Below are positions 1 to 64,000 of a stretch of DNA of 64,000 nucleotides, piece after piece. Numbering within the stretch: position 1 is the stretch's first letter; each line of letters opens with the position of its first letter. The stretch covers positions 62,001-126,000 of the forward strand of contig NZ_JACBFP010000004.1 of NCBI RefSeq assembly GCF_021401085.1, written 5' to 3'. A program made the position numbers and the translations under genes. The stretch is from Chryseobacterium sp. R2A-55 (GTDB lineage: Bacteria; Bacteroidota; Bacteroidia; Flavobacteriales; Weeksellaceae). The notes beneath the pieces were generated by a model, which saw nothing but the letters and a program-made list of their open reading frames with translations, ran no database searches and was not told the origin of the DNA.

Positions 1-408
1 GGCAAAACCGGCTATCCGATTGTGGATGCGGGAATGCGGCAATTGAATGAAACAGGTTATATGCATAATCGGGTGCGGATGATTGTCGCCAGTTTTTTGT
101 GCAAACATTTGCTCATCGATTGGAGGTGGGGAGAAACGTATTTTGCCCAAAAACTGAATGATTACGATTTATCAGCCAACAACGGAAACTGGCAATGGGC
201 AGCAGGTTGCGGTTGTGATGCGGCACCTTATTTCAGGGTCTTTAATCCCACTGCACAAACCGAAAAATTTGACAAGAAGCTGGAATATGTTAAAAAATGG
301 TTGCCCGAATTTGGCACCAGCAATTATCCGAAACCAATCATTGAACATGCTCTTGCAAGAAATAGGGCTCTAAGAATTTATGGAGAAGCAATAAAAGAAA
401 AAGCATGA
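1..408 (+). CDS. phrB: Deoxyribodipyrimidine photolyase/cryptochrome family, C-terminal part
   Basis: The gene enters from the left edge, so the first codons are missing and only about 135 C-terminal residues are present. They match the FAD-binding helical domain of class I photolyases, which repair UV-induced pyrimidine dimers with light. Visible motifs are [15 protein letters not shown], the [12 protein letters not shown] block carrying the conserved Trp, and [11 protein letters not shown], with the usual WLPE near the end. The stop overlaps the next start by 4 bp (ATGA at 405-408), so the two genes are probably translationally coupled. A cryptochrome without repair activity cannot be excluded from this fragment. 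Confidence 0.9.
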
Positions 409-1304
409 AAAAAATACTCATCGCGGGTGGAACCGGATTTGTCGGGAAGCGTCTTGTTTCCTTTTTGGCGGAGCAAGGATATTTCATCAACGTCCTGACC
501 CGGAAATCCATGGATCATCCGTCAGAAAACATTCAGTTTTTTAAGTGGAATATCGAGCAGCAATACATCGACAAGAAAGCTTTCGACGGTGTTGATGTTA
601 TTATCAACTTAACGGGTGCAAATATTGCCGAAGAAAAATGGACTAAAAAAAGGAAGCAGGAAATTATTGACAGCCGGATCAAGTCCATTAATTTGCTGTA
701 TCAATACGTTTCCGAAAATCATTTGAAAATAAATACCTTTATTTCATCTTCTGGAGTCGGAGTTTACGGAGCAGTAACCACTGCCAAAATCTATCGGGAG
801 ACCTCTGAAATGGGATCAGATTTTTTAGCTTCAGTCTGCCAGATTTGGGAAGCTGCAGCCATGAAGTTTCAAGATTTAGGGGCTAGAACTGTTATATTGC
901 GCAAAGGCGTCATCATGGGAAAAGAGGGCGGAATGATTCAAAAATTAACGCCTTTAGCCAAACAGGGAATAAGTGTTTCACTGGGTTCTGGGAAGCAGTT
1001 TATGCCGTGGATGGATCTTCGGGATTTGGTCCGGCTGTATGCACTAATCCTTTCTAATCCTGAATTCTGCGGAGTTTATAATGCCGTCGCCACAGAACAG
1101 ATTACCATGAATGACCTTTCCAAAACCCTGCTGAAATCTTTTGGAAAGAAAAGTTTTTTGCCTAATGTGCCCGCTTTTATCATTCGCCTGTTATATGGGG
1201 AAATGTCTGTTATGCTTCTGGAGGGTTCAAGAGTCAGCAATGAAAAATTAAAAAGCACCGGATTTTCCTTTGAATTTGACACCATAGAAAAGTCCTTATC
1301 GTAG
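405..1304 (+). CDS. TIGR01777 family SDR epimerase (NAD-dependent epimerase/DUF1731)
   Basis: This 299-residue protein has an N-terminal Rossmann fold with GGTGFVG at residues 8-14. The [11 protein letters not shown] block and the C-terminal region of the DUF1731 type place it in the TIGR01777/YfcH group of extended short-chain dehydrogenases, whose substrate is unknown. Its ATG overlaps the photolyase stop by 4 bp. A photolyase-epimerase neighbourhood is common in flavobacteria (from memory), but a role in light or UV response is only inferred. Confidence 0.88.
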
Positions 1305-1645
1305 TGAGTTCCCTCCAAAAAAATGGGGCTCCTTAGTTTTTCTGGAATTGACATTCATTCTTGATACACCACCATAATTAAAAGGTGTTTGAAATTTTCA
1401 AAAGGATCTATGGGGTTTTATTTTGTTTGCGGCGGACAAAAGGAAAGCTTTGTTGTTAGGCAAATGATTTGTGTTTAATCAGATTTTTGTTTGGGACTTT
1501 AAATAGCTTTATAAATTGTATTCATTACAAAAAAAAATAGCAGTTTTTTTAAAAATATACAACCCGTTTTAGCACAAATTCATAAGATAATGAACTCGTC
1601 AGGATTTTTACAGAGCATGAAACAGCTGAAATTTAAATAGGAAAA
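1305..1645. other. Intergenic, 341 bp, no gene seen
   Basis: This AT-rich gap lies between two convergent genes. I find no open frame with coding character, no tRNA-like fold and no strong terminator hairpin. It contains short A and T tracts only. Confidence 0.5.
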
Positions 1646-3259
1646 CTAATTTTTTTGATATTCGATATAGTAATTCCCGTCAAACGAAACCGGTTTCGAA
1701 GATTTCAAATTGACGGTTTGCCATTTTTCATTCGGCGAAATCATCTGGTTTCCATTGATCCTTAAAGGAAGTTTAAAATTTTCAACCACGTTGCTGTAGC
1801 GGAATTTGAACCTTTTTCCATGTTGTGCGTATTCCAAAACCGGGATTTTGGTGGTCCTCAGGTATTGGTTGAAAACCGAACTGAAGTCAATTCCTGATTT
1901 TTGACTGATATAGTCTTCAACTTGTTTGGTGGTTACGGTTTGGTGGTAGAAATCTTTATTAAGACCGCGCAAAATCTGTCGGAATTTCTCGTCGTCATTG
2001 ATCACTTGGCGGATTGTGTGGATCATATTTGCGCCTTTGTAATACATGTCGCCGCTACCGCTTTTTCCCACTCCGTATTTCCCGATGATCGGTCGGTCGT
2101 TTCTGATGTTTTGCCGGATTCCCTGCACGTATTTTTCAGCGGATATCTTGTCCATGAACTTTTCGGTGAAAAGTGTTTCGGAGTAGCTCGTGAAACCTTC
2201 GTGGATCCACATGTCTGCTTTGTCTTTCGCCGTGATGTTGTTGGCAAACCATTCGTGTCCGCTTTCATGGATGATGATGAAATCCCAGTTTAAGCCCACT
2301 CCGGTTCCCGAAACATCTCTCCCCAAATAGCCATTCTCAAAATGATTTCCATAAGCTACCGAACTTTGGTGCTCCATCCCGAGATACGGACTTTCAACCA
2401 GTTTGAAAGAATCCTCGTAAAAAGGGTAGGGACCAAACCAGTATTCAAAAGCCTTCATCATGGGCTTTACCTGAGAGAACTGTTTTTTCGCTTTCTCCAG
2501 GTTGTAATCCAAAACCCAGTAATCGAGGTCGAGTTTACCTTTCTCCCCGTCATAAGTATCCTTGAAATTCACATATCTGCCGACGTTTGGAATGATGGAG
2601 TAGTCATTGATTGGGTTTTTCACTTCCCAGGTAAAGATTTTTTTTCCGTTTTCTTCGGTGGTGGAAATCAATCTTCCGTTTCCTACCCCCACTAAATCTT
2701 TCGGCGTGATAATCTTCATCACGATTCCGTCATCGGGTTCATCACTCCATATGTCTTTTGTGGGCAACCAAACTGAGGCACCTATCCCTTCCTGCGCGAC
2801 AGAAATCCAAGGACGGCCGTTTTGATCTTTGGTGAAAATCCAGCCGCCGTCCCATGGTGCGTTTTTGGCGATGGTGGGATTTCCCGAAAAGCTAATATCA
2901 ATGCTGAATTGCTGCCCTTTCTTGAAATTCTGTTTGGAAGAGACAAAGATGAAATCGCCGTTTCTTTGATAACCATCCACGGTGGGGAATTCTGCTTTCA
3001 GCAAATCCACTTTCATGGGTTGCTGAAGATCGATTTGAAAGACAGGATTCAGAACATCCTTCGTGATTTCAAAAGTAATCTTATTGGTGCCGGAAATCGA
3101 TTGATGTTCAAAATCGGGCTCCGCAGAAAGTTCGTATTTTTTCACATCCCAGAAATTCCGGAATGCGGTGTTTGAACCTTTCAAGGTGTCCTGTTTGGTG
3201 AAATTCTGCGCCGAAAAAAGACTCGCCGAAAAAACGAATGTCAGAAAAAATATTCTCAT
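1646..3259 (-). CDS. M1 family metallopeptidase (aminopeptidase), secreted
   Basis: This zinc aminopeptidase has 537 residues from the chosen start. The catalytic motif HESGH is at about residues 331-335, with the third zinc ligand Glu about 354 in WIHEGFTSY, and GMEHQ at about 294-298 in place of the usual GAMEN exopeptidase motif. It lacks the long C-terminal domains of PepN. The ATG at 3259 is preferred over the ATG at 3280 because it gives a clean signal peptide (MRIFFLTFVFSASLFSAQ). A -7 box at 3282-3289 would also place the transcription start downstream of 3280. It probably trims peptides in the periplasm or at the outer membrane. Confidence 0.88.
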   Translation of the reverse strand: MRIFFLTFVFSASLFSAQNFTKQDTLKGSNTAFRNFWDVKKYELSAEPDFEHQSISGTNKITFEITKDVLNPVFQIDLQQPMKVDLLKAEFPTVDGYQRNGDFIFVSSKQNFKKGQQFSIDISFSGNPTIAKNAPWDGGWIFTKDQNGRPWISVAQEGIGASVWLPTKDIWSDEPDDGIVMKIITPKDLVGVGNGRLISTTEENGKKIFTWEVKNPINDYSIIPNVGRYVNFKDTYDGEKGKLDLDYWVLDYNLEKAKKQFSQVKPMMKAFEYWFGPYPFYEDSFKLVESPYLGMEHQSSVAYGNHFENGYLGRDVSGTGVGLNWDFIIIHESGHEWFANNITAKDKADMWIHEGFTSYSETLFTEKFMDKISAEKYVQGIRQNIRNDRPIIGKYGVGKSGSGDMYYKGANMIHTIRQVINDDEKFRQILRGLNKDFYHQTVTTKQVEDYISQKSGIDFSSVFNQYLRTTKIPVLEYAQHGKRFKFRYSNVVENFKLPLRINGNQMISPNEKWQTVNLKSSKPVSFDGNYYIEYQKN

Positions 3260-3281
3260 AAAATTAAAGATAGACTCCATA

Positions 3282-3289
3282 CAAAGATA
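3282..3289 (-). promoter_or_regulatory. -7 box TATCTTTG for M1 peptidase
   Basis: The minus strand reads TATCTTTG, an exact match to the Bacteroidetes TAnnTTTG -7 element. A start about 6 nt downstream leaves ATG 3259 inside the transcript but ATG 3280 outside it. No clear -33 TTG is seen. Confidence 0.5.
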
Positions 3290-3387
3290 CTTATTTTAAT
3301 AAACATCAGCGGGCTTTCCGAAGGTGAGTTGGATGTGTTTGAGATTCAGTCGTCCCAATGGCATTGGCTTAAAAGATAGGTGAAAAC

Positions 3388-3421
3388 AAAGACCGCCCAA
3401 ACTTGTCGGACGGTCTTTTTT
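3388..3421. terminator. Rho-independent terminator
   Basis: AAAGACCG at 3388-3395 pairs with CGGTCTTT at 3411-3418. The T-run follows best on the plus strand and a weaker one on the minus strand, where it would serve the T9SS gene ending at 3442. Confidence 0.65.
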
Positions 3422-3441
3422 AGTTGGTGAAAATGATAAAA

Positions 3442-4299
3442 TTATTCCTTGATCATTTTCTGAATATGAATCTGGCCATCATCACCTTTCACTTTTAGGA
3501 TATAGTTTCCTTTTGCAAGGCCGGACACATTTACAGAAGTGGCCAATCTTGAAGTTTTCAAAGGCATCAGCTTTCCTGACATATCGTAAATTTCAACGGA
3601 TTCCACATTTAATCCTTTATCCATTTTGAAGTTAAGGATTTCTTTAACCGGATTAGGATAAATCTGCAACTGTCTTGAGTTGATGATTTCTGTAACACCA
3701 AGGAAATTTTCTCCGGTGATGGTCATTACCCATTTCGCCGGGAAAGAAGCCAATGCACCCGTTCCTGTAGCTACAGGAGTAGTAACGCCACATGTAGCAG
3801 ATTTCAGGTAAGATGGTCCGGTTTGGGTTCCGTTATTTGCTCCCATGTAGAACAGTTCTCCTGTTCCTGTGCCATCGTGGAAGATTTCTACTACAAAAGA
3901 GGTCCCGTTTTGAATCACTTGGGAATAAGCAGTTCCGGTGTCTACGATTCCCAAGTTGTTCGCTGCCGTCACATTTACCGTAGCAGAAGATAATAATGTG
4001 GTTGGTCCGGTAGGATAGGTTCCGGAGTCTAATTTGTAAACCCTTGCATTCACTACCATAGGTTTGTTTGCAGATTCCACACCAAATGCAATTTTGGTGA
4101 TTTTGTAATCATAATTAATCCCATAGTCAGATAACTTGAATGCCCTCGAATAGGCATTGTCTTTCGTTTCTACGCCACTTGCGGCGCATGCTACGGAAGT
4201 AGCCGCAGTGACGGTGTTTGAGCCACTTTGCGTAATTACCTGTGCATAAGAACTGGATGCTAAGAAAGCAACCGCTAAACCTGTAAAGATTTTTTTCAT
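3442..4299 (-). CDS. T9SS type A sorting domain-containing secreted protein
   Basis: This is a 285-residue cargo protein. A signal peptide (MKKIFTGLAVAFLASSSYAQ) is followed by a Thr/Gly/Ala-rich beta-sandwich-like body of about 180 residues with no enzyme motif. The type A C-terminal sorting domain starts at about residue 210 (LQIYPNPVKEIL) and ends in ILKV...IQKMIKE. The CTD is the established signal for export through the type IX secretion (Por) system and anchoring or release at the cell surface. The role of the body is unknown. A terminator lies just downstream. Confidence 0.88.
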   Translation of the reverse strand: MKKIFTGLAVAFLASSSYAQVITQSGSNTVTAATSVACAASGVETKDNAYSRAFKLSDYGINYDYKITKIAFGVESANKPMVVNARVYKLDSGTYPTGPTTLLSSATVNVTAANNLGIVDTGTAYSQVIQNGTSFVVEIFHDGTGTGELFYMGANNGTQTGPSYLKSATCGVTTPVATGTGALASFPAKWVMTITGENFLGVTEIINSRQLQIYPNPVKEILNFKMDKGLNVESVEIYDMSGKLMPLKTSRLATSVNVSGLAKGNYILKVKGDDGQIHIQKMIKE

Positions 4300-4420
4300 A
4301 AAAATTTAATTTAAGTTAGTGCAACGAATATATGAATATTACCGCACCGTGCCTAATTTTTTTGTCAATTTTTTGGAGGATTAAAAAAAAGGATAAGGCA
4401 AGTAATGGAAAAAAAATCGC

Positions 4421-4428
4421 TATTTTTG
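4421..4428 (+). promoter_or_regulatory. -7 box TATTTTTG for glutamine cyclotransferase gene
   Basis: An exact TAnnTTTG element ends 15 nt before the ATG at 4444. It lies downstream of the in-frame ATG at 4405, which argues for the shorter protein. No -33 TTG at the usual distance. Confidence 0.5.
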
Positions 4429-4443
4429 GAAAAATTTTTATTA

Positions 4444-5469
4444 ATGAAAATCAGAGTGCTGCTCGCCATTTTTGCCTTTTCAGTGGTAATTTCCTGCAAC
4501 AAGGACAAAGACATTCTCAATACTTTAAATGAGTACAATACCGAAATGGAATCAAAAGGTTACCATTTTGGTGATGTTTTGAACTTGCCTAAAGAAGTAA
4601 CAGAAAATGCTGAAAGTATCGCAATCAGTTTCGGCGACAAGGAAACCTCCACTTTAATCGTGGATCCAGAATTTTTCACCTTGGGCGACAATGCGGTAAC
4701 TTTTAACATTAAAAAGAAAAACGGCGAGATCCTGACCCAAGATGCAACCATCTATGTTTTCGCAAAAAATCCTGAAGCAAAGCTGACTTATAAAATCGTA
4801 AAGGAATATCCACACGACCCGAAAAATTTTGTGCAGGGATTCCAACTCGAAGGAAACACTGTTTATGAATCCGACGGACAACACGGCGAATCCAGAATCC
4901 TGAAATATACATTGGGAGAAACCACTCCAATCGCTTCAACTTCACAGCCGGAAGATGTTTTTTCTGAGGGTTCCACAATCGTTGGCGACAAAATCTATCA
5001 GCTGACCTGGCAAAACAAGAAAGGCTTTATCTACGACAAAAATTCGTTGAAATTGTTGGCCGAATTTCCTTATCCAAACGTGATGGGAGAAGGATGGGGT
5101 TTGACCTATGACGGCAAAAATCTGATCGCTTCCGATGGTACCAAAAATATCTATTTCCTGGAGGTTTCAGATCCCTCGAAAATGGTGCGGTATATTTCGG
5201 TGGCCGGAAATACCGAGGCTTATGACCAACTCAATGAATTGGAGTACCACAAAGGGTTCATCTATGCGAATGTTTGGCAAAAGCCGATCATCCTGAAAAT
5301 TAATCCGCAAAATGGGGAAGTGGTCGGGAAATTCGACTTTACAGATCTTGCGAAACTGAACACTAAAGATCCGACAAATGACGTGCTGAATGGAATCGCA
5401 TTCAAAGGCGAGCATATGTTGGTGACCGGAAAATTGTGGCCGAAGATTTATGAGGTTTCGATTCAGTAG
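4444..5469 (+). CDS. Glutaminyl-peptide cyclotransferase (glutamine cyclotransferase) lipoprotein
   Basis: This 341-residue lipoprotein converts N-terminal Gln of peptides to pyroglutamate, judging from the PF05096-type beta-propeller. Diagnostic blocks are FVQGFQLEGNTVYESDGQHG, EGWGLTYDGKNLIASDGT, LNELEYHKGFIYANVW and VLNGIAFKGEHMLVTGK. The start at 4444 gives a lipobox ending in SC (MKIRVLLAIFAFSVVISC); the in-frame ATG at 4405 would bury it and sits upstream of the -7 box. Many periplasmic proteins of this group begin with Gln after signal cleavage, which is the likely substrate class (inference). Confidence 0.9.
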   Translation: MKIRVLLAIFAFSVVISCNKDKDILNTLNEYNTEMESKGYHFGDVLNLPKEVTENAESIAISFGDKETSTLIVDPEFFTLGDNAVTFNIKKKNGEILTQDATIYVFAKNPEAKLTYKIVKEYPHDPKNFVQGFQLEGNTVYESDGQHGESRILKYTLGETTPIASTSQPEDVFSEGSTIVGDKIYQLTWQNKKGFIYDKNSLKLLAEFPYPNVMGEGWGLTYDGKNLIASDGTKNIYFLEVSDPSKMVRYISVAGNTEAYDQLNELEYHKGFIYANVWQKPIILKINPQNGEVVGKFDFTDLAKLNTKDPTNDVLNGIAFKGEHMLVTGKLWPKIYEVSIQ

Positions 5470-5565
5470 GGACCTATCGAAACTTGTCCAAAGCGGCGAA
5501 CCTGCGAAATGTTGGTAATAACAATCCATCACCTAAAATGAAGATGCGAAGCACCGAAATCTAAG

Positions 5566-6333
5566 TTGAAAGCTTTTCTGAAAATCTTGGCAATATTCCT
5601 TTTCTGCTCAATTTCGGCGCAGAGAAACCTGCCGTTTGATTCGCTGCGCCTAAAAGATGCAAGCGACCTGTTCGCTGATGATTATGGAAATATCTATCTC
5701 TACAGGAACAAGGATTTCTCTTTATCCAAGTATGATTCTTTGGGAAAGCAACTCGGAAAGCTGATGCTGACTTTGCCTTTCAAAATCCAGTCGGTTCAGA
5801 ATCCGCTGAATATTCCCTCGTTCTCTGAAAACGCCCAGGAACTGAGGTTTTTCGACCAGAACCTGAATCTGATCCAGTCCATTGATCTGCGAGAAAAATT
5901 TGGAATGATTAAGGAAGTTTATGTGGAAGATCTGCAGCAGGTTTGGCTTCTGGATGAAAGCACCAAACGGCTGATCCAATATAATTTCAGGACGAAACAG
6001 ATCATCAACGCATTTCCAATCGCAATTGATGACATGGATTTGGTTGATATTTTGGTTTTTGAAAACAAACTTTATCTGCTCACCAAAGACCTTTTTTCGG
6101 TGTATGATTTCAAGGCGGTTAAACTTTTGGAAATTCCCCTATCTGATGGAAAAATGCTGAGGAGAGAAAATAACAGAGTGCTGATTATGGGCAAAAACAG
6201 CATCAAGCGTGTTGAAGGTAACTCATTGAAAACGATTTTCATGGCTGAAAAATCTAAGATTGTGGATAAAAACTCGTCGTCTTATTTTGCAATCAAAGGC
6301 AACAAACTTTATCTTTACCCACTTAACGAGTAA
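5566..6333 (+). CDS. Secreted hypothetical protein, propeller-like
   Basis: I do not recognise a family for this 255-residue protein. It starts with a signal peptide (LKILAIFLFCSISAQ). The rest consists of repeated short strand-turn units such as DDYGNIYLYRNKDFSLSKYD, VEDLQQVWLLDESTKRLIQYN and FENKLYLLTKDLFSVYDF, the spacing expected of a beta-propeller. The only start codon after the in-frame stop at 5539 is TTG at 5566, so a TTG start is required. It lies between the glutamine cyclotransferase and the deoxynucleoside kinase on the same strand, and a surface or envelope role is likely. Confidence 0.75.
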   Translation: MKAFLKILAIFLFCSISAQRNLPFDSLRLKDASDLFADDYGNIYLYRNKDFSLSKYDSLGKQLGKLMLTLPFKIQSVQNPLNIPSFSENAQELRFFDQNLNLIQSIDLREKFGMIKEVYVEDLQQVWLLDESTKRLIQYNFRTKQIINAFPIAIDDMDLVDILVFENKLYLLTKDLFSVYDFKAVKLLEIPLSDGKMLRRENNRVLIMGKNSIKRVEGNSLKTIFMAEKSKIVDKNSSSYFAIKGNKLYLYPLNE

Positions 6334-6412
6334 TGAGAAATTGGCGATGGGAAATTCATCTATTCCGCTGATTTTCTTAATATTTCAATCACCTAATTTT
6401 TAATTTTTACCC

Positions 6413-7027
6413 ATGCACATCGCGATCACCGGAAATATCGGCGCCGGAAAAACCACTTTAACCACTATGCTTTCCAAACATTACGGTTGGGATGCCCAAT
6501 TTGAAGACGTGGATCACAATCCTTATTTGGAGGATTTTTACGCAGACATGGCAAAATGGAGTTTTGCACTGCAGATTTATTTCCTGGGAAGCCGCTTCCG
6601 GCAGGTGAAAGAAATTCGCGAAAGCGGAAAGAACATCATTCAGGACCGCACAATTTACGAAGATGCCCACATTTTTGCGGAAAACCTGAACGATATGGAA
6701 TTGATGACGGATCGGGATTTCAATAATTATGCCTCGGTTTTCAACCTGATGAAAAGCTTCGTTTCTGCACCAGATCTGTTGATTTATCTGAAATCGGATG
6801 TTCCCAATCTGGTCAATAAAATCTATAAGAGAGGCCGCGATTACGAAGCCACGATTTCAATTGAATATCTGTCTAAGCTCAACCAAAAATATGAAAAGTG
6901 GATTTCCAACTATCAGGAAGGAAAACTTTTGGTCATCGAGGTTGATGATTTGGATTTCGTGGAAAGACCTGAAGATTTTGGGTATATTTTAGAAAGAATC
7001 GAGACCGAACTGCACGGACTTTTCTAA
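6413..7027 (+). CDS. Deoxynucleoside kinase
   Basis: This 204-residue cytoplasmic kinase phosphorylates deoxynucleosides for salvage. The Walker A loop GNIGAGKTT is at residues 7-15, the DRT element (DRS motif of the dNK/TK2 family) at 78-80, and an Arg-rich lid (KRGRDYE) at about 139-145. The first half matches bacterial dAK/dGK-type enzymes. The exact base preference cannot be read from the sequence. The ArsC-like gene follows 15 bp later and is probably in the same transcript. Confidence 0.9.
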   Translation: MHIAITGNIGAGKTTLTTMLSKHYGWDAQFEDVDHNPYLEDFYADMAKWSFALQIYFLGSRFRQVKEIRESGKNIIQDRTIYEDAHIFAENLNDMELMTDRDFNNYASVFNLMKSFVSAPDLLIYLKSDVPNLVNKIYKRGRDYEATISIEYLSKLNQKYEKWISNYQEGKLLVIEVDDLDFVERPEDFGYILERIETELHGLF

Positions 7028-7042
7028 AAGATAAATAGCAAT

Positions 7043-7390
7043 ATGATCACGCTTTTACATCATCATTCCTGTTCGAAATCCAGATGTGTTCTTGATTATC
7101 TGGAAGAGGAAAAAATCCCCTACGAACTGGTTGACTTCATCAATTATCCGATTCCGGAAGCCTACTTAAAGTCGGTGCTGCAAAAACTGAATCTTCCGGT
7201 TGACGCCATCATTAGAAAAAACGAGGTGCTTTTTCAGGAGAAATTCGCGGATCAAAATCTTTCGGAAGACGAGTGGGTCAAAATCCTGATCGATAACCCG
7301 GAACTGATGCAGCGTCCAATTTTAATTAAAGATGAAATCGCCATCATCGGAAGACCATTCGAAAAAGTGCTGGAGTTTTTGAAAGAATGA
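7043..7390 (+). CDS. Arsenate reductase family protein (ArsC/Spx-like thioredoxin fold)
   Basis: This small 115-residue protein has the ArsC signature HHSCSKSR at residues 7-14, with Cys10 as the likely nucleophile, and the conserved QRPILI at about 95-100 followed by GRP. This points to the ArsC/YffB group rather than Spx, which needs CxxC. No ars regulator or efflux gene is nearby, so arsenate may not be the real substrate. It is 15 bp downstream of the deoxynucleoside kinase gene. Confidence 0.85.
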   Translation: MITLLHHHSCSKSRCVLDYLEEEKIPYELVDFINYPIPEAYLKSVLQKLNLPVDAIIRKNEVLFQEKFADQNLSEDEWVKILIDNPELMQRPILIKDEIAIIGRPFEKVLEFLKE

Positions 7391-7489
7391 AACTCAAAAT
7401 GAAGTGCCATGAACGCCTGTTCAGTTTCTCATCAATTAAGCACCAATCAAATCTTTTCCGTCAGTAATCAGATGTTTGATGACTTGGTT

Positions 7490-7795
7490 TTAGAGCATCA
7501 TGACTTCCTCTATCTTTCCGACTTTTTTGTAGATTTTGATGACCTGATCAGCATCCAACACAAACGCATTGATGCTCAGTGAGGTGTATTTTCCATTCTT
7601 GCTTTCCCTAGAGTTCAGCGTAAACTTGATCTGATCAAAAACGCGGTAGATTTCGGTAAGTTTTGCTGGATCATTTGCCACAATAAACTTAAAAAGATAA
7701 TCTTCAGGAAAATCATGGGTTGCTTCCAGCTTTTCCTTTAAAGATGCATAAAATTCCTCCGGATTACTCGTGCTGCTGCCTTCTATTATATTCAT
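7490..7795 (-). CDS. DUF493 family protein
   Basis: This 101-residue cytoplasmic protein has the ferredoxin-like DUF493 (YbeD) fold, recognised by FPEDYLFKFIV near residue 28, a central variable turn (RESKNGKYTSLSI) and a C-terminal helix with IYKKVGKIEEVMML. The function of the family is unknown; its fold resembles ACT-like regulatory domains. The gene has its own -7 box that overlaps the terminator of the upstream gene. Confidence 0.85.
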   Translation of the reverse strand: MNIIEGSSTSNPEEFYASLKEKLEATHDFPEDYLFKFIVANDPAKLTEIYRVFDQIKFTLNSRESKNGKYTSLSINAFVLDADQVIKIYKKVGKIEEVMML

Positions 7796-7818
7796 TGTCG
7801 TTGTTTTTAATGATAAAA

Positions 7819-7840
7819 AATTCCGGAACCTGCCGGAATT
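7819..7840 (-). terminator. Terminator of the DUF4197 gene
   Basis: AATTCCGG and CCGGAATT form a perfect 8-bp stem around AACCTG. On the minus strand the stem is followed by six T, about 50 nt after the DUF4197 stop. The hairpin lies at the predicted transcription start of the DUF493 gene. Confidence 0.7.
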
Positions 7841-7841
7841 T

Positions 7842-7849
7842 CAAAGATA
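7842..7849 (-). promoter_or_regulatory. -7 box TATCTTTG for DUF493 gene
   Basis: An exact TAnnTTTG on the minus strand places the transcription start at about 7835, within the first arm of the terminator hairpin. No -33 TTG is evident. Confidence 0.5.
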
Positions 7850-7889
7850 TTAAATTTTATTTTTTCTTTTGCGGAATCCTGCGTTGGTT

Positions 7890-8567
7890 TTATTTCATCC
7901 CTCCTAATGCGTTCAAAATCTGTGTGGAATTTTGCTGTTCGTGATGTTGAATAATGTTGAAAAGCCCATTTACCATCTGCTCCGATGCGAAGTTGCTGAT
8001 TCCGCTGGTGACAGATGTGTTTTGACCGCCCAGAATTGTGGTCAGAATGTTGTTTCCCGCCAGTGCAGTATTCAAAGTTTTGATGATTCCGAACTCGTTC
8101 AGTTTTGCATCTACTTTTGGTGCGATCGCCGCCATCAGCTGTTGCGAAGTTCTTTCTTTCAGGAGTTGTGTGGCAGCACCGCTTCCACCCTGAACGATTC
8201 TTGCTGCGTCTTCGGCGGTCAATGAATTCACGGCATTCACCAAGATTGGTCGTGAAGTTTCAACGGTAAAAGCTGCTGCCTGTGCTATATATTCCTTTTC
8301 TTTTTGAACCAGGTTGTTCAATCCAAGATTGGTTAGCGTGTTATTGATGCTTTTGAGTTGCTGCGGCAGAGCTGCCTCGATCAGTTGATTGGCGAGGAAA
8401 CTGTCTTTGTTGCTGAAAATATCAAGTCCTTTTGTAATTCCACCAAGCAGAATTTGCTTTAGGATGCTTAAACCTACGCTTGAAGTGGCTAGTGCCAAAC
8501 ATGATTGGGTGGTAGTTCCGAGGGTTGCAACTGCCATGGTGGCAACTAAAATAGTATTTCGTCTCAT
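7890..8567 (-). CDS. DUF4197 domain lipoprotein
   Basis: This is a 225-residue protein of the DUF4197 family, whose function is unknown. It begins with a lipoprotein-type signal (LGTTTQSC, Cys23). The helical body includes the family-typical DAARIVQGGSGAATQLLKE block at about residues 125-143. It is likely in the periplasm, anchored to a membrane. A terminator follows. The upstream spacer before the oppositely oriented glutamate-synthase-like gene is AT-rich. Confidence 0.85.
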   Translation of the reverse strand: MRRNTILVATMAVATLGTTTQSCLALATSSVGLSILKQILLGGITKGLDIFSNKDSFLANQLIEAALPQQLKSINNTLTNLGLNNLVQKEKEYIAQAAAFTVETSRPILVNAVNSLTAEDAARIVQGGSGAATQLLKERTSQQLMAAIAPKVDAKLNEFGIIKTLNTALAGNNILTTILGGQNTSVTSGISNFASEQMVNGLFNIIQHHEQQNSTQILNALGGMK

Positions 8568-8839
8568 TTTGAAGATTTTAAGTTAATTTTTGAATAGGTG
8601 AAAATTATTTCTCAAATATTAAGCCAAACAATTAAAAAGGTTTTCCCAAATAAAATTCACTTTCTTTCATGAAAGTTGAATTATTAGATACAAAGAATGT
8701 ATTTTTTATGAAGAACACCAAAAAATGGATTAAATTTTTGAAAATCATCTTTTTAGTAGTGGGGATTCTTTGGACTATTCCTTTTTTTTCAATGGATTTT
8801 TATTGTTATTTTTACAGCCTTGTTAAATTTTTAAATGAA

Positions 8840-10363
8840 ATGAGAGACAAATTCATTCGATGGGGAATTGTGATTTTGGTTTTGGTTTGGGCCACATCAC
8901 TGCTAATCAAGGCTCATTATTGGATCCCGATTCTGCTAACCTGCATTTACCTGGTAGGTTTATATAATACCTTTCAAAGCAAACACGCTATTCTCAGGAA
9001 TTTCCCGGTTTTGGGTTATTTTAGATATTTTTTTGAAAGCATTTCACCGGAAATGCAGCAATATTTTATTGAAAGAGAAACCGATGGCAAGCCTTTTCCA
9101 AGAAGTCAGCGTTCCGCCGCATATCGCCGTGCTAAAAATTTGAGCGATACAGTGCCTTTTGGAACGCAACTCGATATCAATAACCGTACTTACGAGGGGA
9201 TCAAACATTCCATCTATGCAAAATCGCCCAATGAGGAATTGCCCAGAATCGTTGTGGGAGGAGAACAGTGTACTCAGAAATATAGCGCATCCATTTTCAA
9301 TATTTCGGCGATGAGTTTTGGTTCGTTAAGCGACCGTGCGCAAATCGCATTGAACAGAGGAGCAAAAAAGGGTAAATTCTACCACAATACGGGTGAAGGA
9401 GGGATTTCGCCTTACCATCAGGAAGGTGGGGATTTGTGTTGGCAGATTGGAACCGGATATTTCGGTTGTCGAGATGAAGAAGGGAAATTCTCCCCAGAAA
9501 TCTTCAAACAAAAAGTGGAAGCTGTTCCCGCTGTAAAAATGATCGAAATCAAACTTTCGCAAGGTGCTAAACCTGGCCACGGTGGAGTGTTGCCTGGTTC
9601 CAAAAACACCCCGGAAATTGCAGCGATCCGCCACGTGCAACCAGGGGTTACCATTATTTCGCCGCCGTCACATTCAGCTTTTTCAGATGCGGCAGGTTTG
9701 CTTCATTTCGTGCAGCAGCTTCGTGAACTGTCAGGAGGGAAGCCAATCGGATTCAAAATGTGCATTGGTGACACCAAAGAATTTGAAGATATCTGCGTTC
9801 AAATGAACGTGCTGAAAATTTATCCGGATTTCATCACCATTGACGGAGCAGAAGGTGGAACGGGTGCAGCACCGCCGGAATTTTCAGACGGAGTGGGAAT
9901 GCCGCTTGAGCCGGCATTGATCTTTGTTAACAGGACTTTGACCAATTTTAATTTGAGGGATAAAATGAGGGTAGTGGCGAGTGGTAAAGTTTTGACCTCG
10001 CTGGATATTCTTCGCGCATTGGCAATGGGGGCGGATATGTGTAACAATGCGAGAGGATTTATGTTTGCACTGGGCTGTATTCAGGCGTTGAGATGTAACA
10101 CAAATACTTGCCCAACAGGAGTTGCAACCCAAGACAAAATGCTCATAAAAGGACTTGATATCACTGATAAGAGTGAAAGGGTTTACCATTTCCACAAAAA
10201 TACGCTGCATACCTGCAACGAATTAATCGCAGCTGCCGGACGAAGTTCTTATGAGGAAGTGGATGCGAGTATGTTTATGCGGGGTGATGAGTTTGAACAT
10301 TTGGCAGATTTATATTTCCCCGATATTTTGAGCAATGTGCGAAATCCTGCGAATAAATATTAA
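8840..10363 (+). CDS. FMN-binding glutamate synthase family protein, membrane-anchored
   Basis: This 507-residue protein corresponds to the central FMN/Fe-S part of glutamate synthase. It has an N-terminal hydrophobic segment (WGIVILVLVWATSLLI), then MSFGSLS, GEGGISPYH, KPGHGGVLPGSK, and ITIDGAEGGTGAAP for FMN and substrate. The three cysteines in CIQALRCNTNTC (C-x5-C-x4-C) bind the 3Fe-4S cluster. It lacks the glutaminase domain, so it is not a complete GOGAT; the physiological substrate of this stand-alone family is unsettled. The frame stays open upstream to 8669, but that stretch is very AT-rich, and ATG 8840 (MRDKFIRWG) fits the family. Confidence 0.87.
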   Translation: MRDKFIRWGIVILVLVWATSLLIKAHYWIPILLTCIYLVGLYNTFQSKHAILRNFPVLGYFRYFFESISPEMQQYFIERETDGKPFPRSQRSAAYRRAKNLSDTVPFGTQLDINNRTYEGIKHSIYAKSPNEELPRIVVGGEQCTQKYSASIFNISAMSFGSLSDRAQIALNRGAKKGKFYHNTGEGGISPYHQEGGDLCWQIGTGYFGCRDEEGKFSPEIFKQKVEAVPAVKMIEIKLSQGAKPGHGGVLPGSKNTPEIAAIRHVQPGVTIISPPSHSAFSDAAGLLHFVQQLRELSGGKPIGFKMCIGDTKEFEDICVQMNVLKIYPDFITIDGAEGGTGAAPPEFSDGVGMPLEPALIFVNRTLTNFNLRDKMRVVASGKVLTSLDILRALAMGADMCNNARGFMFALGCIQALRCNTNTCPTGVATQDKMLIKGLDITDKSERVYHFHKNTLHTCNELIAAAGRSSYEEVDASMFMRGDEFEHLADLYFPDILSNVRNPANKY

Positions 10364-10550
10364 GACTTAAATTCATGCACCCTAGCTGAAATATAAGATG
10401 ATACGAATTGATCCTTTATTTTGGAGGTATGCTGGAAAGACTTCATTGAAAAAAAATCATTTTCAACTTTCGCTATGAGCATTTTAAGCCCGAATCTGAA
10501 AGCAAGATGTGAATTGGTTTGCATTCAATCCAGTAGTAAGTAAGACAAAA

Positions 10551-10582
10551 AAAGAACAGCTTCAAACGAAGCTGTTCTCTTT
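10551..10582. terminator. Bidirectional terminator
   Basis: AGAACAGCTTC at 10553-10563 pairs perfectly with GAAGCTGTTCT at 10568-10578 around AAAC. There are seven T after the stem on the minus strand and CTTTTATT on the plus strand. It separates the convergent genes. Confidence 0.85.
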
Positions 10583-10600
10583 TATTATTAGACCATCCTG

Positions 10601-13078
10601 CTATTTTTTGATGACCTTGTTGGTAAATACTTTGCCGTTTACAGTGGCTTTCACCAAATAAACGCCTGGAGCTAATCTGGACATGTCGATTTGTGAATTC
10701 ATATCTTTAGGAGTGATCGCCATCACTTTTTGTCCCACAATATTGATCACTTCCAGAGATTCCACTTTTCCTTTAGAAGCAATGTTCAAAATTCCAGTCG
10801 TTGGATTTGGATAGAAACTGAAATTACCTACCATGTTTTCATCCACTGCCATCACTGCGCAGCTAACAGTTGCTTGCCATCCTGCATAATTTAAACTGCT
10901 GTCTGAGCGGAATCTAACTGTCAGTTTGCCGGAGGCGTCAGTTGCGGTAAATGAATCACCCACTGAAAGTAAGCTCGAAGGAACAGAAGGAGGGAATCCA
11001 GTTCTTCCGCATTTCACTGCAGCCAATACTGGAGATGCAACGGATGGTCCGTCATAGATGCTTAGATAGTCCCAGCAACCACCTGTCGTTCCTGATCCAG
11101 TGGAGCTTTCGATTTCAACTTGGGTAAAGGTGATTTTCACTTTTTCACCAGCGTTTTGCGGCTGAATGACTGTGGTTATATCTTCACTGTTGCCGTAATT
11201 GCCAGTTGGTCCTCCTGAATCTGTGAAATTATCTCCACAGGTAACAGGTGGTGTAGGAGGCGGAAGTGGAAGGCTATTGGTGATGGTGAACATCGTAAGT
11301 TCATTTGGAGTAGTTGGTCCAATCAACGTCGCAGCGCCCGTGGTGAGGTTCACTTCATAAATGCCGCTGTCATCGGAAGCTGAATTAAGACATCCTGCCA
11401 TATACAGTTTGTTGTTGTCTGTATTGAAATCAGCATCCTGCGCATACATGATATCAATTCCTAAAGGACCGATTTCTGTCGCTGCACCGGTGCCCAAATC
11501 AACGGAATACAGTTTGTCAGTGGTGATGTCGGCACTATAAGCCAAACCATTATTGTCAATTTCCAACCAGATTGGAGTTTGCATATTGGTCATAGATCCT
11601 ACAAGTGTTGCGGCACCGGTAGTGAGGTTCACTGTGTAAAGTTTTCCTGCGGTACCGCTTGTGCTAGTCGCATACATAGTGTTGTTGGCACGGTTCCACG
11701 ATAAGCCGCTCGCAGTATCAGCGGTTGGCATATTTACCAGCGATCCAACATTTTTGACGGTACCATCGGCATACATTTTCACCAACATTTTTGTATCATT
11801 ATCTAATCCGTATAAATTACCATCACCTGCCAAATCGTCTGCATAAATTTTCTTACCAACAGGTGCAATAGTGGTCAAAGTATATGGTGGAGTAAGCGGC
11901 ATGGTTCCAAATACTGCCGGTGAAGGATAAACTTTTAATACAAAAGCTTTGTCCAATGGAGGAGGTTCCACAGCATCTGCGATAGAGTACATGGTAAATT
12001 CGGCATTTAGTGAAGTGGTATCTCCAACCAATGTTGCAGCTCCGGTGGTAGTGTTTACTTTGTAAATTCCACCGACTCCTGCTCCTACATATGCTGCCAT
12101 ATACAGTTCATTGGTGTCTCTGTTGAAATCCGCTTCCTGCGCGAAATTAAGGTTGACTCCCAGCGGTCCTACCAAGGTTGCGGCACCAGTTGTTAAATTA
12201 ACTTTGTATAAGTTGTCATCTGCGATGTCGGCTATAAAAGCGTTCCCTGTATTGTCTATTTCCAGCCAAATTGGGAGCGCACCGGTTGCAAGTCCAGTTA
12301 TGGTGGCCGCTGCGGTTGCGGCTCCAGTCATTAGATTAACGGTGTACAAAGAATTTCCGGCCATCAAATACATCTTGCCAGTGGCGGCATTCCACGATAA
12401 TCCGGTAGTGGTATCGGCAGTAGGAACAGCTGCTCCCAAGTTTCCAATCGTCACTACACTTCCTGTAGGGGTAATTCTTACCAAAGTCCTCGCTGTGTTA
12501 TCTATGCCATAAAGTTTTCCATCACCGGCAATATCGTCACAGTAAATAGTATTGGTAATGGTAGAAACATTGGTGATCGAAAACGGTGGAACAAGCGGCA
12601 AAGTACCGAACTGGTTAGTCGTTCTGGCATTCTTTACAAATGCTTTGTTAAAAAGCAATTCCGAACTTCCGTCTTTCTTCACATTCTGAAGTTCGTAGAT
12701 TCTAAGCAGTCGCAACTCGTCATAAGTAAACTTGTCATCCGGAAAGGGCAGTACTGAAGGCGGTAATGCGCTAATCCTGTCTAGAATGTGCTGAACCTTA
12801 CTTTTCGGAATCCTGTTTTTTAACTCCTGTTCCGTAATTCCATAAGGATTAGTTTTTTCTTCCTGCTGCTGAATCCGGTAATTCGCGAGCAATGCATACT
12901 CCTCCTTTGACAGCTGGTCAAGTGGAATAGCTGCTGCTGGATTCTTTGCTCCAAGCGTCCGAAGTTTTTCCTGAATGGGCTTGATTTGAGCTTCCGTGAT
13001 CCGGTTTTGCTGCGAATAAACCATCGCAGAAAGAAGGAGCGCAGTTGCGACTCCTGCCTTGAGATAGAATTTTTTCAT
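10601..13078 (-). CDS. T9SS-exported protein with duplicated propeller repeat, CUB domain and sorting domain
   Basis: This is an 825-residue surface or secreted protein. Its parts are a signal peptide (MKKFYLKAGVATALLLSAMV), a charged helical region to about residue 143, and two tandem copies of a roughly 230-residue unit (about 144-375 and 376-608). A CUB domain (about 612-740, with CWDYLSIYDGP and four Cys) and a type A T9SS sorting domain (YPNPTTGILNI at about 756, ending TNKVIKK) complete it. The units contain recurring LYTVNLTTGAAT strands like those in DUF4394-type beta-propellers. ATG 13078 is chosen over the earlier in-frame ATG at 13144 because it starts the signal peptide and lies just after a -7 box. 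CUB domains usually bind protein or glycan partners, so an adhesin role is possible. Confidence 0.88.
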   Translation of the reverse strand: MKKFYLKAGVATALLLSAMVYSQQNRITEAQIKPIQEKLRTLGAKNPAAAIPLDQLSKEEYALLANYRIQQQEEKTNPYGITEQELKNRIPKSKVQHILDRISALPPSVLPFPDDKFTYDELRLLRIYELQNVKKDGSSELLFNKAFVKNARTTNQFGTLPLVPPFSITNVSTITNTIYCDDIAGDGKLYGIDNTARTLVRITPTGSVVTIGNLGAAVPTADTTTGLSWNAATGKMYLMAGNSLYTVNLMTGAATAAATITGLATGALPIWLEIDNTGNAFIADIADDNLYKVNLTTGAATLVGPLGVNLNFAQEADFNRDTNELYMAAYVGAGVGGIYKVNTTTGAATLVGDTTSLNAEFTMYSIADAVEPPPLDKAFVLKVYPSPAVFGTMPLTPPYTLTTIAPVGKKIYADDLAGDGNLYGLDNDTKMLVKMYADGTVKNVGSLVNMPTADTASGLSWNRANNTMYATSTSGTAGKLYTVNLTTGAATLVGSMTNMQTPIWLEIDNNGLAYSADITTDKLYSVDLGTGAATEIGPLGIDIMYAQDADFNTDNNKLYMAGCLNSASDDSGIYEVNLTTGAATLIGPTTPNELTMFTITNSLPLPPPTPPVTCGDNFTDSGGPTGNYGNSEDITTVIQPQNAGEKVKITFTQVEIESSTGSGTTGGCWDYLSIYDGPSVASPVLAAVKCGRTGFPPSVPSSLLSVGDSFTATDASGKLTVRFRSDSSLNYAGWQATVSCAVMAVDENMVGNFSFYPNPTTGILNIASKGKVESLEVINIVGQKVMAITPKDMNSQIDMSRLAPGVYLVKATVNGKVFTNKVIKK
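11260..11953 (-). repeat. Second copy of intragenic 230-residue tandem repeat
   Basis: This codes for the unit starting KAFVLKVYPSPAVFGTMPL. It aligns with the preceding unit through PLTPPYTL, ADDLAGDGNLYGLDN, ADTASGLSWN, PIWLEIDN and LTTGAATLIG. The end point is approximate. Confidence 0.75.
11954..12649 (-). repeat. First copy of intragenic 230-residue tandem repeat
   Basis: This codes for the unit starting KAFVKNARTTNQFGTLPL. The shared landmarks with the second copy are PLVPPFSI, CDDIAGDGKLYGIDN, ADTTTGLSWN, PIWLEIDN and TTTGAATLVG. Protein similarity is clear while the DNA has diverged, so the duplication is not recent. Confidence 0.75.
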
Positions 13079-13102
13079 ATTAATATTGTTTTGATGGTTT
13101 TC

Positions 13103-13110
13103 CAAATTTA
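13103..13110 (-). promoter_or_regulatory. -7 box TAAATTTG for the T9SS/CUB gene
   Basis: An exact TAnnTTTG on the minus strand lies 24 nt before ATG 13078. It sits downstream of the alternative ATG at 13144, supporting the shorter start. Confidence 0.5.
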
Positions 13111-13194
13111 CAAAAAAAATTGAAAAATGATACTTTAAGTACAAAAATTTAATATAAAAATTAGTTTATTTAGTATGGGTATTTATTTAAGGTG

Positions 13195-13202
13195 TAAATT
13201 TG
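13195..13202 (+). promoter_or_regulatory. -7 box TAAATTTG for the two-helix membrane protein gene
   Basis: An exact TAnnTTTG lies upstream of the gene at 13268. A transcription start near 13209 would give a leader of about 60 nt. No -33 TTG is evident. Confidence 0.4.
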
Positions 13203-13267
13203 ATAATGAGAATATTTGAATGCTTGCAGTTTTTGAGGTAAATTTATATCTTCAAAGAACCTATCCC

Positions 13268-13807
13268 ATGAAAATTGAACAGACTGTTTTAGACCAAATC
13301 CGCTCCAGACCAAGGTTTCAAATCTCCACCCAGCTCAGCCGCGAAGAATATACCGATGGTCTGAAGAAATTTTTGGCCGAACATTCGCACGAGTTTTCAG
13401 GGAATATCAATCGGGAAGTCGCTATATTCACAGTAAAGACTACTCATAATGAGTATTGGAAACCTAATCTCGCATTGAGAACGGAAACCGATTTGTTGGA
13501 ACGGAGAATGATTGTTCGCGGTGTTTTCGGACCGAGTTCAGCGGTGTGGACTTTCTTTATGTTCCTTTATTTTGTGTTCGGCATTTTGTGGATGGTCTTC
13601 ATGACTATTTGGTTTGTGGAAAAGCAAATCAAGAGTGCTGACTTTCCTTGGGCGCTTTCGCTGTCATTCCTGATGTTATTCGGTGTTCTGGCGACTTATC
13701 TGCTATCCATAATTGGTCAAATCAAAGCCAGAGCAGAGATGAACAAATTGCGCCATTTTGCAGAGGAGTCCATTTTGAGTATTGCCGGCGCTGCAGATCA
13801 GCTTTAA
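13268..13807 (+). CDS. Hypothetical two-helix membrane protein
   Basis: This protein of 179 residues has no family I can name. A cytoplasmic N-terminal domain of about 90 residues (MKIEQTVLDQIRSRPRFQI) is followed by two membrane helices (FFMFLYFVFGILWMVFMTIWF and LSLSFLMLFGVLATYLLSII). A short charged tail ends it. The frame is open from 13220, but ATG 13268 starts the better-behaved sequence. Its stop overlaps that of the convergent L,D-transpeptidase gene by 4 bp. Confidence 0.72.
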   Translation: MKIEQTVLDQIRSRPRFQISTQLSREEYTDGLKKFLAEHSHEFSGNINREVAIFTVKTTHNEYWKPNLALRTETDLLERRMIVRGVFGPSSAVWTFFMFLYFVFGILWMVFMTIWFVEKQIKSADFPWALSLSFLMLFGVLATYLLSIIGQIKARAEMNKLRHFAEESILSIAGAADQL

Positions 13808-14766
13808 TTCTGAATGTTTATTCCTTCGCCTAAAGCCAGTTCTCTTTCCTTTTGGGCTTCAAGAATCTTACTGAGATAGGACTCAATGATTTTGTCAAGT
13901 TCTCCGGCGGAAATATCATTGGAATGGGCATCTTCAATCAGTTTTTTCCAGGGCTTCTTCCCTCCCCAATCGTAATCTCCATAGACGATGACCGGTGTTC
14001 CATTGGCTTTCACAGTTCCTCCGCCTTTGTTCAGGATCCAGGTGTCCACCCAATTGTAGAGATATTTTGCATCATCCATCAGTAACCTTAAACAGGAGTG
14101 AGACGCAGGAAATCCCGGCAAATCATATTGGTGCCATCCGATTCCAAGCGTATTGTGAACATTCACATTGTAAGGCAGTTTCCAATCGCTGTCAACGGTG
14201 GAGATGGCAAGTTCTTTCTTCCAGTTGGCAAACATGAGTCCGCGATAGGTTTGTGCCGATTTTTTGCCCATGCTGGTTGGACCCCATTTGAGGAGTTTTC
14301 CGTTTTCGTAAATTGAGTAGGCCTGAATGGGATAAGAAAATATTACGATTTTTTTTACCTCTTTCAATTTCTCCACCTTGAAAGGGAACGGCGAATAAGC
14401 CATTAAGGATTTGTCCATTTTATCGGGAACGGCAAGTGTATCTGCTCTCCATTTGTTTTTGGAATCCAGGCGATTTATGGCTAAAATTATGTAGCGCTCT
14501 TCTTCAGGGAATTCCTTGTTGAACTTTGCCATCGCGGCATCTTTATTTTTTGCGGGAAAAATGAAGGGTGTGAAAGTTACCTTCGACTTATTGAGAGAGT
14601 CCAGCCGGATCGAGTCGGTTTTGGCTTTCGCTAGCGAATCGGCATTATTCTGAACGCGTAAATCTGACACGGGAGGTTGCCCTTTTTCGCATTGAATGAA
14701 AGCAAATAAAATAAAAAGGCAAATCAGTAAAAAAATGAGATCTTTCGTTTTGAAAATCGCGTGCAT
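13804..14766 (-). CDS. L,D-transpeptidase (YkuD) lipoprotein
   Basis: This 320-residue envelope enzyme should form 3-3 cross-links in peptidoglycan or attach proteins to it. A lipoprotein signal (LICLFILFAFIQC, Cys26) is followed by a linker rich in Ala/Asp/Lys, then the YkuD domain at about residues 138-260. The catalytic motif is ASHSCLRL, with His223 and Cys225; Ser224 replaces the usual Gly of SHGC. NVHNTLGIGWHQYDLPGFP precedes it as in the family. The gene converges on the membrane-protein gene with a 4-bp overlap. Confidence 0.87.
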   Translation of the reverse strand: MHAIFKTKDLIFLLICLFILFAFIQCEKGQPPVSDLRVQNNADSLAKAKTDSIRLDSLNKSKVTFTPFIFPAKNKDAAMAKFNKEFPEEERYIILAINRLDSKNKWRADTLAVPDKMDKSLMAYSPFPFKVEKLKEVKKIVIFSYPIQAYSIYENGKLLKWGPTSMGKKSAQTYRGLMFANWKKELAISTVDSDWKLPYNVNVHNTLGIGWHQYDLPGFPASHSCLRLLMDDAKYLYNWVDTWILNKGGGTVKANGTPVIVYGDYDWGGKKPWKKLIEDAHSNDISAGELDKIIESYLSKILEAQKERELALGEGINIQN

Positions 14767-15001
14767 AGTTTATTCTTTGGCTAAAAATTACAATAATAAT
14801 ACCATAAGTCAAGGATTTTGTTCGATCTTAGCCAAAATGGGAATACCAGTGAGACTCCGAAAGTCCTTAAATAAAAGCCTTAAATGTTTTTGGGGTAACG
14901 TCTTTATGGCAATGGTGTTTGCGCCTTTTCAAATTCATCCAGATGTACTTTATTCTTAAAAAAAGGTGGAAAAATTCGCACATTATCTGTTTACAGAAAC
15001 C

Positions 15002-16408
15002 CTATTTTCTGTATAGTTCCAAATATTTCTCCGCTGATTTTTCCCAAGAGAAATCATAATCCATATTCGAATGGACCAATGAATCCATCAAATTTTTGTC
15101 ATGGAAAATATGCATTGCCCGATGAATCGCATGAACCGCATCTTCGGCAGTGGCGGCACCGAAATTGATTCCGCTCCCGCCAGTAGAGATATCTTCCACC
15201 GTATCTCTCAATCCACCCGTGAACCGAACAATCGGCACGGTTCCATAACGCATCGCATACATTTGATTCAGTCCGCATGGTTCCACCCGCGATGGCATTA
15301 GGAGAAAATCTGAAGCGGCATAGATTTTGTGAGAAAGAAACTCCTTGTAACCTAAGTCCAGCGCGAAATTGGAATAACTATATTTCAGTTCCTTCAGTTC
15401 GTGTTCAACCTGTTTGTCGCCAGACCCCAAAACCATAATGTTTAAACCGCCATAGGTTTGTTGAATGCTTTTCCACACAATATCCGGAAGCAGATCGGCT
15501 CCTTTTTCAACGGCAAATCTTCCGATGAAGCTCACCAAAGGCAGGTCGGGATTTAATCCATATTGACCACATAATTCTTTTTTGTTACGCCATTTTCCTT
15601 CATCGGCGTTTTGACGGGTGTAATTAAAGTCTAAAAATGCGTCAGTTTTTGGGTTCCAAACTTCGGTATCGATTCCGTTGATGATTCCGTATGCTTTAGC
15701 ATGTTCCTGTTGAACCAGTATTTCCAACCCCCTCAAACTATGGAAAAGTTCATCCAGATAGCCTTCCGAAACCGCATTGAAAGCGTGGCAGCATTTCAAC
15801 ATTGCCGCAAGTGGATTTATCTGGCCATCCCAATCCAGCAGACCTGCTTTGTCCCCACGGAACCAGGGAAAATACTCCGCCATTTCCCACCGCATCTGTC
15901 CCTGATATTCACCATTGTGAATCGTTCCAATGGTTTTCACGCCTTTCAGGAAGCCAAACTCCGGACAGTTTTCGACCATGAACGGTACCAATCCAGTGTG
16001 GTAATCGTGGCAATGGAGCACATCCGGACGAATCTTCATCGCAGTGAGCCAGTGAAGCACTCCGTGTTGAAATGCGAGAAATTGTTGGCTTTCATCCCAA
16101 TATCCATACGGATTATCCCGATCCAAGAGTCCGGCAATTTTCACCAGATACAAATCAAACCCCAAGATTTTTGCCCTTTCCTTCATCACCGTGACTTCAA
16201 ACATATGGAAACTCTGGTGAATCCAACCATTGAAAACCACCTGAAATTCGTGGTCATGCACGAACGGCTTATTGTACCACGGCATGATGACACTTGCTTC
16301 CACCCCTTCAATTTGGTTGAGATATTTCGGTAAAGCTCCCACTACATCGGCAAGTCCGCCCACTTTGGCAACCGGATAACATTCCATAGAGAGGTTGAAA
16401 ATTTTCAT
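15002..16408 (-). CDS. glgA: Glycogen synthase (ADP-glucose type)
   Basis: This GT5 enzyme of 468 residues extends glycogen from ADP-glucose. The N-terminal KVGGLADVVGALPK (KxGG) binds the ADP-glucose phosphates. HCHDYHTG is at about 132, GIINGIDTEVWNP is in the middle, and the C-terminal EPCGLNQMYAMRYGTVPIVR carries the catalytic Glu. It starts MKIFNLSMECYPVAK without a signal. It lies 138 bp downstream of glgB on the same strand, so the two probably form one transcript. glgC, the enzyme that makes its substrate, is about 21 kb away on the other strand. Confidence 0.96.
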   Translation of the reverse strand: MKIFNLSMECYPVAKVGGLADVVGALPKYLNQIEGVEASVIMPWYNKPFVHDHEFQVVFNGWIHQSFHMFEVTVMKERAKILGFDLYLVKIAGLLDRDNPYGYWDESQQFLAFQHGVLHWLTAMKIRPDVLHCHDYHTGLVPFMVENCPEFGFLKGVKTIGTIHNGEYQGQMRWEMAEYFPWFRGDKAGLLDWDGQINPLAAMLKCCHAFNAVSEGYLDELFHSLRGLEILVQQEHAKAYGIINGIDTEVWNPKTDAFLDFNYTRQNADEGKWRNKKELCGQYGLNPDLPLVSFIGRFAVEKGADLLPDIVWKSIQQTYGGLNIMVLGSGDKQVEHELKELKYSYSNFALDLGYKEFLSHKIYAASDFLLMPSRVEPCGLNQMYAMRYGTVPIVRFTGGLRDTVEDISTGGSGINFGAATAEDAVHAIHRAMHIFHDKNLMDSLVHSNMDYDFSWEKSAEKYLELYRK

Positions 16409-16546
16409 AGTTTTATCTATTTTGTGCGACGCCTGCTAGCCGGCAGACAGGGAAGACCGAATTCGGCGAGTTCAAGATTTTGTACAGGTTTCAACTTGTA
16501 CGGGATATTTTTATTTTGGAGTTATTTATTTCGGAGTCCTTTTATT

Positions 16547-18685
16547 TTATGAGGTCAAAGACTTCCTTGCTCCAAATTCTATCTTCCATTTTTCCATCGT
16601 CAATGGCGGAATGTCTTCTTTGGCTTCTGCCAATGCTCTATTAATTTGCTTCGTACTTTTAACAGCAATTTTTTTGGCAGCCACTTTTTTTGAAGTGCCC
16701 GCTTCTTGATCAGTATCAATATTTTTCTCTGCAGTTGTTTCCTTAGAAATGGTTTTGGCTTTGGAAACCCTTTTTTTGTCCATTTTCTTTTGTCTTAAGA
16801 TCACTCCGGCGAGCGGCGGAAGTCTCAGGATAATCGCGTTTGGTCTGTACATCCACTCATCATCTTCTTCATCTACTATTTCGGCTTTCACTCCGCTTCC
16901 GGCATATTTTTCGTCATCGGAATTGAGGATGACTTCCCAATTGGTCCCTTCATTTACTCCGATTTTATATTCAAAAACGCTTGGTGTCAGATTCAAGACC
17001 ACCATCAACACATCGTCTTCGTGCTTTCCTTTGCGCAGGTAAATGTAGATGGAATTATTTCCATCATTCGCTTCCACCCATTCCATTCCCTCCGGACTGA
17101 AGTTGTTTTCATAAAGCGCAGTTTCCGAAGTGTAAAGATGATTCAGGTCCTTCACGAAATCCTGCATTCCTTTATGAACCGGATATTGCAGCAAATGCCA
17201 ATCCAGACTTCTGCTGAAATTCCACTCGTTTGTTTGGGCAAATTCATTGCCCATAAACAGCAATTTCGCACCTGGATGCGTGAACATATAGGTGTAAAGC
17301 GCACGAAGATTTGCAAATTTCTGCCATTCGTCTCCCGGCATTTTGTAAATAAGGCTTGATTTTCCGTGGACCACTTCATCATGGGACAAAGGCATCATGT
17401 AGTTTTCGTTGTACACATACATCGAGCCGAAAGTCAGCTTGTTGTGATGGTATTTCCGGTTGATAGGATCTACTTTGAAATATTTCAACGTATCGTGCAT
17501 CCAACCCATCATCCATTTCATTCCGAAACCGATTCCGCCATCGTGCACAGGTTTGGTGAGCATGGGAAAATCCGAACTTTCTTCCGCAATGGTCATGATA
17601 TCTGGAAACTCCTTATAAACCGCTTTATTGAATTCCTGAAGGAAATCCTTCGCTTCCAGATTCACATTTCCGCCGAAAATATTAGGTTCCCATTCGCCTT
17701 CGTTTCTGGAATAATCAAGGTGAAGCATAGAGGTCACCGCATCTACCCGAAGTCCGTCTGCATGGTATCTGTCTAACCAAAACATTGCGTTGGAAATCAA
17801 AAATGATTTCACTTCCGGTCTTCCATAATTAAAGATATGGGATTTCCAATCTGGATGAAAACCTTTCTTTGGGTCTTCGTGTTCATAGAGAAAAGTACCA
17901 TCGAACAAATGCAGTCCGTTTGCATCTCCCGGAAAATGGGATGGAACCCAGTCTAGAATGACGCCAATCCCGTTTTTGTGAAGTTCATCAATCAAAAACA
18001 TCAAATCCTGTGGTGAGCCGAAACGGGAAGTTGCGGCAAAAAATCCGGTCACCTGGTAACCCCAACTCGGGTCATAGGGATATTCCATCACCGGCATGAA
18101 CTCCACATGGGTGAAACTCATTTCCTTGAGATAGGGTATCAGTCGCTCCGCAATTTCACGATAGCTGAAAAACCTGTCCGGGTCGTCTGTTCCACGCATC
18201 CACGAACCGAGATGCATTTCGTAAACCGACATCGGTGCTTTCAGTGAATTCTTTTTCCATCGATCCGCCATCCAGGATTGGTCGCTCCATTCAAACCAGG
18301 TCGTGGAAACCAACGAACCTGCCTGGATATTCTGTTCCCAGCTCAATGCGAAAGGGTCGCCTTTTTCCAGAAGCTCACCTTTATTGGTTCTGATGGCGTA
18401 TTTGTAAACCGTTCCCCAACTTAGACCAGGAATAAATCCTTCCCAAATTCCGGAATCATCCCATCTAGGGAAGAGTTTGTGCGACTCCGAATGCCAATGA
18501 TTGAAATTTCCGATCACCGAAACCTCTTTGGCATGAGGTGCCCAAACTGCGAAATAGGCACCATACAAACCCTCCATTTCCATGGTGTGTGCTCCGAATC
18601 TTTCGTAAAGTTTGTAATGCTTTCCTTCGCGGAAAAGGTAAATGTCTTGCTCAGTGAACAGCGAATGTGGACGAACATTTTCCAT
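16547..18685 (-). CDS. glgB: 1,4-alpha-glucan branching enzyme with basic C-terminal tail
   Basis: This GH13 enzyme of 712 residues makes the alpha-1,6 branches of glycogen. It has a CBM48 module (about 37-130), the catalytic barrel with nucleophile Asp315 in GLRVDAVTSM, acid Glu368 in TIAEES and SHDEV at 434-438, and the all-beta C domain ending at about 633. It lacks the extra N1 domain of the E. coli enzyme. Unusually, about 78 further residues follow, first Lys/Ala/Thr-rich (SKKVAAKKIAVKSTK) and then a short Trp-containing end (PLTMEKWKIEFGARK). The tail is in frame and not caused by a missed stop. glgA follows. Confidence 0.94.
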   Translation of the reverse strand: MENVRPHSLFTEQDIYLFREGKHYKLYERFGAHTMEMEGLYGAYFAVWAPHAKEVSVIGNFNHWHSESHKLFPRWDDSGIWEGFIPGLSWGTVYKYAIRTNKGELLEKGDPFALSWEQNIQAGSLVSTTWFEWSDQSWMADRWKKNSLKAPMSVYEMHLGSWMRGTDDPDRFFSYREIAERLIPYLKEMSFTHVEFMPVMEYPYDPSWGYQVTGFFAATSRFGSPQDLMFLIDELHKNGIGVILDWVPSHFPGDANGLHLFDGTFLYEHEDPKKGFHPDWKSHIFNYGRPEVKSFLISNAMFWLDRYHADGLRVDAVTSMLHLDYSRNEGEWEPNIFGGNVNLEAKDFLQEFNKAVYKEFPDIMTIAEESSDFPMLTKPVHDGGIGFGMKWMMGWMHDTLKYFKVDPINRKYHHNKLTFGSMYVYNENYMMPLSHDEVVHGKSSLIYKMPGDEWQKFANLRALYTYMFTHPGAKLLFMGNEFAQTNEWNFSRSLDWHLLQYPVHKGMQDFVKDLNHLYTSETALYENNFSPEGMEWVEANDGNNSIYIYLRKGKHEDDVLMVVLNLTPSVFEYKIGVNEGTNWEVILNSDDEKYAGSGVKAEIVDEEDDEWMYRPNAIILRLPPLAGVILRQKKMDKKRVSKAKTISKETTAEKNIDTDQEAGTSKKVAAKKIAVKSTKQINRALAEAKEDIPPLTMEKWKIEFGARKSLTS

Positions 18686-18737
18686 GGCGGCAGAATTTTA
18701 GGTTACTAGATGGAAAGGTTAGCAATTTTTTGTTTGT

Positions 18738-18745
18738 CAAATATA
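18738..18745 (-). promoter_or_regulatory. -7 box TATATTTG for glgB
   Basis: An exact TAnnTTTG on the minus strand gives glgBA a leader of about 45 nt. No -33 TTG at the usual distance. Confidence 0.42.
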
Positions 18746-19046
18746 TTTAAAATAAAGGGAATTTGGGCGGAATATTATGCAAAATATGGGATAGACTCAA
18801 TAAATTTCCAATAGATTTGGGATATTGAACATGGAAACCAATTCTGTACAATAGCGGATTAGAAACATAGGATAAATCTTGAGTTTTTTAAAGTTTTTTC
18901 TAAAAATTACGACAAAGGCAAAATATTTGCTGCTCAATAAAAGCTGGCGGATTCTTCAAAAACCGCCTCACCAAAACAGCCGGATAAAAAACAGCTTCCC
19001 GGTCCTACTGCTTTCTTAAAACCCTTTTCGGGAAGACAAAATCACA
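18746..19046. other. Intergenic between glgB and a small membrane gene
   Basis: No gene is seen in these 301 bases. Two inverted repeats are present. GGCGG at 18956-18960 faces CCGCC at 18963+ with a 12-nt loop region, and CTTCCCG at 18995-19001 pairs with CGGGAAG at 19029-19035 just before the small gene. Neither is followed by a T-run. Confidence 0.45.
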
Positions 19047-19226
19047 ATGGGTATCATGGTTTATTATGAGGTATTCTTAATCCTCTTCCTTGCTTTCATC
19101 ATCTTTAGCAGCATAGAAATCATAAAAAGTCCTTACAGCAGTTCGGGGAAACTTCTCGGGTTATTTATGGTTTTGCTGATGCCGTTTTTTGGTTCGGTAC
19201 TTTTTCACTGGTACAGAAAAGGCTGA
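19047..19226 (+). CDS. Small membrane protein, PLDc_N-like
   Basis: This is a 59-residue open frame starting ATGGGTATCATG. It has two hydrophobic helices (about 6-25 and 36-53) separated by a short polar turn, and ends in a basic cap (HWYRKG). The second half, GKLLGLFMVLLMPFFGSVLF, has the Pro-Phe-Gly pattern of the PLDc_N domain, a two-helix module found alone or before phospholipase D-like proteins. A second in-frame ATG lies at 19056. It stands alone between glgB and DUF5995. Function is unknown; the assignment rests on pattern only. Confidence 0.62.
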   Translation: MGIMVYYEVFLILFLAFIIFSSIEIIKSPYSSSGKLLGLFMVLLMPFFGSVLFHWYRKG

Positions 19227-19473
19227 TCGATTGACTAAGTGATTGGTTATGATTACTATGCTTTTTTGTTTGGAAAAGCAGAAGAGAGCATATGCTACGA
19301 CTGGAGTGAAATCTGCGAGTAGAGGGAATTCGCGTTGACCTGAATTCCATTAAAAAACTTAAATTTATCCTTATAAAATCAGATGTTGCTTGTAAAAATC
19401 ATTGGTTCTTCTGAAATCAATTTTAGATTATCGGTGCAATTAAGTCACCTCGGTTAAAAACGGAGAAACTGTT

Positions 19474-20229
19474 TCAGGTATTTCTAATTTTCTCTAAAAT
19501 TTCTATATTTTTCACCACATTATTGCTCTCACAGTTTTTCAATTGTTTTGCCAAAGCAGGAGAAAGCATTTTTGGGTTTAAAATTTGTGCAGCCACTTTC
19601 GCCGCGGCGTAATCTACAATACTTATCACGGATTCTTTCAGGAAATTGGGGGTGTTTGAAGAAATCACGGCCGTTGTCCAGGAGGTTTTCCGGGCTTTTG
19701 AGATGGCAAAATCTAAAACTGTATTGTCTTTTCCGTTCGATATCTGATCAATTAATGCCACCGGATAGCAAATTTTATTAAGCGAGTCTTGAACATTTTG
19801 GTTAACAGATGCAATTACAGAATTGATGTGGTCAAAGTCATTTTTTAGGGGATTTATTTTTCGGTTTGGCATAATGGAGGCTGCGGAAATCCCCAGATCT
19901 AAATTAATATGTGCATTCATCCCCAAAAAAATATGCTGAAGAATGAGGAGGTTATTGTTTTTGGCAGCTTCAAAAGCGATAAACCAAGAGTTTGTGATTT
20001 TTTTACCTTTCCGATAATCATCCCACGCATCCAGATATCTTTTTGCAAAGGCAATATCCATGAGGGTCATTCTGGCATTGTCTTCAAATTTTTTCTGCTG
20101 AATTTCTTTTAAAACCTGTGCTGTGGTGGCTCTGTAAGTACAGGCGAAATATCCTGCGGGATTCTTATTTTCTTTTGCCCAGATAATAATTTCGTCTAAT
20201 TTTTCTAAAACTTGCTCGATGGTTTTCAT
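19474..20229 (-). CDS. DUF5995 family protein
   Basis: This 251-residue protein contains the DUF5995 landmarks NPAGYFACTYRATTAQVL, FEDNARMTLMDIAFAKRYLDA and the His/Asn-rich FLGMNAHINLDLGI, a possible metal or catalytic site. No signal peptide is seen, so it is probably cytoplasmic. The frame is open upstream to 20535, but ATG 20229 (MKTIEQVLEK) starts the domain. It also lies downstream of a good promoter at 20290-20317. The biochemical role of the family is unknown. Confidence 0.78.
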   Translation of the reverse strand: MKTIEQVLEKLDEIIIWAKENKNPAGYFACTYRATTAQVLKEIQQKKFEDNARMTLMDIAFAKRYLDAWDDYRKGKKITNSWFIAFEAAKNNNLLILQHIFLGMNAHINLDLGISAASIMPNRKINPLKNDFDHINSVIASVNQNVQDSLNKICYPVALIDQISNGKDNTVLDFAISKARKTSWTTAVISSNTPNFLKESVISIVDYAAAKVAAQILNPKMLSPALAKQLKNCESNNVVKNIEILEKIRNT

Positions 20230-20289
20230 GGTGTTTTGGTTTTTTTTTTCTTCAGGTGGATTAACCAATTGATGATCAGCTCTTACAGC

Positions 20290-20317
20290 CAAAGTTAGTG
20301 TTTTTTTTGATTGCCAA
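20290..20317 (-). promoter_or_regulatory. Promoter of DUF5995 gene (TTG-N17-TAACTTTG)
   Basis: On the minus strand TTG (20317-20315) is separated by 17 nt from TAACTTTG (20297-20290), matching the Bacteroidetes -33/-7 arrangement. The leader would be about 54 nt. Confidence 0.6.
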
Positions 20318-20482
20318 AAATTCGGGAAACAGCGCAGAAGAAAATCAAAACCAGTTAATGGCATGCATTGCAATGTAAAGTATTTTTTTGGCCAACGCTG
20401 TAACAAAAAATATGCGGATACTACCAATTGTGAGCTATCAAAAAATTGTTTCTTGAAAACTTCAGTTGGTTCCGGATTCACG

Positions 20483-21190
20483 ATGAATAAAATTATCATA
20501 CTATTTAGTGCAATTGCGCTTCTGCATAGTTGCAAAACTAATAACCCAAAAGTCTATCTGCTTCCTACCATTCACAAATTGCATCAAGTAAATCCACAAT
20601 ACGGATATGACCAGCTGAGAGAAATAGTGGCTGAACTGAAACCCGAGGTGATCGCAGTGGAAATTAGGTCCGAAGATATATCGCGGGATTCGCTCTATCT
20701 GAAAAAGAATTATCCGTATGAAATGTGGATGATGAAACAATGGTTTCCCACCACCAGAATTGAAGCTTTTGACTGGTTGGGAAGTGATATTGAGGGCAAA
20801 GCCATTCCCGAAAATTACTGGAAAGAAATTTCCGCCATTAAGAAATATGAAAAAGCACTCAATGAAGATCCTGTCTATTTGGATCGAAAATCAAAATGCA
20901 GCCATTTCAATGAGGAGCGTCTTCCCATTCTGAAAACCAAAAGCCTCTCCGAAATCCTGAAAAGTAACGATGGCGAACTCACCGAAAAATTTTATAGCTG
21001 TCTAGCGGAAAGTCTCCGCGGAAGCGTGCACCAACGCGTAGTGGATTTTTATGAACGCCGAAATTTGGAACTGCAGAAAAAATTACAAAAATTGATCGAT
21101 AGCAATAGAAATAAGAAAATCCTAATCCTTACCGGTGACGATCATTTTCATTTTCTTAAGGATAAAATTCCTCATCAAGTTTGGCCATAA
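20483..21190 (+). CDS. Lipoprotein, possible TIKI/TraB/ChaN-like fold
   Basis: This 235-residue lipoprotein has a signal ending in ALLHSC (Cys about 17). The body begins VYLLPTIHKLHQVNPQYGYD, has LREIVAELKPEVIAVEIR at about 50-67, and ends KKILILTGDDHFHFLKDKI. The early strand with an internal His, the ELKPEVIAVEI strand and the late TGDDH are arranged as in the TraB/TIKI/ChaN/EreA superfamily, which includes metal-dependent proteases and hydrolases. This is pattern recognition only; a hypothetical protein label would also be fair. ATG 20483 is chosen over the upstream open frame because it starts the lipoprotein signal. Confidence 0.65.
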   Translation: MNKIIILFSAIALLHSCKTNNPKVYLLPTIHKLHQVNPQYGYDQLREIVAELKPEVIAVEIRSEDISRDSLYLKKNYPYEMWMMKQWFPTTRIEAFDWLGSDIEGKAIPENYWKEISAIKKYEKALNEDPVYLDRKSKCSHFNEERLPILKTKSLSEILKSNDGELTEKFYSCLAESLRGSVHQRVVDFYERRNLELQKKLQKLIDSNRNKKILILTGDDHFHFLKDKIPHQVWP

Positions 21191-21256
21191 TAGGGTAGTT
21201 TACTCAAATTAGTTAATAATAACAGCGGTTTTATGCCGCACTAAAATTCAATGTAA

Positions 21257-22171
21257 ATGAAATTAAATCAACTTTCTTTCGTGTTCATCTTGGTAGCGAA
21301 TCTATTCTTCGCTCAAATGAATTCACAAAAATCTAAGCCTGCAGCTCCGTTTTTCACGCAGACTTCTGACGGTACCAAGCTTTTTACCAAAGTTTCCGGC
21401 CGCGGCGAGCTGTGTATTTATGTTCATGGCGGTCCCGGCATGTGGAGCGATTCTTTCGAAAACCTAAAAGGCAAAAATTTGGAAAGCCAACTTAAAATGG
21501 TTTACTACGACCAACGTGGAAGTGGCCGTTCAGCCGCATCAGCAACCAATGATTATTCCATCGGAAGAATGGTGGAAGATATTGAAGACATACGGAAAAA
21601 GCTGGGCGCAAAGAAAATATATCTCATGTCCCACTCTTTTGGGGGAATTATTGCAGCGAGTTACGCGGCAAAATATGGCGATCATCTGAAAGGTCTCATT
21701 CTGGTCAGCAGTACGCTTTACCTTAATGATTCGATCATGAGCCAGTTGGCTTATGCCAATGAACTCGCTGGAACCCATATTGAAGTTAAAGACGGACAAT
21801 TTATGCCGGCATTGGGCGAGGCAATGAACGCGCTGAATGAAAAAGGGTTGCTGTACAAACTTCTGACAGACAGTCAGCAAAATATGGATGCGCTGAACAA
21901 AATAGACGAGAAAAGACCGGCAGAAAACGGATTCCGGAATACGGTATGGTCCATCGATGAATATTATGGGGATTTTACTAAACTTACTCCTGAAATAAAA
22001 GTTCCTGTTTTGGTCATTACCGGAACAAAAGATCACGCCGTAGGTCCAGATCATTATAAACTCTTTAGATTTCCATCACAGCAGGTGGTGAAAATTGACG
22101 GTGGACATATGCTTTATTATGAAAATAGCGATGAGTTTGTAAAGAACGTGTTTTCATTTATAAAGAAATAG
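21257..22171 (+). CDS. Secreted alpha/beta hydrolase (proline iminopeptidase-like)
   Basis: This is a 304-residue hydrolase with an N-terminal signal peptide (LSFVFILVANLFFAQM). It has the oxyanion motif HGGPGMWSDSF at about 55-65, YYDQRGSGRS, the nucleophile elbow SHSFGG (Ser about 128), an acid in TGTKDHAVGP and a final His in DGGHMLYY. HGGPG and DQRGxGRS are typical of S33 prolyl aminopeptidases and related esterases. It should act in the periplasm. It is transcribed alone, 66 bp after the TIKI-like lipoprotein gene. Confidence 0.87.
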   Translation: MKLNQLSFVFILVANLFFAQMNSQKSKPAAPFFTQTSDGTKLFTKVSGRGELCIYVHGGPGMWSDSFENLKGKNLESQLKMVYYDQRGSGRSAASATNDYSIGRMVEDIEDIRKKLGAKKIYLMSHSFGGIIAASYAAKYGDHLKGLILVSSTLYLNDSIMSQLAYANELAGTHIEVKDGQFMPALGEAMNALNEKGLLYKLLTDSQQNMDALNKIDEKRPAENGFRNTVWSIDEYYGDFTKLTPEIKVPVLVITGTKDHAVGPDHYKLFRFPSQQVVKIDGGHMLYYENSDEFVKNVFSFIKK

Positions 22172-22531
22172 GAAGTGATTCCCAGTTCACATTCTTTGAA
22201 AAAAAAAATGAAATCAGACTTTGGGCGAATTGATCATCATTTCAAAACTCATCTTTGCAGTTATTCCAGGTGATGAATAAAGATTTGCCCAGTTTCTGAT
22301 TACCCTGATTTTCAGAAGAGACCATGGAAGGTTGGCTAGGTTCCCATTCCTTGCAGTTTGGTTTCAAAATCAATGTCAATCTGGAAGGGAGATACCGGGA
22401 ATTCTACTGGTCTTAAGATTTCAACATCGAAAAAGAGTGGCGGTGTGGAAAACTGAAAACGAAATATTTCTCATATTTCAGCAGCGACCACGTTTCTGCG
22501 AAAGCGGTATCTTTGTATTAAATTTTCATCA
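22172..22531. other. Intergenic with a possible broken small frame
   Basis: No intact gene is seen in this 360-bp stretch. One frame from ATG 22324 reads 30 codons (MEGWLGSHSLQFGFKINV...), meets TAA at 22414-22416, then stays open for 34 more codons to TAA 22519. Residue usage on both sides looks protein-like, so it may be a decayed gene, but no family is recognisable. Confidence 0.35.
22508..22515 (+). promoter_or_regulatory. -7 box TATCTTTG for the SulP gene
   Basis: An exact TAnnTTTG element lies 16 nt upstream of ATG 22532. No -33 TTG is evident. Confidence 0.48.
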
Positions 22532-24097
22532 ATGGAATCAGAGATTCGCCGGTCTTTTAAATATTACCGGCTGATGTTCGTGAAACACGATTTTGCTGCC
22601 GGATTAACCGTTTTCCTGGTGGCACTTCCGCTTTGTCTTGGAATTGCATTGGCGTCGGGAGCGCCGATTTACGCAGGTTTGATTTCAGGAATCATCGGAG
22701 GAATTGTGGTCACAGTGATTAGTGGTTCCCAACTTTCGGTTTCCGGACCGGCTGCAGGATTGACGACTTTGGTTGCAGCATCCATCATCAGTTTGGGAGA
22801 TTACCGGATTTTCCTTTTGACCGTGGTAATTGCCGGAGTTTTCCAGGTTCTGCTTGGTGTTTTAAAGCTCGGTGTGATCGCGAGTTATTTTCCCAGTTCG
22901 GTCATCAAAGGGATGTTGGCTGCAATTGGTATCATTCTGATTTCCAAACAAATTCCAGTCGCATTGGGCTACAACGCTCCTAATTTCTGGTCCACCGGTT
23001 TCCTGGAACTTTTCACCTCTTCTCACATTACCGATCATTTGAAGGAATTCAATAGCCAGCTTACCAAAGGAGCTGTTTTGATTTCAACGGTTTCACTTGC
23101 GGTTTACATATTCCTTAAACAGGATAAATTCAAGAAATTCCGACTGATTCCGATTCCGCTCTTCATCGTGCTGATCGGAATTGCCATGAATTATGTGTTG
23201 GCACTTTCGGGCTCCAGTTTTGCACTTAATTCGACCCAGTTGGTGAAAATTCCAGATAATATTTTCGCACATATCCAATTCCCGGATTTCACCAAGCTGC
23301 TTTCCAGCCAAAGGATATGGAAAGACGGACTGATCATCGGAATTCTGGCAACCCTCGAAACCCTGCTCTGCATCGAGGCCATGGACAAATTAGACAAACA
23401 CAACCGGGTGACGCCGGTCAACCGGGAACTTGTAGCACAGGGAACCGGGAATATCTTCTGCGGATTACTTGGCGCCATTCCGCTTACTGCAGTAGTGGTG
23501 CGCGGTGCAGCCAACAACGATGCGGGCGGAAGAACCAAAGTTTCTTCTTTTACCCATGGAATTTTGTTGCTGCTTTCCGTCTTGCTGATTCCTTTTGTGA
23601 TTAACTTAATTCCTTTTGCTTCGCTTGCCGTGATCCTGATCATGACCGGTTATTCGCTCACGAAGCCCAGAATTATTCGGAACATTTTCAGACTTGGACT
23701 GAACCAGTTTGTACCTTTTGCTGTGACGATTGGAGTGGTTTTGGCAACCGATCTGCTCTTTGGAGTTACAGTAGGAATTCTGTTTTCGTTCTATTACATC
23801 ATTAAAAATCACTTTAAAGAAGATTACGAAATTACGCACAGTCACCTGAACGGAATCGATTATTATACCCTAAAACTTCACGGAAATGTGACGTTCTTGA
23901 ACAAAGTCAAAATCAAGATCAGTCTGGAAGAGGTTCCGCAATATTCGGTGCTCACCATCGATGGAAGCGATATCCATTTTATCGACTTTGATGTGTTGGA
24001 AATTATTTCAGAATTCAAATCCAAAGCGCACGATCGCCATATTGAGCTTCACCTGGTCGATATCGAGGTGGTGGAAACTACCGCCGAACGACATTAA
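22532..24097 (+). CDS. SulP family inorganic anion transporter
   Basis: This is an inner-membrane anion carrier (sulfate, bicarbonate or similar) of 521 residues. About ten to twelve helices include FLVALPLCLGIALASGAP and SGPAAGLTTLVAASI. The conserved loop RGAANNDAGGRTKVSS is near 333. A cytoplasmic STAS-like domain from about 440 ends it. The first 14 residues are hydrophilic and ATG 22574 (MFVKHDFAAG) matches the usual family start, so the true start may be there; the -7 box permits either. No carbonic anhydrase or sulfur gene is adjacent, so the anion cannot be named. Confidence 0.92.
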   Translation: MESEIRRSFKYYRLMFVKHDFAAGLTVFLVALPLCLGIALASGAPIYAGLISGIIGGIVVTVISGSQLSVSGPAAGLTTLVAASIISLGDYRIFLLTVVIAGVFQVLLGVLKLGVIASYFPSSVIKGMLAAIGIILISKQIPVALGYNAPNFWSTGFLELFTSSHITDHLKEFNSQLTKGAVLISTVSLAVYIFLKQDKFKKFRLIPIPLFIVLIGIAMNYVLALSGSSFALNSTQLVKIPDNIFAHIQFPDFTKLLSSQRIWKDGLIIGILATLETLLCIEAMDKLDKHNRVTPVNRELVAQGTGNIFCGLLGAIPLTAVVVRGAANNDAGGRTKVSSFTHGILLLLSVLLIPFVINLIPFASLAVILIMTGYSLTKPRIIRNIFRLGLNQFVPFAVTIGVVLATDLLFGVTVGILFSFYYIIKNHFKEDYEITHSHLNGIDYYTLKLHGNVTFLNKVKIKISLEEVPQYSVLTIDGSDIHFIDFDVLEIISEFKSKAHDRHIELHLVDIEVVETTAERH

Positions 24098-24417
24098 TTT
24101 AAATTCAATTCCAGTTAACTGGATTCGGGAGGCATTAAGGAAATGAATGTGGTGATGAATTCATCAGATCAGGGACTTACTGATACGAACAGCTTTAGAA
24201 AAAGTAAATGAATGCGCCAAAGATATAGCGGGTCAAGCATTTCGGCCACGAATAATGTATGAAGCAAGATCATAAAGCGGAATGGTTGGAAAATCGCTGG
24301 CTGGAAATTCTGAACCGGAATTCAGTGCGATCACTTTTCCATGCCCACTTGTTCCAGTAGATTTCGGCATTTCCATTAAATTGACTATTTTTAGCCCATA
24401 TTTTTAAATTGTAATTC
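24098..24417. other. Intergenic, 320 bp, before the DPP11 gene
   Basis: No gene is seen. Just before the next ATG, TTG at 24381-24383 and a near-consensus TATTTTTA at 24399-24406 form a weak promoter with a short 15-nt spacer. Confidence 0.4.
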
Positions 24418-26559
24418 ATGATAAAGAGAAGTTTTTTACTTTCGGCAGTGATTGTTCCAGCGGTGATGGCGTTTGCGCAACAATACGGCGGAATGTGGAT
24501 TCCTACGGAAGTGAACGAGAAAGAGATGAAGGAAATGGGAATGAAGATTTCCGCAAAACAGATTTTCGATCCTTCAAAACCGAGCATCAAAGATGCAGTG
24601 GTCCAATTCAACGGAGGTTGTACAGCTGAGATTATTTCGCCGCAAGGGTTGCTATTGACCAACCATCACTGTGGTTATGGGCAAATTCAGAAACACTCCA
24701 CTGTGGAGAATGATTATCTTGCCGATGGGTTTTGGGCGAAAGATATGAATGGTGAACTCCCAAATCCGGGTGTTACCGTTGATTTTATTGCAGATATCAA
24801 AGAAGTGACGAAGCAGGTTTTGGCAGGAACTGAAGGACTCGAAGGAAAAGCGGCCGACGATATTATTACCAAGAATTTGGAAACAGTGAAAGCCGGCTTC
24901 AAACTCGAACCATGGCAGAAAGTAGTAATCAAGCCAGTTTATTACGGCAATAAATATTACGCCTATATTATTGAAACCTACAAAGATATCCGATTGGTAG
25001 GAGCACCACCAAGTTCTATCGGTAAGTTTGGATCAGATACCGATAACTGGGTTTGGCCGAGACATACCGGTGATTTCTCGATGTTCAGGATCTATGCCGA
25101 CAAAAACAATAAACCTGCCGAATATTCCAAAGACAACGTTCCTTACAAACCAAAATATTTCCTGCCGGTTTCCATTAAAGACAAGCAGGAAAACGATTTC
25201 ACTTTTGTATTCGGATTTCCGGGAAGAACTACTGAATATCTCCCGGCAATCGCCATTGAAAAAGTGATGAACGAAATTGATCCTGCCATGATTTCTGTAC
25301 GCGAAGTAGCTTTGAAGACTTTAGATGAAAAGATGCGCGCAGACAAGGAAACCAAAATCAAGTACGCTTCCAAATACGCTTCCGTTGCCAATTATTGGAA
25401 AAAATGGATCGGCGAAGTAGAGGGATTAAAAAAATCGAACGCGGTGGAGAAAAAGGAAGCTTATGAAAAGAGCTTGATGGAAAAGAATCCAAAACTGAGT
25501 GCTACACTGATCGAGCTTCGCCGTCTTTATGTAGGACAAGGACCATACGCTTTAAATCGGGCTTATTATTCCGAAGTGGTTAGAAATGCGGAAACACTCA
25601 CTTTAGCTAACTTATACAGTAACTTTACAGAGGCGGTACAGTCTGGAAGAATGGATGCGGCAACTACTGAAAATTTCAAAAAAAGACTGACCGGAATTTA
25701 TCAAAACTTCGATGGCGAACTGGATGCTAAAGTTACCGCAAAAGTCTTGGCGCTGTATGCAAACAAGACTCCGCAGAAATTTTTACCTAAAGATTTTGAG
25801 AAGTATAAAGATGAAAACCAGAACCTGAAACAAATTGAGGAATGGTCTAAGAACTCTGTGATTACCGGAAGGGGAACTTTCAACGGAACCACTGCCATGA
25901 AGAATATTGACAAAGTTTTTTCAGATCAGAAAAATTTGGTTCAGGACTTGAAGAATGATCCACTGATGAAGCTGTTCACCTCAATGAAGCAAGCATATAT
26001 GGAAAATTCAGAAGAATATTACAATACCTATCAAGGCCATATCGACCGTTTTCAAAAGGAATACATGGCATTGCTGATGGAAACCGACAAAGACCGTAAA
26101 TTCTTTCCGGATGCCAATTCCACTTTGCGGGTGACCTATGGAAAAGTGGCTGGTTCCAACCCAAGAGACGCGGTGCAATATGGATATCAAACCCATATTG
26201 CGGGAATCATGGAGAAATATGTCCCAAAAGATTATGAATTCGATGTTCCGGAGAAATTGATCGACCTTTACAACAAGAAAGATTTCGGAATCTACAAAGA
26301 TAAAACAGGAGATGTTCCAGTGAATTTCACAGCTTCTAACCATACTACAGGAGGAAATTCAGGAAGTCCCGCTCTGGATGCCAACGGAAATTTAATCGGA
26401 CTGAACTTCGACAGACAGTGGGAAGGAACCATGAGCGACATCAACTACGATCCGAAACTGTGCCGAAACATCATGGTGGATACTAAATACATTTTGTTCA
26501 TCATTGACAAGTACGCCGATGCGAAATGGCTGATCAAAGAAATGAAGATTGTGAAATAA
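24418..26559 (+). CDS. S46 family dipeptidyl peptidase, DPP11 type (Asp/Glu-specific)
   Basis: This 713-residue periplasmic serine exopeptidase removes N-terminal dipeptides. A signal peptide (to about residue 20) is followed by the catalytic triad of family S46: His84 in LLTNHHC, Asp219 in WPRHTGDFS, and Ser648 in TGGNSGSP. Arg666, 18 residues after the Ser in GLNFDRQWEGTMSD, is the residue that marks DPP11 and gives preference for Asp or Glu at the second position; DPP7 has Gly there. With the M1 peptidase and glutamine cyclotransferase it fits an organism that feeds on peptides. A terminator follows. Confidence 0.94.
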   Translation: MIKRSFLLSAVIVPAVMAFAQQYGGMWIPTEVNEKEMKEMGMKISAKQIFDPSKPSIKDAVVQFNGGCTAEIISPQGLLLTNHHCGYGQIQKHSTVENDYLADGFWAKDMNGELPNPGVTVDFIADIKEVTKQVLAGTEGLEGKAADDIITKNLETVKAGFKLEPWQKVVIKPVYYGNKYYAYIIETYKDIRLVGAPPSSIGKFGSDTDNWVWPRHTGDFSMFRIYADKNNKPAEYSKDNVPYKPKYFLPVSIKDKQENDFTFVFGFPGRTTEYLPAIAIEKVMNEIDPAMISVREVALKTLDEKMRADKETKIKYASKYASVANYWKKWIGEVEGLKKSNAVEKKEAYEKSLMEKNPKLSATLIELRRLYVGQGPYALNRAYYSEVVRNAETLTLANLYSNFTEAVQSGRMDAATTENFKKRLTGIYQNFDGELDAKVTAKVLALYANKTPQKFLPKDFEKYKDENQNLKQIEEWSKNSVITGRGTFNGTTAMKNIDKVFSDQKNLVQDLKNDPLMKLFTSMKQAYMENSEEYYNTYQGHIDRFQKEYMALLMETDKDRKFFPDANSTLRVTYGKVAGSNPRDAVQYGYQTHIAGIMEKYVPKDYEFDVPEKLIDLYNKKDFGIYKDKTGDVPVNFTASNHTTGGNSGSPALDANGNLIGLNFDRQWEGTMSDINYDPKLCRNIMVDTKYILFIIDKYADAKWLIKEMKIVK

Positions 26560-26586
26560 TTTGATTATTCAATACATTCCAAGCTA

Positions 26587-26614
26587 AATCCGTAGGAAAC
26601 CCTGCGGATTTTTT
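26587..26614 (+). terminator. Terminator of the DPP11 gene
   Basis: AATCCGTAGG (26587-26596) pairs with CCTGCGGATT (26601-26610) around AAAC, with one mismatch, and is followed by a T-run. Confidence 0.75.
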
Positions 26615-26616
26615 AT

Positions 26617-26624
26617 TACATTTG
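26617..26624 (+). promoter_or_regulatory. -7 box TACATTTG, 3 nt before an ATG
   Basis: An exact TAnnTTTG follows the DPP11 terminator and ends 3 nt before ATG 26628. The transcript of the deacetylase gene would be leaderless or nearly so. Confidence 0.42.
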
Positions 26625-26627
26625 AAC

Positions 26628-27629
26628 ATGGTTCTAAAGGAAAAAATCATTCGGTTGGCCACGAAATTTCAGGATTCGGATTTGGAGAAATCATTTCCAC
26701 TGGATTATTGCATTCCGGTCTATCATGCAGTTTCAGATGTTGATGTTGCTCACTTGAAACACATTGTCCAATATAAAAAGGTGAAGGATTTTGAAAGTGA
26801 TCTGGATGAGCTGTGCCGCTTTTTTCAGTTTGTCACTTGGAGTGAGTTCAAGGATTTCCATGCGGGAGTTTTCCAACCTAAGAAGAAAATTGCTTTACTG
26901 ACTTTTGATGACGGACTTTCGGAGTTTTACTTTAATGCGGTTCCTGTTTTGCTGAGAAAAGGGATTTATGCAGTCAATTTCATCAATCCGAAGTTTAATA
27001 AGAATAATGAGCTGATGTTCCGTGGGAAAGCAAGCGTGATTTTGGATATGATAAGCGGAAAAAAAAACATTCATCCTGAAATTTTCAAATTACTGGATAT
27101 CTCCGGCATTTCTGAAAAAGCTCTAAAGCAAAAGATTTTGAAAATTCCGTTTGAAAAGCAAAATCTCCTTGATCAAATTGCGGATTTAGCTGAAATAGAT
27201 TTCGAAGAATATGTGAAAACTCAAAAACCATATATGAATTTGGAACAGTTGAGATCGGTAAGTCGGCAAGGTTTCGGAATTTCCAATCATGGTTGGGATC
27301 ATCCGCTGTACAAAGATTTGACGCTCGAAAAACAAATTGAAAATTTCCAAAAAGGAGCCCAATTCCTGAAGGAAAATGATTTTCTGACAGACAGTTTTGC
27401 ATTTCCCTTTACCGATTTCGGTGTGGAGAAATCCTTTTTTGATCAACTTTTCCAAAGGGATTTCTTTTGCACGATGGGTTCAGCGGGAATTAAACTCGAT
27501 AGTGTCACTAAAAACTTTCAACGAATTCCTATGGAAAATGGAAAAAGCGCACAACAAACTTTAAAGCAAGAAACTGCTTATTTTAACTTGAAGAAAATGA
27601 TTAACCGAAATCAAATATACCGAAGATGA
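26628..27629 (+). CDS. Polysaccharide deacetylase family protein
   Basis: This 333-residue protein has a NodB-like (CE4) deacetylase core: LLTFDDGLSEFYFNAVPVLL at about 88-107 with the metal-binding Asp pair, and SNHGWDHPLY at about 222-231 in place of the usual SHTxxH. A helical insertion separates them. It has no signal peptide. An in-frame TTG at 26622 is possible but lies inside the -7 box, so ATG 26628 is preferred. Its stop overlaps the GNAT gene by 4 bp. Such pairs are often tied to surface polysaccharide modification, but no glycan cluster surrounds them here. Confidence 0.85.
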   Translation: MVLKEKIIRLATKFQDSDLEKSFPLDYCIPVYHAVSDVDVAHLKHIVQYKKVKDFESDLDELCRFFQFVTWSEFKDFHAGVFQPKKKIALLTFDDGLSEFYFNAVPVLLRKGIYAVNFINPKFNKNNELMFRGKASVILDMISGKKNIHPEIFKLLDISGISEKALKQKILKIPFEKQNLLDQIADLAEIDFEEYVKTQKPYMNLEQLRSVSRQGFGISNHGWDHPLYKDLTLEKQIENFQKGAQFLKENDFLTDSFAFPFTDFGVEKSFFDQLFQRDFFCTMGSAGIKLDSVTKNFQRIPMENGKSAQQTLKQETAYFNLKKMINRNQIYRR

Positions 27630-28702
27630 TCGAATTTAGATGTTTGAACAAGAAAATGTTGGAGGAATTCGTCAATTCTGGCGAGTTTGAGACTTTTGAT
27701 TTTCTGCCCATTACCAGACACCGTGCTTGGTCTCAGATAAGGAATCAAAAAGCATCGGACGAAGATGTGCTGCTTACTTTGGTTTTTTTTGACGGAAAAC
27801 TGGCAGGTTACCTGGGAAGTTTACCAGATGAATTGCAAGTCGGTGAGCAAAGGATAAAGTTTGCTTGGCTGAGCACGCTTTTCGTGCATGAAAACTTTCG
27901 GGGGAAACGGATTGCACAACAACTTTTGGACCTGGTCTTCGAAAAGTATGCCGGAAAAATTGCGATGACAGAATTCACACCGGAAGCTGAGAATTTATAT
28001 AATAAAACCCAGAAATTTGATTATATCACTCCGATGACTGGGAAACGGTTTTATTTCAAAAGCCAGATGGCAGAAATTATTCCCAGAAAAAAACCAGGCA
28101 TGTCCTTTTTGAAGCCTTTTCTGATGATGGGGGATTTTCTGCTTAATTTCTTTATTTCCTTTAAAAGTGGTTTGCGGAATTCAAAAAACGTTGATTTTCA
28201 GCTGCTGGATTTTGCAGATGACGAAATTAAAATATTCCTGGAAGATTTTGCAAAAAACCGGAGCGTAGAGGAACTGGATTGCATCTTGAAAAATCCTTGG
28301 ATTTTAGAGGGAAATCAACCAGACCAAAGATATGTGTTTTCAAGTTACGCCAAGGAATTCCAATATTTTTGGCTAAAGGTTTTCGGTGAAAATAAAAAGC
28401 TGGAAACTTGTGCGCTGCTGCAGTTAAGAGATGGTCATTTAAAGATACCTTATCTTTTTTCTAAGGATCATATTGAATTGTTTGTTCATGCACTTCAAAG
28501 GTTTAATGATGAAAAGAATGTGAAAGCTCTGACTTCTTACCAAACAAGTTTAAATGCCGAATTAATCCAAAAATCCTTCGGAAAGCTTTACCAGAAAGAT
28601 TTGGAGAGAAGATACCTTTTCCATAAAGACTTGCTGAAAGCACTTCCGGCGGATTTCGAGCCCAGCTTCCAGGATGGAGATGGTGATCCGGTTTTTACCT
28701 AA
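27626..28702 (+). CDS. GNAT family N-acetyltransferase with C-terminal extension
   Basis: This 358-residue protein has a GNAT domain in its first half. LSTLFVHENFRGKRIAQQLL at about 83-102 holds the acetyl-CoA loop (R-G-K-R-I-A). The remaining about 200 residues show no motif I recognise. ATG 27626 overlaps the preceding stop (ATGA), so the gene is probably coupled to the deacetylase gene. The two may act on the same amino sugar or lipid, which is inference. Confidence 0.82.
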   Translation: MIEFRCLNKKMLEEFVNSGEFETFDFLPITRHRAWSQIRNQKASDEDVLLTLVFFDGKLAGYLGSLPDELQVGEQRIKFAWLSTLFVHENFRGKRIAQQLLDLVFEKYAGKIAMTEFTPEAENLYNKTQKFDYITPMTGKRFYFKSQMAEIIPRKKPGMSFLKPFLMMGDFLLNFFISFKSGLRNSKNVDFQLLDFADDEIKIFLEDFAKNRSVEELDCILKNPWILEGNQPDQRYVFSSYAKEFQYFWLKVFGENKKLETCALLQLRDGHLKIPYLFSKDHIELFVHALQRFNDEKNVKALTSYQTSLNAELIQKSFGKLYQKDLERRYLFHKDLLKALPADFEPSFQDGDGDPVFT

Positions 28703-28731
28703 AAAAAGTCTGCACAGAGTAGGGCAGACTT
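28701..28731 (-). terminator. Terminator of dnaJ
   Basis: AAGTCTGC (28706-28713) pairs with GCAGACTT (28724-28731). On the minus strand a run of seven T follows, about 29 nt after the dnaJ stop. It begins at the end of the convergent GNAT gene. Confidence 0.75.
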
Positions 28732-28759
28732 ACTTTCATTTCGTAAAACACTTTATTAT

Positions 28760-29884
28760 TCAATTAAACAGGTCTCTGACTTTGTCAAAGAAAGTTTTTT
28801 CTTTTCCTGAAGGTTCGGCAACCATCTCGCCGTTTTTCATTTGGTTTTCAAAGAATTCTTTTTGCTCGGCCGAAAGGTGGGTAGGTGTCCAAACATTGAT
28901 ATGTACAAACATGTCGCCTTTTCCGTAGCTTTCCAAACTTGGCAAACCTTTTCCGGAAAGCCTTAATATTTTTCCGGACTGCGTTCCTGCATCGATCTTG
29001 ATTTTCACTTTTCCTCCTACTGTGGCGATTTCTTTTTGGGTTCCCAAAGCGGCTTCTGCAAATGAAATATAGAGTTCCTGATGCAGATTATCACCTTCTC
29101 TTTTGATGGTGGCATCTACTTCTTCCTCTACCACCACCAACAAATCTCCGGGATGACCGCCGAATGGTGCGTCGTTTCCTTTTCCGCGCACACTGAGTTG
29201 GATTCCGTCTCTTGCTCCTGCCGGAATGTTGATGGTCACTTCTTCTTCTTCTTTAATCAAACCTTGCGCATTTGCTCCAGCTGGGATCTTATCTGCTATT
29301 TTGCCGATTCCCTGACAAGTGCTGCAATGGGTCTGTGTCTGCATTTGTCCGAACATAGTGTTCATCACTTTCACCTGAACTCCGCTGCCATTACAGGTGG
29401 GACAAGTTTTGGAAGTAGCTCCTGCAGCGAGTTTTAGTTTTTTTACTTTAATGGTTTTTTGGGTGCCATTCACCATTTCTTCCAAATTGAGTTTTATTCT
29501 CACCCGGAGATTGCTTCCGCGAAGTTGCTGTCTTTGGTTTCCGCCTCCAAAACCACCGAATCCGCCTCCAAAATGACCTCCGAAAATATCCCCAAATTGT
29601 GAGAAAATATCCTCCATGTTCATTCCGCCTCCAAATCCGCCACCGAATCCTCCGTTTCCGTTCATTCCAGCGTGTCCGTATTGATCGTATCTCGCCCGCT
29701 TATTGGCGTCGCTCAAGACCTCGTAAGCTTCTGCAGCTTCTTTGAATTTTTCTTCGGCTACTGCATCGCCCGGATTCTTGTCTGGGTGGTATTTGATGGC
29801 CATCTTTCGGTAAGCCTTCTTGATTTCCTCACCGGAAGCGGTCTTTGAAATTTCCAGAACTTCGTAATAATCTCGTTTAGTCAT
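28760..29884 (-). CDS. dnaJ: Chaperone protein DnaJ (Hsp40), reduced zinc region
   Basis: This 374-residue co-chaperone stimulates DnaK ATPase and delivers unfolded clients. The J domain has HPD in YHPDKNPGD at about 33-41, then a Gly/Phe-rich linker, the cysteine-rich region and the C-terminal client-binding domains. Only two CxxCxGxG repeats are present (CPTCNGSG and CSTCQGIG) instead of four; the first and fourth, which build zinc centre I, are missing. I recall the same state in other flavobacterial DnaJ proteins. ATG 29884 ([10 protein letters not shown]) is preferred; an ATG at 29890 is possible. It follows grpE on the same strand. Confidence 0.96.
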
Positions 29885-29909
29885 TGTCATAATCTTGTTG
29901 AATAATGAA

Positions 29910-29927
29910 TCCCGCAAAGCATCGGGA
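29910..29927 (-). other. Short hairpin in the grpE-dnaJ spacer
   Basis: TCCCG (29910-29914) and CGGGA (29923-29927) form a 5-bp stem around an 8-nt loop between grpE and dnaJ. No T-run follows, so it may shape mRNA stability or attenuation. Weak. Confidence 0.3.
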
Positions 29928-29940
29928 CTTATCGCTTATG

Positions 29941-30480
29941 TTAGTTTCCGGTCACTACTTTTGCAAATCGGATGACCTTCTCGTTCAATGTATATCCAGT
30001 TTCGATAAGGTCAACAATTTTTCCTTTTAAATCTTCAGAAGGCGCAGGAATCTGAGTAATCGCTTCATGGTAATCCACATCGAAATCGTCTCCAACTTTA
30101 GTATCCATCGATCTTAAACCTTTTTCAGACAATTTGCTTTTGAATTTTTGGTAAATGAGTTCAACCCCTTTCAGATCAGCTTCATTTCCGTATTTTGCGA
30201 TTTCTTTCAGCGCTCTCTCGAAATCATCCAAGACATCAAGCATAGAAATCATCATGTCTTGGTTTGCATATTGGAAGAAATCCATTTTTTCTTTGGCAGT
30301 ACGTTTCTTGTAATTTTCAAACTCCGCAAAAAGCCTGATGTATCGGTCTTTTTCTTCTGCCAAAAGTTCTTCTGCTGTGGGTTCTGCTGTCACATTTTCT
30401 ACATTTTCCGCATTGTTATCCTGATTGAATTCTTTCTGAGAATCCATATTTTCTTCGTGTAAATCTTTGGTATCTGACAT
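29941..30480 (-). CDS. grpE: Nucleotide exchange factor GrpE
   Basis: This 179-residue factor releases ADP from DnaK. It has an acidic, Glu/Asn-rich N-terminus, the long helix (ELLAEEKDRYIRLFAEFENYKKR), and the C-terminal beta domain with HEAITQIPA and GYTLNEKVIRFAKVVTGN. ATG 30480 (MSDTKDLHEE) is chosen over the ATG at 30501. dnaJ follows 56 bp downstream and the pair is probably one heat-shock transcript; dnaK is not in this window. Confidence 0.95.
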   Translation of the reverse strand: MSDTKDLHEENMDSQKEFNQDNNAENVENVTAEPTAEELLAEEKDRYIRLFAEFENYKKRTAKEKMDFFQYANQDMMISMLDVLDDFERALKEIAKYGNEADLKGVELIYQKFKSKLSEKGLRSMDTKVGDDFDVDYHEAITQIPAPSEDLKGKIVDLIETGYTLNEKVIRFAKVVTGN

Positions 30481-30606
30481 AATATTACATTTTATGGTCA
30501 TGCTTTCGCAAAGATTTTGCCAAAGAAAATTTTAGGACATTTCGGCACGTTTTAAGAAAAATATCGACTTGAAGCTGAACTATCGAACAGAATATGTTAT
30601 GGAATT

Positions 30607-31938
30607 TTAGAATATTTCCTCTACCAATAAAAATCCATTAAGTAGAATAATGATTCCGGCGATGATCCAGACGATGATTTTTAGCCAGAGTTTATTGGCG
30701 AATTCTCCCATTTTGGGTTTTGAATCGGTGAACATGATTAATGGAACTACCGCGAATCCTAGCTGCATTGACAAGATTACCTGACTTAACACCAAAAGCT
30801 GAGTGGTTCCTTTTTCGCCATAAAGAAGAGTGACGATGAGTGCGGGAATCACCGCAATGAGTCTTGTAATCAGTCTGCGAAGCCAAGGTTTTAGCCGAAT
30901 ATTCAAAAAACCTTCCATCACAATTTGTCCGGCTAAAGTTCCTGTTAAGGTAGAATTCTGGCCGGAAGCGAGTAGAGCAATCGCAAAGAATACACTTGCG
31001 AAGGTGGTTCCCAAGATCGGAGTGAGCATTTTGTAGGCATCGTGAATGTCTGCTACATCTTTGTTTCCGGAGGTATGAAAAGTTGCTGCGGCTACAATCA
31101 AAATCGCTGCGTTAATGAAGAACGCCAAGAAAAGCGACGAAGTACTGTCAATCGTCGCAAACTTGATTGCTTCTTTTTTGCCTTCTGGTGTGCGATCATA
31201 ATTTCTAGTTTGCACAATACTGCTGTGCAGATACAGATTGTGCGGCATTACCGTGGCTCCCAAAATTCCTATTGCGATATAGAGCATCGAGGGGTTGGTG
31301 ACGATTTCTTTTTGTGGAAGCAGACTGCTGACCATCGGAAGGATTTCGGGTTTGCTCAAAAAAATCTCATATCCGAAGCAAATCAAAATCACGAAAATCA
31401 ATCCAGCGACTATACTTTCCAAAATTCTGAATCCTTTGGCCTGTAGGAAAAGGATAATGAAAACGTCAACTATAGTAATAACCACGCCCCAAGTTAAGGG
31501 GATTCCAAAAAGTAAATTCAATGCAATTGCTGAACCGATTACTTCCGCCAAATCACAGGCAGCGATCGCAATTTCGCAGAGAATCCACAAAATAAAATTG
31601 GTGGTTGGGTTGAAGTGGTCCCGACAGGCTTGCGCCAAATCTCGTTCAGCAACGATTCCTAGTTTTAGGGATAAGTGCTGCAGAATCATTGCAAAGATGT
31701 TCGAAATTAATATCACTGAAAGCAAGGCGTAGCCGAATTGTGCGCCACCCGCAATATCTGTTGCCCAGTTTCCGGGATCCATATATCCTACCGCAATCAT
31801 GAGTCCAGGACCAACGAATGCGAGGAGCTTACGCCAAAAACCTGCATTTCTAGGCACATGAATGCTAGAGAAAACCTCTGGCAATGAGTCAGTGGTCTTT
31901 TGTTTTCTCCAACCGGATTTGATGATGTCTGAGAGCAA
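30607..31938 (-). CDS. mntH: Nramp family divalent metal transporter (MntH-like)
   Basis: This 443-residue inner-membrane importer takes up Mn2+ or Fe2+ with protons. The metal-site motifs are both present: DPGN in VGYMDPGNWATDIAGG (about 53-68) and MPHNLYLHSS at about 230. Eleven helices fit the family. The only reasonable start is TTG at 31938 (MLSDIIKSGW); the next Met is inside helix 1. The promoter, a 19-nt-spaced TTG/TATTTTTG, overlaps an inverted repeat just upstream of the gene, so it is probably metal-regulated by an MntR/DtxR-type repressor (inference). Confidence 0.94.
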   Translation of the reverse strand: MLSDIIKSGWRKQKTTDSLPEVFSSIHVPRNAGFWRKLLAFVGPGLMIAVGYMDPGNWATDIAGGAQFGYALLSVILISNIFAMILQHLSLKLGIVAERDLAQACRDHFNPTTNFILWILCEIAIAACDLAEVIGSAIALNLLFGIPLTWGVVITIVDVFIILFLQAKGFRILESIVAGLIFVILICFGYEIFLSKPEILPMVSSLLPQKEIVTNPSMLYIAIGILGATVMPHNLYLHSSIVQTRNYDRTPEGKKEAIKFATIDSTSSLFLAFFINAAILIVAAATFHTSGNKDVADIHDAYKMLTPILGTTFASVFFAIALLASGQNSTLTGTLAGQIVMEGFLNIRLKPWLRRLITRLIAVIPALIVTLLYGEKGTTQLLVLSQVILSMQLGFAVVPLIMFTDSKPKMGEFANKLWLKIIVWIIAGIIILLNGFLLVEEIF

Positions 31939-31949
31939 TCTTATTTAAA

Positions 31950-31967
31950 TGTTAGAATAATCTAACA
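31950..31967 (-). promoter_or_regulatory. Inverted-repeat operator at the mntH promoter
   Basis: TGTTAGA and TCTAACA are perfect 7-bp arms around four bases. The repeat covers the predicted transcription start and abuts the -7 box, the classical place for a repressor. Size and symmetry fit an MntR/DtxR-type metal repressor, though the regulator is not in this window. Confidence 0.65.
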
Positions 31968-31995
31968 AAAATAGCTAAATATTTTATACGGTCAA
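31966..31995 (-). promoter_or_regulatory. mntH promoter (TTG-N19-TATTTTTG)
   Basis: On the minus strand TTG (31995-31993) is followed after 19 nt by TATTTTTG (31973-31966). Both elements and the spacing fit the Bacteroidetes consensus. The start would be near 31960, about 20 nt before the TTG start codon. Confidence 0.65.
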
Positions 31996-32002
31996 AATTT
32001 AT

Positions 32003-32034
32003 ATAAAAAAAACCGTTCCTAAATTTCGGAACGG
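32003..32034 (-). terminator. Terminator of the DUF937-OmpA gene
   Basis: CCGTTCC (32013-32019) pairs with GGAACGG (32028-32034). On the minus strand eight T follow. It insulates the mntH promoter, which begins only a few bases beyond. Confidence 0.85.
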
Positions 32035-32059
32035 GATTTATGATGATCAATTCTAAAAA

Positions 32060-33349
32060 TTATTTTGTGAACCTAACAGCCATTTTTCGGTCTTTGGCTC
32101 TTTCTGCATCAGAGGCAGAAGCTGGAACAGTTGCCATTTTACTGCCATAACCTTCTGCTTCTGAAACTTGGGCACCAACACCGGCTTTTACTAGGGCAGC
32201 TTTGATGAATTCTGCTCTTGATTGCGATATTTTTAAATTCACAGCTTCGTCGCCGGTTTTATCAGTGTAGCCTCCAATTTTGATTTTGACCTCTGGGTAG
32301 GCTTTTAAGATGGCAACTAAATTATCAATTTGTTCTTGTGAACCAGGCTCCAATTCAGTAGATGAACCCATTTTGAAATTGACATTATCAAAATTGTACC
32401 ATTTGTCTTTCAACACAGCGTCATCAGAAGCGTTTTTGTAGCCATCAGACTTTAGGAATGCGATCATAGATTCTTCCATTCCACCTGCATTTCCTTTTAG
32501 TTTGATCCCGTTGAGGTCGATTTCAGTTGGAGATTTGGCAGTAGTTGTTGCGGCCGTTGGCGCATTTGCTACTGCGGTATCCTGAATCACTTCGGTTGTG
32601 GTGTCTGATGTAGTCGTTGTGGAATCGGTAGTAGGTTTATTGAATTGTGTCCAAAGGAACCATCCGGCAAGACCCAGTAGCAATAGCGGCAATAGCCATT
32701 TCCAGATTGATCCGCCATCGGTGTTGTAGTCATTAGTCTCAACGTTTGTGGTAGATGTTCCGCCTCTGGTGACTTCCACTTTTGTTTGGTCATCAGAAGT
32801 TAGTAGGACTTTTTCTGCATCTGGAGTAGCGACAGAACCCCAATTTCCTAATCCTAATGACGCCAAAGTCAATCCAGCAGGAAGAAGAGAAGAAACGATT
32901 CCTTTTTGCTCCTGTAATAAGCTGCTAATTCCCGATGCATCAAGATGATTATCGGCCACATATTTTCCTAAAGATCCCAGAGTGGCACCGGTGACCAAAT
33001 TTAATAATGAATGGGAACTGGAATTGCTTACTCCTGAAAAAGTGGAAACTGCATTGACAAGACCACCTGCTTTATCACCGAAAATTGCTGAAAGTACGGT
33101 ACTAATCAAAGAATTACCCGAGGATGCACCTAGCAAGTTGCCAAGAATTCCACTGGAAGCAGCTCCGGTAATAGAATCGATAACTCCAGGTTGATCCGCA
33201 TTGTTTGCCAATCCACCTACCACTGCTGGAAGTAAGCCACTAATGGCTTTTGATACTCCTGATTCGCTCTCACCAAGTTGCGAGGCGGCTTGCGAAATCA
33301 GTGCAGAACCCAACTGCCCCTTGATAAGGTCAATAATGTTTAATGCCAT
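32060..33349 (-). CDS. DUF937-OmpA fusion protein
   Basis: This 429-residue protein joins three parts. A Gly/Ser/Ala/Leu-rich DUF937 (YidB-like) region covers residues 1-180. A single membrane helix, WKWLLPLLLLGLAGWFLW, lies at about 218-235, followed by a Thr-rich linker. A C-terminal OmpA-like domain has GGYTDKTGDEAVNLKISQSRA, which binds peptidoglycan. With no signal peptide, the DUF937 part should face the cytoplasm and the OmpA part the periplasm (inference). It is flanked by a strong terminator. Confidence 0.87.
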   Translation of the reverse strand: MALNIIDLIKGQLGSALISQAASQLGESESGVSKAISGLLPAVVGGLANNADQPGVIDSITGAASSGILGNLLGASSGNSLISTVLSAIFGDKAGGLVNAVSTFSGVSNSSSHSLLNLVTGATLGSLGKYVADNHLDASGISSLLQEQKGIVSSLLPAGLTLASLGLGNWGSVATPDAEKVLLTSDDQTKVEVTRGGTSTTNVETNDYNTDGGSIWKWLLPLLLLGLAGWFLWTQFNKPTTDSTTTTSDTTTEVIQDTAVANAPTAATTTAKSPTEIDLNGIKLKGNAGGMEESMIAFLKSDGYKNASDDAVLKDKWYNFDNVNFKMGSSTELEPGSQEQIDNLVAILKAYPEVKIKIGGYTDKTGDEAVNLKISQSRAEFIKAALVKAGVGAQVSEAEGYGSKMATVPASASDAERAKDRKMAVRFTK

Positions 33350-33458
33350 AATAGTTTATTTTTTTTGATTAATAAACCAAATTTATGCAATAATTAATCC
33401 AAAATGTTAACATTTCAATCATTTTATATAATTATTAACATTATTGTAAATGAGTGTT

Positions 33459-34934
33459 TTAATACGCTTTGGCGAAAATCACCCGCTGCTTAGATGGTTT
33501 TCCGGAGATCAGTGAAATTCCATTTTCTTGAGGGTTGTCTAAAGGAATACAGCGGATCGTTGCCTTTGTTTCATTTTTGATTTGTTCCTCTTCTTCGGCA
33601 GTTCCGTCCCAATGTGCAGAGATAAAACCTCCTTTTTCTTCAAGTACTTTCTTGAATTCTTCATATGAATCTACCTTGGTAATATGAGATGCCCTGAAAT
33701 CTAGTGCCTTTTGGAAGATTGCTTGTTGGATGGTTTTCAGCAATTCCTCAATATACAGATCGATGTTTTCTAAAGGCTGTACAGATTTGGTTAAATTGTC
33801 TCTTCTGGCAACTTCCACTGTTTTGTTTTCCAAATCGCGTGCACCCAATGCGATTCTTACCGGAACTCCTTTTAGTTCGTATTCGGCAAATTTCCAACCT
33901 GGTTTATTTTGATCATCGTTATCGTATTTAACGGAGATTCCCTTGGCAACTAATTTCTTTTGAATTTCGAGAGCAACTTCGCTGATCTGATTCAATTGTT
34001 CTTCGCCTTTAAAAATAGGAACGATTACCACTTGGATGGGCGCCAGACTCGGTGGCAAAACCAAACCTAAGTCATCTGAATGGGTCATGATCAGAGCTCC
34101 CATCAGTCGGGTGGAAGTTCCCCATGAAGTCGCCCATGCATGTTCGATTTTACCTTCTTTGTTGGTGAACTTTACATCGAAAGCTTTCGCAAAATTTTGC
34201 CCTAAGAAGTGGGAGGTTCCTGCCTGAAGAGCTTTTCCGTCCTGCATCAAAGCTTCAATACAATAGGTTTCATCAGCACCGGCAAATCTTTCAGATGGGG
34301 TCTTGATGCCTTTAATGACTGGGATTGCCATGAAATTTTCGGCAAAGTCTGCATAAACATCAAGCATTTTTTCTGTTTCCTCGATGGCTTCTTCCTTGGT
34401 GGAATGAGCAGTGTGACCTTCTTGCCAAAGAAATTCGGCAGTCCTTAGAAATAGTCTCGTTCTCATTTCCCAGCGAACCACATTAGCCCATTGGTTGATG
34501 AGGATCGGCAAATCACGATAAGATTGAATCCAGCTTTTATAGGTGTTCCAGATAATGGCTTCTGAAGTTGGTCTCACGATCAGTTCCTCTTCCAACTTAG
34601 CATCGGGATCTACGATGAGTTTTTTTGGATTATCTGGATCAGACTTTAATCGATAGTGTGTGACGACGGCACATTCTTTCGCAAAACCTTCGGCATTTTG
34701 TTCCTCTGCCTCAAAATAGCTTTTTGGGATAAAAAGCGGGAAATAGGCATTTTGGTGGCCGGTTTCCTTGAATTTTTTGTCCATTTCATCCCTCATTTTT
34801 TCCCAGATTGCATAGCCATACGGTTTGATTACCATGCATCCGCGAACTCCCGAATTCTCGGCAAGGTCTGCTTTTACCACTAACTCATTATACCATTTAC
34901 TGTAATCTTCGGCTCTTGAAGTAAGTTTTGCCAT
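33459..34934 (-). CDS. proS: Prolyl-tRNA synthetase, archaeal/eukaryotic type
   Basis: This class II aminoacyl-tRNA synthetase has 491 residues. The motif 2 region is [13 protein letters not shown] and [22 protein letters not shown], and motif 3 lies in [14 protein letters not shown]. The anticodon domain and a C-terminal domain follow. There is no INS editing insertion between motifs 2 and 3, which marks the short archaeal/eukaryotic-like ProRS rather than the E. coli type. It is transcribed away from the lipoprotein gene at 35092. Confidence 0.96.
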
Positions 34935-35038
34935 ATCTTTGTCTTTTATTTTTCTATTTTTGTTTTAACTTTTTGCGACCTGCCCTATCTAATTTAAAAA
35001 GCTTAATTTTACAAGGGAATTTTACCTTTCGAATGGTA

Positions 35039-35046
35039 TAATTTTG
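35039..35046 (+). promoter_or_regulatory. -7 box TAATTTTG for the Gly/Tyr-rich lipoprotein gene
   Basis: An exact TAnnTTTG gives a leader of about 40 nt to ATG 35092. It overlaps the alternative in-frame TTG at 35044 and so argues against that start. Confidence 0.48.
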
Positions 35047-35091
35047 GTAGAAAATGCAAATATAATTCAAATTAAAACTTTTCAGCTTATC

Positions 35092-36066
35092 ATGAAAAAA
35101 TTTACGTATAAAAATTTGCTTGGAATGCTTAAATCGAATGTGGTTTTAGGTATTTCGGCTGCTTTGGTTCTTGCTTCCTGCACCATTCAGACTGGGGGAT
35201 ACAGCGAGACCGATGGAGTTTATTACGACCCGAACAAAGACACTTTGCCAGAGGGAATAGTGATGAATTCCGGAAACCGTGTTGGAGAGTATTATGATTA
35301 CCAGGCAAATGACGACCAAAACGTTTATCTTAATTCTGAAAACAGAAACCAAAAATGGCAAGATTCCGGAAATTCTGATTGGGGTAATTTTACAGGAACG
35401 GAAACCTATTACACTGACAATTGGGGGTATTCTCCTTATGGTTACTATAATGGTTTCGGATTTGGAATGGGATTCGGTTGGGGATATAGTGGATATTACA
35501 GTCCTTGGGGATTTGGCTATAATCCTTGGTATGGTTATTACAATCCTTGGTACGGTTACTACAGCCCTTATTATTACGGATACAATCCGTATTATGGATA
35601 TTATGACCCTTATTATTCTCCATATAATTACGGGTATGGTTATTCAGTTCCTTACAAAAGACGAGGTGCAGAAGGTATGTCTATCGGAGGTGTGAATAGA
35701 AATTCAGTCAATCAGGGGGTCAGAAATGCTGATTCACCTGGATTTAGAAATACGAATACCAATGGCGGATTTAGGAATAACAGTGGTCAATTCAATAATA
35801 ACACAAGGATAAATCCAACAAATCCAAACAATAATCCGCAGCCAAGAATGCGAAACACCTATCCGAACACCACGCCAAGAAACGATACTTCGCCACGGTA
35901 TCAGCAGCCGATCAAAAGAAATGACGGAGGTGGTTTCAGGAGTGGTGGAGACAGTGGTTTCCGTTCAGGAAACAGCAGCGGTTTCAGAAACGGAGGTGGC
36001 TTCAACAGTGGCTCTTCAAACTCCAGTGGAACCAGATCATCTGGTGGAGGCGGATTCAGAAGATAA
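35092..36066 (+). CDS. Gly/Tyr/Pro-rich lipoprotein
   Basis: This 324-residue lipoprotein has a signal ending ALVLASC. A short ordinary domain reaches about residue 105 (YYDPNKDTLPEG). A compact block of about 80 residues follows, built from repeats such as YNPWYGYYNPWYGYYSPYYY. Then comes an Asn/Gly/Arg/Ser-rich tail with FRN, FRSG and SGGGGFRR. The composition suggests a disordered or sticky surface protein, and no enzyme motif is seen. A FadL-type barrel gene follows 24 bp later, so they are probably one transcript and may act together at the outer membrane. Confidence 0.82.
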   Translation: MKKFTYKNLLGMLKSNVVLGISAALVLASCTIQTGGYSETDGVYYDPNKDTLPEGIVMNSGNRVGEYYDYQANDDQNVYLNSENRNQKWQDSGNSDWGNFTGTETYYTDNWGYSPYGYYNGFGFGMGFGWGYSGYYSPWGFGYNPWYGYYNPWYGYYSPYYYGYNPYYGYYDPYYSPYNYGYGYSVPYKRRGAEGMSIGGVNRNSVNQGVRNADSPGFRNTNTNGGFRNNSGQFNNNTRINPTNPNNNPQPRMRNTYPNTTPRNDTSPRYQQPIKRNDGGGFRSGGDSGFRSGNSSGFRNGGGFNSGSSNSSGTRSSGGGGFRR

Positions 36067-36090
36067 CATTAATATTATTTAAATTATAAA

Positions 36091-37494
36091 ATGGTCAGAA
36101 AATCATTAATGATTTTGGGCATTGCTTCAGCTTATTTTGTCAATGCGCAACAGGTTTCAGTCATCAGAAACACCGTGGAAGTATATTCCAATTCTTCGGT
36201 CAACGGAACTTCAAAATTTAATTCAATGGCGGGTTCCATGGGAGCTTTGGGTGGAGATATTTCAGTTTTGAATTCCAATCCGGCAGGTATTGGGGTGAAT
36301 ATTACCAGTGAAATTTCAGGAACTTTAGATATTCAAAACAGTAACAATTCCACAACCTCATTTGGTAAATCCTTAGAAAGCGATATCAATAAGACGGTTC
36401 TGGGAAATGTGGGAGGTACTGCGGCCTTTAAAATTGAAGGGAACACGCCCTGGAAATTTGTAAACTTGGCAGTAAATTTCTCTACTCAAAAAATTGAGGA
36501 TAGAACCAGATCAGCTGGTAATCCGAATATCGTTTTTAATTATTTGAACAATGATGGAACGCCATATACTGATTTGAGTTTTGCGGGTCAATATTATGAG
36601 CGGTACGGTGAAGTTTCGAAAATGTCTGTAGGGGTTGGTGGAAATTATGATAACCGCATCTATGTCGGTTTAGGCCTGAATTTTCACAACGCTGTTTTGG
36701 ATCAGTATGACAGAGCCAGTTTCTTATCGAGTGCAGATGGCAAAACTGAAATTGGGGACAAGCAATACACTCCATATTCTGAAACATCAAGCGGATTCTC
36801 AGCTTCGGTGGGCATCATCGGGAAAATAAATCCGCAATTCCGACTGGGTGCGGCTTTGGAAACGCCAACCTGGTGGAATATGGTGAGACTTTATAATGCA
36901 TACAGTGATGTGGATAACGCAACTTATACCGAAGACAGCAAACTTTCAAGCCCACTAAAAGCAACTTTAAGCGCGGCCTATGTTCCCAATAAAAACTTCG
37001 CGATCAATGTGGACTATGTTTTGGGTCTTACCAAACCGACGTTTAAAGAATATGGAGCGGCAGATGTGGAAGCCAACCAAATTATTTCCGAAAATTACAA
37101 AAACTTGTCTGAAATCAGAATAGGTGCGGAATACAGAATTGATGGTTTCCGTTTGAGAGGAGGGTATGCTTATGCGTCGAGTCCTTTCGACAATATTTCG
37201 GTGAATTCATATAAAACTGACGGAACTTCCGGGAATGCTTCATTTGCCAATATGTTTGTGGGGAAAAGAAATACCGTCGGCGCGGGAATAGGTTACGATT
37301 TCAAAGCATTCTTCATCGATGCAGCGTATCAAAATGTAAGTTCCGAGTACAGCAGTCCATTCTTGGCAGGTTCTGCTGCTACTGAAACAGGTTATTATAC
37401 CCCGAATTTCATCGTTAATTCCCCAGCTTATTCAGTTTCCAGTGTGAAAAATAAAAAGAACAATTACTTCATCACGCTCGGCTGGAAGTTTTAA
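36091..37494 (+). CDS. OmpP1/FadL family outer membrane protein
   Basis: This 467-residue outer-membrane beta-barrel has a signal peptide (to VNAQQ). The N-terminal hatch-like NSMAGSMGALGGDISVLNSNPAGIG is the FadL/OmpP1 (TodX) hallmark; repeated amphipathic strands follow and the last residue is Phe (FITLGWKF). Members carry hydrophobic compounds such as fatty acids across the outer membrane; the cargo here is unknown. It is 24 bp downstream of the Gly/Tyr-rich lipoprotein gene and followed by a strong terminator. Confidence 0.88.
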   Translation: MVRKSLMILGIASAYFVNAQQVSVIRNTVEVYSNSSVNGTSKFNSMAGSMGALGGDISVLNSNPAGIGVNITSEISGTLDIQNSNNSTTSFGKSLESDINKTVLGNVGGTAAFKIEGNTPWKFVNLAVNFSTQKIEDRTRSAGNPNIVFNYLNNDGTPYTDLSFAGQYYERYGEVSKMSVGVGGNYDNRIYVGLGLNFHNAVLDQYDRASFLSSADGKTEIGDKQYTPYSETSSGFSASVGIIGKINPQFRLGAALETPTWWNMVRLYNAYSDVDNATYTEDSKLSSPLKATLSAAYVPNKNFAINVDYVLGLTKPTFKEYGAADVEANQIISENYKNLSEIRIGAEYRIDGFRLRGGYAYASSPFDNISVNSYKTDGTSGNASFANMFVGKRNTVGAGIGYDFKAFFIDAAYQNVSSEYSSPFLAGSAATETGYYTPNFIVNSPAYSVSSVKNKKNNYFITLGWKF

Positions 37495-37525
37495 GTTCCA
37501 GAGTGAGGTGAAATAAATAATGGAG

Positions 37526-37560
37526 AATCCCGCCCTTAAGTTTCAGGTGCGGGATTTTTT
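37526..37560 (+). terminator. Terminator of the FadL-type gene
   Basis: AATCCCGC (37526-37533) pairs with GCGGGATT (37549-37556), followed by six T. Confidence 0.8.
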
Positions 37561-37721
37561 CATAGAAGTATCATGCTGAAAAATAGGAATTAACTTCAGG
37601 TTAAGACAAAATCAAATTCGCATTAACTGCCATAAAACAAGACTTTTTATTTTGCTAATGTCTCAAAAATGATTAATATTGTTAAGTGCAAATTGGTGTG
37701 AAACATTAATCTAATCAGTCT

Positions 37722-38990
37722 ATGAAACCCAGCGTTATTTCGATCGTTTTAGGCGGCGGAAGAGGAACTCGACTTTTCCCGCTTACTTATTCCCGTTCAA
37801 AACCGGCAGTGCCCATTGCCGGAAAATACCGTTTGGTGGACATCCCAATTTCAAACTGTCTGAACTCGGGTTTTAACAGAATTATGGTATTGACGCAATT
37901 CAATTCGGCATCGCTGAATTCGCATATTAAAAACTCTTATCATTTCGATATTTTCAGTCGCGGATTTGTCGATATTTTGGCCGCTGAGCAGAATGTGGAG
38001 AACGACCAGTGGTATCAGGGAACAGCGGATGCAGTGAGGCAATCGATGAAGCACCTGGATAAATATGACTACGATTTTATTTTGATACTTTCCGGTGACC
38101 AGCTGTATCAGATGGATTTCCGCGAAATGATTGATTTCCATTGCAAGAATGAGGGCGATATCACCATCGCGACCATTCCTGTGAATGCATATGATGCGAC
38201 TGGTTTTGGAATCCTCAAGTCAGATGATGAGGGAAATATCACTTCATTTATTGAAAAACCCTCTTCAGATATGCTGCCTGAATGGAAATCTGAGGTCTCC
38301 GAGAAAAGTAAAAATGAAGGCAAAGAATATCTTGCTTCAATGGGAATTTATGTGTTCAGTAAAAATGTTTTGAAGAAAATGTTTGCTGAAGATTGCGGCG
38401 ACGATTTTGGAGGTGAATTGATCCCCAATGGAATAGGGAAATACAAAACCCTCAGTTTTCAATATGATGGTTATTGGACAGATATTGGAACCATACAATC
38501 CTTCTTTGACGCCAATCTTGATTTGACAGGTGATTTTCCTAAATTTAACCTATTTACCAAAGCCCCGATTTATACCAGAGCCAGAATGCTTCCACCATCA
38601 AAAATCCTAGGTTCCTACGTGAGCAAAGCGATTTTTGGAGACGGAACCATCGTGATGGCAGACAAAATTGAGAATTCAATCGTGGGAAACCGAAGCAGAA
38701 TTGATAAAGGAAGCACCTTGATGAGTACCTATATGATGGGTTCAGATTATTACCAGGAGCCATCAGAGATTATTGCAAACGATAACGAGGGCAAACCTAA
38801 CTTGGGCGTAGGGAAATACTGCTATATCGAGCGGGCAATTTTGGACAAAAACTGCCGTATTGGCGACAATGTGCGAATTATTGGTGCAAAACATCTCGCA
38901 GACGGGGATTTTGAAACCCATTCTATTAAAGACGGTATCGTGGTCGTGAAGAAAAACGCCCAGATTCCTCCCGGAACCCATATTCCTTAA
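37722..38990 (+). CDS. glgC: Glucose-1-phosphate adenylyltransferase (ADP-glucose pyrophosphorylase)
   Basis: This 422-residue enzyme makes ADP-glucose for GlgA. The N-terminal nucleotidyltransferase has GGGRGTRLFPLT at 12-23 and RSKPAVPIAGKYRLVDIPIS. WYQGTADAVRQS, SGDQLYQMDF and FIEKPSS follow, and the C-terminal left-handed beta-helix carries FGDGTIV and RIGDNVRIIGA. It is transcribed alone, on the other strand from glgBA. I see no clear TAnnTTTG box in its 227-bp upstream gap. Confidence 0.96.
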   Translation: MKPSVISIVLGGGRGTRLFPLTYSRSKPAVPIAGKYRLVDIPISNCLNSGFNRIMVLTQFNSASLNSHIKNSYHFDIFSRGFVDILAAEQNVENDQWYQGTADAVRQSMKHLDKYDYDFILILSGDQLYQMDFREMIDFHCKNEGDITIATIPVNAYDATGFGILKSDDEGNITSFIEKPSSDMLPEWKSEVSEKSKNEGKEYLASMGIYVFSKNVLKKMFAEDCGDDFGGELIPNGIGKYKTLSFQYDGYWTDIGTIQSFFDANLDLTGDFPKFNLFTKAPIYTRARMLPPSKILGSYVSKAIFGDGTIVMADKIENSIVGNRSRIDKGSTLMSTYMMGSDYYQEPSEIIANDNEGKPNLGVGKYCYIERAILDKNCRIGDNVRIIGAKHLADGDFETHSIKDGIVVVKKNAQIPPGTHIP

Positions 38991-39119
38991 GAAGTGACCG
39001 GGAAGCCCCATTTCTTAATGCTGTTTTTTATTTATTGCGAAAAGTAATAAAACTGCACTATTGACTATTTTCATCTTCCAAGGAAAAACTTTTCGTCCTG
39101 AAATTTCAATTCAATTCGC

Positions 39120-39127
39120 TATTTTTG
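39120..39127 (+). promoter_or_regulatory. -7 box TATTTTTG, 3 nt before an ATG
   Basis: An exact TAnnTTTG ends at 39127 and ATG starts at 39131, so the SRPBCC transcript would be leaderless or have only a few leader bases. No -33 TTG is seen. Confidence 0.42.
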
Positions 39128-39130
39128 CGC

Positions 39131-40168
39131 ATGCGATTTCTTAAGTTCGGTATTGTCATTCTGCTTTTTTTAGCAGCAATATATGCGGTTTCAATGAATT
39201 TTGTGGATGAAAGTAGAAGCTTCACCATCGAAAAGGAAATCAGTTATCCTGTAGAGAAAGTATTTCCACAATTCAATAATCTGCAAAACTTTGCCCGGTG
39301 GAATGCCTTCTTCAGCGATGATCCCCAAATGAGCTACCAATTCTTTTCTCCATATGAAGGTCAAGGTAGTTCGATGACCTACCGCAATCTTAAAAATAGC
39401 GGCACCATGGGAGAAATCTTTATACGGTATGAAAACCCACTCCACACACTGAGGTATCAACTTTTTGAGGGAAAACATAACAGCCCTTATTTAATTGATC
39501 TAAAATTTAAAACTGGTAACCAAAAAACCAAAATCACCTGGATCATCCACACGCCGAAACAGCCGTTTCTCAAACGTTCTCTTAATTTAATCAATGAAGA
39601 TTATATCGCTGAGCAAATTGACAGAAGCATGAAAAACCTGGTCCATATTCTGGCAAATAAAGTGGATAAGGAAGAGCAAAGAAAAAATCTCAAATTTGAC
39701 AGTTTGATGGTGGAAGATGCCCAAAACCAGTTGCTTCTAGGAATTAACGTGACCACTAAAAACATGAAAAATACCTTGTTCAAAAATATCGTGATGAATC
39801 ACAACAAGGTGCTGAATTTCATCACCATGGATTTAGGCAAGAGAGATGACGAATATGGCGCACCGGTGATGATCACTGACGCTGATAATTTTAAAGATAA
39901 AGAAGTTTCATATTTCTATGGAATTCCTCTCTCCAGAAAATTGGAAATATCGGATAATAATTTCAGTTTCAGGACCTTAAATGCATCCAGAAACTACGTG
40001 ATTTACTACCAAGGTAGTTATGCAGGAAGAATAAAACCCATACAGCAATTGCTTTTGCAGGCAAAGAAGGATTCCCTAAAAAGCGGGTATCTTCAGCAGA
40101 CTTTCTTGGAACGACCCGATGACGAAAACAATGCCGTGATCAAATTGTCTTTACCTGTTTTTAAATAA
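39131..40168 (+). CDS. SRPBCC (START/Bet v1-like) family membrane-anchored protein
   Basis: This 345-residue protein has an N-terminal membrane anchor (FGIVILLFLAAIYAVSM). The SRPBCC ligand-binding fold follows: ISYPVEKVFPQFNNLQNFARWNAF, the family's first helix with W41-like position, then strands with KITWIIHT. A second, less similar half may be a further Bet v1-like copy or a GyrI-like domain. Members bind hydrophobic ligands; no ligand is evident. An in-frame TTG at 39125 lies inside the -7 box, so ATG 39131 is preferred. Confidence 0.78.
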   Translation: MRFLKFGIVILLFLAAIYAVSMNFVDESRSFTIEKEISYPVEKVFPQFNNLQNFARWNAFFSDDPQMSYQFFSPYEGQGSSMTYRNLKNSGTMGEIFIRYENPLHTLRYQLFEGKHNSPYLIDLKFKTGNQKTKITWIIHTPKQPFLKRSLNLINEDYIAEQIDRSMKNLVHILANKVDKEEQRKNLKFDSLMVEDAQNQLLLGINVTTKNMKNTLFKNIVMNHNKVLNFITMDLGKRDDEYGAPVMITDADNFKDKEVSYFYGIPLSRKLEISDNNFSFRTLNASRNYVIYYQGSYAGRIKPIQQLLLQAKKDSLKSGYLQQTFLERPDDENNAVIKLSLPVFK

Positions 40169-40224
40169 TTTGTTTTTGATTATTTTTAAAAGTCTATCGG
40201 CTTTACTACTTCACTTATTTTCCC

Positions 40225-40232
40225 TAAATTTG
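40225..40232 (+). promoter_or_regulatory. -7 box TAAATTTG for sucAB
   Basis: An exact TAnnTTTG lies 36 nt upstream of the sucA start. No TTG at the -33 position. Confidence 0.45.
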
Positions 40233-40268
40233 TGGTTTAAATAAAATTCAACAGTTAACCTGTAAAAA

Positions 40269-43076
40269 ATGGACAAATTTTCATTTCTGAATGCCGCTCA
40301 TTCACAGCTGATTGAGGACCTATACCAACAATACCAAAAATTTCCTGATTCTTTAGAGCCTTCCTGGAAAGCATTTTTCCAGGGATTTGATTTTGCTCTG
40401 GAAAATTATGGCGAAGATATACCGGAAAACCAAACTGTTTCTGCACCGCAGAAGGTAACGCAGTTTGCCAACCAACAACTCGCAACGGGACAAATTTCGA
40501 ATGATATCCAAAAGGAATTCCATGTTCTAAACCTGATCGAAGGTTATAGACAGCGCGGCCATCTTTTCACGAAAACCAATCCGGTGCGGGACAGAAGACA
40601 TTATGAGCCCACTTTAGCAATAGAAAATTTTGGGCTAACCAAAGAAGATTTGAATAAAAAGTTCAATTCTGCAACCGAAATCGGAATGAGTGGTGCAGCT
40701 ACATTGGCAGAAATCATTAGCCGCCTGGAAAATATTTATTGCGCTTCCATCGGGACAGAGTATATGCACATCAACAATGTGGAGGAAAAACTCTATATCC
40801 GGAAATGGTTGCAGGTCAATGAGAACAAAGCAAAACTCAACGCTGCCGAAAAAGTAGAGATCCTTGGTAAACTCAATCAGGGTGTTGCTTTCGAGAATTA
40901 TCTCCATACCAAATTCGTGGGTCAAAAAAGATTTTCCCTGGAAGGTAACGAATCTTTGATTCCGGCTTTGGACCAGCTGATCACCAGATCTTCTCAACTG
41001 GGAGTTGATGAGGTGGTTTTAGGAATGGCTCACCGAGGCAGATTGAATGTCTTAACCAATATTTTCGGCAAATCATATAAGGAAATATTTTCTGAATTCG
41101 AAGGAAAGGAATTCACGGAGGATATTTTTTCAGGGGACGTGAAATATCACTTGGGTGCCTCCAAAAAAATCACCACAGAAAACGGCGAGCAAGTCTGCAT
41201 CAATCTCACTCCCAATCCATCCCATCTGGAAACAGTAGCGGCCTTGGTGGAGGGAATTTGTAGGGCAAAAGTGGACAACAAATATAAAGACTACAAGAAG
41301 GTGCTGCCAATTGTCATCCATGGTGACGGAGCAATTGCAGGTCAGGGAATTGTATATGAAGTGGCTCAAATGATGACCTTGGACGGATACAAAACTGGTG
41401 GAACAGTGCATATTGTGGTGAATAACCAGGTTTCGTTTACCACTAATTATCTGGACGCCAGATCGTCCATCTATTGTACAGATATTGCAAAAGTTACGGA
41501 ATCTCCTGTGATGCATGTGAATGCGGATGATGTGGAAGCTGTAGTGCATGCTATTCGGTTTGCTGCGGATTTCCGGGCGACTTTCGGAAAAGATGTGTAT
41601 ATTGATTTATTGGGATACAGGAAATATGGTCACAATGAAGGTGACGAACCAAGATTCACCCAACCCAATCTCTATAAACTGATTTCTAAACATCCTAATC
41701 CAAGAGAAATCTACAAAGAAGTCCTGATTAAGGAAGGCATCGTTTCCGACGAAAAAATGAAGGAAATGGAAGCGAAATTTAAAACTTTGCTTGACGCAGA
41801 TTTTGATGCCGCGAAGGAAATCGAGAAAAACACGATGGATGTCTTTATGGCAGATGATTGGAAAGACTATCCGAGCTATGCCAAAGGCGAGATGCTGAAA
41901 TCGGTAAATACTGGCTTTAAGGTTAATGATTTGAAAGACTTGGCCATCAAAATGTCAACTTTACCAAAAGATAAAAAATTCATCAGTAAAATTACCAGAC
42001 TTTATGAAGCCAGATTAAAGGCGATTGATTCCAATTCACTGGACTGGGCTCTCGGTGAATGGTTAGCGTATGCTACTTTGCTTACGGAAGGAAACAACGT
42101 GAGAATCTCCGGTGAAGACGTGGAACGGGGAACTTTCTCTCACCGTCATGCTGTAGTGAAAACTGAGGATACTGAAGAAGAATACGTGCCATTAAGACAT
42201 GTTTCTGAAAGCCGTTTTGATATTTATAATTCACATCTTTCAGAGTACGGAGTACTCGGATTTGATTACGGTTATGCAATGGCGTCGCCAAATACACTGA
42301 CAGTTTGGGAGGCGCAGTTTGGTGACTTTACAAACGGTGCGCAAATCATCGTGGATCAATATTTGGTTGCTGCCGAAGAAAAATGGAAAATCCAGAATGG
42401 TTTGGTGATGCTGCTTCCACACGGTTCTGAAGGACAGGGTGCAGAACACTCTTCAGCCCGTTTGGAGAGATTTTTGACACTTTGTGCAAACGAAAATATG
42501 ACGGTTGCCAATGCAACAACTCCTGCCAATTATTTCCATTTATTAAGAAGACAGATGAAATGGAATTTCAGAAAGCCTTTAGTGGTGATGACCCCAAAAT
42601 CTTTGCTTCGGCATCCAAAAGTGGTTTCACCTTTAGAAGACTTTGCCAATGGTCACTTTCAACCGATTTTGGATGATCCAACCGCAATACCGGAAAAAGT
42701 GGAAAAACTAGTGCTCTGCTCCGGTAAAATCTATTACGAATTATTGGCTAAGAAAGAAGAACTCAGTTGTGATACGATTGCTTTGGTAAGAATTGAGCAG
42801 CTTTATCCCCTTGCCATGGACAAGATTGAAGAAATCTTTGCCAAATATTCCAGCAAAAAATCTTTGATTTGGGTTCAGGAAGAACCTGAAAATATGGGCG
42901 CATGGAGCTATATTTTGAGAAATTTGCGAAATACCGATATCCAGGTGATTGCACCGGTTCCAAGTGGAAGTCCTGCTCCGGGAAGTCACAAAATGTTTGA
43001 AAAGAATCAAAACGCGATTATTAATAAGGTTTTTGATCGGGACGATGCACCAGCGAAAAGACCGGTTACCGCGTAA
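40269..43076 (+). CDS. sucA: 2-oxoglutarate dehydrogenase E1 component
   Basis: This thiamine diphosphate enzyme (935 residues) decarboxylates 2-oxoglutarate in the TCA cycle and passes the succinyl group to the E2 lipoyl arm. The N-terminal FLNAAHSQLIEDLYQQYQ segment binds E2. GMAHRGRLNVL and the TPP motif GDGAIAGQGIVYE...VNNQ are present. SRFDIYNSHLSEYGVLGFDYGYA and LLPHGSEGQGAEHSSAR mark the transketolase C-terminal half. sucB follows after 40 bp. Confidence 0.97.
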   Translation: MDKFSFLNAAHSQLIEDLYQQYQKFPDSLEPSWKAFFQGFDFALENYGEDIPENQTVSAPQKVTQFANQQLATGQISNDIQKEFHVLNLIEGYRQRGHLFTKTNPVRDRRHYEPTLAIENFGLTKEDLNKKFNSATEIGMSGAATLAEIISRLENIYCASIGTEYMHINNVEEKLYIRKWLQVNENKAKLNAAEKVEILGKLNQGVAFENYLHTKFVGQKRFSLEGNESLIPALDQLITRSSQLGVDEVVLGMAHRGRLNVLTNIFGKSYKEIFSEFEGKEFTEDIFSGDVKYHLGASKKITTENGEQVCINLTPNPSHLETVAALVEGICRAKVDNKYKDYKKVLPIVIHGDGAIAGQGIVYEVAQMMTLDGYKTGGTVHIVVNNQVSFTTNYLDARSSIYCTDIAKVTESPVMHVNADDVEAVVHAIRFAADFRATFGKDVYIDLLGYRKYGHNEGDEPRFTQPNLYKLISKHPNPREIYKEVLIKEGIVSDEKMKEMEAKFKTLLDADFDAAKEIEKNTMDVFMADDWKDYPSYAKGEMLKSVNTGFKVNDLKDLAIKMSTLPKDKKFISKITRLYEARLKAIDSNSLDWALGEWLAYATLLTEGNNVRISGEDVERGTFSHRHAVVKTEDTEEEYVPLRHVSESRFDIYNSHLSEYGVLGFDYGYAMASPNTLTVWEAQFGDFTNGAQIIVDQYLVAAEEKWKIQNGLVMLLPHGSEGQGAEHSSARLERFLTLCANENMTVANATTPANYFHLLRRQMKWNFRKPLVVMTPKSLLRHPKVVSPLEDFANGHFQPILDDPTAIPEKVEKLVLCSGKIYYELLAKKEELSCDTIALVRIEQLYPLAMDKIEEIFAKYSSKKSLIWVQEEPENMGAWSYILRNLRNTDIQVIAPVPSGSPAPGSHKMFEKNQNAIINKVFDRDDAPAKRPVTA

Positions 43077-43116
43077 TTGCAGCTTAAATATTAAATCATA
43101 AACAAAAATATTCACG

Positions 43117-44361
43117 ATGTCCATACTAGAAATGAAAGTCCCATCACCGGGAGAATCCATCACAGAAGTTGAAATCGCACAATGGCTAGTTAAAGACGGC
43201 GATTATGTGGAAAAAGACCAACCTATCGCCGAAGTTGATTCCGACAAAGCCACCCTGGAACTGCCGGCTGAAGAAAGCGGAGTCATCACTTTGAAGGCAG
43301 AAGAAGGTGAAGTGGTGCAGGTGGGACAGGTTGTTTGCCTGATTGATACCGCTGCTTCCAAACCGGATGGTGCCACTGCTCCTGCTGCACAAACTCCGAA
43401 AGCAGAACAGAAGATTGAGGAGAAACCTGAAGTAGTGCAGGAAGCCAAGAAAGAAACAGCAAAACCTGCTTCTTATGCCGCGGGAACTCCTTCACCTGCA
43501 GCGAAGAAAATTTTGGATGAAAAAGGAATTACACCTGAACAGGTTTTAGGTTCTGGAAAAGACGGAAGAATAACGAAACAGGATGCAGAAACAGCAGCTG
43601 TTCCTGCAATGGGTTCCGTTTCTGCAATCAGCGGTTCAAGAGCTTCTACCACCACAAAGCTTTCAGTTCTAAGAAGAAAATTGGCAACAAGATTGGTTTC
43701 CGTGAAAAATGAAACTGCGATGTTGACCACTTTTAACGAAGTGGATATGTCTGAAATCTTTAGAATCAGAAAACAATATAAAGACGAATTCTCGGCAAAA
43801 CACGGCGTTGGATTAGGTTTCATGTCCTTCTTTACAAAGGCAGTTACCAGAGCACTGCAAATGTATCCGGATGTGAATGCGTCTATTGATGGAGATTTCA
43901 AGATTAATTACGACTTCTGCGATATTTCAATTGCGGTTTCCGGTCCGAAAGGCTTAATGGTTCCCGTTTTGAGAAATGCCGAAACCATGTCATTCAGAGG
44001 TGTTGAAGCCAGCATCAAAGAATTGGCAGAAAGAGTAAGAGACGGAAAAATTACGGTAGATGAAATGACGGGTGGAACTTTTACCATAACCAATGGTGGA
44101 GTTTTCGGCTCCATGCTTTCTACTCCGATTATCAATCCGCCACAATCTGCGATTTTGGGAATGCACAACATTATTCAAAGACCGGTTGCTGTAAATGGAC
44201 AGGTGGAAATCCGTCCGATGATGTATGTGGCCATGTCTTATGACCACAGAATTATTGACGGCAGAGAATCTGTGGGATTCTTGGTTGCGGTGAAAGAGGG
44301 AATTGACAATCCTGTTGAAGTCTTAATGGGCGGCGACGAAAGAAAAGCTTTGGAACTTTAA
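43117..44361 (+). CDS. sucB: Dihydrolipoyllysine-residue succinyltransferase (E2 of 2-oxoglutarate dehydrogenase)
   Basis: This 414-residue enzyme forms the core of the complex. It has one lipoyl domain with [14 protein letters not shown] (lipoylated Lys at about 44), an Ala/Pro/Glu-rich flexible linker, and the peripheral subunit-binding domain ([13 protein letters not shown]...[12 protein letters not shown]). The catalytic domain has the SYDHRIIDG active site (His near 377). It is in an operon with sucA. The E3 gene is not in this window. A terminator follows the gene. Confidence 0.97.
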
Positions 44362-44392
44362 ATAAAATAGGTAAAGATTCTGAAAATATTCA

Positions 44393-44420
44393 AAATCCCG
44401 TCAAAAAAGGCGGGATTTTT
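44393..44420 (+). terminator. Terminator of sucAB
   Basis: AAATCCCG (44393-44400) pairs with CGGGATTT (44411-44418), with a T-run at the end. Confidence 0.8.
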
Positions 44421-44446
44421 GTATAGAATACATAAAGCACAATATC

Positions 44447-44833
44447 ATGTTCTCTACAACTACTTTTGACATCAAGGTTTCGGTAAATCCGGAATATGAC
44501 ATGAAGAATAGTTTTCCTTCAGAAAACCGTTTCGTTTTCAGGTACCACATTATTATTGAAAATATGGGTGAAGTGCCCATTCAGCTGATGAAGAGAAAAT
44601 GGCTGATCTACGATGTGGGCTTTGGATATACTGAAGTTTCTGGAGATGGGGTCATTGGTCTTACCCCAGAAATAAAACCAGGTGAGAGTTTCCGGTATTT
44701 TTCAAACGTCATTCTCCGATCAGGTGTGGGAAGCATGCATGGCGTGTATTACTGCAGAAACCTTTTGAACAACGAAGAAATCGGGGTTGAAATTCCGAAG
44801 TTCAATTTGGTGGCGGAAGTTTTGAGTAATTAA
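44447..44833 (+). CDS. apaG: ApaG family protein
   Basis: This 128-residue protein is a single Ig/FN3-like ApaG domain, with FRYHIIIENMGEVPIQLMKRKWLI at about 30-53, the Gly-rich VSGDGVIGLTPEIKPGESF and the closing GSMHGVYYCRN. ApaG is linked to Co2+/Mg2+ homeostasis and Ap4A levels in enteric bacteria; its reaction is unknown. It stands alone between sucB and a convergent exonuclease gene. Confidence 0.93.
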   Translation: MFSTTTFDIKVSVNPEYDMKNSFPSENRFVFRYHIIIENMGEVPIQLMKRKWLIYDVGFGYTEVSGDGVIGLTPEIKPGESFRYFSNVILRSGVGSMHGVYYCRNLLNNEEIGVEIPKFNLVAEVLSN

Positions 44834-44836
44834 GAT

Positions 44837-44866
44837 AAAAAAACAGATTTTTCGAGATCTGTTTTT
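44837..44866. terminator. Bidirectional terminator
   Basis: AAAAAACAGAT (44837-44847) and ATCTGTTTTTT (44856-44866) pair over 11 bp around TTTTCGAG. It serves apaG and, in the other direction, the exonuclease gene. Confidence 0.82.
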
Positions 44867-44869
44867 TTG

Positions 44870-45427
44870 CTAAAGCAGCTTCAAGCTTTTCTTCATCACT
44901 TCTTGGATTTCGTCATTTGAGGTGACCATCAAATTCTGGAAAGCCAGAAGTGAAATTTGGGCGCAGACTTCAGCATCTGCTCCTGCTCGGTGATGGTTGA
45001 AGGAGATGTGGTGTTGTTCCGCCAAACTTTTCAATCCATATCTTGGTAATGTTTTCCATGCTTTTTTTGCCAATGAAATCGAGCAGAGATAATTGATTTT
45101 CGGTTTGAAAAATCCATAATAATCAAGACAACCACGCAAAACGCCAGCATCAAAAGCGGCATTGTGTGCGATCATCAGATTGCCATATATCATATTTTCG
45201 GCTTCGTGCCAAATGTCTTCAAAAGTTGGCGCATTTTGAACATCTTCCGGGGTAATTCCATGCACATCAATATTTCTCGGATGAAAATAGGGAAAACTTG
45301 GGGGTTTGATCAGCCAGGTTTTTGTTTCCACAATTTCACCATTTTCCACCAGACAAATTCCCATTTCACAGGCGGAGTTTCTTTCGTGGGTAGCAGTTTC
45401 AAAGTCGATGGCGCAAAAATGGAGCAT
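44870..45427 (-). CDS. DEDDh 3'-5' exonuclease (DnaQ-like)
   Basis: This 185-residue exonuclease has all acidic sites: FCAIDFETAT (Asp8, Glu10), AHNAAFDAGVL (Exo II Asp), and HHRAGADAEVC with the catalytic His and last Asp. It resembles the proofreading epsilon domain and oligoribonuclease-like proteins, without a BRCT or GIY-YIG partner. The gene begins 42 bp after the hydrolase gene at 45470 on the same strand and may be co-transcribed. Confidence 0.9.
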   Translation of the reverse strand: MLHFCAIDFETATHERNSACEMGICLVENGEIVETKTWLIKPPSFPYFHPRNIDVHGITPEDVQNAPTFEDIWHEAENMIYGNLMIAHNAAFDAGVLRGCLDYYGFFKPKINYLCSISLAKKAWKTLPRYGLKSLAEQHHISFNHHRAGADAEVCAQISLLAFQNLMVTSNDEIQEVMKKSLKLL

Positions 45428-45469
45428 AATGAGTCAATGGAGTTGTAGGGTTCGGATTTGTTTTTAAAA

Positions 45470-46237
45470 TTATTTTAGAATTTTTCTTAATTCTTCACGG
45501 AATTCCTTATGGTGAATCAAATCATCATGGGTTCCGCCTTTTATCTCGATGAATTTTTTATCGATTTTCGGATGTGTATTTTCAAAAGTCTCGAAAAGTT
45601 TTTTCGCGGACTTTATCGGAACCATTAAATCCTTAGTTCCATGAAATTGAAATAGAGGAACTTTCACCTTCAAAATATGTTCATTCGAAAGAAAGTGGTA
45701 GTACATTTTGGGCGAAACTTTGTCAGTCACCTTCACAGGTAACCATCGGCTCGCTATATCCTGCAAGTTGAAAAATGTAGCTTCCAAGATTGCCATTTTC
45801 GGTTGGTTTTCGCCTGCTATCTTCGTGGCGAAAGCACCACCCAAACTTCTGCCATAAACCACAATGTTCTTCTCGTCATAATTCTCTTTCGCAAAATCAT
45901 AAAAAGACTGGGCGTCTGAATAAAGAAATTTTTCATTTCGGGGTCCTGAACTTTTACCATAACCTCGATAATCCATTACCAAAACATCATAGTCAAATTT
46001 GGTGAATTCCATTGCTATTTTTCCCCAGCGGCCAAGATTATCCGCATTGCCGTGGAAATAAAGGATTACCCCTTTCGGCTTTTTGATTTTGAAATGAAGG
46101 ATGTTGATTTTACCGCCGAAAGGAGTTTCGAGGAGATGTTCTTCAAAGTTTTCTCGGAAATCAAACTGGTGTTCACTTGCCAAAACTTTAGGCAAAAAGA
46201 CCACTTTTTCTTGAAAATATTTGATGAGTTCGGACAT
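45470..46237 (-). CDS. Alpha/beta hydrolase
   Basis: This 255-residue cytoplasmic hydrolase has LYFHGNADNLGRWG (oxyanion hole HGN) at about 59-72, VMDYRGYGKSSG, the nucleophile elbow YGRSLGGA (Ser about 131), an acid in HGTKDLMVP and a late His in KGGTHDDL. It belongs to the BEM46/serine aminopeptidase-like S33 group. It is clearly paralogous to the hydrolase encoded at 46894-47751, from which it is separated by a T9SS gene remnant. Its substrate is unknown. Confidence 0.87.
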   Translation of the reverse strand: MSELIKYFQEKVVFLPKVLASEHQFDFRENFEEHLLETPFGGKINILHFKIKKPKGVILYFHGNADNLGRWGKIAMEFTKFDYDVLVMDYRGYGKSSGPRNEKFLYSDAQSFYDFAKENYDEKNIVVYGRSLGGAFATKIAGENQPKMAILEATFFNLQDIASRWLPVKVTDKVSPKMYYHFLSNEHILKVKVPLFQFHGTKDLMVPIKSAKKLFETFENTHPKIDKKFIEIKGGTHDDLIHHKEFREELRKILK

Positions 46238-46271
46238 TTGGCAAATTTACGGAAGAATTGAGAAATTTGGC

Positions 46272-46301
46272 AAAAAAAAACATGCGGCACAAAGCCGCAT
46301 G
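46272..46301 (-). terminator. Terminator behind the T9SS remnant
   Basis: CATGCGGC (46281-46288) pairs perfectly with GCCGCATG (46294-46301) around ACAAA. Nine T follow on the minus strand. Confidence 0.85.
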
Positions 46302-46326
46302 TCAAGGATTAAAAAGTTTCCTGCTT

Positions 46327-46818
46327 CTAATTTTTGCTAAATCTTCTGGAAACCACGTTTCCATTTGCGTCTGTCATTTGAATTACATAAGCGCCGGTTT
46401 GAAGTTTACTGGTATTGATGACGTTTCCATCAATTTTCACATCAATTCTCTTACCGCTGATGTCAAACACTTGAACGTTTTTCGGATTAAATCCTTTTAC
46501 GTTTAGCACATCAGATGTTGGATTAGGATAAATTTGAACAGCTTGGTTCGATTGGTTGTCAGTTACTCCCATGGTTCCAACCACGATGGTGTAATCTTCA
46601 GCTTCACTCCAGTTTTGGTTTCCGCATGGAACAGGTACAGTAGTGGATCCAAAAACCGCACGGATCCTCATTCTGTAAGAACCAGCTGGTTGACCTGCAG
46701 GAACTGTGATTGCAACCGGACTCAAGCTAGGAGCTCCATTGGCATTGTTGGTGATTGTACCTAAATCATAGGCAGTTGCACTGGTAAAATTCGGATCGTT
46801 CCCATTCCAATCAATCAA
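46327..46818 (-). pseudogene. 5'-truncated T9SS cargo gene (GEVED plus sorting domain)
   Basis: About 163 residues remain. They begin IDWNGNDPNF, inside a GEVED-type beta domain (SYRMRIRAVFG, NWSEAEDYTIVV), and end in a complete type A sorting domain (VQIYPNPTSDVLNV...VSRRFSKN). There is no signal peptide. The first possible start is a TTG directly after an in-frame TAA at 46821-46819, in the middle of the GEVED fold. The protein could not reach the type IX machinery without Sec export, so this is most likely a decayed remnant. Its terminator is intact. Confidence 0.72.
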
Positions 46819-46893
46819 TTAATACAACGAGATATGTTTTGAAAGATACCATATTCCCTTAACCGGTCTAATTGAGCGGAGAAATTTTGCGAA

Positions 46894-47751
46894 TTATTTG
46901 CGGTGCGAATAACCAATACTGGTTGTTTCAGGATCGAAGCGTGCTTTCCTTTCCTGGAAAATCTCCTCCATCACCCGGTGATATTCTTCAAACTGATGCA
47001 CATTGATATGTCCGGCTTTCAAAATCACATAAAGTCTGGTCAGGTCAGGATTGATTTCGGATAAGTCAACCGCCGTGGAAAGAGGAACCAACCTGTCATC
47101 GCTTCCATGAATTATCCTGATCGGACAGCGGACGTTTTTCAGGTAATGAAATGTCGGAATATTATATCGTAAGAATGGTTTTGCAGGCATAAAAGGAAGA
47201 AAGCGGTGTATCGTCCGAAGAAGAGAATAAAGCGGAGAAGTAAGGATCAAAAGTCTTGGATTGTTCTTCGCTGCGAGTCTTGCCGCAAACCCTGAACCAA
47301 GCGACCTGCCATAAACCACAATTCTTTCCTCGGAAAACTGCTTTTTCGCGAGGTCATAGATAAACTGAGAGTCGCGCTTCATCGCATCCACCGTTCTTTT
47401 TCCGGTGCTTTTTCCGAATCCGCGGTAGTCCATCATGATTACGTCATATCCTAGTCTGGTAAAATCAATGGCAAATTTTCCCCATCCTTTGATGCTTTTC
47501 GTGTTTCCCTTTAAATAAATTACCACGCCTTTCGGTTCATCCACCAAAAAGTGAAGGTAGTTGATTTTTGCGCCGGGTTCTGGCTCCACAATGACTTCCT
47601 CAGCTTTTAGATGGTCATATGCAAATTTGAAATCTGGCGGTAGCTTTTCGGCCTGGAAGAAAAACTTATCTTGAAAAAAATAAATAAAAAGCCCAATAAA
47701 AAGGGTAATACAAAGTACAATTGCAAAAAAGGTGTAGAGATCTATTTTCAT
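46894..47751 (-). CDS. Membrane-anchored alpha/beta hydrolase, oxyanion His replaced
   Basis: This 285-residue hydrolase has an N-terminal membrane helix (FFAIVLCITLFIGLFIYFF) and the same core as the gene at 45470: MMDYRGFGKSTG, YGRSLGSGFAARLA (Ser about 149), HGSDDRLVP and GHINVHQFEEYH. At the position of HGN in its paralogue it reads YLKGNTKS, so the conserved His of the oxyanion region is Lys. The catalytic Ser, Asp and His remain. Substrate unknown. It lies downstream of the GT2 gene on the same strand. Confidence 0.86.
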   Translation of the reverse strand: MKIDLYTFFAIVLCITLFIGLFIYFFQDKFFFQAEKLPPDFKFAYDHLKAEEVIVEPEPGAKINYLHFLVDEPKGVVIYLKGNTKSIKGWGKFAIDFTRLGYDVIMMDYRGFGKSTGKRTVDAMKRDSQFIYDLAKKQFSEERIVVYGRSLGSGFAARLAAKNNPRLLILTSPLYSLLRTIHRFLPFMPAKPFLRYNIPTFHYLKNVRCPIRIIHGSDDRLVPLSTAVDLSEINPDLTRLYVILKAGHINVHQFEEYHRVMEEIFQERKARFDPETTSIGYSHRK

Positions 47752-47818
47752 TTTCAGTATAAAAATAGAGATTATTTATTGAATCCACTGATGAACGAAA
47801 ATTTTTTTTGCAATATTC

Positions 47819-48811
47819 TTAAAGAAAATGCCGAAAGACGAGCCATTTCGATTGGAAATAATCAGTTTTTTGAAGTTTTTTCCGCCGTTTTATAGTTTCC
47901 GGAACTTGGGCATAAAAACCAAAATGTGCCCGAACTATCGCCCACAAATGAGGAAAACCATTTTTTAAGCCAAAATAAATTCCCGCAATTCCGTCTAAAG
48001 AAAGCCTCATGAAAATGAGCCAAATCAGATCAGGAAAAGGAAGGTTTTTCAGCATCATCGAAAGGTTATTGCGAAAATTCAAATAAGTTTTCTCTGGATT
48101 TTGTTTCGATAAAGTTCCTCCTCCTATGTGATAAACCCGCGATTTCCCAGTGTAAAAAATTTTCTTTCCGCAATTTTTTAAACGCCAACACAAATCGATC
48201 TCCTCTTGATGTGCAAAAAACCGCTCATCAAAACCATTTTGCTCCCAAAAATCTGTTGAACGGATAAATAGGCATGCTCCGGATGCCCAGAAAATTTCTG
48301 TTTCATCATCATATTGACCATTATCCTCTTCAATTTTCTCAAAAATCCTTCCTCTGCAATAAGGATAGCCTAATTGGTCAATCAAACCTCCGCCGGCTCC
48401 CGCGAATTCAAAATAGTTCCGTCGGTTGAAATCCAATATCTTTGGTTGCACAGCAGCAATATCTTCAGAACTTTTGAATATCTTCAGAACTGGTTCGGTC
48501 CAATTTTCAGTGACTTCAACATCGGAATTCAGCAGGCAGTAGATGGGTGCTTCGATGTGTTTCAGACCTTCATTATAACCTTTTGCAAAACCGAAATTCT
48601 GCTCATTCAAGATCACTTTGACAGAAGGAAAATGAGCATTAATATATTGCACAGAATCATCGGTGGAAGCATTGTCAATAACGTAAATATCTGCCTTTGG
48701 CGAATAACGAATCACGGTGGGGAGAAATTTCTCCAGCCAATTTTTCCCGTTCCAGTTCAGAATGACCACTGCCAATTTTCCGCTGTTCATTTCAGATGGA
48801 TCACTATTCAT
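47819..48811 (-). CDS. Glycosyltransferase family 2
   Basis: This 330-residue GT-A enzyme has VVILNWNGKNWLEKFLP, VIDNASTDDS at about 45-54, NFGFAKGYNEGL and the metal-binding DxD equivalent in LLNSDVEV. GFDERFFAHQEEIDLCWRLK is typical of rhamnosyl/galactofuranosyl-like GT2 enzymes (WbbL/GlfT type). The C-terminus has a hydrophobic region. It overlaps the acyltransferase gene by 8 bp (48804-48811). The pair suggests work on a lipid-linked glycan such as LPS, which is inference. Confidence 0.9.
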   Translation of the reverse strand: MNSDPSEMNSGKLAVVILNWNGKNWLEKFLPTVIRYSPKADIYVIDNASTDDSVQYINAHFPSVKVILNEQNFGFAKGYNEGLKHIEAPIYCLLNSDVEVTENWTEPVLKIFKSSEDIAAVQPKILDFNRRNYFEFAGAGGGLIDQLGYPYCRGRIFEKIEEDNGQYDDETEIFWASGACLFIRSTDFWEQNGFDERFFAHQEEIDLCWRLKNCGKKIFYTGKSRVYHIGGGTLSKQNPEKTYLNFRNNLSMMLKNLPFPDLIWLIFMRLSLDGIAGIYFGLKNGFPHLWAIVRAHFGFYAQVPETIKRRKKLQKTDYFQSKWLVFRHFL

Positions 48812-49688
48812 GATTTCCGTTCATTATTTTAATCGAACTCTGATATTTCCATCTTCGGTGAGACCACAAGTAATTATCGGGTCTTTTATCGATGGTGTTT
48901 TCCAGAAGTTTATGGAATTTGTTCACTACTTCATACTCGTGAAAACTTTCATCCTCAGGATAAATCCGATAATAATTTACCTGATAGTAACCGCGCTTTA
49001 CCTTTTTCATATCACAATAAATAAAGGCAAGATCCATTCGTGTTGCAAGTTTGTCGTAACCCACGAACGCTGGAGTTTTTTGGTTAAGAAATTTAAGCCC
49101 ATAAGTCACTTCAGAGTAGTGGGGAGTCTGGTCAGCAACAAACATATAGACAGAGTTCCCGTCATTTGGATTACGAAAAATATGGCGGATCACTTCCCGT
49201 GCCTCCAGTGATTGGTTGCCGAACCGGTTCCGGATTCCCTTAATTTTTTCTTCCCAGAAACTGTTCTGTACTTTTCGATAAACCGGAAAAGAATTTTCCT
49301 GAGGTATGATTTTGGCTAAGGCAGTGAACCATTCCCAGTTGAAGACATGGCCTGTAAGCAAAATCACATTCTTTTTCTCATTTTTTGCCTCCTGAAAAAG
49401 ATGCTGGTTAACATGTTGCACCCGAACCCGCAATTCCGCGGAAGAAATGGTGAATGACTTGAAGGTTTCCACCAGATAGTCTGCAAAGTTTTTATAAAAA
49501 TCCCTTCGAATTCTTTTAATTTGGTCATCAGATTTTCTCGGGAATGAATTCTTCAGGTTTTCAAGAACAACCTTTTTCCGGTAACCAACCCCATGATACA
49601 GCACAAAAAAAATCAGATCCGAAAACAAATACAGAATTTTTAATGGGAGGCGGGAAAAAATAATTGCGATGCGGAAAAGTATATTCAT
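48804..49688 (-). CDS. Lysophospholipid/lipid A acyltransferase (LpxL/HtrB family)
   Basis: This 294-residue inner-membrane enzyme has an N-terminal hydrophobic anchor and the HX4E acyltransferase motif in GHVFNWEWF (His near 111). FVADQTPHY follows at about 180 and LWSHRRWKYQ near the end, both family hallmarks. It should add a secondary acyl chain to lipid A. It is the first gene of a leftward set with GT2. Confidence 0.9.
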   Translation of the reverse strand: MNILFRIAIIFSRLPLKILYLFSDLIFFVLYHGVGYRKKVVLENLKNSFPRKSDDQIKRIRRDFYKNFADYLVETFKSFTISSAELRVRVQHVNQHLFQEAKNEKKNVILLTGHVFNWEWFTALAKIIPQENSFPVYRKVQNSFWEEKIKGIRNRFGNQSLEAREVIRHIFRNPNDGNSVYMFVADQTPHYSEVTYGLKFLNQKTPAFVGYDKLATRMDLAFIYCDMKKVKRGYYQVNYYRIYPEDESFHEYEVVNKFHKLLENTIDKRPDNYLWSHRRWKYQSSIKIMNGNHE

Positions 49689-49698
49689 AAACTGCCAA

Positions 49699-49706
49699 CA
49701 AATTTA
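49699..49706 (-). promoter_or_regulatory. -7 box TAAATTTG for the acyltransferase gene
   Basis: An exact TAnnTTTG on the minus strand lies 10 nt before the start codon; the leader would be only a few bases. No -33 TTG is seen. Confidence 0.42.
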
Positions 49707-49776
49707 GGCATTATTAAATTTATGATTGGCTCGAATTTTGTTATTTTGCAAAGTTTTTAATTAATTTTTAATCCGA

Positions 49777-50358
49777 ATGAGAACCCATACTATAAAATTG
49801 ATCGCATTATCATGCCTTCTGGTCAGTGGATTAGCGTGTTCACAGAAACAGGAATCTGTAAAAGTGGATAACGATAAGTCATCAATGGTAGAAGCAGACA
49901 GTACCGCAATGGCTGAAGCCAAGAAAAAAGCTGCGGCAGATGAGAAGGCAAAACTTCCAAAACCCTATAATGAGAAGGAAGATGCTGAGAAAAGAATTGC
50001 AGAACTGGTAAAACAAGCACAAAAAGAAAACAAAAATATCATCCTTCAAGCAGGAGGAAATTGGTGTATTTGGTGTTTGAGGTTTAATAATTTTGTTCAG
50101 ACAACACCGGAATTAAAGGAAATCGTTGATGAAAATTACCTTTATTACCACCTCAATTATTCGCCAAAAAATAAAAATCCAAAAACGTTCGCAAAATACG
50201 GAAATCCAGGAGACAAATTTGGATATCCGGTTTTCATTGTTTTAGATAAAAATGGCAAACAAATCCATACCCAAGACAGTGCTGTTTTAGAGGAAGATAA
50301 AGGATATAGCTTACAGAAGGTTAAGGCTTTTTTCAACGAATGGCTACCGAAAGGATAA
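49777..50358 (+). CDS. Thioredoxin-family lipoprotein with CIWC site
   Basis: This 193-residue lipoprotein (signal ending VSGLAC, Cys21) has an Ala/Lys/Glu-rich helical spacer, then a thioredoxin-like fold. The redox site is GNWCIWC (Cys97 and Cys100) and the cis-proline site is FGYPVFIVLDKNGK. It resembles DUF255/thioredoxin_7 periplasmic proteins. It is likely a periplasmic thiol reductase or oxidase. The gene is divergent from the acyltransferase gene and followed by its own terminator. Confidence 0.88.
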   Translation: MRTHTIKLIALSCLLVSGLACSQKQESVKVDNDKSSMVEADSTAMAEAKKKAAADEKAKLPKPYNEKEDAEKRIAELVKQAQKENKNIILQAGGNWCIWCLRFNNFVQTTPELKEIVDENYLYYHLNYSPKNKNPKTFAKYGNPGDKFGYPVFIVLDKNGKQIHTQDSAVLEEDKGYSLQKVKAFFNEWLPKG

Positions 50359-50361
50359 TTT

Positions 50362-50392
50362 AAAACGTGGAGATTTTCCACGTTTTTTTTTT
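50362..50392 (+). terminator. Terminator of the thioredoxin-family gene
   Basis: AAAACGTGGA (50362-50371) pairs with TCCACGTTTT (50377-50386), followed by a long T-run. Confidence 0.88.
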
Positions 50393-50569
50393 GTTTAGAT
50401 TCTGAATCGGGAACCTCAAATTTTAAAGCATGAGCGGTAAAAATATTTGCTTTTAAATATGGTGAATTTTATAAATTAATATGCTTTTGTTCAAGGTTTT
50501 AGAGTTTGTGTTTTTTCTTTTCTGGTAAAAAGTACACTGATTTGAACAGAACTTTTTCAGCTTTTTTCA

Positions 50570-51931
50570 TCAAAGAATTCTCTTGATCCAGCTCAATTTC
50601 TTTTCAGAATACGGTGGATATTTAAAGTCAGGTTCTCCCCAATTTACACGCGAAAGCACGGATTTTTGATGAGAAAATGCATCGAACCCCGCCTTTCCGT
50701 GGTAATTTCCAATTCCCGAATTTCCTACGCCGCCAAAAGGAAGGCGATCATTGCTCAAATGCATCACCACGTCATTGATACAGCCGCCACCAAATGAAAT
50801 TTTCTCTGTGAAATGTTTTTTCTCCTCACTATTTCCACTAAATAAATACGCAGCAAGGGGTTTTTCATGATCTGCCACCATTTGGAGTGCTTCATTGAAA
50901 TTCTGAAAGGTAAGTACCGGCAGAATCGGCCCAAAAATCTCTTCCTCCATCACCGAATCGCTCCAATTGACATCATGCAAAATGGTTGGTTCAATAAATC
51001 GTTTTTCAGCATCGTGTTTTCCGCCAAAAAACACCTTTTCGGGGTTGATCATGTTTATCAGTCTGTTAAAATTTCTATCATTAATTATTCTTGTATAATG
51101 TTCGCAGTTAGGAAGATAATTGAATTTGTTAATGTTAAATTTTAACAGATCAATCAGTGAATCCTTGATTTTTTCATCCACCAAAATATAATCCGGCGCC
51201 ACGCAGGTTTGTCCGGCATTTAGAAATTTTCCCCAAACAATCCTTTTTGCTGTTACCTGCAGATTGGCACTCGAAGTCACAATTACCGGGCTTTTTCCAC
51301 CCAGTTCCAACGTGACTGGAGTGAGATTTTTTGCCGCGGCTTCGTACACTATTTTTCCCACTTTCGGACTTCCGGTAAAAAAAATCTTATCAAATTTGAG
51401 TTTCAGGATCTCTGTAATTTCTTCCACTCCGCCTTCTGCCACGAACAGATATTCTTTCGGGAAATTTTCGTTGATGATTTTCGCTATGGCCTTCATGCTA
51501 TTTTCTGCCACTTCACTTGGTTTCAAAATGCAAGTGTTTCCAGCTGCAATCGCTGCAACCACGGGTGAAAGTGAAAGTTGATAGGGATAATTCCACGCAC
51601 CAATGACCAATGAATTTCCTAATGGTTCAGAATAAATTTTACTCGAACCTGGCATATTTGCCAGATTGGTAGAAACCCGTTTCGGTTTGGTTAGCGCATT
51701 CAGATTTTTCAAATAATAGTCGATATCATTAAGAATGAAAGAAATTTCGGTGCTAAAGGTGTCGAATCGTGATTTTCCGAAATCGTCATAAATCGCATCG
51801 TATAAAAGGTCTTCGTTCTTCACCAGTACTTCTTTCAACATGTGCAGCTGCCGTTTTCTGAAATTAACGTTCTTGGTTTTTTGGGAATCGAAAAATTCTC
51901 TCTGCGCGGACAAAATTTCCTGAAAATTCAT
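50570..51931 (-). CDS. Aldehyde dehydrogenase family protein (class 3-like)
   Basis: This 453-residue NAD(P)-dependent dehydrogenase has GAWNYPYQLSLSPVVAAIAAGN for cofactor binding, the Glu in TLELGGKSPVIV, and the nucleophile Cys in NAGQTCVAPDY. The short length and the basic, hydrophobic C-terminus (KKLSWIKRIL) resemble class 3/fatty aldehyde dehydrogenases such as the coniferyl aldehyde group. A -7 box for it lies at 52001-52008, in the divergent spacer shared with the SDR gene. Confidence 0.92.
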   Translation of the reverse strand: MNFQEILSAQREFFDSQKTKNVNFRKRQLHMLKEVLVKNEDLLYDAIYDDFGKSRFDTFSTEISFILNDIDYYLKNLNALTKPKRVSTNLANMPGSSKIYSEPLGNSLVIGAWNYPYQLSLSPVVAAIAAGNTCILKPSEVAENSMKAIAKIINENFPKEYLFVAEGGVEEITEILKLKFDKIFFTGSPKVGKIVYEAAAKNLTPVTLELGGKSPVIVTSSANLQVTAKRIVWGKFLNAGQTCVAPDYILVDEKIKDSLIDLLKFNINKFNYLPNCEHYTRIINDRNFNRLINMINPEKVFFGGKHDAEKRFIEPTILHDVNWSDSVMEEEIFGPILPVLTFQNFNEALQMVADHEKPLAAYLFSGNSEEKKHFTEKISFGGGCINDVVMHLSNDRLPFGGVGNSGIGNYHGKAGFDAFSHQKSVLSRVNWGEPDFKYPPYSEKKLSWIKRIL

Positions 51932-52000
51932 TACTTTTAAGATTTAGATTAATGGATGCCGTTTGGCTTTGCCGAACAGGATTTCCAACTGACTCTACCA

Positions 52001-52008
52001 CAAAGTTA
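52001..52008 (-). promoter_or_regulatory. -7 box TAACTTTG for the aldehyde dehydrogenase gene
   Basis: An exact TAnnTTTG on the minus strand gives a leader of about 60 nt. A CAA for the -33 element is 14 nt away, shorter than usual. Confidence 0.42.
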
Positions 52009-52035
52009 CTTGAAATAATTTACAAATTTTCTATA

Positions 52036-52842
52036 ATGAATTTTAAAGGAAAAACAGTACTCGTTACCGGCGGTGCTTCCGGAATCGGAAAGATCATGGC
52101 GAAAAAAGCCCTGCAAAGAGGGTGCAAAACGCTGATTGTTTGGGATATTGACGAAATAGGTGCTCAAAAAATACAAGATGAGTTTTGCGAACTGGGTGGC
52201 AAAATATTTATATTTAAAGTAGATATTTCGAATGTTGATGAAATCCGCACCAATGCTCAAAAAGTCCGTACAGATATTGGTAAAGTAGATGTCCTGATCA
52301 ATAACGCCGGAATCGTGGTCGGAAAATTTTTCCATGAGCACACGCACGAGCAAATCCAAAAAAGCATGCAGATTAATGCCAATGCAGCAATGCACATCAC
52401 TTTGGAATTTCTTCCTGAAATGATGGCCGAAAATTCGGGTGCGGTATGCAATATCGCGTCTTCTGCGGGTCTGATTTCTAATCCGAAAATGTCGGTTTAT
52501 GCTGCTTCAAAATGGGCAGTTGTTGGTTGGAGCGACAGTTTGCGACTGGAAATGGAACAGCTGCAGAAAAACATATGCTTCACCACCATCATGCCGTTTT
52601 ATATCAATACGGGAATGTTTGATGGGGTGAAATCCAGACTCTTGCCAATTCTCGATCCCGAAAAAACTTCCGAAAAAATCATGAAAGCCATCGAATCCAA
52701 CCGAAAAATGTTGGCCATGCCGCTTCCGTACTGGTTCATTAGATTTTCACAGGGAACACTGCCACTTCCGGCATTTGACTGGGTGATGCGGAATGTTTTT
52801 GGGATTTATGATACCATGAAGAATTTCAAAGGCAGGAGCTGA
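52036..52842 (+). CDS. SDR family oxidoreductase
   Basis: This 268-residue classical short-chain dehydrogenase has TGGASGIGKIMAKKAL at 11-26, NNAGIVVGKF at about 90, the catalytic Ser in IASSAGL and YAASK (Tyr and Lys). The C-terminal part resembles retinol/hydroxysteroid-type enzymes (SDR16C). ATG 52036 (MNFKGKTVLV) is preferred to the upstream open frame from 51952, which has no family match. The gene is divergent from the aldehyde dehydrogenase; the two may act on one alcohol/aldehyde pathway (inference). Confidence 0.9.
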   Translation: MNFKGKTVLVTGGASGIGKIMAKKALQRGCKTLIVWDIDEIGAQKIQDEFCELGGKIFIFKVDISNVDEIRTNAQKVRTDIGKVDVLINNAGIVVGKFFHEHTHEQIQKSMQINANAAMHITLEFLPEMMAENSGAVCNIASSAGLISNPKMSVYAASKWAVVGWSDSLRLEMEQLQKNICFTTIMPFYINTGMFDGVKSRLLPILDPEKTSEKIMKAIESNRKMLAMPLPYWFIRFSQGTLPLPAFDWVMRNVFGIYDTMKNFKGRS

Positions 52843-52897
52843 AATTAAGGTTCTGTTAATTTTGTGAATTCAGTTTTAATTTAAGGTTAAAAAATCG

Positions 52898-52905
52898 TAT
52901 TTTTG
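52898..52905 (+). promoter_or_regulatory. -7 box TATTTTTG for purB
   Basis: An exact TAnnTTTG lies 26 nt before the purB start. No -33 TTG at the usual distance. Confidence 0.48.
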
Positions 52906-52931
52906 GGCTTCTAAAAAAGTAAAAAGAAAGA

Positions 52932-54359
52932 ATGGATTCTTACAAAAACCCGCTTGAAGAAAGGTATTCAAGTGAGGAAATGCTCTATAATTTCTCGCCC
53001 TCGAACAAGTTCAAGAATTGGCGGAAACTATGGATTGCACTTGCAGAAATCGAAAAAGATTTAGGTCTGGAGATTTCCGACAAGCAGATTTCCCAACTGA
53101 AAGAACACGCTGAAAACATTGACTTTGCAAAAGCGGCGGAGTATGAAAAAAAATTCCGCCATGATGTGATGGCGCATGTGCACACGTATGGCGACGCTGC
53201 GCCTTTGGCTAAAGGTATCATTCACCTGGGAGCAACTTCAGCATTTGTGGGAGACAATACCGACTTGATTCAAATCCGCGACGGACTTTTGCTCATCAGA
53301 AAACAGCTGGTGAACGTCATCAAAAGTCTCTCGGATTTTGCCCTTAAATATAAAGATTTGCCTACGCTCGGTTTTACGCATTATCAACCGGCGCAGTTAA
53401 CTACGGTCGGTAAACGTGCGACTTTGTGGCTTCAGTCTCTGATCCTCGATTTTGAGGAACTGGAATTTTTTCTGGAAACCTTAAGATTCCGCGGCGTAAA
53501 AGGAACTACCGGAACTGCGGCAAGTTTTCTGGAACTTTTCAATGGTGATTATTCCAAAGTAAAACATTTGGATAAGGAACTTTCAAAACGTTTCGGCTTT
53601 GAAAAAGTTTTCGCGGTTTCCGGCCAGACTTATGACCGAAAGATTGATGCGAAAGTCGTTGCATTATTGTCGAATATCTCGCAATCAGCCCATAAATTCA
53701 CGAATGATTTACGTTTGTTGCAGAATTTGAAGGAAATCGAGGAACCTTTCGAGAAAAACCAGATTGGCTCTTCTGCGATGGCTTATAAAAGGAATCCGAT
53801 GCGTTCTGAGAGAATCGGCGCACTTGCCAAATTCGTGATATCGCTTTCCACAAGTTCCGCAATGGTGGCTTCAACACAGTGGTTTGAAAGAACTCTGGAC
53901 GATTCCGCCAACAAGCGATTGACGATTCCGCAAGCTTTTTTGGCGGTGGATGCAATGCTCTTGATCTGGAATAATATCATGAATGGAATCGTGGTTTACG
54001 AAAACCGAATCCACAAACATATTATGGATGAGCTTCCGTTTATGGCGACCGAATACATCATCATGGAGGAAGTAAAAGCGGGAGGAGACAGGCAGGAAAT
54101 CCACGAAACCATCCGCGTTCACTCGATGGAGGCGAGCAAAAAAGTGAAAATCGAAGGCAAAGAAAATGATTTGATTGAGAGGATTATGAACGACCATTCC
54201 CTGAAAATGGATAAATCCAAAATCATGGAAGTGCTGGATCCGAAAAACTTTATCGGTTTTGCACCGGTCCAGACCCAGGAGTTTATCGAGAATGAAGTTC
54301 AGCCCCTTCTGAACAAATATTCGGACCTAATTGGTTTGGAGGCAGATTTAAAAGTGTAG
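52932..54359 (+). CDS. purB: Adenylosuccinate lyase
   Basis: This 475-residue enzyme releases fumarate in two purine steps (SAICAR to AICAR and adenylosuccinate to AMP). The superfamily signature GSSAMAYKRNPMRSE is at about 280-294, with the mobile-loop Ser. HLGATSAFVGDN and THYQPAQLTTVGKR supply substrate and catalytic residues. Full length. It is the first of four purine genes in this stretch; a terminator and a hairpin cluster separate it from purL. Confidence 0.96.
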   Translation: MDSYKNPLEERYSSEEMLYNFSPSNKFKNWRKLWIALAEIEKDLGLEISDKQISQLKEHAENIDFAKAAEYEKKFRHDVMAHVHTYGDAAPLAKGIIHLGATSAFVGDNTDLIQIRDGLLLIRKQLVNVIKSLSDFALKYKDLPTLGFTHYQPAQLTTVGKRATLWLQSLILDFEELEFFLETLRFRGVKGTTGTAASFLELFNGDYSKVKHLDKELSKRFGFEKVFAVSGQTYDRKIDAKVVALLSNISQSAHKFTNDLRLLQNLKEIEEPFEKNQIGSSAMAYKRNPMRSERIGALAKFVISLSTSSAMVASTQWFERTLDDSANKRLTIPQAFLAVDAMLLIWNNIMNGIVVYENRIHKHIMDELPFMATEYIIMEEVKAGGDRQEIHETIRVHSMEASKKVKIEGKENDLIERIMNDHSLKMDKSKIMEVLDPKNFIGFAPVQTQEFIENEVQPLLNKYSDLIGLEADLKV

Positions 54360-54363
54360 ATGG

Positions 54364-54390
54364 ATGCAGGCGGTTTTGTCTGCATTTTTA
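54364..54390 (+). terminator. Terminator of purB
   Basis: ATGCAG (54364-54369) pairs with CTGCAT (54380-54385), followed by a T-rich stretch. Moderate strength. Confidence 0.6.
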
Positions 54391-54408
54391 CTTTGTTAAA
54401 TATGTAAT

Positions 54409-54512
54409 CTTTGACAAAGTTTCAAAGGAGTATAGCCACGAGGTGGCACCATTAAAAGCAAAGGGTGAAACCCTTTGAATAAAACAGAAAAATAAAAAAG
54501 GTGCAAAGCACC
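54409..54512. repeat. Cluster of hairpins between purB and purL (REP-like or leader)
   Basis: Three compact inverted repeats follow each other: GCCAC/GTGGC (54435-54447), CAAAGGGT/ACCCTTTG (54459-54477) and GGTGC/GCACC (54500-54512). A small CTTTG/CAAAG lies at 54409-54419. TTCAAAGG at 54421-54428 can also pair with CCTTTGAA at 54472-54479, and GCACC at 54446-54450 with GGTGC at 54500-54504, giving alternative folds. It could be a REP-like interspersed element or the leader of purL. Confidence 0.5.
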
Positions 54513-54525
54513 GACATCAAATATA

Positions 54526-57500
54526 ATGTCTGAAAAAAGAATTTTCGTAGAAAAAAAAGGAATTTTCGATGTAGAAAGTCCAAAGGTTTATAATGAGCTA
54601 AAGGAGATCGTCCCCGAAATCCAAAATGTTAAAATCTATAATATTTACGATATTTTTGGGGTGGATGAACTTGATCTGAGCCGAATCATTTTCAACACTT
54701 TTGTAGATCGGGTGACAGATATCGTTCATTCCGAAAATCCCGCGAAAAAATTTTATTTCGCCACCGAATTTCTTCCAGGTCAATACGATCAAAGAGCAGA
54801 TTCCGCTGAACAGTGCATTGCATTGCTGACCGGAAATGAAAACTCAAAAGTGCGAAGTGGAAAACTGATCGAACTTTTTGGGATTACTGAAAATGATTTG
54901 GAAAAAATCAAAAACCACCTCATTAATAAAGTGGAATCCCAGGAAAAAGATCTGACGAAATTAGAGATTCCGGCGGAAGCAATTCCTGATAAAGTGATTG
55001 TTCATAAAGGTTTTAAAGATTTCGGAAAAACCGAATTGGAGGAATTTTATAAGAACAACGGTTTCGCTTTTGGATTGGATGATTTGGCATTTATCCAGAA
55101 TTACTTCAAATCTGAGGAAAGAGATCCCACCGAAACCGAACTCAAAGTTCTAGACACTTATTGGAGCGATCATTGCCGACATACCACTTTTGAAACAGAG
55201 TTAACCGATATTAAGTTTGAAGGTGATTTCAAACACACTTTGCATGCAATTTTCAACGATTATCTGGAGAAAAGAAAATTCCTCGGTCGCGAATCGAAAC
55301 CTATTTCTCTAATGGATTTGGCCACGGTTTGTTCCAGATATTTCCACAAAACCGGAAAACTGGAAAACCTGGTTGTTTCTGATGAGATCAATGCATGCAC
55401 GATAGAAATTGAAGCCGAATTTGACGGTAAAAAAGAACCTTGGTATTTGCTCTTTAAGAATGAAACCCACAATCACCCTACAGAAATCGAACCATTCGGT
55501 GGCGCTTCCACCTGTTTGGGAGGTGCGATTCGGGATCCCCTTTCGGGACGCGCTTTCGTTTATCAGGCAATGCGGCTTTCAGGAGCTGCGAACGTTTTGG
55601 AACCGATTTCTAAAACTTTTCCGGGAAAACTTCCACAAAGAACCATCACGAAACAGGCGGCAAACGGCTATTCCTCTTATGGAAACCAGATTGGTTTGGC
55701 GACGACTTTGGTCAATGAAATCTACCATGATGGTTATAAAGCCAAAAGAATGGAGGTTGGTTTCGTGGTGGGTGCCGTGAAAAAAGATTGGGTGCGAAGG
55801 GAAAAACCAGCAAATGGCGACCTTGTGATTTTACTCGGCGGTGCAACCGGAAGAGACGGTGTGGGAGGTGCGACAGGAAGCTCAAAAGAGCAGGACGAAA
55901 CCTCGATTCACACGCTCTCTACTGAAGTTCAGAAAGGAAATGCAGTGGAAGAAAGAAAAATCCAACGGTTGTTCAGAAATCCGGAAGTGACTACTTTAAT
56001 CAAGAAATCCAACGATTTCGGGGCGGGTGGAGTTTCCGTGGCAATCGGCGAAATCGCCGACTCATTAGAAATTAACCTTGATATACTTCCTTTAAAATAC
56101 GAAGGATTGAACGGAACGGAGCTTGCCATTTCAGAATCCCAGGAAAGAATGGCGGTGGTGATTGAGGCAAAAGACAAAGAAAAATTCATCAGCTTTTGTG
56201 AAAATGAAAATATCAAAGCGGTGGAAGTGGCTAAAGTAACCGATTCCGGAAGGATGCAGATGTTTTGGCAGGGAAACAAAATTGTGGATCTGAGTCGTGA
56301 ATTCCTTGATACAAATGGTTGCGCAAAAAAACAGGATGCAACCATCTCGCATTTGCAAACGATTGAAAATCAAGATATATGCTTTAATGAAGAACGTTTC
56401 TTAAAAGCACTTTCAGAAAAAAATGTGGCCTCGAAAAAAGGTCTGACCGAAATGTTTGACGCATCAGTTGGAGCCACCACCGTTGCAATGCCGTTTGGCG
56501 GAAAATACCAGTTGACCGAAATGGAGGGAAGCGCGCAGACTTTACCGGTTTTGAATGCTGAAAATATCGAAACGGTTTCACTTGCAAGTTGGGGTTTTGA
56601 TGCGGATCTTTCTTCACAAAACTCCATGATTGGAGCTGCAAATGCTGTGGTAGAAAGTGTTGCCAAGATTGTAGCGATGGGCGGGAACTATAAAAACATC
56701 CGCTTAAGTTTTCAGGAATATTTTGAAAAATTGGGCACTAATCCCGAAAAATGGGGGAAACCACTCGCATCGCTTTTGGGAGCGTATGATGCGCAGATGA
56801 ATTTCGAACTGGCCGCAATTGGTGGAAAAGATTCGATGAGCGGGACTTATCAGGACTTGAATGTTCCGCCTACTTTGATTTCTTTTGCCTGTGCAAACGG
56901 GGAAAAGAAGAATGTCGTTTCACCGGAATTCAAGAAAGCGGGAAACAGATTGTATTGGTACAAACATGTGCCTCAGAAAAACGGTTTGCCGAATTATGCA
57001 GAATTGAAATCGATTTTTGATTTTGTTCATGAAAATATCAAGTCTGGGAAAATTGTTTCCGTAAAAACGATTAAGGAAGGTGGAGCTGCGGTTGCTTTGG
57101 CGAAAATGAGTTTCGGCAATCATTTAGGGGCTGAAATTTCACTGGAGGAGAATCTGCTTTTAAATAAAGGTATTGGAAGTCTGATCGTGGAAACAGTGGA
57201 GAATTTAGATTTTGAACTTCTTCAACCAATTGGTGAAGTTAAAGGTAGTAAACAGCTTAAAATAAATAGTTTAGTATTTGATATTCAAAATTTACTTCAG
57301 GTATGGACGGGAACGTTTGAAGAACTTTTCCGTACGAAAGAAAGCGATAGAATTATTGTGGAAATCGATGAAGAATCCAATTCCATAACGCCTCGCAAGA
57401 TTGAAATCATAAAACACGGGATTGCAAAACCAAAAGTTTTTGCGCCGGTTTTTCCGGGTACCAATTGCGAGTACGAAACCCAGAACGCTTTCCGAAAAGA

Positions 57501-58218
57501 AGGTGCAGATGTTTCGAGTTTGCCTCTAATCAATCTCAATCATCAGTTATTGAACGAAAGTTTGGATGCGTGGATTTCGGAGATTAACCGGTCGCAAATT
57601 CTGGTTTTTTCCGGCGGTTTTTCTGCGGGTGACGAACCGGACGGTTCCGCAAAATTCATTGTGAATGTGCTGAAAAATGAAAAAATGAAAGATGCGGTGC
57701 ATCGATTCCTGGAAAGAGATGGATTGATTCTTGGGATTTGCAACGGTTTTCAGGCACTCGTGAAATCTGGACTTCTACCTTATGGGGAAATCCGGGATTC
57801 GAATGAAAATTCGCCGACTTTGGCACATAATGCAATTGGACGGCATATTTCCCAAATGGTGGATGTGAAAGTGGTGAATGACGATTCACCGTGGTTGAAT
57901 GGGACAAAGGATCGGGTTTTCACCATTCCCATTTCCCATGGAGAGGGGAGATTTATGGCTTCTGAAGAGGTAATCAGGGAGTTGTATGAGAACGGGCAGA
58001 TCGCAACGCAATACATTGATTTTGAGGGGAAAGTTGCCCATGGAATGCCATTTAACCCGAATAATTCACTTTTCGGAATTGAGGGAATTACTTCAAAATC
58101 AGGAAAAATTTACGGAAGAATGGGGCATACCGAAAGATTTGCAGCAGGTTTGCTGAAGAATATTCCGAATGCCAATTACCATAATATTTTCAAAAACGGG
58201 GTAGAGTATTTTAGGTAA
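54526..58218 (+). CDS. purL: Phosphoribosylformylglycinamidine synthase (large single-chain)
   Basis: This 1230-residue enzyme converts FGAR to FGAM with glutamine. It is the fused form: N-terminal PurS-like domain, linker, two FGAM synthetase halves (YWSDHCRHTTFET near 210, FKNETHNHPTEIEPFGGA near 310) and a C-terminal glutaminase domain. The glutaminase has nucleophile Cys in LGICNGFQALVKSG and FSGGFSAGDEP and ISHGEGRF around it. Full length, no frameshift. It is somewhat shorter than the E. coli enzyme (about 1295). The SatD-like gene follows in the same direction. Confidence 0.97.
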   Translation: MSEKRIFVEKKGIFDVESPKVYNELKEIVPEIQNVKIYNIYDIFGVDELDLSRIIFNTFVDRVTDIVHSENPAKKFYFATEFLPGQYDQRADSAEQCIALLTGNENSKVRSGKLIELFGITENDLEKIKNHLINKVESQEKDLTKLEIPAEAIPDKVIVHKGFKDFGKTELEEFYKNNGFAFGLDDLAFIQNYFKSEERDPTETELKVLDTYWSDHCRHTTFETELTDIKFEGDFKHTLHAIFNDYLEKRKFLGRESKPISLMDLATVCSRYFHKTGKLENLVVSDEINACTIEIEAEFDGKKEPWYLLFKNETHNHPTEIEPFGGASTCLGGAIRDPLSGRAFVYQAMRLSGAANVLEPISKTFPGKLPQRTITKQAANGYSSYGNQIGLATTLVNEIYHDGYKAKRMEVGFVVGAVKKDWVRREKPANGDLVILLGGATGRDGVGGATGSSKEQDETSIHTLSTEVQKGNAVEERKIQRLFRNPEVTTLIKKSNDFGAGGVSVAIGEIADSLEINLDILPLKYEGLNGTELAISESQERMAVVIEAKDKEKFISFCENENIKAVEVAKVTDSGRMQMFWQGNKIVDLSREFLDTNGCAKKQDATISHLQTIENQDICFNEERFLKALSEKNVASKKGLTEMFDASVGATTVAMPFGGKYQLTEMEGSAQTLPVLNAENIETVSLASWGFDADLSSQNSMIGAANAVVESVAKIVAMGGNYKNIRLSFQEYFEKLGTNPEKWGKPLASLLGAYDAQMNFELAAIGGKDSMSGTYQDLNVPPTLISFACANGEKKNVVSPEFKKAGNRLYWYKHVPQKNGLPNYAELKSIFDFVHENIKSGKIVSVKTIKEGGAAVALAKMSFGNHLGAEISLEENLLLNKGIGSLIVETVENLDFELLQPIGEVKGSKQLKINSLVFDIQNLLQVWTGTFEELFRTKESDRIIVEIDEESNSITPRKIEIIKHGIAKPKVFAPVFPGTNCEYETQNAFRKEGADVSSLPLINLNHQLLNESLDAWISEINRSQILVFSGGFSAGDEPDGSAKFIVNVLKNEKMKDAVHRFLERDGLILGICNGFQALVKSGLLPYGEIRDSNENSPTLAHNAIGRHISQMVDVKVVNDDSPWLNGTKDRVFTIPISHGEGRFMASEEVIRELYENGQIATQYIDFEGKVAHGMPFNPNNSLFGIEGITSKSGKIYGRMGHTERFAAGLLKNIPNANYHNIFKNGVEYFR

Positions 58219-58265
58219 AGAACCGGGTCTTTTCGGTTTGGATCGGCAATTTCGCTTGCACACAG

Positions 58266-58289
58266 AAATATAAGCAAAATCGCTAATAA
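58266..58289 (+). repeat. 24-bp direct repeat, copy 1 (candidate operator)
   Basis: This stretch is identical to 58294-58317. It contains ATATAAGC-AAAATC-GCTAATA, an imperfect dyad related to the palindrome at 58325-58346. Confidence 0.75.
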
Positions 58290-58293
58290 ATTA

Positions 58294-58317
58294 AAATATA
58301 AGCAAAATCGCTAATAA
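58294..58317 (+). repeat. 24-bp direct repeat, copy 2 (candidate operator)
   Basis: This is an exact copy of 58266-58289 with a 28-bp period. It ends just before the -33 TTG of the satD promoter. Confidence 0.75.
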
Positions 58318-58349
58318 TTGATTGATATAAGTAAATTTGCTTATATTTG
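58318..58349 (+). promoter_or_regulatory. Promoter of the SatD-DUF3307 module
   Basis: TTG at 58318-58320 (or 58322-58324) and TATATTTG at 58342-58349 are 21 (or 17) nt apart, matching the Bacteroidetes -33/-7 promoter. The -7 box ends 4 nt before the ATG, so the transcript would be almost leaderless. Confidence 0.65.
58325..58346 (+). promoter_or_regulatory. 22-bp near-palindromic operator in the satD promoter
   Basis: ATATAAG and CTTATAT frame TAAATTTG; only one base pair breaks the dyad. The site fills the -33/-7 spacer and enters the -7 box, and its left half ATATAAG is shared with the two direct repeats. Autorepression by the HTH of the encoded SatD-like protein is inferred. Confidence 0.65.
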
Positions 58350-58353
58350 AAAA

Positions 58354-58959
58354 ATGAAATCGGTAATAACAGGTGACATCATCAATTCGCAAAGCATTCA
58401 ACCAGAAGTTTGGTTTAATGCATTGAAAGATGTTTTAGGAAAGAAGAACCCAAAAGTATGGGAAATTTATCGTGGTGATGAATTCCAAATCTTAGTTCCA
58501 AAAGCTGAAAACGCTTTATTAAAAGCGCTTCAGATCAAGGCAAAAATAAAAACCATTAAAGGTTTGGATGTGCGTTTGTCCATTGGTTTGGGAACACAGG
58601 AATTCAAAACTGATCAAATTTCGCAGTCAAGCGGAACTGCATTTGTCAATTCCGGTCGGAATTTGGAGCGGATTAAAGAAAGCAAAATAAACCTTGCTAT
58701 CCAATCACAATACGGTGATTTTGACCGTGGTTTTAATTTGATTCTCAAATGGTTGCTTTTGACTGCGGACAACTGGACAGTAGTTTCCGCAGAGATCGCA
58801 TTAATGATCCTGAAAAATCCAAAAATCAGTCAGGAAGAAATCGCGAAGATGTTTGGAATTACACAATCATCAGTTAGTCAAAGAATTAAGAGGGCGAATT
58901 TAGATTTGATTTTAGAAACCGATCAATATTTCAGAAAAAAAATAGCAGAACTGAAATGA
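58354..58959 (+). CDS. SatD family protein: cyclase/GGDEF-like palm plus helix-turn-helix
   Basis: This 201-residue cytoplasmic protein has two parts. Residues 1-115 read like a diverged nucleotide-cyclase palm: a first strand VITGDII with Asp8, the hairpin EIYRGDEFQILVPK (RGDEF at 40-44, compare GGDEF), the strand VRLSIGLG, then SGTAFVNSGRNLERIK. Residues 155-185 form a helix-turn-helix (ISQEEIAKMFGITQSSVSQR). The SatD family has no assigned reaction that I know of. The stop overlaps the DUF3307 start by 4 bp, and three related operator-like repeats lie in the promoter. DNA binding is likely; nucleotide binding or synthesis is a hypothesis. Confidence 0.82.
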   Translation: MKSVITGDIINSQSIQPEVWFNALKDVLGKKNPKVWEIYRGDEFQILVPKAENALLKALQIKAKIKTIKGLDVRLSIGLGTQEFKTDQISQSSGTAFVNSGRNLERIKESKINLAIQSQYGDFDRGFNLILKWLLLTADNWTVVSAEIALMILKNPKISQEEIAKMFGITQSSVSQRIKRANLDLILETDQYFRKKIAELK

Positions 58960-59657
58960 TTTTCATAGCACTCATATTGGCACATTTACTCGGGGATTTC
59001 ATTTTCCAGCCGAATTCTTGGGTCGCCAACAAAGAGCTGAAAAAAGGGAAAAGCAAATTTCTCTACTTTCATATTTTAATCCATATCGCACTGGTTTTGG
59101 TTGTTTTGTGGAATATCCAACTTTGGTGGATCGCTTTAATCATTGGGATCACCCATTATTTAATAGATATCGCCAAACTGCAGTATCAAACTCCAAAAAC
59201 CAAACGAACCTGGTTTTTTGTTGATCAACTGTTGCATATATTGGTCATCGTCATATTGTCAGTATTTTATTTTCCCTATTTCAAATGGGAAGATTTCTTC
59301 AACAATGAAAACCTGAAACTCATTACGGCGGTCATTTTTCTCACGATTCCAAGTTCAATTATCATCAAAACACTTATTTCAATTTGGACTCCAATAACTG
59401 TGGATCACAGCAAGATTCAGACAGAATCATTGGTTAATGCCGGAAAATATATTGGAATTTTAGAAAGGCTTCTTGTTTTCGTCTTCATCATCGTCAATCA
59501 TTGGGAAGGAGTAGGTTTCATGATCGCCGCGAAATCGGTTTTTAGGTTCAGCGATTTGGCCGAGGCGAAACAGAGAAAACTCACTGAATACGTTTTGATC
59601 GGGACATTGCTGAGCTTTGGAATCGCTGTTCTGGTGGGAATTTTGGTGCAAATTTAA
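58956..59657 (+). CDS. DUF3307 integral membrane protein
   Basis: This 233-residue protein has six or so membrane helices. Polar pairs sit inside predicted helices: His10 and Asp14 (AHLLGDF), His39 and His43 (HILIH), His67 and Asp71 (THYLIDIAK), Asp90 and His94 (VDQLLHIL). This pattern resembles intramembrane metal-dependent hydrolases of the YdjM/DUF457 type. The end carries the DUF3307 block KSVFRFSDL and EYVLIGTLLSF. It is translationally coupled to the SatD gene (ATGA). purC begins 27 bp later with no visible promoter. The function of the family is unknown. Confidence 0.85.
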   Translation: MIFIALILAHLLGDFIFQPNSWVANKELKKGKSKFLYFHILIHIALVLVVLWNIQLWWIALIIGITHYLIDIAKLQYQTPKTKRTWFFVDQLLHILVIVILSVFYFPYFKWEDFFNNENLKLITAVIFLTIPSSIIIKTLISIWTPITVDHSKIQTESLVNAGKYIGILERLLVFVFIIVNHWEGVGFMIAAKSVFRFSDLAEAKQRKLTEYVLIGTLLSFGIAVLVGILVQI

Positions 59658-59684
59658 AAAGTAAAAAATAATAAAAAGCAAAAA

Positions 59685-60404
59685 ATGACAAAAGGTAAAA
59701 TGCTTTACGAGGGAAAAGCAAAACAAATTTTTGAAACCGATAATCCCGAAGAAGTTATCGTGCGTTTCAAAGACGATGCAACTGCCTTCAATGCTCAAAA
59801 AAAAGGAAGTTTTGACTTAAAAGGCGAAATGAACAATGCAATCACCACCTTAATTTTTGAATATCTGGCGGAAAATGGAATCCCGACTCACTTTATCAAA
59901 AAACTCGACGAAAGGGAACAGCTGGTCAAAAAAGTAAAAATTATTCCGCTTGAAATGGTGGTAAGAAATTATGCAGCCGGAAGCATGGCAAAAAGATTAG
60001 GCGTGGAAGAAGGAATCAAATCGCCGGTGACCATTTTTGACCTTTGTTATAAAAAGGATGAATTGGGAGATCCGCTCATCAATGATCATCACGCGGTTTT
60101 CCTGGGTGCGGCAACTTATGAGGAACTGGATGAAATGTATGAACTCACTGCCGATATCAATGAGCTCTTGATTGAACTTTTTGATAAAATGAACATCATA
60201 TTGGTAGATTTCAAAATAGAATTGGGAAAGACTTCAACCGGAAAAATTATTTTGGCTGATGAAATTTCACCCGATACTTGCCGGCTTTGGGACAAGGATA
60301 CGATGAAAAAATTAGACAAAGACAGATTCAGACGTGATTTGGGTGAAGTGACCGAAGCATACGTGGAAATCTATGAACGTTTAAAAAAAATATTGGACAA
60401 ATAA
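59685..60404 (+). CDS. purC: Phosphoribosylaminoimidazole-succinocarboxamide synthase (SAICAR synthetase)
   Basis: This 239-residue enzyme ligates aspartate to CAIR using ATP. It shows [11 protein letters not shown] at the N-terminus, the ATP-site Lys, [14 protein letters not shown] at about 91-104 and the signature [10 protein letters not shown] plus [14 protein letters not shown]. It is 27 bp after the DUF3307 gene and 39 bp before purF. It is likely transcribed with purF, and perhaps from the satD promoter. Confidence 0.96.
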
Positions 60405-60443
60405 ATTTAAAAACACCCAGATAAATCGAATTGGGTGAAGAAA

Positions 60444-61931
60444 ATGAAAGATTTACAAAAACAAAAACAAGATTATTTAGACCAGTTCAAATCCAGAACT
60501 TATGGTAGAAACCTGCTGAAATCAGATGATCCCTTTGATGCACCTTCCGAGGAATGTGGAATTTTTGGATTGTATTCTGAAAATGATTTGGATACTTTTT
60601 CACTGTCGCAGTTTGGGCTTTTTGCGCTGCAGCACCGTGGTCAGGAAGCATGCGGAATTTCGGTGATGAACCAGGGGCGGATCTTTAACCTGAAAGATGA
60701 AGGTTTGGTGCTGGACTTTTACAAAGATATCCGTGAACCGGAAACCTTCATGGGAAATTCTGCAATCGGACATACCCGTTACACCACGGCGGGCGACAAG
60801 AAAAAGTACAACTTCCAACCGTTTTTCGCAAAGAACGAATATGACCAAATCATACTCTCCATCGCACATAACGGAAATCTGACCAATGCGAAATGTCTCA
60901 AGGCGGAACTTGAAGCCGAAGGTGTCGTTTTTAAGGCGACTTCGGATTCTGAAGTGATTTTAAGACTGATTCAAAAGAATTTGGATTTGGGTTTAAGAGG
61001 AGCAATCAAGGCGACCATGGAAAAAATAGAAGGAGCTTATTCCGTAGTGGGAATGACAAGGAACAAGTTTTTTGCCTTCAGGGATTTTCATGGGATTCGT
61101 CCGCTGGTTTTGGGTGCGATTGATGAGAAGACTTTCGTAGCTGCCTCGGAAACGGTCGCTTTAGACGCGGTAGGTGCACAATATGTTCGAGATATTTTAC
61201 CGGGTGAAATCGTTTATACCAATGAAAACGAACCTGGACTGCAAAGCTTCATGGTTCGCGAGGACTGCCAGAGAAATATTTGCGCTTTCGAATATATTTA
61301 CTTTGCGAGACCCGATTCCACTTTGGAGGGAATCAATGTGCATGAAGTCCGTGAAAAGTCCGGAATGAAAATCTGGGAACAGGCGCCGGTGGAAGCGGAT
61401 ATCGTGATTGGTGTTCCGGATTCCGGTGTTCCTGCGGCGATTGGTTTTTCGATCGCATCCGGGATTCCTTTTAGGCCAGTTTTGATTAAAAACAGATATG
61501 TGGGAAGAAGCTTCATCGTGCCGACACAGGATATGCGCGAACGAATCGTGAATTTGAAACTGAATCCGATTATTTCCGAAATTAAAGGAAAAAGAGTGGT
61601 CATCATTGACGACTCTATCGTTCGCGGAACCACTTCAAAACGATTGGTGAAAATCCTGAGAATGGCTGGAGTGAAAGAAATCCACTTCCGAAGTGTTTCG
61701 CCGCCGATTATCGCTCCATGTTATCTTGGAATAGACACGCCTTCCAAAGATGATCTGATTTCTGCAAACATGAGTGTTGAGGAACTTAGAGAATATCTCG
61801 GCGTAGATTCTTTGGAATTTCTGAGTATGGAAAACTTAATCACAATCCTGGGAAGCAGCAATCACTGTTTTGGATGTTTTACCGAGAAATATCCCGTTCC
61901 GAAAGGAGATGATGAGGAAATATTCAAATAA
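60444..61931 (+). CDS. purF: Amidophosphoribosyltransferase with extended leader peptide
   Basis: This 495-residue enzyme starts purine synthesis by moving glutamine amide nitrogen onto PRPP. The catalytic Cys38 in SEECGIFGLYS must become the N-terminus, so about 37 residues would be removed; the B. subtilis propeptide is 11. LQHRGQEACGI, the PRPP loop VVIIDDSIVRGTT, and the cysteines in RNICAFEYIYFARPDS, APCYLGIDTP and HCFGCFTEKYP point to the 4Fe-4S Bacillus type. ATG 60444 is preferred over GTG 60435. Confidence 0.95.
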   Translation: MKDLQKQKQDYLDQFKSRTYGRNLLKSDDPFDAPSEECGIFGLYSENDLDTFSLSQFGLFALQHRGQEACGISVMNQGRIFNLKDEGLVLDFYKDIREPETFMGNSAIGHTRYTTAGDKKKYNFQPFFAKNEYDQIILSIAHNGNLTNAKCLKAELEAEGVVFKATSDSEVILRLIQKNLDLGLRGAIKATMEKIEGAYSVVGMTRNKFFAFRDFHGIRPLVLGAIDEKTFVAASETVALDAVGAQYVRDILPGEIVYTNENEPGLQSFMVREDCQRNICAFEYIYFARPDSTLEGINVHEVREKSGMKIWEQAPVEADIVIGVPDSGVPAAIGFSIASGIPFRPVLIKNRYVGRSFIVPTQDMRERIVNLKLNPIISEIKGKRVVIIDDSIVRGTTSKRLVKILRMAGVKEIHFRSVSPPIIAPCYLGIDTPSKDDLISANMSVEELREYLGVDSLEFLSMENLITILGSSNHCFGCFTEKYPVPKGDDEEIFK

Positions 61932-61933
61932 GA

Positions 61934-61962
61934 AAGGTTGGGAATTTTTCCCAACCTTTTGA
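61934..61962. terminator. Bidirectional terminator after purF
   Basis: AAAGGTTGGGAA (61934-61945) and TTCCCAACCTTT (61949-61960) pair perfectly over 12 bp around TTT. It ends the purine transcript and lies just downstream of the convergent barrel gene. Confidence 0.88.
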
Positions 61963-61983
61963 TTTAGTTGAATAAGTGTTTTT

Positions 61984-62640
61984 TTATTTGAATTTGTAGG
62001 CCAAACCAACCTGGAACACATTGTTTTTAATTGCATCACTTCCGCTTGGTCTGTCTTTCGCTATATCGGTCAATCCAGCTACGTATCTTGCGGTCAATCC
62101 CAGATTAGGAGTGAAATAATATCCTGCTCCCAATCCAACCCCAAAGTTAAAGCTATTCAGATTGTCTTTGATATCTGTGGAAACTGCAGAAGTGGAAGTG
62201 GTAGTAGTTGCTCCGGTTGTGGTAGTCACAGTTCTGTCTCCTTTTACTTTGCCGCTCATCAACAGACCAAATTCCGGACCTGCTTCCAAATAAAACTGCG
62301 GAGTCGCATTATATTGGAACATGACAGGAAGCGCTATGTAGTCTAAATTGGTGGAGCCGGTTGTTTTTTCTACCACAGAACTGGTACCGGTGGTATAGCT
62401 ATTTGTGGTGGTCGCTTTATTGCCATACTGAGTATAGATCAATTCAGGCTGAATGCTGAAGTTTTCGGCAATAGGTGCATTCATGAATAAGCCACCATTA
62501 AATCCGATTTTAGATTTCGCATCATCCATTGATGCATCTTTTGACAATGAGGACACGTTCATACCTGCTTTAATCCCAAATGTTTGTGCAATTGCCAATG
62601 AGCTCAGTGCGATCGCTGCACTTAAAAATAACTTTTTCAT
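61984..62640 (-). CDS. Outer membrane beta-barrel protein (porin family, PorT-like)
   Basis: This 218-residue protein has a signal peptide (MKKLFLSAAIALSSLAIAQ), then a small beta-barrel of the OMP_b-brl_2 type: FGIKAGMNVS, IGFNGGLFMNAPI, FSIQPELIYTQYG, IALPVMFQYN, FYLEAGPEFGLLM. It ends QVGLAYKFK. A loop of Thr-rich sequence (TVTTTTGATTTTSTSA) lies between strands. Its role is unknown; it is monocistronic. Confidence 0.85.
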   Translation of the reverse strand: MKKLFLSAAIALSSLAIAQTFGIKAGMNVSSLSKDASMDDAKSKIGFNGGLFMNAPIAENFSIQPELIYTQYGNKATTTNSYTTGTSSVVEKTTGSTNLDYIALPVMFQYNATPQFYLEAGPEFGLLMSGKVKGDRTVTTTTGATTTTSTSAVSTDIKDNLNSFNFGVGLGAGYYFTPNLGLTARYVAGLTDIAKDRPSGSDAIKNNVFQVGLAYKFK

Positions 62641-63044
62641 AATTCTAAATTTTAATTTTTTCTAATTATTTTTGCAGATTCCATAATTTTATTTTAAGGC
62701 TGAAATGAAAATTGATGTTCAAATACATCCACTAAAATGGTCTTAAGTTTCTGCAATTTTAAATTTGTTTTACGGGAAGAGTTAGACAAATGTTGTGCCA
62801 AAAAATAGAACTTTGGAAAAGAACTAAACAGTTGTTTAAGGGATTAATTTATTGAAAATATTCATAATCAATATAATACATTTGAAAAAAAATGCATAAA
62901 TGAGAATTATTTAAAAATTTTCATCCAGGTAGATTGCTGTGAATTATCAGCTTATTTTTGCCGGTTAGCGAAAAAGTCATATGCCTTTCGACTCAAAAAT
63001 AAGTCAAAAACATAAAAAAATCATCAAACGTTAGAAATTAAAAT
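62641..63044. other. Intergenic, 404 bp, AT-rich, no gene seen
   Basis: This lies upstream of the barrel gene and downstream of aroB. I see no coding frame or structured RNA. A TACATTTG (62877-62884, plus strand) matches a -7 box but leads only to a three-codon frame. No box is found on the minus strand for the barrel gene. Confidence 0.45.
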
Positions 63045-64000
63045 TTAGTATAAATTTTGAAAAAAATGTAATGTGGAAATTAGATGTTGTTCAGGGACAG
63101 CATGATCGAAATTACATTCGCCAATTTTGGTAAGCAGGGAAAAGTTAATTTTTCCGTCAGAATTTTTCTTGTCATTCATCATTAATGAAATTAATTGGTC
63201 TTTGGTGGAATTATCGATGTTCTGAAGGGGATAGAATTTTTTGATTTGGGTAATGATGTATTCCGCCATTTCTGCAGAGATCAGGTTTTCCAGGTATGAA
63301 AGCTGCGTTTCACAGATCATTCCCATTGCCACTGCTTCGCCATGGAGAATTGGGTTGCCTTTTTCCAGAAAATAACTTTCAAAAGCATGTCCGAAAGTAT
63401 GCCCGAAATTCAATGTTTTTCTGATGTTCTGTTCCCTGAAATCTTTTTCAACAACATTCAATTTAATATTCATGGATGTTTCAATGTATGGAGCAATATT
63501 TTCTGGCGTTAAATGTTCAATAGCAATCAAATCTTTCCAGTGTTTTTCGTCAGCGATTAATCCATGTTTCAACATTTCGGCGAATCCGCTCCGTAATTCT
63601 TCAAAAGTCAGGGTTTTCAAAAATTCCGGGTAAACGAAAATCATTTCCGGTTCGGCAAAGGTCCCGACAATATTCTTTAAAAACTGATGGTCGATTCCGG
63701 TTTTTCCGCCGATAGAGGCGTCGCACATTCCTAAAAGCGTAGTGGGAATATTGATAAACCTGATTCCTCTTTTATAGGTAGATCCCACAAAACCGCCTAA
63801 ATCAGTGATTACTCCGCCGCCAAGATTGATCAGGAGGGATTTCCTATCGGTTTCAAATTCTGAAAGGATTTCCCAAAGCTGGGTTGCCGTTTCAATGGTT
63901 TTCAATTCTTCCCCGGCTTCAATTTCAATGATTTCAAAAGGGATTTTGGTTTCCAGATTTCCCAGAAGCGTTGGAAGGCAGTATTCATGCGTGTTTTCAT
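63045..64000 (-). CDS. aroB: 3-dehydroquinate synthase, 3' part
   Basis: The second enzyme of the shikimate pathway closes DAHP to 3-dehydroquinate with NAD and a metal. The gene runs off the right edge: the frame stays open to 63998 and reads ENTHEYCLPTLLGNLE, so the first 60 or so residues lie outside. Visible are the GGGVITDLGGFVGSTYKRGI NAD loop, PTTLLGMCDASIGGKTGID, GFAEMLKHGLI, and the metal His residues in FGHTFGHAFES and LHGEAVAMGM. The Met at 63905 is internal, not the start. Confidence 0.95.
   Translation of the reverse strand, partial: ENTHEYCLPTLLGNLETKIPFEIIEIEAGEELKTIETATQLWEILSEFETDRKSLLINLGGGVITDLGGFVGSTYKRGIRFINIPTTLLGMCDASIGGKTGIDHQFLKNIVGTFAEPEMIFVYPEFLKTLTFEELRSGFAEMLKHGLIADEKHWKDLIAIEHLTPENIAPYIETSMNIKLNVVEKDFREQNIRKTLNFGHTFGHAFESYFLEKGNPILHGEAVAMGMICETQLSYLENLISAEMAEYIITQIKKFYPLQNIDNSTKDQLISLMMNDKKNSDGKINFSLLTKIGECNFDHAVPEQHLISTLHFFQNLY

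Follow-up and report, generated by a model that had tools for sequence, protein, structure and literature searches.

A probably autoregulated gene pair in Chryseobacterium: the predicted palm–HTH protein SatD and its membrane partner

The window is the whole 64,000-nucleotide stretch of the Chryseobacterium sp. R2A-55 contig that was analysed. It contains satD and, on the same strand, the gene for a membrane protein that is referred to here as the partner. The two window open reading frames encode 201 and 233 amino acids. They overlap by 4 bp, as an earlier reading made from the sequence alone (the sequence-only reading) had reported. At the left edge of the locus there are three tandem, dyad-symmetric repeats at 58268, 58296 and 58325, the third of which is a near-perfect palindrome. 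The features are:

58269..58288, forward strand: putative operator O1, TATAAGCAAAATCGCTAATA (repeat family; exact pattern match in the genome)
58297..58316, forward strand: putative operator O2, the same sequence as O1, 28 bp downstream (repeat and pattern match)
58326..58345, forward strand: putative operator O3, TATAAGTAAATTTGCTTATA, a near-perfect palindrome 29 bp downstream of O2
58342..58349, forward strand: candidate -7 box TATATTTG, overlapping O3 and 4 nt before the satD ATG
58354..58959, forward strand: satD, 201 aa, ATG start (PF16264 E = 4e-9, HTH models, AlphaFold2, Foldseek)
58375..58377, forward strand: codon of D8, the first-strand metal-type Asp (218/219 SatD proteins)
58474..58482, forward strand: codons of G41-D42-E43 at the β2-β3 turn (D42 in 219/219, E43 variable; turn placed from the model)
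58792..58911, forward strand: HTH region of SatD, residues 147–186, with the recognition helix at ~171–180
58956..59657, forward strand: membrane partner gene, 233 aa, overlapping satD by 4 bp
58959..59306, forward strand: DUF3307 (PF11750) half of the partner with His/Asp pairs, a variable module (E = 2.8e-30)
59418..59654, forward strand: conserved partner core, residues ~155–233 (no Pfam family)

SatD is divided into a predicted palm (residues ~1–117), a helical linker with a near-invariant W141 and the HTH (~147–186). Between positions 54526 and 61931 of the window the gene order is purL, satD and partner, then purC and purF, with the pair interrupting the purine operon. In this genus purL and purC flank the pair, and in a related genus it adjoins purC. 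In Flavobacterium-type genomes, Ignavibacteria and other groups it occupies different, group-specific sites. Such constancy of site within families speaks against the pair being part of a typical defence island. Because the pur-operon site is confined to this taxonomic family, a role specific to purines was rejected for SatD proteins as a whole.

The window SatD passes the curated cut-off of the SatD family PF16264 (36.9 bits against 29) and also matches several HTH models at its C-terminus. The sequence features first ascribed to it, namely EIYRGDEFQILVPK, Asp8, an LSIG strand and a C-terminal HTH, are all present. An AlphaFold2 model, based on an alignment with 77 relatives from named genomes, has a pLDDT of 92.5 and a pTM of 0.90. 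In this model, the N-terminal part forms a β-α-β-β-α-β palm made up of a strand (2–10), a helix (17–28), two strands (36–40 and 43–48) with G41-D42 at the turn, a helix (51–66), a strand (72–80), a helix (95–108) and a strand (114–117). The helical linker and the HTH follow. In a Foldseek search of the PDB, GGDEF diguanylate cyclases and class III adenylyl cyclases rank at the top (E ~1e-3, probability 1.00). The leading matches are the GGEEF diguanylate cyclase 6eib (E = 9.5e-4), OaPAC, PleD and Ma1120, and GTP cyclohydrolase III, cUMP synthase, Cas10/Cmr2 and Thg1 appear lower in the list. TM-scores are modest, mostly 0.3–0.45, as expected if the palm alone is common to SatD and its matches. 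A profile of the SatD family picks the class III cyclase Ma1120 weakly (E = 0.08), with HTH proteins ranked above it through the C-terminus. The GGDEF-like palm proposed in the sequence-only reading thus stands: at the level of the predicted fold, SatD is a palm-cyclase-like protein. Searches of the same genome return zero GGDEF matches and zero class III cyclases above the cut-off. This is congruent with the earlier remark that c-di-GMP is rarely used in Bacteroidetes, and SatD is the only palm-cyclase-like candidate found in this genome.

Residue conservation was counted in 219 SatD proteins drawn from the Bacteroidota, from named genomes of many phyla and from plasmids. D42 is present in all 219, and D8 and S12 are each present in 218. 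Strong conservation extends to F44, Q45, R74, G80, G94, K108 and W141. The expectation that the acids of the palm would be kept across the family is therefore borne out for D8 and D42 and fails for E43, which is replaced by Ser in 57 of the proteins. We equate position 101 with the Arg of class III cyclases. It is Gly in 80 of the 82 proteins of the DUF3307 type, including that of the window. Where the partner lacks DUF3307, it is mostly Arg, and F97 or L97 then occurs with R101. In divergent SatD proteins from a Chlorobium-like group (L206:1770-2465 and L213:1721-2428), the hairpin reads RHDSW and a His replaces the Gly before the invariant Asp.

Retention of the metal-type Asp pair argues for metal–nucleotide binding, and SatD, as modelled, likely binds a nucleotide. 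By analogy with known cyclase structures, S12 and K108 are likely phosphate contacts. The further suggestion that SatD makes a nucleotide fares less well. The Pfam models GGDEF (PF00990) and Guanylate_cyc (PF00211) do not match SatD, and the Asn/Arg transition-state pair of the class III VNxxxR motif is out of place in the window protein (F97/G101). With neither the GGDEF nor the class III signature present, catalysis by SatD is considered only possible.

SatD is similar to several known palm proteins and differs from each of them. It shares palm topology, the strand-1 Asp and the hairpin-turn acid with GGDEF cyclases such as PleD and the V. cholerae GGEEF protein. Unlike these, it has RGDEF, LGDEF or RGDSF in place of GG[DE]EF and carries a fused HTH. 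With the class III cyclases (Ma1120, OaPAC and the Pycsar cUMP synthase) it shares the palm and two Asp residues at metal positions, D8 and D42, in addition to the weak Ma1120 profile match; the lack of the VNxxxR motif at its expected place and the missing Guanylate_cyc match set it apart. A GGDEF-like domain joined to an HTH is also found in CdaR/PucR-type regulators, of which we take 3onq, a structure in the Foldseek list, to be one. SatD differs from them in keeping the Asp pair, in its class of HTH and in having a dedicated membrane partner. No PADLOC cyclase or Cas10 model matches SatD, which is a weak test for an mCpol-type enzyme since the PADLOC library dates from 2023.

The partner had been described as rich in His/Asp pairs. 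These pairs are present and lie in its N-terminal DUF3307 half (residues 2–117 match PF11750 with 105.4 bits against a cut-off of 23), whereas the part that is conserved across the family is the C-terminal half. The constant element is a C-terminal helical core of ~80 residues. It occurs behind DUF3307 in 82 partners, behind another membrane domain in 93 and alone (≤150 aa) in 33. Its conserved residues are G163, G167, E170, R171, K193, R197, Y212, G216 and S220, and the charged residues among them are predicted on the cytoplasmic side. The partner model is all helical, without a β-barrel. The fold of the core has zero PDB matches by structure or profile search. DUF3307 was rejected as the conserved partner, since it is absent from more than half of the pairs and the core is constant. 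The proposed SatD–DUF3307 pairing accordingly holds as a conserved pair of SatD and a membrane protein across phyla, and not as a pairing with DUF3307 itself.

The partner is present on the same strand at 208 of the 219 SatD loci. Of 212 spacings, 94 equal -4, the commonest value, and 175 fall between -20 and +30. Six of the 11 loci without a partner stop at a contig edge. Among 395 genomes of the phylum of the source organism, SatD is detected by its Pfam model in 79 and the partner core in 129; immediately upstream of nearly all the extra cores there is a SatD that is more divergent. The pair spans phyla of Bacteria and also occurs in haloarchaea. Plasmid-borne pairs are found in Segatella, Vibrio, Salinivibrio, Arthrobacter and the haloarchaeon Halorientalis. 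At three loci (L014, L122 and L164), SatD is intact and the partner gene is frameshifted or split. On an Agrobacterium pAt plasmid (L172:3971-8555), SatD and a shortened core partner lie near HipA, HEPN/nucleotidyltransferase and antitoxin genes.

An intact DUF3307/core partner occurs without satD in three genomes (L223:2469-3239, L225:1937-2623 and L226:441-1127), at sites that carry both genes in relatives. These are Chlorobium-like genomes, a group that we assigned from gene content. A further locus, L222, has one truncated partner copy without SatD. The partners without SatD in three genomes indicate that the coupling is not absolute.

Repeats like those of the window are common upstream of SatD genes. 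Direct repeats with at least 16/20 identity precede 51% of SatD genes; the figure is 1.3% for control ORFs and 2.7% for shuffled sequences. In 109 of the 112 cases the lag is 28 or 29. Exact 7-bp inverted repeats are found upstream of 48% of SatD genes, against 6% for shuffled sequences and 9% for other ORFs. Palindromic arrays are present at 137 SatD loci, mostly in 2–4 copies. The operator sequence varies by lineage along with the recognition helix of the HTH. For example, QSSVSQR occurs with TATAAGC, QAAVSRR with TATTAC and xAVYKNI with TTxAACC. In a partial Mantel test of operator against recognition helix that controls for the palm, r is 0.21 and the permutation maximum is 0.08 (0 of 1000 permutations reach the observed value); relatedness is strong, and other SatD segments correlate too. 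When the genome was scanned for the operator as a sign of a wider regulon, nothing above chance was found beyond the three copies at this locus.

The HTH and the operator array argue strongly for the self-regulation proposed in the sequence-only reading. As judged from these sequence patterns, autoregulation by SatD dedicated to its own operon is well supported. The box TATATTTG is presumably a -7 box of the Bacteroidota type. Because O3 overlaps it, SatD is likelier to act as a repressor than as an activator of the operon.

At two loci SatD adjoins PycTM, an effector of Pycsar. One is L132:266-1532, in a metagenome-assembled genome with a Chloroflexi label, where a canonical SatD is followed by PycTM, which replaces the usual partner. 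This PycTM exceeds the Pfam cut-off (E = 9.2e-8) and matches the PADLOC 2TM effector model (4.2e-31), operator-like repeats lie upstream of the SatD gene, and the genome has a single match each to SatD and PycTM. At the other locus, L235:951-2739, PycTM (PADLOC 3.6e-24) is separated by 19 bases from the SatD gene downstream of it, after which comes a DUF3307/core partner with a shortened N-terminus. PycTM is found in 4 of 150 other genomes with the Chloroflexi label. As it is this rare and occurs once in the L132 genome, its adjacency to SatD is unlikely to be due to chance. These two cases, among ~226 loci and in draft genomes, are a lead towards a nucleotide link to SatD. The pair otherwise differs from Pycsar (PycC and PycTM), as SatD has no PycC-type cyclase match and its usual partner is distinct from PycTM.

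Published work supplies further clues. Of the accessory genes of S. pyogenes, satD alone falls in the top quarter of essentiality (PMC11323703), as would fit a gene that restrains something harmful. In Panoptes, a palm enzyme restrains a membrane effector via a constitutive nucleotide (PMC12657218, PMC12657230). The SatD pair resembles Panoptes (mCpol/OptS and 2TMβ/OptE) as a two-gene operon of a palm protein and a membrane protein; it differs in the HTH and operators of SatD and in an all-helical partner without the 2TMβ β-barrel. On the features compared SatD falls outside Panoptes, although its mode of action may be similar. Taken together, the PycTM neighbours and the essentiality in S. 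pyogenes hint that a membrane effector is under nucleotide-linked control, perhaps of a Panoptes-like kind.

The window protein belongs to the same family as SatD of the Streptococcus mutans sat operon. In the literature searched, the sat genes are portrayed only as secretion and acid-tolerance genes (PMC12077213), and the palm fold, the operator array and the partner do not appear there. DUF3307 is named in one paper of that literature, on a jumbo phage. An origin from phages or viruses was rejected, because phage records gave no match to SatD or the partner and viral contigs gave one partial match. A known defence family was also rejected, as PADLOC matches to the SatD locus are at the HTH level only. 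A search of the literature yielded no account of a system composed in this way, and the pair appears to be undescribed.

As a description of anatomy, an autoregulated palm–HTH protein with a dedicated membrane partner is put forward with high confidence. With less assurance, though we favour it, we read the pair as a self-contained, autoregulated sensor–effector module. SatD, presumably as a dimer on palindromes, would occupy the three operators, 28–29 bp apart, over its own promoter and would control the satD–partner operon alone, most likely as a repressor. Its palm would bind a Mg-nucleotide via D8 and D42, as the predicted fold and the invariance of these residues suggest. The signal would be occupancy or turnover of this site, and it would alter DNA binding, be relayed to the partner, or both. 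More tentatively, the helical core of the partner would be the membrane effector that answers the same nucleotide state, its N-terminus receiving DUF3307, another membrane domain or nothing. SatD may signal enzymatically to the partner. That it is a nucleotide synthase and a transcription factor in one, whose (cyclic) nucleotide product would gate the partner and act back on operator binding, is a speculative proposal that we think rather unlikely to be right.

Other explanations are possible. A non-enzymatic metabolite or metal sensor, in which a degenerate palm like that of CdaR/PucR would bind a ligand and tune expression of a membrane transporter or channel, is conceivable if somewhat doubtful. 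It would suit the existence of palm–HTH regulators with GGDEF-like domains, such as 3onq among the Foldseek matches, the lack in SatD of the first Gly of GGDEF and of the class III Asn/Arg pair, and the stable site of the pair, which is flanked by purL and purC in this genus and lies beside purC in its relative. However, the catalytic-type Asp pair is kept almost without exception, unlike in a drifting sensor, and only in this family does the pair sit in the purine operon. The invariant Asp pair fits a Panoptes-like guard, in which the product of a SatD cyclase or synthase continuously restrains a harmful partner, loss of the product frees it and autorepression keeps the dose low. The two-gene layout of palm and membrane partner (PMC12657218, PMC12657230), the essential yet accessory satD of S. 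pyogenes (PMC11323703), the PycTM swap in L132, the PycTM neighbour in L235 and the broken partners at some SatD loci also fit such a guard.

The main evidence against obligate restraint is that three Chlorobium-like genomes keep the partner without SatD. The genomic site is, moreover, constant within families, no defence island was seen, PADLOC does no better than the HTH level and the partner lacks the 2TMβ β-barrel; we regard a guard as unlikely. The partners without an adjacent SatD (L223, L225 and L226) also weigh against a classical toxin–antitoxin system with cooperative autoregulation, in which the SatD protein would bind and neutralise a membrane-damaging partner. Tandem operators, overlapping genes, plasmid copies and the essentiality of satD in S. 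pyogenes (PMC11323703) are consistent with such a system. Most relatives, however, carry the pair at stable chromosomal sites and an antitoxin would not usually have a full palm domain, which leaves this explanation improbable.

If the sensor–effector reading is correct, SatD and DUF3307, both families of unknown function, and the unnamed membrane core become one system with testable chemistry. A single polypeptide in which a DNA-binding domain is fused to a palm that retains its pair of metal-type Asp residues would link transcription to nucleotide chemistry, and an explanation would be offered for an odd essential accessory gene in S. pyogenes. If SatD is a synthase and transcription factor in one, Bacteria and haloarchaea would share a new system for signalling or guarding, and the essentiality of an accessory gene in S. 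pyogenes would be accounted for. The SatD–partner module is widespread and may represent a new switch that senses nucleotides or signals through them.
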